A DNA stretch of 36,777 nucleotides, from positions 1-36,777 of the forward strand of contig NZ_SPQN01000045.1 in NCBI RefSeq assembly GCF_004571065.1, read 5' to 3'. Position numbers and translations under genes: made by a program. This DNA is from Geodermatophilus sp. DF01-2. Its GTDB lineage: Bacteria; Actinomycetota; Actinomycetes; Mycobacteriales; Geodermatophilaceae. Positions 1 to 36,777 of the stretch are shown one piece after another. How positions within the stretch are numbered: position 1 is the first letter of the stretch; each line of letters starts with the position of its first letter. The notes under the pieces are model-generated. The model was given only the letters and a program-made list of their open reading frames with translations, did no database searches and was not told where the DNA came from.

Positions 1-1
1 C

Positions 2-703
2 GAGCCTGACGGCGTTGGACCCAGGAGACAGCCCCGCACCCCGGAGGTCCGCTCGCTCGTGGCCCAGCTCAACCGCAGGCAGTTGCTCGCCGCCGGCCTC
101 CGGGCCGCGGTGGCCGCCGACCCGCGGGCGCTGCTGGCCCCGCTGCTCGCGCGCGTCGAGCGGCTGGCCGGCGACGAGCGCTACGAGGACGCCGCCGTCC
201 TCCGCGACCGCGTCGCCGTGCTCGTGCGGGCGGTGCGCCGGCGGCAGCGGCTGGAGTCCCTCGCCGCGGTGGCCGAGCTGGTCCTCGCCCGTCCGGACGG
301 CGCGGGCGGCTGGCAGCTGTCCGTCGTCCGCCGCGGCCGGCTGGTGGCGGCCGGGTGCGCGGCCCGCGGCAGCTCGGTCCGGGCCACGCTCGAGGGTCTG
401 TTCACCACGGCCGAGACGCCGCTGGGCCCGGACGGCGAGCTGGCCGCCTCGGTGGACGAGACCGAGCTGGTGCTGCGCTGGATGGAGAAGCCCGGCACCC
501 GGCTGGTGCAGGTGGACGGGACGCTGGCCTGCCCGGTCCCCGGCACCGGCGGCTACACCGACTTCCTCGACCGGGCGGAGGCCGGCCGCGCCGGCCGGGA
601 CCCGTTCGCCGACGACCGCCCCCTGGGCACCCGCGCGCGCCCCGAGCGGCTCTCCCGCGGACCGGCCGGGTCGGCGGCACCCCGGCTAGCATCGCCGGCG
701 TGA
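2..703 (+). CDS. DEDDh exonuclease / UvrC-like fusion protein, C-terminal part (5' end outside window)
   Basis: The frame is open from base 2 to the TGA at 701-703, so the gene enters from the left and only its last ~233 codons are present. The segment contains a UVR-like helical pair (RVERLAGDERYEDAAVLRDRV) followed by a mixed alpha/beta region, as found at the C-terminus of actinobacterial proteins that fuse a DnaQ-type DEDDh 3'-5' exonuclease to a UvrC-like GIY-YIG region (M. tuberculosis Rv2191 type). Neither the exonuclease nor the nuclease motifs are visible here, so the assignment rests on the UVR-like segment and on synteny with trpD and ctaE. The family is thought to act in DNA repair or proofreading. 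Its stop codon overlaps the GTG start of the next gene by 2 bases. Confidence 0.7.
   Translation, partial: EPDGVGPRRQPRTPEVRSLVAQLNRRQLLAAGLRAAVAADPRALLAPLLARVERLAGDERYEDAAVLRDRVAVLVRAVRRRQRLESLAAVAELVLARPDGAGGWQLSVVRRGRLVAAGCAARGSSVRATLEGLFTTAETPLGPDGELAASVDETELVLRWMEKPGTRLVQVDGTLACPVPGTGGYTDFLDRAEAGRAGRDPFADDRPLGTRARPERLSRGPAGSAAPRLASPA
687..692 (+). promoter_or_regulatory. -10 box (TAGCAT) of a probable leaderless transcript
   Basis: TAGCAT fits TANNNT and lies 7 nt before the GTG at 700, the spacing expected when transcription begins at the start codon. It lies inside the end of the upstream gene, giving the RAM gene its own promoter. No convincing -35 was seen. Confidence 0.5.
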
Positions 704-987
704 TCACCGCCATCGTCATGATCGACGCGGCCACCGACGCGATCCCGGAGGTGGCCGAGGCCGTCGCCGACCTCGACGGCGTGAGCGAGGTCTACTCCGT
801 CGCCGGCGCCGTCGACCTCATCGCCGTCGTGCGGGTCCGCGAGTTCGAGCAGATCGCCGAGGTCGTGGCGGGGCGGATCAACAAGGTGCCCGGCGTGCGG
901 GAGACCGACACCCACATCGCCTTCCGCGCCTACTCCCGGCACGACCTCGAGGCGGCGTTCTCGATCGGCTTCGACTCCGCCGACTGA
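700..987 (+). CDS. Stand-alone Lrp/AsnC ligand-binding (RAM) domain protein
   Basis: A 95-residue protein made only of the alpha/beta RAM domain that senses amino acids in Lrp/AsnC regulators: ITAIVMIDAATDAIPEVAEAV, then GVSEVYSVAGAVDLIAVVRV and VPGVRETDTHIAF. There is no helix-turn-helix, so it cannot bind DNA as Lrp does. Such small proteins usually form ring oligomers; their ligand and role are generally unknown. The GTG start overlaps the upstream TGA, and a TAGCAT box 7 nt upstream suggests leaderless expression. It converges on trpD across a family A hairpin repeat. Domain assignment is secure; function is not. Confidence 0.85.
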   Translation: MITAIVMIDAATDAIPEVAEAVADLDGVSEVYSVAGAVDLIAVVRVREFEQIAEVVAGRINKVPGVRETDTHIAFRAYSRHDLEAAFSIGFDSAD

Positions 988-996
988 CGGCCCCGC

Positions 997-1083
997 TGCA
1001 GGGTCCCGCCCCCGTCCAGGGCACCGCCCCGAGCGAGGGCGGGGAGGACGGGGTCCTTTACGAGTGGCGGGTGGCAGGGGGTC
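997..1083. repeat. Family A hairpin repeat (copy A1) plus a right half-copy
   Basis: Arms CCCCGTCC (1010-1017) and GGACGGGG (1046-1053) pair over 8 bp, with an inner ACCGCCC/GGGCGGG stem, and the right arm is followed by the family hallmark GGTCCTT. 1061-1083 looks like a second right half ending GGGTCCTT. The element sits between convergent genes and could terminate both. A copy with identical arms is at 35558-35606. Confidence 0.75.
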
Positions 1084-1088
1084 CTTGA

Positions 1089-2144
1089 TCAGCTCCGCAG
1101 CGAGCGACTCACCGACGCCCAGTGCCCGAGCAGCGCGGCCGCACGACCGTCGTCGACCGCCGCCGCTGCGCGCGCCATCGCGGCGGACAGCGCGTCGTGC
1201 AGCCGCTCGGCCCGCTCGTCGAAGGCGGCCAGCGCGGCCGCGGCGTTGAGCAGCACCGCGTCCCGCACCGGCCCCGGCTCCCCGTCCACGACCCGGCGGA
1301 AGACGTCGGCGTTGAACGCCGGGTCCCCACCGCGCAGCGCGTCGGCCGGGGAGAGCGGGACGCCGAGGGCGGCAGGGTCCACGCGGTCAGGCACGACCTC
1401 GCCGTCGCGCACCACCCAGGCCGAGGACGTCGTCGCGGTGGTGAGCTCGTCGAGGCCGTCGTCGCCGCGGAACACCAGCGCCCGTGTCCCCCGCCGGGCC
1501 AGCACCTCGGCCAGCACCGGGGCCATGCGGGCGTCGGCGCAGCCGATCGCCGCCGCGGCCGGGCGCGCCGGGTTGGCCAGCGGGCCGAGGAAGTTGAAGA
1601 CGGTGCCGATGCCCATCTCCCGGCGTGGGACGGCGGTGTGCCGGAAGCCCGGGTGGAAGACCGGCGCGAAGAAGAAGCCGATGCCGGCCTCGGCGACGCA
1701 GCGCGCCACCGCCGGTGCCGGCAGGTCGATGACCACCCCGAGCGCCTCCAGCACGTCCGCGGCCCCGGAGGACGACGACGCCGCCCGGTTGCCGTGCTTG
1801 GCGACCGGCACCCCCGCCGCGGCGGTGACGACCGCGGCCATCGTGGAGATGTTGACCGTGTGCGCGCCGTCGCCGCCGGTGCCGACGATGTCGACGCAGG
1901 CCAGCGGCAGCTCCACGGGGGTGGCCCGCTCGAGCATCGTCTCGGTGAGGCCGGCAACCTCGGCCGCCGACTCCCCCTTCGCGCGCAGTGCCACGGCGAA
2001 GGCGGCGACCTGGGCGGGGGTCGCCTCACCGGCCATGACCTCGCGCATCGCCCAGGCGGTGTCTGCGGCGGAGAGGTCCTCCCGCGCCAGCAGACGGGTG
2101 AGCAGCGCCGGCCAGGTGGGCCCGCCGGTGGTGCGTGCGCTCAC
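1089..2144 (-). CDS. trpD: Anthranilate phosphoribosyltransferase
   Basis: A 351-residue protein of normal family length. TrpD transfers phosphoribose from PRPP to anthranilate, the second committed step of tryptophan synthesis, in the cytosol. Diagnostic motifs are [18 protein letters not shown] (PRPP-binding GTGGD and NIST), [23 protein letters not shown], and the [13 protein letters not shown] segment. The GTG start is chosen because it overlaps the TGA of the upstream receiver-like gene by 4 bases (GTGA), implying translational coupling. No other trp genes are nearby, as in mycobacteria, where trpD also sits alone next to ctaE. It ends beside family A repeats, which probably supply the terminator. 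Confidence 0.95.
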
Positions 2145-2557
2145 CGGGCGACCGGGCGACGCCCCACCCGGTCGCGCAGCAGGTCGGCGACGACGGCAGG
2201 GGCGGTCAGCGGGTCGACCGGGAAGGGCAGCGTGGCGTCGGCCTGCGACCAGTGCGCCAGCCAGCGGTCGGGCTGGCGGGCGATGAGGACGCACAGCGCC
2301 GGACGGTCGGCCAACTCGACGGTGAGCTGACGGGCCAGCGCCAGGCCGCCGGTCGGCTGGGCCTCGCCGTCCAGGATGCAAAGGTCCACGCCGCCGCCGT
2401 CCACGGTGTCGACGACGTCCTCCCCGGTGGTGCACTCCAGCCAGGTGAGGGGACCCACGTCGGCCGCCGGACGGCGGCCCACCGCGGTGCGCACGGCGGC
2501 CCGCACCTCGGGCCGGGAGCTGTAGACCAGGACGGTGGCCGGGGCGGCGTCACTCAC
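2141..2557 (-). CDS. Degenerate response-regulator receiver domain protein
   Basis: A 138-residue single-domain protein with receiver fold features: strand 1 VLVYSS, strand 3 [15 protein letters not shown] with a candidate phosphoacceptor Asp63, and a final [20 protein letters not shown] helix. The acidic pair that binds Mg2+ at the end of strand 1 is replaced by Ser13-Ser14, and the conserved Lys before the strand-5 Pro is Phe112. Normal phosphorelay chemistry is therefore doubtful; I infer a pseudo-receiver used for protein interaction. There is no output domain. It overlaps trpD by 4 bases and is divergent from ctaE with about 120 bp between. Start GTG at 2557 is the first that gives a complete strand 1. 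Confidence 0.7.
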
Positions 2558-2677
2558 GGCGCCGAGCGTAGTGGCTGGGGCGGCGCTGACCAGGCACCCC
2601 GGGGTCTCGGTCTCGAGGAGGTCACGGCGCCGCGACGCCATCCCACCCGCGGTCGTGACCTTGCCGGGAGCGATGCC

Positions 2678-3301
2678 ATGATGGGCCTCGTGACAACGGC
2701 TCCCGTGGCGAGCGGCACCTTCGACACCTCCCGGGTGCACTCCCTGACCCGACCGAACCTGGTGAGCGTCGGCACGATCATCTGGCTCTCCAGCGAGCTG
2801 ATGTTCTTCGCCGGCCTGTTCGCCATGTACTTCACGGCGCGCGCCCGGGCCACCGAGGGGTGGCCGCCGGAGCCGACGCACCTGAACGTCCCGTACGCGC
2901 TGGTCGTCACGCTGATCCTGGTCGCGTCCTCGGTGACCTGCCAGCTGGGCGTCTTCGCCGCCGAGCAGGGCAACGTCTACGGCCTCCGACGCTGGTTCAC
3001 GATCACCTTCGTGATGGGCCTGGCCTTCGTCCTCGGTCAGGGCTACGAGTACATCGAGCTGGTGCACGACGGCACCACGATCTCCTCGAGCACCTACGGG
3101 TCGGTCTTCTACCTCACCACGGGATTCCACGGCCTCCACGTCATCGGTGGCCTCGTCGCCTTCGTCTACCTGCTCATCCGGTCCACCATGGGCCGCTTCA
3201 CGCCGGCGCAGGCGACCGCGGCCATCGTGGTCTCCTACTACTGGCACTTCGTCGACGTCGTGTGGATCGGGCTGTTCACCACGATCTACTTCATCCGCTA
3301 G
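2678..3301 (+). CDS. ctaE: Cytochrome aa3 oxidase subunit III
   Basis: A 207-residue integral membrane subunit of the aa3-type cytochrome c oxidase. The sequence follows mycobacterial CtaE closely: [69 protein letters not shown] and [15 protein letters not shown], with five predicted membrane helices. The HFVDVVW motif near the end is a family signature. Start ATG 2678 is preferred because GGGAG (2666-2670) lies 7 nt upstream; ATG 2681 and GTG 2690 are alternatives. It opens the ctaE-qcrC-qcrA-qcrB operon, so oxidase and bc1 subunits are made together as expected for the actinobacterial supercomplex. Confidence 0.96.
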
Positions 3302-3308
3302 GAAAACG

Positions 3309-4211
3309 GTGTCCTCTGTGAATCCGCAGTCCGACGCCCCCTCCGACGAGGGAGCGCCCCGCGGCCGCCGCCGCTGCGGCCGCCGCCGCTGGTCCCGCCG
3401 TCCGGCCGACGGGTCCCCCGCCGCCGCGGCCCGCGCCCGGCGCCGCTCCAAGCAGCGCCGTCGTGTCGCCAACGTGGCCGGCCTGATGGCCGCCCTGGTG
3501 CTCACCGGGACGCTCTACTCGGCGCTCTCCCCGGCCCAGGCGACCGAGGAGAGCGCGACCACCGAGTCCGCCGCCGAGGCCGCCGGCCGCGAACTGTACG
3601 AGCGCAGCTGCATCACCTGCCACGGGGAGAACCTCGAGGGCGTGCCCACCCGCGGGCCCTCGCTGATCGGCGTCGGTGAGGCGGCCGTCTACTTCCAGGT
3701 GCACACCGGGCGCATGCCGCTGGCCCGCCAGGAGGCCGACGCCCCGGACAAGCCGGCCGTGTTCTCCGACGAGGAGATCGACCAGCTCATGGCCTACGTC
3801 CAGGCCAACGGCGGCGGCCCCACCCTGCCCTCCGGTGACCTGCGCGACGGGGACCTGGCCGAGGGCGGGGAGCTGTTCCGGCTCAACTGCGCGCAGTGCC
3901 ACAACTTCGTCGGGCAGGGCGGCGCTCTCTCCTCGGGCAAGGCCGCGCCCAGCATCGAGGGCGCCAACGACCTGGAGATCTACACCGCAATGCTGAGTGG
4001 CCCGGCCAACATGCCGGTCTTCGGGGACAACCAGCTGACCCCCGAGGAGAAGCGCTCCATCATCAACTACGTCCAGACGATCGACGCCCAGGCCGACCCG
4101 GGCGGCTTCGGCATCGGACGGATCGGCCCGGTCGCCGAGGGGATCGTGGTCTGGCTGGTCGGTATCGCCGCGCTGCTGTTCGGCATCTTCTGGATGGGGA
4201 GCAAGGCGTGA
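3309..4211 (+). CDS. qcrC: Diheme cytochrome c subunit of the bcc complex
   Basis: A 300-residue membrane-anchored cytochrome c that passes electrons from the Rieske centre to CtaC inside the bcc-aa3 supercomplex, replacing soluble cytochrome c. Two CxxCH haem sites are present: CITCH (101-105) and CAQCH (194-198). A very arginine-rich N-terminus (about 18-52) precedes an anchor helix near 54-75, and a second helix spans about 277-296. Motifs such as GPSLIGVGEAAVYFQVHTGRMP and GGALSSGKAAPS are typical. The GTG at 3309 is 7 nt after the ctaE stop with AGGA overlapping that stop; GTG 3318 is an alternative. The N-terminal Arg-rich stretch looks longer than in mycobacteria. Confidence 0.95.
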   Translation: MSSVNPQSDAPSDEGAPRGRRRCGRRRWSRRPADGSPAAAARARRRSKQRRRVANVAGLMAALVLTGTLYSALSPAQATEESATTESAAEAAGRELYERSCITCHGENLEGVPTRGPSLIGVGEAAVYFQVHTGRMPLARQEADAPDKPAVFSDEEIDQLMAYVQANGGGPTLPSGDLRDGDLAEGGELFRLNCAQCHNFVGQGGALSSGKAAPSIEGANDLEIYTAMLSGPANMPVFGDNQLTPEEKRSIINYVQTIDAQADPGGFGIGRIGPVAEGIVVWLVGIAALLFGIFWMGSKA

Positions 4212-4276
4212 GCACCCGCATCCACACCGCAGCACCGAGGACGCCGACGACGCTCGTCGGCGAGGAGGCAGCGTGA
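4208..4276 (+). CDS. Possible 22-codon coupling ORF between qcrC and qcrA
   Basis: A GTG at 4208-4210 overlaps the qcrC TGA (4209-4211), and the frame stays open for 22 codons to a TGA at 4274-4276 that overlaps the qcrA GTG start (4273-4275). Both junctions are therefore GTGA. The peptide (starting VSTRIHTAAP) has no recognisable domain. It would let ribosomes move from qcrC to qcrA without a break, although qcrA also has its own GAGGAGG-like site at 4262-4268, which lies inside this ORF. It may be coincidental. Confidence 0.35.
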   Translation: MSTRIHTAAPRTPTTLVGEEAA

Positions 4277-5388
4277 CCACGCGCGAGACCCACCCCGGCA
4301 CGGCCGGCGGTTCCACCGGCCCGGCAGCCCACGGCGGGCCGGACGCGGACTACACCCCCGAGCAGCTAGCGGCGATGCCCCGTGAGGAGCTCGACCGCCT
4401 GGGCGCCCAGTACGACAACGTCGAGGTTCTGCACGTCGACCCCGGTCCCGAGCCGGGCTCCCCTGTCGAGAAGCGCGCCGTCCGCCAGGTCGGGCTGACC
4501 TTCGCCCTCGCCGGGCTGGCCGCGCTCGCCTTCGTCGTCGTCTACGTGGGTTCCGGCTGGTTCCTCCCCGACTGGCAGTGGGAGATCACCGAGAGCGGCT
4601 GGAGCGCGATCTTCACACCGGTGCTCGGTGCGCTCATGGGCCTGTCGCTGACCCTGGTCGGCGTCGGCCTGGTGCTCTACACCAAGAAGCTCCTGCCGCA
4701 CGAGACCGCGGTACAGGACGTGCACCACGCCTCGCACTTCGACCAGGTCACCACCGGCGCCACCCTCGTCGGCGGCCTGCACAGCAGCGGCCTGGCCCGG
4801 CGCAAGCTGATCACCCGCTCGCTGGTCTTCATGGGCGGCGGCCTGGGCCTGATGCTCCTCATGCCGCTCGGCGGCCTGATCCGCAACCCCAACACCGGCG
4901 ACCCGCTGGGCACCACCCCCTGGGCCGAAGGCGTGCGCCTGCTGCGGAACGACGGCAGCCCCATCCGGCCCGGCGACCAGCAGCCCGGCTCGCTGGAGAC
5001 GGTCTTCCCCGCGGTGCCCGGCGGCAACACCGTCGAGAACGCCGACGCCGCGACGATGCTCATCCGGCTGCGGCCCGAGCAGGTGGAGGAGAACCGACCG
5101 CTCGAGGGCCAGGAGAACTTCGGCTACGGCGACTACGTGGCCTACTCCAAGATCTGCACGCACGCCGGCTGCCCGGTCTCGCTGTACGAGCAGGAGACCA
5201 GCCGCCTCCTGTGCCCGTGCCACCAGTCGCAGTTCGACGTGACGCAGGGAGCCAAGCCCATCTTCGGCCCGGCCACCCGCCCGCTGCCCCAGCTGCCGAT
5301 CACGGTCGACGACGAGGGCTACTTCGTGGCGCGTAGTGACTACATTGAGGCCGTTGGCCCCACCTACTGGAACCGGGAGCGCATCTGA
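4273..5388 (+). CDS. qcrA: Rieske iron-sulfur subunit of the bcc complex
   Basis: A 371-residue Rieske protein of the actinobacterial type with three N-terminal membrane helices (about 72-92, 112-136, 181-203) rather than one. The C-terminal domain carries the [2Fe-2S] motifs CTHAGC (295-300) and CPCHQ (314-318); C295, H297, C314 and H317 are the expected ligands, and C300/C316 the structural disulfide. It takes the first electron from menaquinol at the Qo site and passes it to QcrC. The GTG start has a GAGGAGG-like ribosome site 4-5 nt upstream. Its TGA overlaps the qcrB ATG by one base (TGATG), so the two are translationally coupled. Confidence 0.96.
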
Positions 5389-7052
5389 TGGCTCGCACCG
5401 CCACGGCGCCGGGTGTCCCGACCACACGGCTGGGCAAGACCGCACAGGAATTCGACGACCGTCTGATCGTGTCCGGCCCCCTGCGCCGGACGCTGAACAA
5501 GGTCTTCCCCGACCACTGGTCGTTCCTGCTCGGTGAGATCGCGCTCTACTCCTTCGTCATCCTGCTGCTGTCGGGCACCTACCTGACGTTCTTCTACGAC
5601 GCCTCCCTGCGCCATGTCACCTACGAGGGCATCTACGCGCCGCTGCGCGGCGTGGAGATGTCGGCGGCCTACGACTCCACCCTGTACCTGTCGTTCGACG
5701 TCCGCGGCGGCCTGTTCATGCGGCAGCTGCACCACTGGGCGGCCCTGCTGTTCGTCGCCTCGATCGTCGTCCACCTGCTGCGCATCTTCTTCACCGGCGC
5801 TTTCCGGCGGCCGCGGGAGACCAACTGGCTGATCGGCGCAGCGCTGCTGATCCTGGCCATCGCCGAGGGCTTCGCCGGCTACTCGCTGCCCGACGACCTG
5901 CTGTCCGGCACCGGCCTGCGCATCATGTCGGCGATCATCCTGTCCATCCCGGTGATCGGGACGTGGGCGCACTGGGCGGTGTTCAACGGCGACTACGTCG
6001 GCGAATTCATCATCGGACGCCTCTACATCGCCCACGTGCTGCTGATCCCGGCGATCATGCTCGGCCTCATCGCCGTCCACCTGCTCATCCTGGTCAAGCA
6101 GAAGCACACCCAGTTCCCCGGCCCGGGGCGGACCGAGCACAACGTGGTCGGCAACCGGCTCTTCCCCACCTTCGCCGGCAAGGCGGGTGGCCTGTTCTTC
6201 ATCGTGTTCGGCGCCTGCGCCGCGCTCGGTGGCCTGGTGCAGATCAACCCGGTGTGGCTGTGGGGCCCGTACAACCCGGCCCAGGTCTCGGCCGCGTCCC
6301 AGCCCGACTGGTACGTCATGTGGCTCGACGGGTCGACGCGACTGTTCCCGGCCTGGGACATCAACCTGCCGGGTGACTACACGATCCCGGCGCTGTTCTG
6401 GCCGACCGTGGTGCTGCCGGGGATCATCTTCACGATCCTCTTCGCCTATCCCGCCATCGAGCGGAAGCTCACCCGGGACACCGCCTCGCACCACCTGCTG
6501 CAGCGTCCCCGCGACGTGCCGGTGCGGACCTCGTTGGGCGTCATGGCGATCGCCTTCTACGTCGTCCTGATGTTCTCCGGGGCCAACGACGTGATTGCGG
6601 AGAAGTTCGACATCAGCCTCAACGCGATGACCTGGGCCGGCCGCATCGGGCTGATCATCCTCCCGCCGATCGCCTACGTGCTCACCTACCGGATCTGCCT
6701 CGGGCTGCAGAAGCACGACCGCGAGGTGCTCGAGCACGGTCTCGAGACCGGCGTCATCCGTCGGTTGCCGCACGGCGAGTTCATCGAGGTGCACCAGCCC
6801 CTCGGCCCGGTCGACGAGCACGGCCACGGCCAGCTGGCCTACGGCGGTGCTCCGGTGCCCAAGCGGATGAACCAGGTCGGCGGCGCCCGCCGGGCGATCC
6901 GCGGGTTCTTCAGCCCGATCGAAGAGCCGGCACAGGCCGAGATCGAACAGCGCCGCGAGGAGCACGGCGCAGCCGCTGCGGAGGCCAGCCGGGAGCTCAC
7001 CACGTCCGGTCGCCCCTCGGACGGCGGCCGGCCGCAGGAGCCGCGCGACTGA
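5388..7052 (+). CDS. qcrB: Cytochrome b subunit of the bcc complex
   Basis: A 554-residue cytochrome b holding both b haems and both quinone sites. Candidate haem ligands are H115 and H129 in helix B and H216 and H231 in helix D, all in long hydrophobic helices. The Qo motif reads PDWYVMW (near residue 306), the actinobacterial form of PEWY. A hydrophilic C-terminal tail of over 100 residues follows the last helix, as in mycobacterial QcrB, which is the target of the drug telacebec. It is the last gene of the operon and is followed by a strong hairpin terminator at 7068-7103. Confidence 0.96.
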
Positions 7053-7067
7053 GCCTGTGCCTGGCCG

Positions 7068-7103
7068 GAAGGGCCCCGACGGACAACCCCGTCGGGGCCC
7101 TTC
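7068..7103 (+). terminator. Hairpin terminator after qcrB
   Basis: GAAGGGCCCCGACGG (7068-7082) pairs perfectly with CCGTCGGGGCCCTTC (7089-7103) across a 6-nt loop. No T-run follows, which is common for actinobacterial terminators. Confidence 0.8.
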
Positions 7104-7639
7104 TGCGTCTCCATCCCTGCACCGACACGGCGTCGCCGTCGCCCGCCCCGCGTCGACCTGCCGTCGGCGGTCGCGGCCCTCGGCCGTGGCGCGGCACCCC
7201 GTTCCGTCCCGGCAGCCCGCCGGTGACCCGCGCCGGCCCGATGGGCACCTGACGGGCGCCGGGCCGGCTCGTCGTGCGCCGTCCTCTCGTCACCGCCGTC
7301 CTCCTCAGGCTCCGGGACGGCGGCCGGGCACCGGGGACGGCGACAGCGGCGCCCCTCCGACCTGGACGCGTTGCTCGCACCCACGGACCGAGCTCCCCGG
7401 GGGACCGCCCGACCGGTCGCCCGGCCGGACGCCGGACATCGAGCCGGCGGACGAACGGTCCTGTCCCCGCCGTGCCCCGCGCGAGGGCCGGCCACACGCC
7501 GGCCCCGCACCATGCACCCGCGGCGGCGGGCGGAGTGGCTGACCGCCGGCTGCACGAGGCACGGAGCACTTGGGCCGGACCACGATCCGGGTGGACAGGC
7601 CGGCGGTGAACGGCCCGCAGGCGGTCGTTCCACGAATGC
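7104..7639. other. Intergenic gap between convergent qcrB and ctaF, no gene recognised
   Basis: About 540 bases. Several open frames cross it on both strands, but they are low-complexity Arg/Pro/Gly-rich translations typical of non-coding GC-rich DNA, without a plausible ribosome site or family resemblance. I see no tRNA, repeat copy or promoter. Confidence 0.6.
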
Positions 7640-7675
7640 CGAGGGCCCCTCCCCGCGCGCGGGAAGGGACCCTCG
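7640..7675 (-). terminator. Hairpin terminator after ctaF
   Basis: CGAGGG (7640-7645) pairs with CCCTCG (7670-7675), with further pairing inside (CCCT/AGGG, CCC/GGG) broken by two mismatches and closed by a GCGCGC loop. It lies 16 bp beyond the ctaF stop. Confidence 0.6.
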
Positions 7676-7691
7676 ACAGTGGCGGTACGGC

Positions 7692-8093
7692 TCAGCCGTG
7701 CGCGTTCTGCCCCACGTAGTACTCGAAGAGCAGGCCACCGATGGTGACCAGCAGGGCCGCACCGGCGAGCAGCATGAGCCAGGGGTAGAAGAAGGCCAAC
7801 GCCAGGCCCATCAGACCTGCCGAGAGGGCGATACCGAACGGCCAGTAGCTGCCCGGGCTGAAGAAGCCGAGCTCGCCGGCTCCGTCGGCGATGTCGGCGT
7901 CCTTGCGGTCCTCCGGGCGAGCGTCGATGCGTCGCGAGACGAACCAGAAAAATCCACCGACGAGGAATGTCAGCCCGCCGGAGAGGACCAGCGCGGTGGT
8001 CCCGATCGGCTCACGGGACCAGACCCCGTACACGACGGCCATGACGATGCAGAAGACGCCGATGGCGTTGAAGATGAGCGCTTCGACCTTCAC
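7692..8093 (-). CDS. ctaF: Cytochrome aa3 oxidase subunit IV (actinobacterial type)
   Basis: A 133-residue membrane protein with four hydrophobic helices: VEALIFNAIGVFCIVMAVVY, ALVLSGGLTFLVGGFFWF, PFGIALSAGLMGLALAFF and LMLLAGAALLVTIGGLLF. The central loop with DIADGAGELGFFSPGSYWP is a hallmark of the actinobacterial CtaF family. It is a small accessory subunit of the aa3 oxidase. Start is GTG with GGAGG 8 nt upstream. It follows ctaC by 48 bp on the same strand and probably shares its transcript. Confidence 0.93.
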   Translation of the reverse strand: MKVEALIFNAIGVFCIVMAVVYGVWSREPIGTTALVLSGGLTFLVGGFFWFVSRRIDARPEDRKDADIADGAGELGFFSPGSYWPFGIALSAGLMGLALAFFYPWLMLLAGAALLVTIGGLLFEYYVGQNAHG

Positions 8094-8141
8094 GGCCGTC
8101 CCTCCGACTGCGTGGTGTGCGGTGCGCGGGTGGAGGACACG

Positions 8142-9029
8142 TCAGCCGTCCGCCTGCTGCGCGTCCTCGACCAGGTCGAACGGCGAGGTGCTCTGCGCCA
8201 CTCCCGGCTCGCCGATGCTTTCCAGCGCCTCGAAGGTGCTCAGTCCGGATTCCCGGGCCTCCAGGTAGGCCTCGTACTCGGCCGGCGACACCGCTCGCAC
8301 CTCGAAGTTCATGTAGGCGTGATAGGTGCCGCAGAGCTCGGCGCAGCGACCGACGAAGGCACCCTCCTCCTGGACGACGACCTCGAAGACGTTGTCCACG
8401 CCATTCTCCTGCCCGGGGATGACGTCGAGCTTGAACAGGAAGTCCGGCACCCAGAACGAGTGGATCACGTCGGCGGAGGCGAGCTCGAACCGGACGTTCT
8501 GACCGGTCGGCAGGACGAGGATCGGGATCTCGTCGCTCGTGCCGACCGTCTCGACCGGCTCGCCGTCGGCCCCGGCGGTGTCCGGGTAGACGAACTGCCA
8601 GTTCCACTTGAACGCGTTGACCGCGACGGTGACTTCCGGGTCCTCGCTGCGCTCCTGGACCTCGTTCTGCGTCACGACGGTGAAGAAGAACAGCCCGGCG
8701 ATGATGAGGAACGGGATGATCGTGTAGACGATCTCCAGCGGGAGGTTGTAGGCCGTCTGCTTGGGCAGCTGGTTGCCGCGCTTCTTGTAGCGCAGGATCG
8801 CGAAGAAGATCAGCCCCCACGTGATCGTGCCCACCACGTTGGCAGCGTGTGCCGACCAGAACCACAGGCTGCGCATCGCGTCAGCCTCTTCAGTGACCCC
8901 CTCCGGCCACCCGAAGAAGAGGAAGTTGCGGACCCAGAAGTCGCTGCCGGTGACGTCACATCCGGTGAGGGTGAGTCCTCCCAGGAGACCGAGCGCGGTG
9001 ACCCGCGCGAGCCTGCTGCCTCGAGCCAC
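8142..9029 (-). CDS. ctaC: Cytochrome aa3 oxidase subunit II
   Basis: A 295-residue lipoprotein-anchored CuA subunit that receives electrons from QcrC. The signal sequence ends in a lipobox (LTLTGC, Cys24). Two membrane helices follow (about residues 55-75 and 95-120), then the cupredoxin domain with SADVIHSFWVPDF and the CuA motif GRCAELCGTYHAYM, which supplies two Cys, His, Met and the Glu carbonyl ligand. I chose GTG 9029 because GAGGAGG (plus 9039-9045) is 9 nt upstream and the result is a normal lipoprotein signal; an upstream GTG at 9062 would add 11 residues. It is transcribed toward ctaF, and away from the membrane-protein gene at 9316 across about 290 bp. Confidence 0.93.
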   Translation of the reverse strand: MARGSRLARVTALGLLGGLTLTGCDVTGSDFWVRNFLFFGWPEGVTEEADAMRSLWFWSAHAANVVGTITWGLIFFAILRYKKRGNQLPKQTAYNLPLEIVYTIIPFLIIAGLFFFTVVTQNEVQERSEDPEVTVAVNAFKWNWQFVYPDTAGADGEPVETVGTSDEIPILVLPTGQNVRFELASADVIHSFWVPDFLFKLDVIPGQENGVDNVFEVVVQEEGAFVGRCAELCGTYHAYMNFEVRAVSPAEYEAYLEARESGLSTFEALESIGEPGVAQSTSPFDLVEDAQQADG

Positions 9030-9302
9030 TGCTCGCTGCCTCCTCGTCCTCGTCCGGTGCACCGGACGGTCTTCCCGGCGGGCCCTCAGCCGGTGCCCGG
9101 CGGACGGCGCCTGTGCCGACCACAGTCTGCGGCGAGACTAGCCGACCCCGCTCGGCGGCCGACCACCGGAGATGCGGCACCGGCGGGTCGTGCCGCCGGG
9201 CGGCCGGACGGTGCGCCGCCCGCCCGCTCCGGACGGCAGCCGGGAGCGGTGGGGCACGGTGAGCCCCCTCACCGCTGGGCACTCTGCGGGGGCACCGCCG
9301 GT

Positions 9303-9308
9303 TACAGT
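9303..9308 (+). promoter_or_regulatory. -10 box (TACAGT) of a probable leaderless transcript
   Basis: TACAGT lies 7 nt before the GTG at 9316, consistent with transcription starting at the first codon. No ribosome-binding site is visible between the two. Confidence 0.5.
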
Positions 9309-9315
9309 CGGGGCC

Positions 9316-9678
9316 GTGTTCTCCCGGCTGCTGACGCCCACATGGGTGCTCCTGCACCTGGTGGTGGCCGCGCTCTTCGTCGGCACGTTCTTCCTGGGCT
9401 ACTGGCAGCTGTCCAAGGCCGAGGCCGGGGGTGGCGCGGTGAACTGGAGCTACGCGCTCCAGTGGCCGCTGTACGGGTTCATGGGCCTGTGGTTCTACGT
9501 GCGCATGTGCCGCGAGGAGGTCAACCGCGACCCCGACGAGGAGGAGCCGGGGTCCGCCCTGGTCCTCTACCAGCGGCCGCGCATCGACACCTCCGGCGAC
9601 CCCGAACTGGCCGCCTACAACGCCCACCTCGCCGAGCTCAACGAGCGGGCGCTGCGCCGGCGGGCCGACCATGGCTGA
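9316..9678 (+). CDS. Small conserved membrane protein, function unknown
   Basis: A 120-residue protein with two predicted helices: WVLLHLVVAALFVGTFFLGYW and WPLYGFMGLWFYVRM, followed by an acidic cytosolic tail (NRDPDEEEPGS). The N-terminal helix with GYWQLSKAE resembles the GxWQ turn seen in SURF1-type oxidase assembly factors, but the protein is far too short to be SURF1, so I do not assign that function. The GTG start is set by the TACAGT box 7 nt upstream; a longer frame exists upstream but reads as non-coding. Its stop overlaps the next gene by 8 bases, so the two are coupled, and ctaC is its divergent neighbour. Confidence 0.75.
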   Translation: MFSRLLTPTWVLLHLVVAALFVGTFFLGYWQLSKAEAGGGAVNWSYALQWPLYGFMGLWFYVRMCREEVNRDPDEEEPGSALVLYQRPRIDTSGDPELAAYNAHLAELNERALRRRADHG

Positions 9679-10039
9679 GCCGGCGACCGCATCGCGGCTG
9701 CCCCGCGCGCTGGCCCGCCGGGTGGGACGCGACGTCCCCGCCGCGCTGACCCGCTACCGGGTGATGGCCTGGATCGTCGGCGTCCTGCTCATCGCGCTGA
9801 TCCTGGTCGCCGTGCCGCTCAAGTACCTCGCCGGGATCGACGGACCGGTCGCCGTCATCGGCACCCTGCACGGCTGGCTCTACTTCGCCTTCTTCCTGAC
9901 CGCCTGCGACCTCGCCCTGCGGGCGCGCTGGACGTCGAAGGGCACCGTCCTCGTGCTCGTGGCCGGCACCGTCCCCATCCTGTCGTTCGTCGCCGAGCGG
10001 ATCGCCACCCGCAGGACCCGCGCCGGCGAACGCGTCTGA
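9671..10039 (+). CDS. DUF3817 family membrane protein
   Basis: A 122-residue protein with three predicted helices: VMAWIVGVLLIALILVAVPL, TLHGWLYFAFFLTACDLAL and GTVLVLVAGTVPILSFVAER. The conserved GTLHGWLYFAF segment and overall length match DUF3817, a family found in actinobacterial membranes with no proven function. It starts at ATG 9671, overlapping the preceding gene by 8 bases, and lies 54 bp before asnB on the same strand. Confidence 0.85.
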   Translation: MAEPATASRLPRALARRVGRDVPAALTRYRVMAWIVGVLLIALILVAVPLKYLAGIDGPVAVIGTLHGWLYFAFFLTACDLALRARWTSKGTVLVLVAGTVPILSFVAERIATRRTRAGERV

Positions 10040-10093
10040 CCCCGTCCCGGCGTCCGCGCCGGACTCGATCCGAACCCGGGAGACCTGCGCCTC

Positions 10094-12025
10094 ATGTGCG
10101 GCCTGCTGGCCTACCTGTCCACCGACGCCGAGCGCGTCACCGACCCGATCGTCGGTGAGGTCCGCGAGGCGCTGCCCTGCCTGCGCCATCGCGGCCCCGA
10201 CGAGACCCAGGTCTGGCACGACGCGCGGGTCGTCTTCGGCTTCAACCGGCTGGCGTTCATCGACATCGAGCACAGCCACCAGCCGATGCCCTACGCGGAC
10301 GGCCGCTACCGGATCGTCTTCAACGGCGAGATCTACAACTACGTGGAGCTGCGCGAGGAGCTCGCGGCCGAGGGCGCGCAGTTCGCCACCGAGGGCGACA
10401 CCGAGGCCATCGTCGCCGGCTACCACCACTGGGGCCAGGACGTCGTCCGGCGGCTGCGCGGCATGTTCGCCTTCGTCATCTGGGACACCCGGACGGGAAC
10501 GGCGTTCGGCGCGCGCGATCCCTTCGGCATCAAGCCGCTGTTCACCGCGCGGCTCGCCGACGGGGCGCTCCTCTTCAGCTCCGAAAAGAAGGCGCTGCTG
10601 GAGATGCTCGGCGGCAGCGAGGCCGCCGGCGGCGTGGACTCCGCCTCGCTGCAGCACTACCTGACGCTGCAGTACGTGCCGGAGCCCGCGACGCTGCACC
10701 GCGGCATCCGGCGGATCGAGAGCGGCACCAGCTTCACCGTCGTGGACGGCGAGTTGCACACCAGCCGCTACTTCCACCCGGCCTTCCCCGTCCGGCCGGT
10801 CGCGAAGGACGAGCAGCAGGGCCTCTACGACCGGATCGCCGAGGTCCTCGACGACTCGGTGCGGGTGCACATGCGTGCCGACGTCACCGTCGGGTCGTTC
10901 CTCTCCGGGGGCATCGACTCCACGGCGATCGCGGCGCTGGCCAAGCGGTACAACCCCGACCTGATGACCTTCACGGTCGGCTTCGAGCGCCAGGGCTTCT
11001 CGGAGATCGACGTCGCCGCCGAGTCGGCCGCGGCGATCGGCGTGGAGCACGTGACCAAGGTGGTCACGCCGGAGGAGTTCGCCGAGTCGATCCCGCTGGT
11101 GGTCTGGTACCTCGACGACCCGGTCGCCGATCCGGCGCTCGTGCCGCTGTACTTCGTGGCCCGCGAGGCCCGCAAGCACGTGAAGGTGGTGCTCTCCGGT
11201 GAGGGCGCCGACGAGCTCTTCGGCGGCTACAACATCTACCGCGAGCCGCTCTCCCTGGCCGCCTTCGACCGGCTGCCCGGCGGCATCCGTCGCGCGCTCG
11301 GCTCGCTGTCGGTGAAGCTGCCCGACGGCATGCGCGGCAAGGACCTGCTGCGCCGCGGCTCCATCCCCCTGAGGCAGCGGTACTACGGCAACGCGCGGAT
11401 CTTCCGGGACGACGAGCTGGGCTTCCTCGAGCGCCGCGACCCCGACCTCTCGCACGTCGCCGTCACCCGCGAGCTCTACGAGCGCACCCGTGCAGCCGGC
11501 TACGACGACGTGACCGCCATGCAGTACGTCGACCTGTTCACCTGGTTGCGCGGGGACATCCTGGTCAAGGCCGACAAGATGACGATGGCCAACTCGCTGG
11601 AGCTGCGGGTGCCCTTCCTCGACCCCGAGGTCTTCGCGGTGGCCGGCACGCTGCCGGTGGACCAGCGGGTGACCCGGGAGACGACGAAGTACGCGCTGCG
11701 CCGCGCGCTGGAGCAGATCGTCCCGGCGCACGTGCTCGACCGCCGCAAGCTCGGCTTCCCCGTGCCGACCCGGCACTGGCTGGCCGACGACCTGTACGAC
11801 TGGGCCCGCACCGTCATCGCGGAGAGCCAGACCGACGAGTGGCTCGACCGTGCGCAGGTGCTGGACATGCTGGAGGCGCACCGGGCCAACATGGCCGCGG
11901 GCAGCCCGGTCGACCTCTCCCGGAAGCTGTGGACGCTGCTGGTGTTCATGGTCTGGCACGGCATCTTCGTCGAGCAGCGGATCAAGCCCGACGTCCCCGA
12001 GACCATCTACCCCGTGAGGTTGTAG
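10094..12025 (+). CDS. asnB: Asparagine synthase (glutamine-hydrolysing)
   Basis: A 643-residue two-domain enzyme. The N-terminal class II glutamine amidotransferase begins MCGLLAYLS, with Cys2 as nucleophile after Met removal, and has RHRGPDE, FNGEIYNY and EGDTEAI. The C-terminal synthetase domain has the ATP pyrophosphatase loop FLSGGIDST (SGGIDS at 271-276) and SGEGADELFGGY. It makes Asn from Asp, Gln and ATP; mycobacterial relatives at this locus also influence amidation of the cell wall, but that is not visible here. GGGAG lies about 11 nt before the ATG. A 16-bp hairpin terminator follows immediately. Position between ctaC and the erpA-like gene matches Rv2201. Confidence 0.94.
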   Translation: MCGLLAYLSTDAERVTDPIVGEVREALPCLRHRGPDETQVWHDARVVFGFNRLAFIDIEHSHQPMPYADGRYRIVFNGEIYNYVELREELAAEGAQFATEGDTEAIVAGYHHWGQDVVRRLRGMFAFVIWDTRTGTAFGARDPFGIKPLFTARLADGALLFSSEKKALLEMLGGSEAAGGVDSASLQHYLTLQYVPEPATLHRGIRRIESGTSFTVVDGELHTSRYFHPAFPVRPVAKDEQQGLYDRIAEVLDDSVRVHMRADVTVGSFLSGGIDSTAIAALAKRYNPDLMTFTVGFERQGFSEIDVAAESAAAIGVEHVTKVVTPEEFAESIPLVVWYLDDPVADPALVPLYFVAREARKHVKVVLSGEGADELFGGYNIYREPLSLAAFDRLPGGIRRALGSLSVKLPDGMRGKDLLRRGSIPLRQRYYGNARIFRDDELGFLERRDPDLSHVAVTRELYERTRAAGYDDVTAMQYVDLFTWLRGDILVKADKMTMANSLELRVPFLDPEVFAVAGTLPVDQRVTRETTKYALRRALEQIVPAHVLDRRKLGFPVPTRHWLADDLYDWARTVIAESQTDEWLDRAQVLDMLEAHRANMAAGSPVDLSRKLWTLLVFMVWHGIFVEQRIKPDVPETIYPVRL

Positions 12026-12030
12026 CGCTG

Positions 12031-12078
12031 GCGTCGAAGGCCCGGTTCCTCCCGCAGGAAAGACCGGGCCTTCGACGC
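12031..12078. terminator. Strong hairpin terminator after asnB
   Basis: GCGTCGAAGGCCCGGT (12031-12046) pairs perfectly over 16 bp with 12063-12078; a nested TCCT/AGGA stem lies in the loop. It starts 5 bp after the asnB stop and could act in both directions. Confidence 0.85.
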
Positions 12079-12118
12079 ATCTGAGGTGAGCCGCCATGCG
12101 ACCGGCGGTGCCGCGTTG

Positions 12119-12237
12119 CGGGGCCCGGAGGGCTCCCGACGCGGTGCCGCGGACACACTCAGCGTGGCCGGGGCACGGCACCTGGCCGCGCTGTCGGCCG
12201 GGAGGCCGACGATGTCACAGTGTCACCGCTCAGCTGA
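12119..12237 (+). repeat. Family B intergenic element (copy B1)
   Basis: Contains the family core GGCACCTGGCCGCG (12177-12190) followed by the hairpin GTCGGCC-GGGA-GGCCGAC (12193-12210) and TGTCA. Upstream parts (GGAGGGCTCCCG, CTCAGCG) are also shared with copies at 28941-29080 and, inverted, 36517-36623. It lies between the converging asnB and erpA and reaches the erpA stop codon. Confidence 0.7.
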
Positions 12238-12577
12238 AGGAGTCACCGCAGGCGCAGGAGCCGGTGGCGTTCGGGTTGTCGATCGTGAAGCCCTGCTTTT
12301 CGATCGTGTCGACGAAGTCGATGACCGCGCCGCCGAGGTACGGGCCGCTCATCCGGTCGACGATGACCTCGACACCACCGAACTCGAAGGTCTGGTCGCC
12401 GTCGAGGAACCGCTCGTCGAAGAAGAGCTGGTAGCGCAGGCCCGAGCAGCCGCCGGGCTGGACGGCGATGCGCAGGCGGAGGTCGTCGCGACCCTCCTGG
12501 TCCAGCAGCGTCTTGACCTTGGCGGCAGCGGGGTCGCTGAGGATGACGCCGGTGGCCGTGGTGTCCTGCACCGTCAT
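12230..12577 (-). CDS. erpA: A-type iron-sulfur cluster carrier (HesB/ErpA/IscA family)
   Basis: A 115-residue A-type carrier that hands Fe-S clusters to apo-enzymes. The three conserved cysteines are present: C44 in GGCSGLRYQ, and C108 and C110 in the terminal GSCACGDSFS. VPGG-like AVQPGGCSG and DNPNATGSCACG are family signatures. GGAGGA lies 8 nt upstream of the ATG. The M. tuberculosis counterpart in the same place is Rv2204c. Possible clients in this window are LipA (two 4Fe-4S clusters) and QcrA, which is inference. It is divergent from the DUF3043 gene. Confidence 0.93.
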   Translation of the reverse strand: MTVQDTTATGVILSDPAAAKVKTLLDQEGRDDLRLRIAVQPGGCSGLRYQLFFDERFLDGDQTFEFGGVEVIVDRMSGPYLGGAVIDFVDTIEKQGFTIDNPNATGSCACGDSFS

Positions 12578-12710
12578 GTTGGAAGTCCTCCCACGTTCGA
12601 GGGTGCCTGCTGCGGCACGTCCTGCAGCAGACCAACGCCGCCGGAGCGGAGCCTCTTCCCACTGTACGGCGTCCGGTGCCGCGCAGGCCGGGATCGGCCG
12701 AGGTCGCACG

Positions 12711-12716
12711 TAGACT
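12711..12716 (+). promoter_or_regulatory. -10 box (TAGACT) of a probable leaderless transcript
   Basis: TAGACT lies 7 nt before the GTG at 12724, and this position decides the start of the DUF3043 gene. Confidence 0.5.
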
Positions 12717-12723
12717 CGCGGCC

Positions 12724-13335
12724 GTGAAGCTCCGCCTGCCCGGGCGTCGCGACCGCACCGAGGCCGCCCCCGACCCCGCCGCCGACCTGGCCACCCAACA
12801 GCTGGTGAAGACGGCCGGCAAGGGCCGGCCCACGCCCAGGCGCAGCGAGGCCCAGGGCCGCCGCCCCGGCCCTCCCCCGCCGCCGCCGGCCACCCGCAAG
12901 GAGGCCTACAAGCGGATGCGGCAGCAACGGGCGGCCACCCGGGGCACCGCCCGCGCCGCCGCCGCACGGGGGGACGACAGCTACCTGCCGATCCGCGACC
13001 GCGGCCCGGTGCGCCGGCTCGTGCGTGACGTCGTCGACGCCCGCCGCAACGCCGGGAGCTTCTTCCTGGTCGTTGCCGGGCTGGTGCTCGCCGGCTACTT
13101 CGTGCCCAGCCCCGCGGTGCAGAGCTACACGGTCTTCATCTGGTTCGTCTTCTTCCTCGTGATCATCGCGGACTCCGTCGTCCTCGGTCGGCGGATCAAG
13201 AAGAAGGTGCTCGAGCGGTTCCCCGACCAGGACCACAAGATGAAGAGCCTGGTGTGGTACGGCGTCACCCGGGCCACCATGGTCCGCCGCTGGCGCTTCC
13301 CCAAGCCCGAGGTGGCCCCGGGCGCCCAGGTCTGA
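12724..13335 (+). CDS. DUF3043 family membrane protein
   Basis: A 203-residue protein with a long basic, Pro-rich N-terminus (PPPPPPATRKEAYKRMRQQRA), the conserved YLPIRDRGPVRRLVRDVVDARRN block, and two membrane helices (AGSFFLVVAGLVLAGYFVP, VFIWFVFFLVIIADSVVLG) followed by RRIKKKVLERFP. This layout is that of DUF3043, common in actinobacteria next to the Fe-S carrier gene and of unknown function. Start GTG 12724 follows a TAGACT box. A 14-bp hairpin follows the stop. Confidence 0.88.
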   Translation: MKLRLPGRRDRTEAAPDPAADLATQQLVKTAGKGRPTPRRSEAQGRRPGPPPPPPATRKEAYKRMRQQRAATRGTARAAAARGDDSYLPIRDRGPVRRLVRDVVDARRNAGSFFLVVAGLVLAGYFVPSPAVQSYTVFIWFVFFLVIIADSVVLGRRIKKKVLERFPDQDHKMKSLVWYGVTRATMVRRWRFPKPEVAPGAQV

Positions 13336-13357
13336 GCGCCGGGGGCTGAGCGGCCGG

Positions 13358-13394
13358 CCCGGTCGTCGGGACCCGTGGATTCCCGACGACCGGG
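13358..13394 (+). terminator. Hairpin terminator after the DUF3043 gene
   Basis: CCCGGTCGTCGGGA (13358-13371) pairs perfectly with TCCCGACGACCGGG (13381-13394) across 9 nt. The right arm doubles as the first codons of the aldo/keto reductase remnant. Confidence 0.65.
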
Positions 13395-13878
13395 CGGTTC
13401 CGGTCTCTCCATCTCCGCGGTCGCCTACGGCGACTGCTGATCCACGGCGGCCGGGTCGGGGACGGCGCGCACGCCTGCGTCCGCGCCGTCCCGACGCCGG
13501 CATCGCCACCTCCGACGCCGCCGACGGCTACGCCGGGAACCCGGGCCGAGGCGGTGCTCGGTCAGGCCCTGGCCGGCCGGTGCCGCGAGGAGATGGAGGT
13601 CTTCACCAGGACCTACTGGCCGACCGGTCCCGGCCACAACGGCCGCGGGCTGTCCCGCACGCACGTCGTCGAGAGCTGTCACGCCTGGCCGTGGCGGCTG
13701 CGGACTCGACCTCCACCGGGCGCACCGCTACGACCCCACGGTGCCCGCTCGAGGAGACGATGACCGTTTCCCGACCTCGTCCGGGTCGATGCGGAGGGTT
13801 CCTGCGCGACGACGTGCTCACCCGGGTGCAGCCGCTGCGGCCCGTTGCCGAGGACCTCGACCTGTCCATGCCTACGTG
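13375..13878 (+). pseudogene. Decayed aldo/keto reductase gene (potassium-channel beta-subunit type)
   Basis: Pieces of an NADPH-dependent aldo/keto reductase can be read in shifting frames. From GTG 13375: RRPGGSGLSISAVAYGD, then a one-base loss near 13436 makes a TGA; the next frame gives LIHGGRVGDGAHACVRAV; another frame gives DAGIATSDAADGYAG (catalytic Asp and Tyr region); then RAEAVLGQALAGRCREEMEVFTR and the stretch around TYWPTGPGHNGRGLSR; then RAHRYDPTVP and LEETM in two more frames. A large internal part, probably over 100 codons, is absent before DDVLTRVQPLRPVAEDLDLSM (to 13878). With a stop, several frameshifts and a deletion it cannot encode an enzyme. The match to the family is from memory of its motifs. 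Confidence 0.75.
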
Positions 13879-14084
13879 GCGGCCAGGCCCATCGGCCCGT
13901 AGACCTCCTGCTCGCCGTCGAACAGCGTCACCGTGGCGACCCCGCGCTCGAGCAGGTCCCGCCAGTTCTCCCCCAGCCAGGACTCCGCGTCGCCCTGGTT
14001 CTCCGCCTGCGGGACCTCGACCCCGACCGTGGCCGGGTCGAGCTCCGCCCCCGAGGGGTCCTCCAGCCGCCAGTACCAGCTCAT
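13872..14084 (-). CDS. Small conserved actinobacterial protein, function unknown
   Basis: A 70-residue soluble acidic protein beginning MSWYWRLEDPSGAEL and continuing with QGDAESWLGENWRDLLERGVATVTLFDGEQEVYGPMGL. This WYWRLED...SWLGENW...VTLFDG...YGPMGL pattern recurs as a small hypothetical protein in many actinobacteria, which supports it as real; no function is known to me. It stands alone, converging on the aldo/keto reductase remnant and divergent from the envelope cluster. Confidence 0.8.
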   Translation of the reverse strand: MSWYWRLEDPSGAELDPATVGVEVPQAENQGDAESWLGENWRDLLERGVATVTLFDGEQEVYGPMGLAAT

Positions 14085-14209
14085 GGCCGCAGGTTAGTGA
14101 CCCGCCCGCGGACGGCGCCGTGCCCGGAGTGTGACCGCGCGTCTGGTTATCCCGGCGATCCTCGGGGGCATGTGAGGTCATCGACACGCCTTCCCGGACC
14201 GGAGGACCG

Positions 14210-14647
14210 ATGACCGACCCCACCACGGGCGCCAGCCGCGCGCCCCTGCCTCCCCCCGCCCCCGAGGACGCCTCGACCGGGCAGCTGATCGGCCAGCTGA
14301 CCGAGCAGATCAGCCGACTGGTCCGCGACGAGGCCCGGCTCGCGCAGGCCGAGGTGACCCAGAAGGCCAAGCGGCTCGGCGTCGGCGCCGGCCTGTTCGG
14401 CGGCGCCGGCCTGTTCGCGTTCTTCGGCCTGGCCGTGCTCATCGCCGCCGCCGTCCTCGCCCTGGCCCTGGCCCTGGCCGACTGGCTGGCCGCGCTCATC
14501 GTCGCCGCCGTGCTCTTCGCCATCGCCGGCGTCCTCGCACTGGTCGGCAAGAAGGACGTCCAGAAGGGCACGCCCCCCGTGCCGACCCAGGCCATCGCCA
14601 GCACCAAGACCGACATCGCGACGGTGAAGGAGAGTGCACGCCGGTGA
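14210..14647 (+). CDS. Phage-holin-like membrane protein (DUF1469/holin superfamily 6)
   Basis: A 145-residue protein: a Pro-rich start, an amphipathic segment TGQLIGQLTEQISRLVRDEARLAQAEV, then two helix-rich membrane stretches (GAGLFAFFGLAVLIAAAVLALALALA and ALIVAAVLFAIAGVLALVG). The LVRDEARLAQAEV block followed by a helical hairpin is the signature of the actinobacterial phage-holin-like family, which is chromosomal and not a sign of prophage. It starts a four-gene cluster; its stop overlaps the next GTG by 4 bases (GTGA). ATG 14210 is preceded by CCGGAGGA. Confidence 0.87.
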   Translation: MTDPTTGASRAPLPPPAPEDASTGQLIGQLTEQISRLVRDEARLAQAEVTQKAKRLGVGAGLFGGAGLFAFFGLAVLIAAAVLALALALADWLAALIVAAVLFAIAGVLALVGKKDVQKGTPPVPTQAIASTKTDIATVKESARR

Positions 14648-15261
14648 GTACCCCAGCCAACCCCGGCCCCGACGGGGCCGCCCGGACGTCGGACGGCGGC
14701 ACCACCCCCAGCGACCCCGACGCCATCAAGGCCGACATCGAGGCCACCCGCGCCGAGCTCGGCCGCACCGTCGACGAGCTCTCGCAGCGCCTCGACGTCC
14801 CGGCCCGGGCCCGCGAGAACGCCTACCGGGCCCGGGACACCGCGGTCGAGACCTATCGGGAGAACCCGCCGGCCGTCATCGGCGCCGGCGCGAGCCTGGC
14901 CGCCCTCGTCGGCCTCCTGGTGTGGCGCCGGCTCACCAGGAACCGCCGGGTCGCGAAGAAAGAGGCCAAGCAGGAGGCCAGGCGGCTCGCCGCCCGCCGG
15001 GCCGCCGCCGAGAAGGCCGTCCGGAAGGCAGCGGCGAAGAACGCCGAGCAGGCCCGTCGGGCAGCGGCCGAGCAGGCTGCCCGAAGGGCAGCGGCGAACA
15101 AGGCGAAGCAGGTGCGCCGTGCCGCGGCCGCCAAGGCCGCGCGCAAGGCCGCGGCGGACAGGGCGAAGCGAGTCCGCCGGGCCACGGCCGCCAAGGCCGC
15201 CCGCAAGACAGCGGCGAAGAAGACGAAGCGGGTCCGCCGGGCCGTGGGGAGGGCGACGTGA
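14644..15261 (+). CDS. DUF3618 protein with long basic Lys/Ala/Arg repeat tail
   Basis: A 205-residue protein. Residues about 25-70 hold the DUF3618 pattern IKADIEATRAELGRTVDELSQRLDV, followed by a helix PPAVIGAGASLAALVGLLVW. The last 100 residues are almost only Ala, Lys and Arg in an irregular tandem repeat around VRRA-AAKAARKAAA. Such tails resemble histone H1-like or nucleoid-binding tails, so membrane-nucleoid contact is possible; this is inference. It is coupled on both sides by 4-base GTGA overlaps. The repeat also produces spurious open frames on both strands. Confidence 0.87.
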   Translation: MSTPANPGPDGAARTSDGGTTPSDPDAIKADIEATRAELGRTVDELSQRLDVPARARENAYRARDTAVETYRENPPAVIGAGASLAALVGLLVWRRLTRNRRVAKKEAKQEARRLAARRAAAEKAVRKAAAKNAEQARRAAAEQAARRAAANKAKQVRRAAAAKAARKAAADRAKRVRRATAAKAARKTAAKKTKRVRRAVGRAT

Positions 15262-15533
15262 GCAGCACGGGGGCCAAACTCGTCTACCGGCCGATCGGGC
15301 TGCTCAGCGGAATCCTGGCCGGTGTCGTGTCCGGCGCGGTCTTCAAGCAGGTCTGGAGGCGCGTGGCCAAGGAGGACGACGCTCCCGACGCGCTGCAGAG
15401 CGAGTACCGGATGCGTGAGGTCGTGCTGGCCGCCGCGCTCCAGGGTGCGATCTTCGCCGCCACCAAGGCGGCCATCGACCGGGCCGGGGCCCGCGGCTTC
15501 ACCAAGCTGACCGGCACCTGGCCGGGCGACTGA
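15258..15533 (+). CDS. DUF4235 family membrane protein
   Basis: A 91-residue protein beginning with GTG 15258, which overlaps the upstream TGA. It reads GAKLVYRPIGLLSGILAGVVSGAVFKQVWR, then DAPDALQSEYRMREVVLAAALQGAIFAATKAAIDRAGARGFTKLTGTWPGD. The two hydrophobic segments, the W[RK]-like turn and the final KLTGTWPG match DUF4235, whose members occur beside DUF3618 and holin-like genes. Function unknown; presumably an inner-membrane component of the same envelope module. Confidence 0.87.
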   Translation: MSSTGAKLVYRPIGLLSGILAGVVSGAVFKQVWRRVAKEDDAPDALQSEYRMREVVLAAALQGAIFAATKAAIDRAGARGFTKLTGTWPGD

Positions 15534-15534
15534 C

Positions 15535-16671
15535 GTGGCCGGCACCCGGCACCGCGACAGCGCGGTCGATCGGATCCGGGAGCGGGTCGAGGAGAAGGCG
15601 GCCCGCCGGGCGGCCGCCAGGGCGGCCGAGGCACGCGGGCCCCATCCGCATGCCGACCGGCTGCCGCCCGGGGCGCCGGGCGAGCACCAGCTGCCCGGCA
15701 TCACCGCGGAGCGGCCCACCGACATTCCCTGGCGCGGGTGGAAGCAGGTCGTCAAGCGGGCGTGGGCGGAGAACAAGGCCGACAACATGCCCATCGTCGC
15801 CGGCGGTGTGGCGTTCTGGGGCTTCCTGTCCATCTTCCCCGCGCTGATCGCGATGATCTCGATCTACGGGCTGGTGGCCTCACCGGAGACCGTGACCCAG
15901 CAGATCGAGGACCTCTCCGCACAACTCCCCGAGAGCGCGGCCCTGCTCATCGAGGACCAACTGCGCGACATCGCCACCGGCAGCGGCGGTGCGCTGACCG
16001 TCGGCCTGGTGGTCTCCGTCCTCGGCGCGCTGTGGACGGCCTCCGGCGGGGTGAACAACCTGGTCACCGCGGTGAACATCGCCTACGACGAGGTGGAGAC
16101 CCGCAACTTCGTGAAGCTGCGGGCCACGTCACTGGCGCTCACGCTGGGCGCGGTCGTCTTCGTGCTGATCACCTTCAGCCTGGTGGCCGTCGTCCCGGCC
16201 GTGCTCAACGCCCTGCCGCTCGGCCCGTTCGCCACGATCCTGACCCAGGTCGCGAGATGGGTGCTTCTGCTGGCCGTGTTCGCCGGGTCCCTGGCCGTCG
16301 TCTACCGCATCGCCCCGGACAGGGACAACCCGAAGCTGCGCTGGGTCAACCTCGGCGCCGTCGTCGTCACCATCGTCTGGGCCCTGGTCAGCGTGGCGTT
16401 CAGCTTCTACGTCGACCGATTCGGTAGCTACAACGAGACCTACGGCACGATCGCCGGGGTCATCGTCCTGATGCTCTGGCTCTACCTCACCTGCTACCTG
16501 GTGCTGCTGGGTGCCGAGATCAACTCCGAGGCCGAGCACCAGACGGCGCAGGACACGACGCAGGGCCCGGCCCAGCCCATGGGGAAGCGGGACGCGGTGG
16601 TCGCCGACTCGCTCCCGGACAAGCCGGAACCGTCCAAGGAGGACAGGGACCCGACTCGCAAGAACGCCTGA
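15535..16671 (+). CDS. YihY/virulence factor BrkB family membrane protein
   Basis: A 378-residue protein with an Arg/Ala-rich N-terminal stretch, the entry motif ADNMPIVAGGVAFWGFLSIFPALIAM, and about six membrane helices ending in GSYNETYGTIAGVIVLMLWLYLTCYLVLLGAEINSEAE, the strongest signature of the YihY/BrkB family. The C-terminal tail is hydrophilic and charged. The family is often mislabelled ribonuclease BN; it is an integral membrane protein of uncertain role. Its GTG begins one base after the DUF4235 stop, so the four genes form one operon. It ends before a family A repeat region facing gcvT. Confidence 0.9.
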   Translation: MAGTRHRDSAVDRIRERVEEKAARRAAARAAEARGPHPHADRLPPGAPGEHQLPGITAERPTDIPWRGWKQVVKRAWAENKADNMPIVAGGVAFWGFLSIFPALIAMISIYGLVASPETVTQQIEDLSAQLPESAALLIEDQLRDIATGSGGALTVGLVVSVLGALWTASGGVNNLVTAVNIAYDEVETRNFVKLRATSLALTLGAVVFVLITFSLVAVVPAVLNALPLGPFATILTQVARWVLLLAVFAGSLAVVYRIAPDRDNPKLRWVNLGAVVVTIVWALVSVAFSFYVDRFGSYNETYGTIAGVIVLMLWLYLTCYLVLLGAEINSEAEHQTAQDTTQGPAQPMGKRDAVVADSLPDKPEPSKEDRDPTRKNA

Positions 16672-16689
16672 TGGCGGTCCCTTCTCGGC

Positions 16690-16866
16690 CTTTCCGAGCT
16701 TGCCAGGGATGGGGAGGACGGCGGCCCCCTGCGGGGTCCCCGGATCTCCTGGCGTGCCCTGGGCTTCCCAAGGGCTCGGGAACAGAGTCCTAGGACGAGC
16801 GGCAGGGGTGGCCTCGTCCCGGGTCCCGCCCCGAGCCTGCGACGGGGTGCGGAGGACGAGGCCCTT
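16690..16866. repeat. Family A repeat region (copy A2 and a degenerate copy)
   Basis: Copy A2 has arms GCCTCGTCC (16811-16819) and GGACGAGGC (16854-16862), a 9-bp perfect pairing, around CGGGTCCCG and GAGCCTGCGA, followed by CCTTT. A degenerate copy (GAGCTTGCCAGG, GGGGAGGACGG) occupies about 16690-16730. It fills the convergent gap between yihY and gcvT. Confidence 0.7.
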
Positions 16867-16868
16867 TC

Positions 16869-17987
16869 TCAGCGCACGTGCGAGGGCACGAAGGGCGGCC
16901 GCACGACCTGCACCGTCTGCGGCCGCCCCCGCACGTCGACGGCCAGCTCGCCGCCCTCGCCCACGCCGGACGCCGTGTCGAGGAGGGCCAGCGCGATGCC
17001 GGTGCGCAGGGACGGCGAGAACGTCCCGCTGGTGACCTCGCCGACACGGGCACCGTCGGCGTCCAGCACCGCCATGCCCGGCCGCGGGATCCCCCGCCCG
17101 GTCGCCCGCAGGCCCCAGAGCAGCCGCACCGGCCCGGCCTCCTTCTCGGCGAGCAGCGCCTCGCGTGCCCAGAACGCCGGCTTGCGCCAGCCCACCGCCC
17201 AGCCGGCGCGGGCCTGGACGGGCGTGATCTCGGCCGACAGCTCGTGTCCGTGCAGCGGGTAGCCCATCTCCGTCCGCAGCGTGTCCCGGGCGCCCAGGCC
17301 GCACAGCCGCAGCCCCTCGTCACGGCCGGTGTCCACGAGCACGTCCCACAGCTCGCCGGCCCGCTCGGCAGACACCAGCAGCTCGTACCCGTGCTCGCCG
17401 GTGTAGCCGGTGCGGCAGACGGTGACCTCGGTGGAGCCGCCACCGGTCCCGGTCACGAACGACATGTAGGGCAGCTCACCGGGCAACCCCAGGAATGCCA
17501 GCAGCTGCGGCGACCGCGGTCCCTGCACGGCCAGGACCGCGACGTCAGCGTGCCGGTCTGTCACGGTGACCCCCGCCGGGGCGGCGTCGGTCAGCCGGGC
17601 CACCACCTCGGCGGCGTTGGCGGCATTGGGAACGAGCAGCACGTCGTCGGGGCCGTGCAGGTAGACGATCAGGTCGTCGACCACGCCCCCCGCCCGCGGG
17701 TCGCCGTCGGGCAGGCAGCACATCGTGTACTGGGCCTGCCCCGGGCCGATGCGTGAGAGGTCGTTGGTCAGGCAGGCGTCGACGAACTCCGCCGCCCCCG
17801 GCCCGCGGACCGTCGCCGTGCCCAGGTGGGAGACGTCGAACAGGCCCACCCCGGAGCGGACCGCCTCGTGCTCGGCCAGCACCCCGCCGCCGGCGTACTC
17901 GATGGGCATCGACCAGCCGCCGAAGTCGGCCAGCTTGGCACCGGCCGCGACGTGCCGGTCGTGCAGGGGCGAGGTCCGCGCGGTCAC
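16869..17987 (-). CDS. gcvT: Aminomethyltransferase (glycine cleavage T protein)
   Basis: A 372-residue folate-dependent enzyme that takes the aminomethyl group from lipoylated H protein and releases ammonia and methylene-tetrahydrofolate. Motifs include [46 protein letters not shown] (with the catalytic Asp), [12 protein letters not shown] and the C-terminal [12 protein letters not shown]. The start GTG 17987 is chosen for a TACCGT box 7 nt upstream, implying a leaderless message; GTG 17996 is an alternative but would overlap that box. No glycine riboswitch was seen. Other gcv genes are not in the window. Confidence 0.94.
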
Positions 17988-17994
17988 GAACGGC

Positions 17995-18000
17995 ACGGTA
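17995..18000 (-). promoter_or_regulatory. -10 box (TACCGT) for gcvT, probably leaderless
   Basis: Read on the minus strand, TACCGT ends 7 nt before the GTG at 17987. Confidence 0.45.
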
Positions 18001-18020
18001 TCGGCGCGCAGCGGCCGCCC

Positions 18021-18116
18021 TGCAGGGTCCTGCCGCGAGCCTGGTGACGTACTGGAACGGCTACCCTTCAGGGTCCCGCGCCGAGCCTGCGAGGCGTGGG
18101 GGAAGGGTGGTCCTTC
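18021..18116 (+). repeat. Family A repeat (copy A3) plus a left half-copy
   Basis: Copy A3 has arms ACCCTTC (18063-18069) and GAAGGGT (18102-18108) around AGGGTCCCG and GAGCCTGCGAGG, then GGTCCTT (18109-18115). A truncated copy (TGCAGGGTCCTGCCGCGAGCCTG) starts at 18021. Unusually for the family it lies between divergent genes, directly abutting the pepA -10 box. Confidence 0.7.
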
Positions 18117-18122
18117 TAGGAT
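18117..18122 (+). promoter_or_regulatory. -10 box (TAGGAT) for pepA, probably leaderless
   Basis: TAGGAT lies 6 nt before the GTG at 18129 and immediately after family A copy A3, so the repeat occupies the place where a -35 element would be. Confidence 0.5.
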
Positions 18123-18128
18123 CGAGCG

Positions 18129-19640
18129 GTGCCGCCGACGATCAACGCCACCGACCGCCCGCTCGAGAAGCTCTCCGCCGACGCCGTCGTCGTCGGGATC
18201 GGCAAGGGGCTCGACGGCCTGCTGCCCACTCCCGGCGCCGAAGCGGTCGACCGGCTCCTGGGGGGCCGGCTGCTGACCGCGCTCGCCGACCTCGGCGCCC
18301 GCGGGGCGGAGGACGAGGTCACCCGGGTCGCCACCCTGGGTCAGAGCGCGTTCCCCGTCGTCGTGGCCGTCGGCCTCGGCGCGCCGCAGCCGGGCGGCGG
18401 GTACGCCGCCGAGGCCGTCCGGCGCGCCGCCGGCGCCGCCAGCCGGGCACTGTCGGGTCGCGCGTCGGTCGTCACCCTGCTGGCCGCGGTCGGCGGGACG
18501 CCGGACGAGCAGCGCCTGCACGCCGTCGGCGAGGGCAGCCTGCTCGGCACGTACGAGTTCACCGCCTACAAGTCCGACCTCGACGGCCGTCCCGCCCCGC
18601 CGCGGGAGTTCACCGTCGTCGTCCCCGACGGCGGCGACGCCAAGGCGCCACTGGGCCGGGCCCGCGCCGTCGCCGACGCCGTGACGCTCGTGCGCGACCT
18701 GGTCAACACCCCGCCCAACGACCTCCACCCCGCCGAGCTCGCCGCCCGCGGCGCGGCCGCGGGCAAGAAGGCCGGACTGAAGGTCGAGGTGCTCGACGAG
18801 GACGACCTGGCGGCCGGCGGCTACGGCGGGATCCTCGCCGTGGGCGGGGGCTCGGCCCGCGGGCCCCGCCTGCTGCGGCTGACCTACAGCGGCCGGAAGG
18901 CCCGGAAGAAAGTCGCGCTGGTCGGCAAGGGGATCACCTTCGACAGCGGCGGCCTGTCGATCAAGCCGGCGCAGAACATGCACCACATGACCAGCGACAT
19001 GGCCGGGGCGGCGGCCGTCATCGCCACCGTGTGCCTCGTCGCGGAGCTCGGCCTGCCGGTCGAGGTCACCGCCACCGTGCCGATCGCGGAGAACCTGCCC
19101 AGCGGCACCGCCTACCGCCCCGCCGACGTGGTGACCTTCCGCAACGGCAAGAAGGCCGAGATCACCAACACCGACGCCGAGGGCCGCGTCATCCTGGCCG
19201 ACGCCCTCGCGCGGGCTGCCGAGGACTCTCCCGACGCCCTGCTGGAGACCTCCACCCTCACCGGCGCGCAGCTGGTGGCCCTGGGCTCGCGCACCGCCGG
19301 GGTCATGGGCAGCGACGACCTGCGCGACGCCGTCGTGGCCGCCGCCGACCGCAGCGGTGAGTCGATGTGGCCGATGCCGATGCCGGCGGAGCTGCGCAAG
19401 GGGATCGACTCCCCCATCGCCGACTTCGTCAACGCCAACGCCGACCGGATGGGCGGCATGCTCGTCGGGGCGCACTTCCTCGCCGAGTTCGTGCCGGCCG
19501 GCCTGCCGTGGGCGCACATCGACATCGCCGGCCCGAGCTACAACACCGGCGCGCCGTGGGGATACACCCCCAAGGGCGGCACCGGCGTCCCGGTCCGCAC
19601 GCTCCTGTCCGCCATCGAGGACCTCATCGCCACCGGGTGA
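18129..19640 (+). CDS. pepA: Leucyl aminopeptidase (M17 family)
   Basis: A 503-residue dizinc/dimanganese aminopeptidase that removes N-terminal residues from peptides. The C-terminal catalytic domain has [15 protein letters not shown] (metal and active-site Lys267, Asp272) and the M17 signature NTDAEGR (347-353), followed by LADAL. The N-terminal macro-like domain is intact. Length is normal for the family. In the M. tuberculosis locus the equivalent is Rv2213 (pepB). Start GTG 18129 is set by the TAGGAT box. It ends before a family A repeat and a convergent small gene. Confidence 0.94.
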
Positions 19641-19653
19641 TGCACCGGAGCGG

Positions 19654-19757
19654 CCACCGTCAGGGGCCCGCCGAGAGCTGGCGAGCGGTGGGGGACGGTG
19701 GTCCTTCGAGGGGTCCTTCAGTCGAGCTCGCGAGGGGAGGGGGGACGGGGGTCCTTC
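19654..19757. repeat. Family A repeat (copy A4) plus a right half-copy inside a coding end
   Basis: Copy A4 has arms CCACCGTC (19654-19661) and GACGGTGG (19694-19701) around AGGGGCCCG and GAGAGCTGGCGAG, followed by TCCTT. A second partial copy (about 19706-19757: GTCGAGCTCGCGAGG ... GGACGGGGGTCCTT) covers the stop codon and last ~12 codons of the minus-strand gene. Confidence 0.7.
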
Positions 19758-20065
19758 TTCTTCGACCAGTCGCGCATCCGCTGCGGATAGCCGGTGACCT
19801 GTGCGTCGTAGACCGGGATGCCGAGTTCGCGGGACAGCCGGCGGGCGGTGTCCGGGCCGTCGATGCGACGACGGGTCCACTCGCCGTCGGCCGCGACCAG
19901 GACGATGGTGGTCTCGGTGACCGCGGTCCGGGGCTCGACGTACCCTTCCACGCCGCGCCGGCTGGCGACGAACTGCTCGAGGTGGGCGACGTCGGCCCGC
20001 CCGGCGCCCCGGTCGAGCGTGGCTCGGCCCGGTGCCCGCCGCCGCAGTCGGCTCCACAGCCCCAT
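19718..20065 (-). CDS. Conserved actinobacterial protein of unknown function
   Basis: A 115-residue protein: [14 protein letters not shown], then [77 protein letters not shown]. The block RRGVEG(Y/F)(V)[10 protein letters not shown](I/V)[13 protein letters not shown] recurs in hypothetical proteins beside gcvT/pepA/dlaT in actinobacteria. No catalytic motif is evident. AGGAG is 5 nt before the ATG. Its last residues ([14 protein letters not shown]) are encoded by a family A half-repeat, so the natural C-terminus was probably replaced or extended. Divergent from lpdA. Confidence 0.82.
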
Positions 20066-20218
20066 GCCCGCTCCTGTCCACCCGGGTCGCGCCTGCGCGG
20101 CGACGTCCGCGCTGGCAACGGTGCTGCCCGCCCCGGCGTTCCCGGAGTGGCAGGATGGGCGCCGGATCATCGCCCGCCCGTGTGAACGGGTCGGGACCAC
20201 GGCATTCGAGGAGTCCTC

Positions 20219-21598
20219 GTGAGCGCACCCACCTCTCCCGCCGACCTGGTCATCCTCGGTGGTGGCTCGGGTGGCTACGCCGCCGCGCTGCGCGCCGCCG
20301 AGCTGGGCATGTCCGTCGTCCTCGTCGAGCGCGACAAGGTCGGCGGCACGTGCCTGCACCGCGGCTGCATCCCGACCAAGGCCCTGCTGCACAGCGGCGA
20401 GATCGCCGACCAGGCTCGCGAGGGCGAGCAGTTCGGCGTCAAGACGTCGCTGGCCGGCATCGACATGGACGGTGTCAACGGCTACAAGGACGGCGTCGTC
20501 TCCCGGCTCCACAAGGGCCTGCAAGGGCTGATCAAGTCCCGCAAGATCAACTACGTGGAGGGCGAGGGCCGGCTGGTCTCCCCGACCGCGGTCGAGGTGA
20601 ACGGTCAGCGCTACGAGGGCAAGCACGTGCTGCTGGCCACCGGCTCCTACGCCCGGTCGCTGCCCGGCATCGAGGTCGACGGCAGCCGGGTCATCACCAG
20701 CGACTACGCGCTCGGCCTCGACCGCGTCCCGGCCTCGGTGATCATCCTGGGCGGCGGCGTCATCGGCTGCGAGTTCGCCAGCGTCTGGAAGTCCTTCGGC
20801 GCCGACGTGACCATCGTCGAGGCGCTCCCCCACCTGGTACCGCTGGAGGACGAGTCCTCCTCGAAGCTGCTCGAGCGCGCCTTCCGCCGCCGGAAGATCG
20901 ACTTCAGCCTCGGGAGCCGCGTCTCCGCCGTCCAGACCACCGAGAACGGCGCGAAGGTCTCGCTGGAGAACGGCAAGGAGTTCGAGGCCGAGATCGTGCT
21001 CGTCGCCGTCGGCCGCGGCCCGGTCAGCCAAGGGCTGGGCTACGAGGAGGCCGGCGTCGCGATGGACCGCGGCTACGTGCTCGTGGACGAGTACTGCCGG
21101 ACCAACGTGCCGACCATCTCCGCCGTCGGCGACCTCATCCCCACCCTGCAACTGGCGCACGTCGGCTTCGCCGAGGGGATCCTCGTCGCCGAGCGGCTGG
21201 CCGGTCTGGAGCCGGCGCCGATCGACTACGCCGGCGTCCCGCGGATCACCTACTCCGAGCCCGAGGTCGCCTCGGTCGGGCTCACCGAGGCCCAGGCCAA
21301 GGAGCGGTTCGGCGAGGTCAAGACGCTCAGCTACGACCTCGGCGGCAACGGCCGCAGCCAGATCCTCAAGACCGCCGGTGCGGTGAAGCTGGTGCAGGCC
21401 GTCGACGGCCCCGTCGTCGGCGTGCACATGGTCGGCAGCCGGGTCGGCGAGCTCATCGCCGAGGCCCAGCTCATCTACAACTGGGAGGCCGAGGCCGACG
21501 ACGTCGCCGCCCTCATCCACCCGCACCCGACGCAGAGCGAGGCGCTCGGCGAGGCGCACCTGGCGCTCGCCGGCAAGCCGCTGCACGTGCACGGCTGA
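20219..21598 (+). CDS. lpdA: Dihydrolipoyl dehydrogenase (E3)
   Basis: A 459-residue flavoprotein that reoxidises dihydrolipoyl groups of E2 (and H protein) with NAD+. It has the FAD-binding [17 protein letters not shown], the redox disulfide in [13 protein letters not shown] (C45, C50), a second nucleotide fold [13 protein letters not shown], the [11 protein letters not shown] motif, and the C-terminal HPHPTQSE dyad (H436, E441) contributed to the dimer partner. GTG start with GAGGAG 5 nt upstream. It lies 51 bp before the E2 gene, so E3 and E2 are made together; in M. tuberculosis the equivalent lpdC is elsewhere. Confidence 0.95.
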
Positions 21599-21649
21599 CC
21601 CCCGCCACCACCCCACCATCCACCCAGCGCCAGAAGGAGCCCTGCCCCG

Positions 21650-23524
21650 ATGCCGACGTCCGTCACCATGCCCGCCCTGGGCGAGAGCGTCACCGAGGGC
21701 ACCGTCACCCGATGGCTCAAGCAGGAGGGTGAGCAGGTGGAGGTCGACGAGCCCCTCCTGGAGGTGTCGACGGACAAGGTCGACACGGAGATCCCCTCGC
21801 CGGCCGCCGGGGTGCTGACCAAGATCCTGGTCTCCGAGGACGAGACCGTCGAGGTCGGTGCCGAGCTGGCCGTCATCGGTGGGGACGGCGACGGTGGCGC
21901 GCCGGCCGCTGGCCCGGACACCGCGGAGGCCGGCACCCAGGAGGCGCCGGCCCAGGAACAGGCTCCCGCCCAGGAGGCGCCAGCCCAGGAACAGGCGCCG
22001 GCCCAGGAGGAGGCGCCGGCCCAGCCCCAGCCCGAGCCGGCCGCCGCGGCGCCGGCGGGCGGGTCCGGGGACGGCTCCGGGGACGGCGAGGGAACGCCGG
22101 TGACCATGCCGGCCCTGGGTGAGAGCGTCACCGAGGGCACGGTCACCCGGTGGCTGAAGTCGGTCGGCGACGAGGTGACGGCGGACGAGCCGCTGCTCGA
22201 GGTCTCCACCGACAAGGTCGACACCGAGATCCCGGCCCCGGTGTCGGGGACCCTGCTGTCGATCTCGGTGAACGAGGACGAGACCGTCGAGGTCGGCGCG
22301 CAGCTGGCGGTCATCGGGTCCGGCGCGGCGGGCGGCGACGCCTCGGCGCAGGCCCCTGCTCCCACGGCCCCGGCCCAGGAGCAGCCAGAGGCCCGGCCGC
22401 AGGAGCCGGAGACCGCCAAGCCGGCCACCGAGACACCGGGCGCGGACTACGGCTCCAGCGGCGCCCTGCCCGCGGAGTCGCCCACGTCGGCCCCCTCGCC
22501 GGCCGCCGCGGTGGCCCCGCAGGCACCCGCCCCGTCGGCCCCACCCGCGCCCGCTGAGCAGGCACCCTCGGGCGACGGCGGTGGGCAGTACGTCACCCCG
22601 CTGGTGCGGCGGTTGGCCGCTGACCGCGGCGTCGACCTCTCCACGGTGTCCGGCACCGGTGTCGGCGGACGGATCCGCAAGCAGGACGTCCTCGCCGCCG
22701 CGGAGAAGGCCGCCGCTCCGGCGCAGGCCCCGGCTCCGGCGGCCGCCTCCGGCCGGACGGCGCCGACCCCTTCGCCGGCGGCGCAGCCGGACACCTCGCT
22801 GCGCGGGCGCACCGAGAAGTTGTCCCGGCTGCGCACGGTCATCGCCCGGCGGATGGTGGAGTCGCTGACGGTGAGCGCCCAGCTGACGACGGTCGTCGAG
22901 GCCGACGTCACCGCCATCGCCCGGCTGCGGGACCGGGCCAAGCGTGACTTCGAGGCCCGCGAGGGCGTCAAGCTGTCGTTCCTGCCGTTCTTCGCCAAGG
23001 CGGCGGTCGAGGCGCTCAAGGCCCATCCGGCCGTGAACTCCTCCATCGACCTCGAGGCCGGCACGGTCACGTACCACGACGCCGAGAACCTGGGCGTCGC
23101 GGTCGACACCGAGCGCGGCCTGCTGGTGCCGGTCATCAGGGACGCCGGGGATCTGAGCCTCGGCGGCCTGGCCCGCAAGATCGCCGACCTGGCCGAGCGG
23201 ACCCGCACCAACAAGGTCACCCCGGACGAGCTCGGCGGCGGCACCTTCACGCTGACCAACACCGGCAGCCGCGGAGCCCTGTTCGACACGCCGATCATCA
23301 ACCAGCCGCAGGTGGCGATCCTCGGCACCGGGACCGTGGTGAAGCGCCCGGTCGTCGTCCAGGACCCCGACCTCGGCGAGGTCATCGCGGTCCGGTCGAT
23401 GATCTACCTGGCGCTGACCTACGACCACCGGATCGTGGACGGCGCCGACGCCGCCCGCTTCCTCACCACGGTGAAGGAACGGCTGGAGGCCGGTCAGTTC
23501 CACGGCGAGCTCGGCCTCACCTGA
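21650..23524 (+). CDS. sucB: Dihydrolipoamide acyltransferase (E2) of a 2-oxoacid dehydrogenase
   Basis: A 624-residue E2 with two lipoyl domains (about 1-75 and 148-222; lipoyl Lys43 and Lys189 in DKVDTE), separated by Ala/Pro/Glu-rich linkers with repeated APAQE units, an E3-binding domain (about 313-352, [17 protein letters not shown]), and a C-terminal catalytic domain with DHRIVDGAD (His593, Asp597). Actinobacterial proteins of this type are usually annotated SucB, but the M. tuberculosis orthologue (DlaT, Rv2215) serves pyruvate dehydrogenase, so the true substrate is uncertain. AAGGAG precedes the ATG. A 23-bp tandem duplication spans its stop codon. Confidence 0.94.
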
Positions 23525-23552
23525 GAAAGGAGCTCGGCCTCACCTGAGAAAG
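23507..23552 (+). repeat. 23-bp perfect tandem duplication across the sucB stop codon
   Basis: 23507-23529 and 23530-23552 are identical. The unit contains the last five codons (ELGLT), the TGA and GAAAG, so the second copy repeats a complete gene end just after the first. Confidence 0.95.
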
Positions 23553-23605
23553 GACGGCCTTGCCCCCCACCGCTCGCAAGCTCGCAGTGGGGGGCAAGGG
23601 GCCGC
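23549..23605 (-). repeat. Family A repeat (copy A5), inverted, with 12-bp arms
   Basis: CCTTGCCCCCCA (23558-23569) pairs perfectly with TGGGGGGCAAGG (23588-23599) around CCGCTCGCAAGCTCGCAG, which is the reverse complement of the family core. AAAGGAC (23550-23555) is the inverted GTCCTTT hallmark. It is the only full inverted copy in the window and has the longest perfect arms. Confidence 0.8.
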
Positions 23606-23631
23606 TGTCACCAGCTTCCGGAGGAGAGTCG

Positions 23632-24540
23632 TTGAGGGTCGCGGTCACCGGCTCCTCCGGACTGATCGGGTCCCGCCTGGTGACCGCCCTGCGGTCCGAC
23701 GGGCACGAGGTGCTGCGGCTGGTCCGGCGGACGCCGCGGACGGCCGACGAGCACCGCTGGGATCCCCAGCACCGACGCATCGACCCGGCGCTGCTGGCCG
23801 ACGTCGACGCCGTGGTCAACCTGGCCGGCACACCGATCCGGCCCCGCCCCTTCACCGCCGGCTACGAGCGGCAGCTGCGCTCCAGCCGGCTCGACAGCAC
23901 GGTCACGGTGAGCGAGGCGCTGGCGGCGGCCGCCGCGGCCGACCCGGGACGCCGTCGTGTGCTCCTCTCGGCCTCGGCCGTCGGGTACTACGGCGACACC
24001 GGCGACCGGCCGGTGAAGGAGGACGCGCCGCCCGGCAGCGACTTCCTGGCCCGGATGTGCGCCGAGTGGGAGTCGGCGACCCGCGCCGCCGAGGACGCCG
24101 GCGTGCGAGTGGTGCGCCTGCGCACCGGCCTGGTCATCGGCCGCGACGCGATGCTGATGCGCATCCTCGGCCTGGTCTTCCGCGCCGGCCTCGGTGGCCG
24201 GATGGGGTCGGGGCGGCAGTACTGGCCGTGGATCAGCCTGGACGACGAGGTGGGGGCGATCCGCTTCCTGCTCACCGCTGACGTCTCCGGCCCCGTCAAC
24301 CTCACCGGACCGGCCCCCGTGACCAACGCCGAGTTCGCGCGGCGCCTGGCCGCGGCGGTGCACCGTCCCGCCGTCCTGCCGGTGCCCGGACCCGTTCTGT
24401 CGCTGGCCCTCGGGGAGTTCGGCCGGTCCAGCGTGCTGGCCGGTCAGCGCGCCGTGCCGGCGGTGCTCGAGCGGGCCGGTTTCCGTTGGACCCACCCCGA
24501 CCTGGACGACGCGTTCCGAGCCGCCCTGCAGCGCGGCTGA
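23632..24540 (+). CDS. TIGR01777 family NAD(P)-dependent epimerase/short-chain dehydrogenase (SDR39U1 type)
   Basis: A 302-residue extended SDR with RVAVTGSSGLIGSRLVTAL (nucleotide-binding GxxGxxG), VVNLAGTPI, LLSASAVGYYGDTGDRPVKED (YYG with the catalytic-like Tyr), RTGLVIGRD, the WISLDDEVGAIRFLL block and the C-terminal GFRWTHPDLDDAFRAAL. The pattern defines TIGR01777; substrate unknown. The M. tuberculosis counterpart is Rv2216 between dlaT and lipB. Start is TTG 23632 with GGAGGAG 5-6 nt upstream. A longer frame from 23560 would begin inside the family A hairpin and is unlikely. It converges on the kinase gene with only 10 bp between stops. Confidence 0.9.
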   Translation: MRVAVTGSSGLIGSRLVTALRSDGHEVLRLVRRTPRTADEHRWDPQHRRIDPALLADVDAVVNLAGTPIRPRPFTAGYERQLRSSRLDSTVTVSEALAAAAAADPGRRRVLLSASAVGYYGDTGDRPVKEDAPPGSDFLARMCAEWESATRAAEDAGVRVVRLRTGLVIGRDAMLMRILGLVFRAGLGGRMGSGRQYWPWISLDDEVGAIRFLLTADVSGPVNLTGPAPVTNAEFARRLAAAVHRPAVLPVPGPVLSLALGEFGRSSVLAGQRAVPAVLERAGFRWTHPDLDDAFRAALQRG

Positions 24541-24550
24541 CATCCGCGTC

Positions 24551-26152
24551 TCACGACATCCGCTCGGCCGACGCGATGCGCCACCCGTCGGTGGTCGCGG
24601 CGAGCGTCATCCGCACGTCCGCCTCGCCCCGCCCGCCGACCGACCGCAACGCCGGGCCGTCGGGGTCCGCCGCCGGCACGACCTCGTAGGCGGGCCAACG
24701 GTCGACCACCCGCAGGGTCACCCGCCCCTCCTGCGTCCCGCCGTCGGCCACGGCGGCGCGGACCACCACCGGGGCGAAGCCGCGGAGCTGCTCCCCCGCT
24801 GCGTCGAGGGCGGACACGGTGTCCCGGTCGGCCGTCAGCAGCGCGCTGTCGGGCGGGTACACGCCGTCGAGCAGCGCCACGGACCCGGTCGACAGGGCCT
24901 CGGCCCGGCGCTGGTACAGCTCGGCGAGCCGGGCCGTCCAGTCCTCCTCCTGGTCCGGCGGCACGCTGGTGGGGGGCGGCTGGGTGGCGGACGGGCTCGG
25001 GGCCCCGGACACCGTCCCCTCCGGCTGGGGCACGCGGGGCGCGCTGGCCGCGCGGTCGGCCACCCGGGCGGCCGGCTCGGCGACGGGCCCAGCCGGTCTC
25101 CCCCACCATCCGCCGAACCACACCGCCCCGGCCAGGACGGCGGCCGCGGCGACCAGCGCTCCGGCACGCCGCAGCACCGGGCCGGCCGCGACGATCCCGG
25201 CCCGCAGGCCCACCCGGCCCGGCTCGGCCTGCTCCGGGACCCGTCGGTGCCGGCCGGGAACCTGGTGGGTGAGCTCGGTGCGCGGACCCCGGCCGGTGCG
25301 GCACAGGTCCTCGTCGGGCACCCCCGCCCGCGGCAGCCGCACCGGCTCCGGGCGGCACGCGTGCCGCAGGTCCAGGGCGAAGGCCGCCGCCGACCCGCGG
25401 TCGTGCGGATCGGCCGACAGGCCACGACCGATGGTGGCCAGCAGGTCCGGTGGGGCGTCCGGGGCCAGCTCCGCGAGATCGGGCAGGGTGCCCTCCGCGG
25501 CGACCCGGAGTGTGTCGGCCGGTGTGGCGGCGTTCCAGGGGGCCACCCCGGTGAGCGCGTGGAAGGCCGCGGCGGCCACGCCGAAGACGTCGGACGCAGG
25601 CCCCGGGGCGCCACCGCGGGCAACCGTGGGGTCGACGTAAGCCGGGGCCACCTCCCCCGCGGCGTCCTCCCCGACGACCCGCGCCACGCCGAGATCGGTG
25701 AGCACCGGGCGCCCCTCGGCGGTGAAGACGACGTTGCCCGGCGAGAGGTCGCCGTGGACCACACCGCGTTCGTGGGCGTGCGCGAGGGCGGCGGCCACGG
25801 GAGCGAGGGCGGTGACCACCTCGCCGGGCCGCAGCCGGCCGCGGCGGGCCAGGAGCGCGGCCAGGCTGCCGCCGGCCAGCAGGTCGAGCACCAGGGCCAC
25901 CCGAGGCTGCCCGCCCCGCCGCGGCTCGTGGACGACCTCGTGCAGGCGGACCAGGTGCGGATGGTCCAGCTCGCCCAGCAGGGCCGCCTCACGTGCCTGC
26001 CGCTCGGGGTCGCCGACGACCAGCAGCTTCACCGCCACCGGCGGACCGCCCGACCGCGGCACGGCCCGCCACACCTCGCCGGACCCCCCGCGGCCGAGCA
26101 GCTCCTCGAGCCGGTAACCGGGGACGACGGGGACGGGCGGGGACGTCGGCAT
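24551..26152 (-). CDS. Membrane-anchored serine/threonine protein kinase-like protein, atypical active site
   Basis: A 533-residue protein. The kinase domain (about 12-268) has the glycine loop LGRGGSGEVW, VAVKLL (Lys42) and the catalytic loop HGDLSPGN (133-140), where the usual HRDLKPEN has lost Arg and the Lys two places after Asp135; the DFG is DLG (153-155). A membrane helix spans about 330-350, followed by a Pro/Ser-rich linker and an extracytoplasmic domain of about 110 residues resembling an NTF2-like fold (tentative). Asp135, Asn140 and Asp153 are kept, so activity is possible but not assured. ATG 26152 has a TACGGT box 7 nt upstream. It is divergent from the FAD oxidoreductase. Confidence 0.87.
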   Translation of the reverse strand: MPTSPPVPVVPGYRLEELLGRGGSGEVWRAVPRSGGPPVAVKLLVVGDPERQAREAALLGELDHPHLVRLHEVVHEPRRGGQPRVALVLDLLAGGSLAALLARRGRLRPGEVVTALAPVAAALAHAHERGVVHGDLSPGNVVFTAEGRPVLTDLGVARVVGEDAAGEVAPAYVDPTVARGGAPGPASDVFGVAAAAFHALTGVAPWNAATPADTLRVAAEGTLPDLAELAPDAPPDLLATIGRGLSADPHDRGSAAAFALDLRHACRPEPVRLPRAGVPDEDLCRTGRGPRTELTHQVPGRHRRVPEQAEPGRVGLRAGIVAAGPVLRRAGALVAAAAVLAGAVWFGGWWGRPAGPVAEPAARVADRAASAPRVPQPEGTVSGAPSPSATQPPPTSVPPDQEEDWTARLAELYQRRAEALSTGSVALLDGVYPPDSALLTADRDTVSALDAAGEQLRGFAPVVVRAAVADGGTQEGRVTLRVVDRWPAYEVVPAADPDGPALRSVGGRGEADVRMTLAATTDGWRIASAERMS

Positions 26153-26159
26153 GGCGGGC

Positions 26160-26165
26160 ACCGTA
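26160..26165 (-). promoter_or_regulatory. -10 box (TACGGT) for the kinase gene, probably leaderless
   Basis: Minus-strand TACGGT, 7 nt before the ATG at 26152. It faces the divergent box at 26259. Confidence 0.45.
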
Positions 26166-26258
26166 AGCGGACCGCCGGCTTTCGCGCTGACGCCGTCCAC
26201 AGGCCCCGTCCGCCTCCACAAATGCCGGCCCGGACGGATGCGGCGACGCCGGGCACCC

Positions 26259-26264
26259 TAGGTT
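26259..26264 (+). promoter_or_regulatory. -10 box (TAGGTT) for the FAD oxidoreductase gene, probably leaderless
   Basis: TAGGTT lies 7 nt before the ATG at 26272. Confidence 0.5.
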
Positions 26265-26271
26265 CGGAGCC

Positions 26272-27516
26272 ATGCCGCTGCCCGCCCGCGCCCAGGTCGT
26301 CGTCGTCGGGGCCGGGCTCGCCGGGCTGTCCGCGGCCGTCCGGCTGCACGCCGCCGGCTGCGACGTGCACGTCGCCGAGGCCACCGGGCACGCCGGTGGC
26401 CGGCTGGCCACCGAGCGGGTCGACGGCTTCGTCGTCGACCGCGGCTTCCAGGTGCTGAACACCGGCTATCCCCGCGCCGCCGACCTCGACCTGGCGGGGC
26501 TCGACCTCGGCTGGTTCTGGCCAGGGGCGGTGGTCCGGGTCGACGGCCGCGCGCACCGGGTGGTCGATCCACGGCGCCGGCCGTCGGCGGCGATCGACAC
26601 GCTGCGCGCGCCCATCGGGTCGCCGCTGCGCAAGGCGGCCGTCGCCGCGTACTCCGCCCGGGCGGGCTACGCCCCGGTCGACCGGCTGCTGCGCGAACGC
26701 GAGACGAGCGCCGAGGAGCGGCTCCGGCGGGCCGGCGTGGACGAGGCGGCGCTGGAGCGCTTCTTCCGGCCCTTCCTCGCCGGGGTGCTGCTGGAGGACC
26801 GGCTGGAGACCTCCAGCCGGTACCTGGACCTGCTGTGGCGCAGCTTCGCGCGCGGGGCCATCGGCCTGCCCGCCGGGGGGATGCAGTCGGTGGGCGAACA
26901 GCTCGCGGCCCGGGTCGGCGTCGACCGGGTGCACCACGGCGTCCGGGTCACCGCCGTGAGCGGGGACGCGGTGGTCACCGAGGCCGGGCGCACCCGCGCG
27001 GACGCGGTCGTCGTGGCCACCGACCCGGATACCGCCACCACGCTGGTCCCCGGCCTCACCGCGTCAGCGCCCCGCCAGGTCACCACCCACCTGCACGTGC
27101 TGCCCGCGTCCCCGTCCGGGGAGCCACTGCTGGTCCTCGGCACGCCGGGCGGGCGCCTGGTCAACAGCGTCGTGCTGACCGACGCCCAGCCGGCCTACAG
27201 CCCCGACGGCCGGGCGCTGGTCGCCAGCTCCAGCCTGGCACCCACCCGGGAGGCCGACGTGCGCGCCGAGGTGGCCGCCCTGCACGACGTCGGCCCCGGC
27301 GACCTCGAGCACCTCACGTCGATCACCGTGCCGCGGGCCCAGCCGGCCGCCGTCCCGCCACTGCCCCTGCGCCGGCCGGTCGACCTGGGCGGCGGCCTCT
27401 ACGTCGCCGGCGACCACCGCGACACCCCGTCCATCCAGGGCGCCATGGCCAGCGGGGCGCGAGCCGCCCGTGCCGTGCTACGCGCCGTGCGCCCCGCCCA
27501 GCGAGGAGCCGACTGA
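26272..27516 (+). CDS. FAD-dependent oxidoreductase of the amine oxidase/phytoene desaturase-like group
   Basis: A 414-residue flavoprotein. The N-terminal dinucleotide fold is VVVVGAGLAGLSAAVRL (GAGLAG 13-18) with the acidic ADP-ribose ligand in VAEATGHAGGRLATE (GGR motif), then VDRGFQVLNTGYP, GLPAGGMQSVGEQLA, and the C-terminal FAD motif LYVAGDHRDTPSIQGAMASGARAA. This architecture is shared by protoporphyrinogen oxidase-like and carotenoid desaturase-like enzymes; substrate cannot be told. There are no carotenoid or haem genes nearby. The peptidase E gene starts 3 bases after its stop, so they share a transcript. Confidence 0.87.
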   Translation: MPLPARAQVVVVGAGLAGLSAAVRLHAAGCDVHVAEATGHAGGRLATERVDGFVVDRGFQVLNTGYPRAADLDLAGLDLGWFWPGAVVRVDGRAHRVVDPRRRPSAAIDTLRAPIGSPLRKAAVAAYSARAGYAPVDRLLRERETSAEERLRRAGVDEAALERFFRPFLAGVLLEDRLETSSRYLDLLWRSFARGAIGLPAGGMQSVGEQLAARVGVDRVHHGVRVTAVSGDAVVTEAGRTRADAVVVATDPDTATTLVPGLTASAPRQVTTHLHVLPASPSGEPLLVLGTPGGRLVNSVVLTDAQPAYSPDGRALVASSSLAPTREADVRAEVAALHDVGPGDLEHLTSITVPRAQPAAVPPLPLRRPVDLGGGLYVAGDHRDTPSIQGAMASGARAARAVLRAVRPAQRGAD

Positions 27517-27518
27517 CC

Positions 27519-28253
27519 GTGCCCGCCACCGCGCCGACCATCCTGGCCACCAGCATCGGCTTCGACTCCCGCCGTCGCGGCCCGTACGACTGGGCCCCGG
27601 GCCCGGTCTTCGACCTCGCGTTCGAGCTGGCGGGCGCGCCGCAGCGGCCGCGGCTGTGCTACCTGGGCACCGCCACCGGCGACGACCCGGTGCGGGTGGC
27701 CGGGGTCTACGGCGCCTTCGCCGGCAGCGGGGTGCAGGTCAGCCACCTGAGCCTCTTCCCGATGCCCACGGTGCCGGACGTGCGCGCGCACCTGCTGGCG
27801 CAGGACGTCGTCTGGGTCGGCGGCGGCAGCGTTGCGAACCTGCTCGCCGTGTGGCGGGTGCACGGCCTCGACGAGGTGTTCCGGGAGGTGTGGGAGGCCG
27901 GCGTCGTGCTGGGCGGGGTGTCGGCGGGGTCGCTGTGCTGGCACGCCGGCGGCACCACCGACTCCTACGGCCCGGACCTGCGCCCGGTCACCGATGGGCT
28001 GGCGCTGATCCCCACCTCGAACGGCGTCCACCACGACTCCGAGGAGCAGCGCCGCCCGCTCTACCATCGGCTCGTGGCCGAGGGCACGCTCCCGGGCGGC
28101 CACGCCACCGACGACGGCGTCGGGCTGGTGTACCGCGGCACCGAGCTGGTGGAGGCCGTGGCCGATCGGCCCGAGAAGGCCGCCTACCGGGTGGAGCCGG
28201 GCGCCGACGGCACCGCGGTGGAGTCCCGCATCGAGCCGCGCCGGCTGCGCTGA
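27519..28253 (+). CDS. Peptidase E (S51 family) / Ser-type glutamine amidotransferase-like protein
   Basis: A 244-residue protein with the class I amidotransferase-like fold and a serine nucleophile elbow GVSAGS (133-138, Ser135), preceded by VVWVGGGSVANLLAVWR and followed by SYGPDLRPVTDGLALIPTSNGVHHDSE. Family S51 enzymes cut Asp-X dipeptides; related members make or degrade cyanophycin-type products. GAGGAG lies 11 nt before the GTG start, inside the end of the FAD gene. Length is close to that of other S51 proteins. Function inferred from family only. Confidence 0.88.
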   Translation: MPATAPTILATSIGFDSRRRGPYDWAPGPVFDLAFELAGAPQRPRLCYLGTATGDDPVRVAGVYGAFAGSGVQVSHLSLFPMPTVPDVRAHLLAQDVVWVGGGSVANLLAVWRVHGLDEVFREVWEAGVVLGGVSAGSLCWHAGGTTDSYGPDLRPVTDGLALIPTSNGVHHDSEEQRRPLYHRLVAEGTLPGGHATDDGVGLVYRGTELVEAVADRPEKAAYRVEPGADGTAVESRIEPRRLR

Positions 28254-28262
28254 CCGGGGGCA

Positions 28263-28268
28263 TAGGCT
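28263..28268 (+). promoter_or_regulatory. -10 box (TAGGCT) for lipB, probably leaderless
   Basis: TAGGCT lies 6 nt before the GTG at 28275. It gives lipB its own promoter although peptidase E ends just upstream. Confidence 0.5.
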
Positions 28269-28274
28269 CGGGGC

Positions 28275-28922
28275 GTGGACGAGCTGCAGGTGATCCGGGC
28301 GGGTCTGGTCCCCTACGAGGAAGCCTGGGCGTGGCAACGTGAGCTGCACGGCCTGCGGGTGGCCGGCACCGGCCCGGACACCCTGCTGTTGTTGGAGCAC
28401 CCGCCGGTGTACACCGCGGGCAAGCGCACCGAGCCGCACGAACGCCCCTTGGACGGCACCCCGGTGATCGACGTCGACCGCGGCGGGAGGATCACCTGGC
28501 ACGGTCCCGGACAACTCGTCGGCTACCCGATCATCGCGCTGCCCAGCCCCGTCGACGTCGTCGCCTACGTCCGGCGGCTGGAGGGCGCGCTGATCGAGGT
28601 CTGCGCCGGCTTCGGGGTGGACGCCGGGCGGGTCGAGGGTCGCAGCGGCGTCTGGCTGCCTGCCGACGCACCCGGCCCGGACAGCCGATGGCGCCCCGAG
28701 CGCAAGATCGCCGCGATCGGCATCCGGGTCGCGCGCGGCGTGACGATGCACGGCTTCGCGCTCAATTGCGACCCCGACCTCGGCGCGTTCGGCGCGATCG
28801 TCCCGTGCGGCATCGCCGACGCCGGCGTCACCTCGCTGTCGGCCGAACTCGGCCGCGACGTGACCATCGCGGAGGCTCTCGAGCCGGTCGAGAAGGCGAT
28901 GCGCGCCGCCCTGACCGCCTGA
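28275..28922 (+). CDS. lipB: Octanoyltransferase
   Basis: A 215-residue enzyme that moves octanoate from acyl-carrier protein to the lipoyl Lys of E2 subunits and GcvH, the first step of lipoate synthesis. Motifs are [42 protein letters not shown] (catalytic Lys144) and [15 protein letters not shown] (catalytic Cys178). Length is normal. The partner lipA lies about 5.6 kb downstream, separated by leuS, an LLM oxidoreductase and a repeat protein, whereas in M. tuberculosis lipB and lipA are adjacent. Confidence 0.95.
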
Positions 28923-28940
28923 GCGACATGTCGTGACGAG

Positions 28941-29080
28941 TGGGGGCCGAAGGCTCCCGCGAGGATCGACGACAGGGCTCAGCGCGACACGGGGGCGGCA
29001 CCTGGCCGCGGTGTCGTCCGGTAGGACGACGGGGTCAGGCCCGCGGTGTCGTCCGGTGGGACGACGTGTCATCGCTCCTA
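28941..29080 (+). repeat. Family B intergenic element (copy B2, with a duplicated hairpin)
   Basis: Core GGCACCTGGCCGCG (28997-29010), then hairpin GTCGTCC-GGTA-GGACGAC (29013-29030) and a second hairpin GTCGTCC-GGTG-GGACGAC (29048-29065), then TGTCATCG. Compared with B1, GGCC/GGCC pairs have become GTCC/GGAC, a compensating change. It fills the gap between convergent lipB and leuS up to the leuS stop. Confidence 0.7.
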
Positions 29081-31984
29081 ACCGACGACGAAGTTGACCA
29101 GTCGGCCCGGGACGGCGACCACCCGGCGCACGGTCTTCCCGCCCAGGTGGCCGGCGACCTTGTCGTCGGCCCGGGCTGCGGCCTCCAGTGCGGCGGCGTC
29201 GGTGTCCGCCGGCACGGTGACCTGGGCCCGCACCTTGCCGTTGACCTGGACGGCGACCTGCACGGTGTCCTCCACCAGCCACTGCTCGTCGGCCTCCGGG
29301 AACGGCGCCCAGGCCAGGGAGTGCTCGTGCCCCAGCCGCGACCACAGCTCCTCGGCGATGTGCGGAGCCAGCGGCGCGACCATCAGCACCAGCGGCTCGG
29401 CCACCGACCTCGGCACCGGCCGGTCCGCGCCGTAGGCAGCGGTCAGGTGGTTGGTCAGCTCGGTGATCCGGGCGATCGCGATGTTGAACCGCAGCGTCGC
29501 CATCCCGTCCCGGACCCCGGCGATCGTCCGGTGCAGCGCCCGCAGCGTCTCCTCGGACGGCTCCAGACCGTCGGCCGCCCGCACCGCGCCGGTCTCCTCG
29601 TCGACGACCACCCGCCAGATGCGCTGCAGCAGCCGCTGCGAGCCGACGACGGCCTTGGTCTCCCACGGCCGCGACTGCTCCAGCGGCCCGGTCGACATCT
29701 CGTAGACCCGGAAGGTGTCGGCCCCGTACGCGCCGATCATCTCGTCCGGCGTCACCATGTTCTTCAGGCTCTTGCCGATCTTCCCGTACTCCCGGTTGAC
29801 CGGACTGCCCTCGTAGAAGAACCGGCCGTCCTTCTCCTCCACCTCGGCGGCGGGCACGTAGAAGCCGCGCTCGTCGGTGTAGGCGTAGGCGGAGATGTAG
29901 CCCTGGTTGACCAGCCGGCGGAACGGCTCCTCGCTGCTGACGTAACCCAGGTCGAACAGCACCTTGTGCCAGAACCGGGCGTACAGCAGGTGCAGCACCG
30001 CGTGCTCCACGCCCCCGACGTAGAGATCCACGCCGCCGACGTCGCCGTCCTCGCGCGGGCCCAGCCAGTAGCGCTCCAGCTCCGGGTCGACCATCTGCGT
30101 GTCGTCGCCGGGGTCGAGATAGCGCAGGTAGTACCAGCACGACCCGGCCCAGTTGGGCATCGTGTTGGTCTCGCGCCGGTACTTCTTCGGACCGTCGCCC
30201 AGGTCCAGCTCGACGGTCGTCCAGTCCGTCGCCCGGGACAGCGGCGGCTCGGGCACCGAGTCGGCGTCGTCGTCGGCGAACGTCTTGGGCGAGTAGTCGT
30301 CGACCTCGGGCAGCAGCACCGGCAGCATCGAGTCCGGGACGGCGACCGGCAGGTCGTGCTCGTCGTACAGGACCGGGAACGGCTCGCCCCAGTAGCGCTG
30401 CCGGCTGAACAGCCAGTCGCGCAGCTTGTAGGTGGTGGTCGCCTCGCCGTGCCCGTGTGCCACCAGCCAGTCGGCGACGGTGGCGATCGCGGTGGCCTTG
30501 TCCAGTCCGTCCAGCGAGATCTCGTCGTTGGCGGAGTTGATCATCGGGCCGGCGCCGGTGTACGCGCCGCCGTCCCAGTCGGCCGGCGGCTGCACCGTAC
30601 GGACGACGGGCAGCCCGAAGGCCTCGGCGAAATCCCAGTCGCGGGCGTCCTCGCCGGGCACCGCCATGATGGCGCCGGTGCCGTAGCCGGTCAGCACGTA
30701 GTCGGCGACGAACACCGGCAGCTCGCGGCCGTTGACCGGGTTGACCGCGGTGACGCCCAGCCAGACGCCGGTCTTCTCCCGTGCCTCGTTCTGCCGGTCG
30801 AGCTCCGACCGGCGCGACGCCTGCCGCTGGTAGGCCGCGACCGCCTCCCGCGGGGTCGCCGCTCCCCCGGTCCAGCGCGGGTCGGTCCCGTCCGGCCACA
30901 CCTCGGCGGTCAGCGTCCCGACCAGCGGGTGCTCGGGGGCCAGCACCATGTAGGTGGCGCCGAACAGGGTGTCCGGGCGCGTGGTGAAGACCTCGATGGT
31001 CTCGTCGCCGCAGCCGAAGCCGATCCGTGCACCCGTGGAGCGGCCGATCCAGTTGCGCTGCATCAGTTTCAGCGAGTCCGACCAGTCCAGCCGGTCCAGG
31101 TCGGCCAGCAGCCGGTCGGCGTAGGCGGTGATCCGCATCATCCACTGGGTCAGCGGACGCCGGAACACCGGGAAGTTGCCGCGCTCGGACCGGCCGTCGG
31201 GCGTCACCTCCTCGTTGGAGAGCACCGTGCCCAGGCCCGGGCACCAGTTCACCGGCGCCTGGTGCAGGTAGGCCAGCCGGTGCGCGTCGACGACCTTCCG
31301 CTTCTCGACGTCGTCCAACGACACCCACGGGCGACCCGAGGGGTTGGTGCCGGCGGCCGGCTCCCGCGTGCCGGCGTCCAGCTCGGCGACCAGCTCCTCG
31401 ATCCGCCGCGCCTTCCCCGCGGACTCGTCGAACCAGGAGCCGAAGATCTGCAGGAAGATCCACTGGGTCCACCTGTAGTAGCCCGGGTCGATCGTGGCGA
31501 AGCTGCGGCGGTCGTCGTGGTCGACGCCCAGCCGCCGCAGCTGCGCCTTGATGGCGGCGATGTTGGCCTCGGTCGTGATCCGGGGGTGCTGCCCGGTCTG
31601 GACGGCGTACTGCTCGGCGGGCAGGCCGAAGGCGTCGTAGCCCATGGGGTGCAGCACGTTGGCGCCGTCCATGCGGCGGAACCGGCTGGTGACGTCCGTG
31701 CCCAGGTAGCCCAGGGGGTGGCCGACGTGCAGGCCGGCGCCCGACGGGTACGGAAACATGTCCATCACGAAGTACTTGGGCCGATCGGCGACCCGCTCGA
31801 AGCCTTCGGAGAGGCGACCGGCCGGGTTCGGGGTGTGGAACGTCCCCTCGGCCTCCCAGCGGTCCTGCCACGCGAGCTCGATCCGCTGCGCCAGCGCCGG
31901 GGTGTACCGGTGCGGGGGGACGCCCTCGTCCGTGGCGGGGCCGGTCGCCTGCTCGACGCTCGGCTGGTCGGCCGTCTGGCTCAT
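29078..31984 (-). CDS. leuS: Leucyl-tRNA synthetase
   Basis: A 968-residue class Ia synthetase that charges tRNA-Leu. The HIGH motif appears as HVGH (86-89) in [18 protein letters not shown], and KMSKS as KIGKS (735-739) in GKIGKSLKN. An editing domain, the catalytic core with [11 protein letters not shown] and [11 protein letters not shown], and the C-terminal [14 protein letters not shown] are all present. Length is usual for actinobacterial LeuS. AGGAG lies 8 nt before the ATG. About 130 bp of leader upstream contains a three-leucine leader peptide and an intrinsic terminator, so it is very probably controlled by attenuation responding to Leu-tRNA supply. Confidence 0.97.
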
Positions 31985-32032
31985 CGTCGGTGCTCCTGGG
32001 TCCTCGAGGTGCTCGTGCCGGTGGCGGACATC

Positions 32033-32057
32033 AAAAAACCCCTCACGCAGGAGGGGT
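32033..32057 (-). terminator. Intrinsic terminator in the leuS leader (attenuator)
   Basis: On the minus strand ACCCCTC pairs with GAGGGGT across a 6-nt loop and runs into six T residues (plus-strand A33-A38 of 320xx). A T-run of this kind is rare in such GC-rich DNA. It lies about 50 bp before the leuS ATG and after the leader peptide stop. Confidence 0.8.
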
Positions 32058-32058
32058 C

Positions 32059-32093
32059 GCCGTGCTGCCTGGAGGTCTAGCGGTCAGCACGGC
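32059..32093 (-). promoter_or_regulatory. Leader stem 1:2 of the leuS attenuator
   Basis: GCCGTGCTG (minus, 32093-32085), which spans the end of the leader peptide ORF, pairs perfectly over 9 bp with CAGCACGGC (32067-32059). A competing antiterminator can be drawn between CCTC-CAG-GCAG, in the loop and right arm of this stem, and CTGC-GT-GAGG in the terminator. Confidence 0.6.
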
Positions 32094-32119
32094 CGGGCAA
32101 GGAGAAGCCGCCTGGTCAC
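32084..32119 (-). CDS. Leucine-rich leader peptide of leuS
   Basis: An 11-codon ORF reading VTRRLLLARPC followed by TGA. The three consecutive Leu codons are CTT, CTC and CTT; CTT is a rare codon in this GC-rich genome, which would sharpen stalling. A TAGGCT box ends 7 nt before the GTG, so the message probably begins at this start codon and is translated leaderless. A ribosome stalled on codons 5-7 would cover the left arm of the 9-bp stem just downstream. The peptide itself is not expected to have any function. Confidence 0.75.
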   Translation of the reverse strand: MTRRLLLARPC

Positions 32120-32126
32120 GCCCTCG

Positions 32127-32132
32127 AGCCTA
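32127..32132 (-). promoter_or_regulatory. -10 box (TAGGCT) for the leuS leader transcript
   Basis: Minus-strand TAGGCT, 7 nt before the leader-peptide GTG at 32119. Confidence 0.5.
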
Positions 32133-32176
32133 CCGCGCGGCAGCCCCGCCCCGTGGCAGCCGCTGTACCCGCTGCG

Positions 32177-33106
32177 TCAGCCCAGCTGGGGCGCCACCTC
32201 GGCGGCGACCAGGTCCAGGTGGTCGAGGTCGGCCAGGTCCAGCACCTGCAGATACGCCCGGGCCGCCCCTGCCGCCTCGTAGCGGCCCAGGACGTCGACC
32301 ACCTCGGCGGGGGTGCCGGCGGCACCGTTGGCCCGCAGGTCGTCGACGTCCCGCCCGATCGCCGCCGCGCGGCGCGCCAGCTCGGCCTCGTCGCGGCCGA
32401 CGCAGAGCACCAGCGCGGAGCTGAACACCATGGACGCCGGGTCGCGGCCGGCGTCGTCACAGGCCGCGCGCACGCGGTCGAACAGCTCGGCGTTCTCCTC
32501 GACCGGGGAGAAGGGCACGTTGAACTCGGCGGCGTGGCGGGCCGCCAGGGCCGGCGTCCGCCGCTTCCCGCGGCCGCCGACGATGATCGGCACGCCGCCG
32601 GGCTGCACGGGCTTGGGCAGCGCCGGCGAGTCGCTGAGCCGGTAGTGCTGCCCAGCGTGGTCGAAGGTCTGCCCCACCGGCGTCGACCACAGCCCGCTGA
32701 CCACCTCGAGCTGCTCCTCGTACCGGTCGAAGCGCTCGCCGAGCGAGGGGAACGGGATGCCGTAGGCGGTGTGCTCGGCCTCGTACCAGCCCGACCCGAT
32801 GCCCAGCTCCACCCGCCCGCCGCTCATCTGGTCGACCTGCGCCACCGAGATCGCCAGCGGGCCGGGCAGCCGGAACGTGGCCGCCGACATCAGCGTGCCC
32901 AGCCGGATGCGGCTGGTCTCGCGAGCCAGCCCGCCCAGGGTCACCCAGGCGTCGGTCGGCCCGGGCAGGCCGTCGCCGCCCATCGTCAGGTAGTGGTCGG
33001 AGCGGAAGAAGGCGTCGAAGCCGGTCTCCTCGGTCCGCCGCGCGACGGCCAGCAGGTCGTCGTAGGTGGCGCCCTGCTGCGGTTCGGTGAAGATGCGTAG
33101 CTGCAC
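32177..33106 (-). CDS. LLM-class F420-dependent oxidoreductase
   Basis: A 309-residue TIM-barrel protein of the luciferase-like monooxygenase superfamily. N-terminal LRIFTEPQQGATYDDLLAVARRTEETGFDAFFRSDHYLT, ISVAQVDQMSGGRVELGIGSGWYEAEH and PIIVGGRGKRRTPALAARHAAEFN are characteristic of the actinobacterial group that uses coenzyme F420 rather than FMN. The substrate cannot be inferred. Start GTG 33106 with a TAGCGT box 6 nt upstream. It lies upstream of leuS on the same strand, but leuS has its own promoter. Divergent from the repeat-protein gene at 33224. Confidence 0.9.
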   Translation of the reverse strand: MQLRIFTEPQQGATYDDLLAVARRTEETGFDAFFRSDHYLTMGGDGLPGPTDAWVTLGGLARETSRIRLGTLMSAATFRLPGPLAISVAQVDQMSGGRVELGIGSGWYEAEHTAYGIPFPSLGERFDRYEEQLEVVSGLWSTPVGQTFDHAGQHYRLSDSPALPKPVQPGGVPIIVGGRGKRRTPALAARHAAEFNVPFSPVEENAELFDRVRAACDDAGRDPASMVFSSALVLCVGRDEAELARRAAAIGRDVDDLRANGAAGTPAEVVDVLGRYEAAGAARAYLQVLDLADLDHLDLVAAEVAPQLG

Positions 33107-33112
33107 CCGCCG

Positions 33113-33118
33113 ACGCTA
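33113..33118 (-). promoter_or_regulatory. -10 box (TAGCGT) for the LLM oxidoreductase gene, probably leaderless
   Basis: Minus-strand TAGCGT, 6 nt before the GTG at 33106. Confidence 0.45.
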
Positions 33119-33223
33119 TCCAGCGCGGTCCGGGACCGCCGTCCGGGCGTGGGTACTCGGGGTGTGCCGTCCGCGGCGAGCGGGCAGGATGGCCGCCGAC
33201 ACGATCAACCGGAGGTGCATCCC

Positions 33224-34453
33224 GTGTTCCGCAAGAAGACGCACGGCCAGATCATCGGCGAGGAGTTGCAGGAGGGCCTCGTCCACATCGGGACGGCGGT
33301 GGCGGAGGCCCGGCGGGCGGCGGCGGAACAGCTCGTACCGCGGGTGGAGGCCGCCCGTGAGGCGACCGGTCCAGCGCTGGACGCCGCGAAGGGTGCGGTC
33401 GTGCCCAAGGTGGCCGCCGCGGTCGCCGTGGCCGCGCCCGCCGTCGAGGCCGCCCGCGACGCGCTCAGCCCCCGCGTGGACGCCGCCCGCGACGCCCTCG
33501 GCCCGCGGATGGATGCCGCCCGCGACGCCCTCGGCCCCCGCTTCGAGGCGGCCCGTGACGCCGCCGCACCCCACGTCGCCTCGGCGCTGATCGCCGCCCA
33601 GACCGCGGCCACCCGCGCTGCCACCGACCTCGGCCCCCGGGTGGAGGCAGCGCGCGACGCGGCCCAGAAGAGCCTGGAGAAGGACGTCGTCCCCCGGCTC
33701 ACCGCCGCCCAGGCCGCGACGCTGGCCTACGCCGCACCGAAGGTGCTCGCCGCCCGCGAGGCGGTCACGCCGGCGCTGGAGAACACCCGCGAGTCGCTGG
33801 CTGCGGGACTGCTCACCGCGCGCGACGAGCTCGAGCTGCGCCGCCTGGAGCTCACCGCCAGCACGGGCAAGGCCCGCAAGCAAGCGGTGAAGAAGCGCCG
33901 CGAGCTGGAGAAGAAGGCCGCGAAGAAGGCGGCCAAGGCCGGCAAGAACGTGAAGCGGAGGGCGAGGGTCGAGCCCGAGCCGCGGCGGTGGCCGTGGCTG
34001 ATCGCCGTCCTCGGCATCGCCGCCGTCGTGGCGGTGGTGCTGCGCCGCCGCGGCGGCTCCGACGACCTGTGGACCCCCGCCGCCACGGGGGACGGCCCCG
34101 TGCCCAGCTACCGAGAGGACCCCGTGCCCAGTTCACCGAGCAACTCCGGCAAGACCGTCTCCTCCGCCCAGGCCTCGCCGGGCGACGCGACCCCGCCCGA
34201 CACCGACCTCGGCGAGCAGCCCCAGCAGCTCGCCTACGGTGACGCCGAGAACGCCGCCACGCCGGGAACGGCGACGGGGCCGGCCACCGTCGACCCCACC
34301 CCGACCGCCGGTCCGGCAGGTGCCACCGAGGGGCTCGGTGGCGTCGACCCGACGACCGACGCCACCAACGACACCGACACCGCGCGCGGTGAGGCGGGCA
34401 CCCCGCTGGCCGACCGCGGTCAGGAGCCCGAGGGCGGCGCCTCGCGCCGCTGA
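33224..34453 (+). CDS. Apolipoprotein-like amphipathic repeat protein with one membrane helix
   Basis: A 409-residue protein. Residues about 25-190 are Ala-rich amphipathic helix with clear 11-residue repeats: [11 protein letters not shown] (74-84), [11 protein letters not shown] (85-95), [11 protein letters not shown] (96-106), [11 protein letters not shown] (107-117), and looser copies after. This is the periodicity of apolipoprotein and perilipin-type lipid-surface helices. A Lys/Ala-rich stretch ([26 protein letters not shown]) precedes a single helix (about 256-276, [16 protein letters not shown]), then a long acidic Thr/Pro/Gly-rich tail that looks disordered. GGAGG is 8 nt before GTG 33224. 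I infer a membrane-surface organiser; no enzymatic motif is seen. A perfect 38-bp palindrome terminates it. Confidence 0.83.
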
Positions 34454-34461
34454 GTCCCGGG

Positions 34462-34499
34462 ACGCACGGGGCCCCCGCCGCGGCGGGGGCCCCGTGCGT
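34462..34499. terminator. Perfect 19+19 bp palindrome, terminator
   Basis: 34462-34480 and 34481-34499 are exact reverse complements with no spacer, centred on GCCGCGGC. It starts 9 bp after the repeat-protein stop and ends 7 bp before the lipA -10 box. Confidence 0.85.
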
Positions 34500-34506
34500 T
34501 CGGGAG

Positions 34507-34512
34507 TACCGT
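34507..34512 (+). promoter_or_regulatory. -10 box (TACCGT) for lipA, probably leaderless
   Basis: TACCGT lies 8 nt before the ATG at 34521; no ribosome-binding site is visible. Confidence 0.4.
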
Positions 34513-34520
34513 GGGCGATC

Positions 34521-35495
34521 ATGAGTGAGACGGTGGCCCCGACCCCCTCCTCGGACACTCCGATGGCTCCCGGCGGCCGCAAGCTGCTGCGCCTGGAGGT
34601 CCGCAACAGTCAGGTCCCCATCGAGCGCAAGCCGGAGTGGATCAAGACCCGGCTCAAGACCGGCCCGGAGTACACCGAGCTGAAGTCCCTGGTCCGCCGC
34701 GAGGGTCTGCACACCGTCTGCGAAGAGGCCGGCTGTCCCAACATCTACGAGTGCTGGGAGGACCGCGAGGCCACCTTCCTCATCGGCGGGGACCAGTGCA
34801 CCCGGCGGTGCGACTTCTGCCAGATCGACACCGGCAAGCCCGCCGCGTTCGACGCCGACGAGCCACGCCGCGTCGCCGAGAGCGTCGCGACCATGCAGCT
34901 GAAGTACGCCACCGTCACCGGCGTCGCCCGTGACGACCTGCCCGACGGCGGGGCCTGGCTCTACGCCGAGACCGTCCGGCAGATCCACGCCGCCGTCCCC
35001 GGCTGCGGGGTCGAGCTGCTCATCCCGGACTTCAACGCCGATCCCGACCAGCTCGCCGAGGTCTTCTCCTCCCGGCCCGAGGTGCTGGCCCACAACGTGG
35101 AGACCGTGCCCCGCATCTTCAAGCGGATCCGGCCCGGCTTCCGCTTCGAGCGCTCCCTGTCGGTGCTCACCGCCGCCCGCGAGGCCGGGCTGGTCACCAA
35201 GTCCAACCTCATCCTGGGCATGGGCGAAGAGCCGCACGAGGTCGTCGAGACGATGCAGGCGCTGCACGACGCCGGCTGCGACCTGCTCACCATCACCCAG
35301 TACCTGCGCCCCTCGCCGCGGCACCACCCCGTCGTCCGCTGGGTGAAGCCGGACGAGTTCGTCGGGTTCCAGCGGACGGCGGAGGAGATCGGCTTCCCCG
35401 GGGTGCTCGCCGGACCGCTCGTGCGCAGTTCCTACCGGGCCGGCCGGCTCTACCAGCAGGCCGCCGAGGCCCGCGGGCTGACCCGCTCGATCTGA
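34521..35495 (+). CDS. lipA: Lipoyl synthase
   Basis: A 324-residue radical SAM enzyme that inserts two sulfurs into protein-bound octanoyl groups. The auxiliary [4Fe-4S] ligands are in [12 protein letters not shown] (C67, C72, C78), the radical SAM cluster in CTRRCDFC (C93, C97, C100), and the auxiliary cluster Ser ligand in RSSYRAG (302-308). All are intact. It completes the lipoyl group started by LipB and so activates the E2 protein encoded in this window and GcvH. ErpA-type carriers are known to support LipA in other bacteria, and one is present at 12230. Confidence 0.96.
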
Positions 35496-35537
35496 GCGCC
35501 GCCGCGGCCGGTCCGCCGGAACCGACCGGCGGCCCTC

Positions 35538-35692
35538 CTGCAAGGTCCCGGCGCTGGCCCCGTCCAGGGCACCGCCCTGAGCTCGCGAAGGGCGGGGAGG
35601 ACGGGGTCCTTCCTCGGTGGGGACCGGTCGGCGGCCTCCTGCAGGGTCCCGGCGCGAGCTTGCGAGCGTTGGGGGGCAGGAGGGTCCTTTCA
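35538..35692 (+). repeat. Two family A repeats in tandem (copies A6 and A7)
   Basis: A6 has arms CCCCGTCC (35558-35565) and GGACGGGG (35599-35606), the same arms as A1. A7 has arms CCTCCTGC (35635-35642) and GCAGGAGG (35676-35683) around AGGGTCCCGG and GCGAGCTTGCGAGCG, followed by GTCCTTT. They fill the gap between lipA and the DUF4191 gene and end just before its -10 box. Confidence 0.8.
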
Positions 35693-35693
35693 C

Positions 35694-35699
35694 TATCCT
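35694..35699 (+). promoter_or_regulatory. -10 box (TATCCT) for the DUF4191 gene, probably leaderless
   Basis: TATCCT lies 6 nt before the ATG at 35706 and two bases after family A copy A7. Confidence 0.5.
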
Positions 35700-35705
35700 G
35701 TGGGT

Positions 35706-36512
35706 ATGGCACGCAGCAGGCCCACCGACTCCCCCGCGCCTCCCGGCACCGGCAAGGCCGCCACCGGGCGCGGCCTCCGCGGTCGCCGGGGCGCGACGAA
35801 GGTCGGCAAGGACGGCCAGCCCAGGGTGGGCCGGCTGAAGAAGGCCGGCAACCAGGCCCGGATGATCAGGCAGGCCTACTCCCTGACCCGCAGGAACGAC
35901 CCCAAGCTGCCCTGGGTCATGCTGATCGCCTTCGTGGTGGTCGCCGCGGTGGTCGAGCTGATCGGCATCCTGCTCAGCTCGCCGTTCCTCTTCCTGCCCG
36001 TCGCGATCCTCCTCGGCCTGCTGGCTGCACTGGTGGTCTTCGGCCGTCGCGCGCAGGGGTCGGCCTACCGGCAGGTCGAGGGCCAGCCGGGTGCCGCGGC
36101 CTGGGTGCTCGAGGGCATGCGCGGCGACTGGCAGATCGCCTCCGGCGTCGCCGGCACCACGCAGCTGGACGCCGTCCACCGCGTCCTCGGCCGCCCCGGC
36201 GTGATCCTGGTCGGCGAGGGGTCGCCCTCGCGGGTCCGCCCACTGCTGGCCCAGGAGAAGAAGCGCATCGCCCGGATCGCCGGCGACGCGCCTATCTACG
36301 ACCTACTGGTCGGCGACGAGGAGGGCCAGGTGCCGCTGCGCAGGCTCAGCGCCCACGTGATGAAGCTGCCCCGCAACCTCTCCGGCGGCGAGCTCAATGC
36401 GCTGCGCAAGCGGGTCGCCGCCCTCGGCGGCACCCGCATGCCGGTGCCCGGTGGCCCGATGCCCGGCGGCCGGCAGATGACGGTCAGTCAGCGCCAGGTC
36501 CGCAGGAGGTAG
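35706..36512 (+). CDS. DUF4191 family membrane protein
   Basis: A 268-residue protein: a basic N-terminus (RGLRGRRGATKVGKDG), the RMIRQAYSLTRRNDPKLPWVMLIAF block entering the first helix, a second helix (LFLPVAILLGLLAALVVFG), then a soluble domain with RQVEGQPGAAAWVLEGMRGDWQIASGVAGTTQLDAVHRVLGRPGVILVGEG. This is the DUF4191 pattern. The M. tuberculosis counterpart Rv2219 lies between lipA and glnA1. Function unknown. Start ATG 35706 is favoured by the TATCCT box; GTG 35700 in the same frame is less likely. Confidence 0.9.
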   Translation: MARSRPTDSPAPPGTGKAATGRGLRGRRGATKVGKDGQPRVGRLKKAGNQARMIRQAYSLTRRNDPKLPWVMLIAFVVVAAVVELIGILLSSPFLFLPVAILLGLLAALVVFGRRAQGSAYRQVEGQPGAAAWVLEGMRGDWQIASGVAGTTQLDAVHRVLGRPGVILVGEGSPSRVRPLLAQEKKRIARIAGDAPIYDLLVGDEEGQVPLRRLSAHVMKLPRNLSGGELNALRKRVAALGGTRMPVPGGPMPGGRQMTVSQRQVRRR

Positions 36513-36516
36513 TCGA

Positions 36517-36623
36517 TGACACTGTCGGCCTACCGGCCGACACCGCGGCCAGGTGCCGTGCCGTCGACCGCTGAGCCGCTCCCCGTGTCTCGGTCGGGAG
36601 GTCCTCCGGACCCCCGCGACCGA
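36517..36623 (-). repeat. Family B intergenic element (copy B3, inverted)
   Basis: Read on the minus strand: GGAGG-ACCTCCCG, CTCAGCG, the core GGCACCTGGCCGCG (36557-36544), then hairpin GTCGGCC-GGTA-GGCCGAC (36541-36524) and TGTCATCG. The outer part also forms a TCGGTCG/CGACCGA stem (36590-36596 with 36617-36623). It follows the DUF4191 stop. Confidence 0.7.
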
Positions 36624-36673
36624 TTCACTCCAGCTCCGTGCCGTCCCCTACTGACAACGTGTTGAGAAAGCAA

Positions 36674-36777
36674 TTAGGCGGCGCGTGCCGGTTGCCAGGG
36701 ACGGCGGCCGGGTGCAGGCGCGAGTCGGCGGGCCATCAATCCGATCATGGCCCACTTGATCATCGCTTCGGAGTGCG
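36674..36777 (-). mobile_element. Transposase C-terminus (IS5-like), cut by the window edge
   Basis: The minus strand reads HSEAMIKWAMIGLMARRL, then a Pro/Arg-rich end and TAA at 36676-36674. The SEAMIKWAMIGLMARRL ending is typical of IS5-family DDE transposases of actinobacteria. The rest lies to the right. The IS boundary is probably between 36624 and 36673, but I cannot identify the terminal inverted repeat from one end. Confidence 0.7.

Follow-up and report, generated by a model that had tools for sequence, protein, structure and literature searches.

The window, the whole 36,777-nt stretch of contig NZ_SPQN01000045.1 of Geodermatophilus sp. DF01-2 analysed here, raises the question of whether leuS, the gene for leucyl-tRNA synthetase, is controlled by a leucine leader peptide encoded just upstream of it. 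A preliminary description of the DNA had proposed such an attenuator, and all the parts that it listed were located on the minus strand, 5' of leuS:

32132-32127, minus strand: −10 box TAGGCT (sequence), separated by 7 nt (CGAGGGC) from the GTG
32119-32084, minus strand: leader peptide ORF with GTG start, peptide VTRRLLLARPC and TGA stop (sequence; related ORFs in relatives)
32107-32099, minus strand: candidate sensor codons CTT CTC CTT, Leu-Leu-Leu (sequence)
32093-32085, minus strand: 5' arm of stem P1, GCCGTGCTG, overlapping the final ORF codons and the stop (folding, sequence, pair counts)
32067-32059, minus strand: 3' arm of P1, CAGCACGGC, abutting the terminator (folding, sequence)
32058-32037, minus strand: intrinsic terminator hairpin, GACCCCTC-CTGCGT-GAGGGGTT (folding, terminator scan)
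32038-32033, minus strand: six-T tract of the terminator (terminator scan, sequence)
31997-31993, minus strand: Shine-Dalgarno-like AGGAG of leuS (sequence)
29078-31984, minus strand: leuS, leucyl-tRNA synthetase, 968 aa (TIGR00396, 882.7 bits; cut-off 548.4)
32177-33106, minus strand, the same strand as leuS: F420-dependent oxidoreductase gene, ending 44 bp 5' of the −10 box

P1 is a 9-bp stem lying across the end of the leader ORF, and the terminator has a 7-bp core, ACCCCTC/GAGGGGT, plus one extending G-T pair. The terminator scan of the leader strand found two overlapping sites where shuffles would give 0.1. As a whole, the leader folds about as stably as its composition would lead one to expect (z −1.35; 18 of 200 shuffles equalled or exceeded its stability), so the argument is one of conservation and not of energy. 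Within the 4.45-Mb genome, CTNCTNCTT-N6-CCGYGCTGA as a search pattern matched a single place, the window site itself. Another pattern, CCGYGCTGA-N4-34-AGCRCGGC, was dropped as too unspecific, with scattered matches in 142 of 396 genomes. An Rfam search of the window returned no family at the gathering score and no T-box match; three matches within 31900-32300 (E 0.5-2.5) were at chance level and none was a T-box.

The −35 of the leader promoter is weak or absent, and a two-hexamer scan did not find a sigma-70-type promoter at the window leader. Leaders were also identified without using the −10 box; 129 of these 130 loci have TAnnnT at a spacing of 6-8 nt from an in-frame start codon. This spacing fits the earlier proposal that the leader ORF is itself leaderless, and suggests that transcription begins at or beside the GTG, in which case a ribosome would bind straight at the RNA 5' end and read VTRRLLLARPC.

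We searched upstream of leuS in relatives with a detector combining TAnnnT, a 5-9-nt gap and an ORF of 5-25 aa. Among 2292 control windows of 450 nt, it gave no LLL match and three LL matches. The leader was present in 69 of 79 leuS loci of named genomes, these being the best 80 of a longer list (L013 came without upstream sequence). It was also present in 82 of 119 loci from the order and class searches, the window's own locus among them. This second set draws on 90 of the 101 genomes from the order search and on the 29 best-scoring of 146 further class-search genomes, so divergent leuS genes are under-sampled; the leader was found before divergent genes too, in three of the seven examined in the order. 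At least one locus with a leader occurred in 18 of the 22 families sampled in these searches. None was found in families f8 (0/11), f27 (0/5), f32 (0/2) and f7 (0/1), absence being scored with one detector that degenerate leaders may escape (L181 came without upstream sequence), and the Nocardia loci gave 0/3. One genome from another class of the phylum also carries the leader, whose geometry is nearly always the same. These relatives are not independent: many are Streptomyces, and L011 and L130 apparently lie on the same contig. The recurrence of the Leu run, P1 and terminator in many relatives favours a leucine leader-peptide attenuator before leuS. The comparison with related genomes that had been suggested as a check came out positive in the 18 families and negative in the four lacking a leader. 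A Trp-run scan for a trpE leader covered 11 of 13 loci of the family and found none.

The codon choice of the leader is strongly biased. Of 151 leaders, 137 have CTT as their final Leu codon, and CTT accounts for 0.33% of the 4894 Leu codons counted in leuS at the named-genome loci. This codon is read by the minor GAG-anticodon leucine tRNA. Geometry was counted in 145 leaders, six of the 151 having been dropped for a P1 under 6 bp; P1 and terminator were chosen by scripts that favour complementarity and that mis-called one or the other in a few rows (L015, L118, L125, L141). In 134 of the 145, 4-5 nt separate the last Leu codon from the first pair of P1 (5 nt in the window), and in 140 the gap from P1 to the terminator is −2 to 3 nt, while the P1 loop varies from 4 to 65 nt. 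In five leaders (L015, L022, L053, L109, L197) the stop codon lies just 5' of P1, not inside it, and the 6 nt from the last Leu codon to the P1 CCG are preserved. The stem has a co-varying pair that switches between C-G and T-A: with six of the 151 leaders dropped from the pair counts, pair 5 was C-G in 103, T-A in 40 and T-G in one (n=144). The CTT bias at the last codon, the near-fixed P1 spacing and the co-varying pair are absent from the accessible text of the published leuS-leader descriptions.

With the parts, their conservation and geometry, and one co-varying pair observed, we consider it very likely that the leader attenuates transcription through the ribosome and so matches leuS to the amount of charged leucine tRNA available, with P1 opposing the terminator. 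With sufficient charged tRNA, the ribosome would reach the stop codon and cover the 5' arm of P1, and the terminator would form. When charged tRNA is short, the ribosome would pause at the Leu codons, at the rare CTT in particular, and P1, 5 nt beyond that codon, could fold at its front edge. P1, by itself or backed by the ribosome, would then keep the terminator from closing, and RNA polymerase would therefore read on into leuS. The element opposing the terminator is most likely P1 itself, permitted to form by the Leu-stalled ribosome; its way of doing so would be that of a hairpin that abuts the terminator without overlapping it and thereby blocks termination.

The preliminary description had instead favoured a classical four-segment attenuator, in which a leucine stall opens P1, CCTC..GCAG pairs with CTGC..GAGG and the terminator is destroyed; we regard this as unlikely. 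Counted from the first base of Leu codon 1, 2 or 3, P1 has its first paired base 14, 11 or 8 nt downstream, respectively. A ribosome covers about 12 nt beyond its A site. P1 would therefore be reached mainly from a stall at the third Leu codon, and even there at no more than its base, which does not fit the proposed opening of the stem. The proposed complementarity exists as letters (32075-32065 and 32050-32041), but once a ribosome occupies the last Leu codon, the fold that lacks the terminator loses, at −9.7 against −12.8 kcal/mol, leaving the terminator ahead by 3.1. The terminator-free fold wins (−15.7 against −12.8 kcal/mol) only when 12 nt more are covered, to about 25 nt past the start of the last Leu codon (row L083, z −1.83); the pairing is favoured only in the wrong state, with the ribosome near the stop codon.

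Results from the relatives point the same way. When upstream RNA was paired with the terminator 5' arm and loop, z fell below −2 in none of 140 leaders (mean z +0.89); another run with 139 leaders gave a mean z of +0.17, with z below −1 in 5.8%. When the terminator was forbidden at three ribosome positions, z fell below −2 in 1 of 139, 0 of 141 and 2 of 127 leaders (mean z +1.28, +2.07 and +0.20), no better than with shuffled upstream RNA. Nor are the terminator loop letters tuned to P1: permuting the loop in 59 of 79 distinct rows, two of them with a P1 arm mis-parsed to 2 nt, gave a mean rank of 0.60. Both energy tests have partial sensitivity. In the pairing test, all four E. coli controls (trpL, thrL, hisL and leuL) came to −8 kcal/mol or below at one of the two boundaries tried, trpL reaching z −3.5 in one run, and only thrL reached z −2 with the terminator forbidden; the later controls used a changed terminator finder or terminators given by hand. 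With the E. coli controls partly detected, no conserved overlapping antiterminator was found among 127-141 leuS leaders. Two other pairings were discarded: that of the P1 3' arm GCRCGG with the terminator loop CTGYGY, because of A-C mismatches in many loops and the loop permutation result, and that of the Leu codons with the terminator 3' arm, which would have the wrong sign. On the side of the classical scheme, the accessible text of Seliverstov et al. gives antiterminator hairpins for two Streptomyces (PMC1262725), and that of Narunsky et al. proposes that the P1 loop pairs with the terminator 3' side in the Corynebacterium ilvB-II motif (PMC10272879).

It is improbable that control is Rho-dependent, or acts through translation or the stability of the RNA, with the two hairpins as a barrier and no intrinsic terminator. 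Nine of 11 terminators in family f15, all three in f43 and some others have at most four T in the 7 nt after the hairpin while retaining the leader and P1, so termination in f15 and f43 may differ; the window and most relatives, however, have 5-7 T in 7 (115 of 145). In the window, about 35 nt separate the end of the T-run from the AGGAG, which leaves the leuS ribosome site outside the hairpin. That the terminator mainly insulates leuS from the oxidoreductase gene upstream, on the same strand and 44 bp from the −10 box, with the leader having no regulatory role, is very unlikely, because a plain terminator does not account for why rare CTT, near-fixed spacing and a co-varying P1 are retained across many families and before divergent leuS genes.

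The leuS leader resembles systems already described. Leader attenuation of a tRNA synthetase had been presented as less usual, but attenuators before leuS were predicted in Streptomyces coelicolor and S. avermitilis in 2005 (PMC1262725), followed in 2021 by the report of a leaderless leuL2 in S. lividans TK24 (PMC8079986); in their accessible text, both name leuS leaders from Streptomyces only. The window shares with these a short Leu-run ORF directly 5' of leuS (leaderless in S. lividans), one or more hairpins, here following the Leu run, and a T-run terminator. The S. lividans leuL2 peptide, MRAVRLLLSEPR, is that of many Streptomyces leaders in the present set. Unlike the Streptomyces leaders, the window leader has a GTG start and CTT CTC CTT, and it has Cys (TGC) where they have Arg (CGC), a change compensated in P1.

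As in the E. coli trp-type attenuator, there is a leader ORF with control codons for the regulated pathway and an intrinsic terminator between ORF and gene. In trpL, upstream RNA pairs strongly with the terminator 5' arm (ddG −9.3, z −2.5), whereas in the leuS leaders such pairing was not detected and P1 only abuts the terminator. The available descriptions of the Corynebacterium ilvB-II motif (PMC10272879) and Mycobacterium tuberculosis ilvB1 (PMC13236596) likewise show a uORF with control codons and a downstream intrinsic terminator, and in ilvB-II the first hairpin, P1, is mostly spanned by the uORF. They differ in sensing branched-chain amino acids and controlling ilvB, and their proposed antiterminators are said to exclude the terminator. 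For ilvB1, replacement of the LVVI codons abolished induction, which is reporter evidence for codon dependence, and the switching direction proposed here agrees with the attenuator model in the accessible part of that report (PMC13236596). The LEU element of actinobacterial leuA, as far as its description is accessible (PMC1262725), shares a Leu-run leader ORF but precedes a different gene and has a pseudoknot and Shine-Dalgarno pairing.

We tentatively consider, as a possibility that is rather unlikely, a 'bridge' attenuator in Actinobacteria, in which no terminator strand is sequestered and P1 lies between the CTT-stalled ribosome and the terminator base. P1 would sit at the ribosome front edge, 5 nt from the CTT codon, and mostly 0-3 nt from the base of the terminator; by bridging the two it would bring the ribosome up to the terminator and so prevent the hairpin from closing inside the RNA polymerase exit channel. 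By eye, the ilvB leader of the same genome has a layout similar to that of the leuS leader. The two near-fixed distances with a free P1 loop, and the like layout in the leuS and ilvB leaders, fit such a bridge.

This kind of attenuator is known from Streptomyces; new here are its wider spread and its unexpectedly rigid geometry. Together, these open the old leuS attenuator prediction to direct tests of two points: the RNA state that counteracts the terminator, and whether sensitivity is set by the rare CTT. If a hairpin does oppose termination while only abutting the terminator, with no overlap, this would add a further variant to the textbook mechanism.

The window corresponds to contig C139 in a 4.45 Mb genome. 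Its LeuS shares 91% identity with the protein from Geodermatophilus siccatus, 87-90% with those from Blastococcus and 84% with that from Modestobacter, values that put the genome within or close to the Geodermatophilaceae. An oxidoreductase gene lies upstream of leuS, with a gap of 192 bp between the two:

29078-31984, minus strand: leuS (TIGR00396)
32177-33106, minus strand, the same strand as leuS: F420-dependent oxidoreductase gene (TIGR03560)

The preliminary description had placed a leucine leader-peptide attenuator in this gap (a TANNNT box, a GTG ORF encoding VTRRLLLARPC, a first hairpin, P1, over the ORF end, and a terminator followed by six T), and all of these elements were found there, at the coordinates given; the box reads TAGGCT. 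A terminator scan gave 2 overlapping sites against 0.1 expected in shuffles, which is above chance, and the folding energy of the leader was not beyond chance (z -1.35, negative values being better than shuffled RNA).

Classical attenuators upstream of leuS have been predicted in S. avermitilis and S. coelicolor (PMC1262725), and in S. lividans TK24 the leaderless leuL2, MRAVRLLLSEPR, precedes leuS and is followed by a hairpin and a uridine stretch (PMC8079986). The accessible part of PMC4833913 does not mention leuS. In the literature searched (main texts of openly available papers), we noticed no report of leuS leaders beyond Streptomyces, nor of a CTT bias or fixed geometry in such leaders. 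The leuS leader of the window is thus of an already known kind, to which we add its spread, codon choice and geometry.

To detect leaders, we required a TAnnnT box followed after 5-9 nt by an ATG, GTG or TTG ORF of 5-25 amino acids with LL, and then chose candidates ending in P-R/C or containing LLL. This procedure identified leaders in 69 of 79 named leuS loci (the best 80 among the matches listed, 79 with upstream sequence) and in 82 of 119 loci, the window's own included, from an order and a class search (90 of the 101 genomes of the former and, from the 146 further genomes that the latter yielded, the 29 with the best scores). In control windows of the same loci, the same detector found LLL in 0/2292 and LL in 3/2292. 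Every sampled locus carried the leader in the window's family f1 (12/12) and in f15 (11/11), f33 (8/8), f13 (5/5), f34 (4/4), f5 and f12 (2/2 each), and f9, f14 and f48 (1/1 each). It was found in part of the loci of f16 (10/11), f4 (8/11), f2 (8/12), f23 (3/4) and f43 (3/5), and in a single locus of f10 (1/3), f11 (1/2) and f3 (1/5); those in f3 and f11 lack a P1 of 6 bp and are doubtful. No leader was detected in f8 (0/11), f27 (0/5), f32 (0/2) or f7 (0/1), nor in the named loci of Nocardia (0/3), Dietzia, Aeromicrobium, Cellulomonas, a Bifidobacterium bin and three other bins. As lineages in which no leader was detected, f8, f27 and the named Nocardia offer a ready comparison for how leuS is regulated.

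An exact Leu-run/P1/stop pattern, run over 246 genomes of the phylum, matched 13 places, 10 of them just upstream of leuS by position. At the eleventh, L217, whose genome lies outside the class, a complete leader, P1 and terminator were seen by eye before a leuS of 40% identity; the other two (L216, L218) had no leuS within their 3-kb loci. The same kind of leader occurs at L168, L170, L172 and L217, where LeuS shares no more than 40-47% identity with that of the window across the matching region; the leader is thus not strictly tied to one type of synthetase.

Because the detector relies on the -10 box, leaders were also sought by the Leu-run/P1 motif alone, which located them in 130 of 198 loci. 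TAnnnT lay 6-8 nt upstream of an in-frame start in 129 of these 130, a spacing that supports a predicted leaderless start across the group. The 129 leaders, a Streptomyces-rich set, carry G at -2 (94%) and -4 (88%) relative to TAnnnT, possibly an extended -10 element.

The last Leu codon of the leader was CTT in 137 of 151 cases (CTC in 13, CTG in 1). By contrast, among the 4894 Leu codons in leuS itself at the leader-bearing named loci, CTT accounts for 0.33% and CTG for 93%. CTT and CTC would be decoded by the leucine tRNA with anticodon GAG, and control codons tend to belong to minor isoacceptors.

P1 pairs the ORF end (GCCGYGC, usually then TGA) with GCRCGGC just upstream of the terminator. 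Among 145 aligned leaders, standard pairs were present at positions 1-6 in all rows counted (145 or 144) and at position 7 in 139 of 144, counts biased towards pairing by an alignment that took the most complementary arm; the arm's position next to the terminator is separate support. Position 5 was C-G in 103, T-A in 40 and T-G in 1, and the change from C-G to T-A, which replaces Arg by Cys in the encoded peptide, also occurs inside groups (C-G:T-A of 7:1 in f2, 1:1 in f5 and 1:3 in named Blastococcus). Since the pair is kept through this change, it is the pairing, not the leader peptide, that seems to be conserved. In five leaders (L015, L022, L053, L109 and L197) the stop codon lies just upstream of P1, still with 6 nt from the last Leu codon to the CCG of P1. 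The distance from the last Leu codon to the first P1 pair was 5 nt in 117 of 145 leaders, 4 nt in 17 and -10 to 19 nt in the remaining 11. The P1 loop measured 4-65 nt (median 22), and the gap between P1 and terminator was -2 to 3 nt in 140 of the 145. Terminator sequence varies between families and its arms stay complementary. Leader and P1 are retained, with terminator hairpins that have longer loops and at most four T in the seven nt after them, at the f15 loci L137, L138, L142-L144, L150 and L159-L161, and likewise at L014, L016, L018 and L022.

The family's ilvB leaders, the genome's own among them, resemble the leuS leader in layout; an ilvB-II motif with P1/P2 has been described (PMC10272879). 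The genome's ilvB leader (L237; contig C172, upstream of 17267) encodes VRPACLLLVVA with stop TAG, and by eye its hairpin begins about 5 nt after the last Val codon, with the terminator 1-2 nt further. Of 13 ilvB loci above the cut-off, nine were compared by eye: control codons are followed by a hairpin and, about 1-3 nt on, a terminator, with one codon and TAG between control codons and hairpin in 8 of 9. A scan of starts found no TAnnnT box before the family ilvB leaders.

In a classical switch, RNA released from P1 should pair with the 5' half of the terminator. For the spacer alone, pairing with this half did not exceed that of shuffled RNA (mean z +0.17, 139 leaders), and RNA from the edge of a ribosome stalled at the last Leu codon gave a mean z of +0.89, with z < -2 in 0/140. 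Folds with the terminator forbidden reached z < -2 in 1/139, 0/141 and 2/127 leaders at three ribosome positions. The same pairing test on E. coli controls gave -9.3 kcal/mol for trpL (z -2.5), -8.0 for thrL (z -1.4), -12.2 for hisL (z -2.8 over the nearest 40 nt, -0.8 and +1.5 over the full spacer) and -8.4 for leuL (z -1.8 over the full spacer, +0.4 over the nearest 40 nt); in the terminator-forbidden test only thrL reached z -2. As these controls were only partly detected, the tests are only partly sensitive, and the lack of a detectable antiterminator in leuS leaders is a moderate, not an absolute, negative. The pairing of CCTC..GCAG with CTGC..GAGG, previously proposed to break the window's terminator, is not supported: with the ribosome at the last Leu codon it reached -9.7 kcal/mol, compared with -12.8 for the terminator hairpin, and -15.7 kcal/mol only with 12 nt more covered, as by a ribosome near the stop codon, the wrong state.

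What is unusual in the leuS leader is that P1 adjoins the terminator without overlapping it. Placed by its footprint, a ribosome at the stop codon would sit on the 5' arm of P1 and exclude the hairpin in the finished state, while one on the Leu codons would lie off this arm, or only on its base, and P1 could form. Possible when stalled and excluded when finished, P1 would hold the place of the classical antiterminator; we infer that P1, possibly together with a ribosome pressed up against it, may prevent the terminator from closing. In M. tuberculosis ilvB1, where changing LVVI to AAAA abolished induction, the ribosome at the stop codon is modelled to mask an antiterminator that a stalled ribosome permits (PMC13236596), the same switching sense as we propose for the leuS leader.
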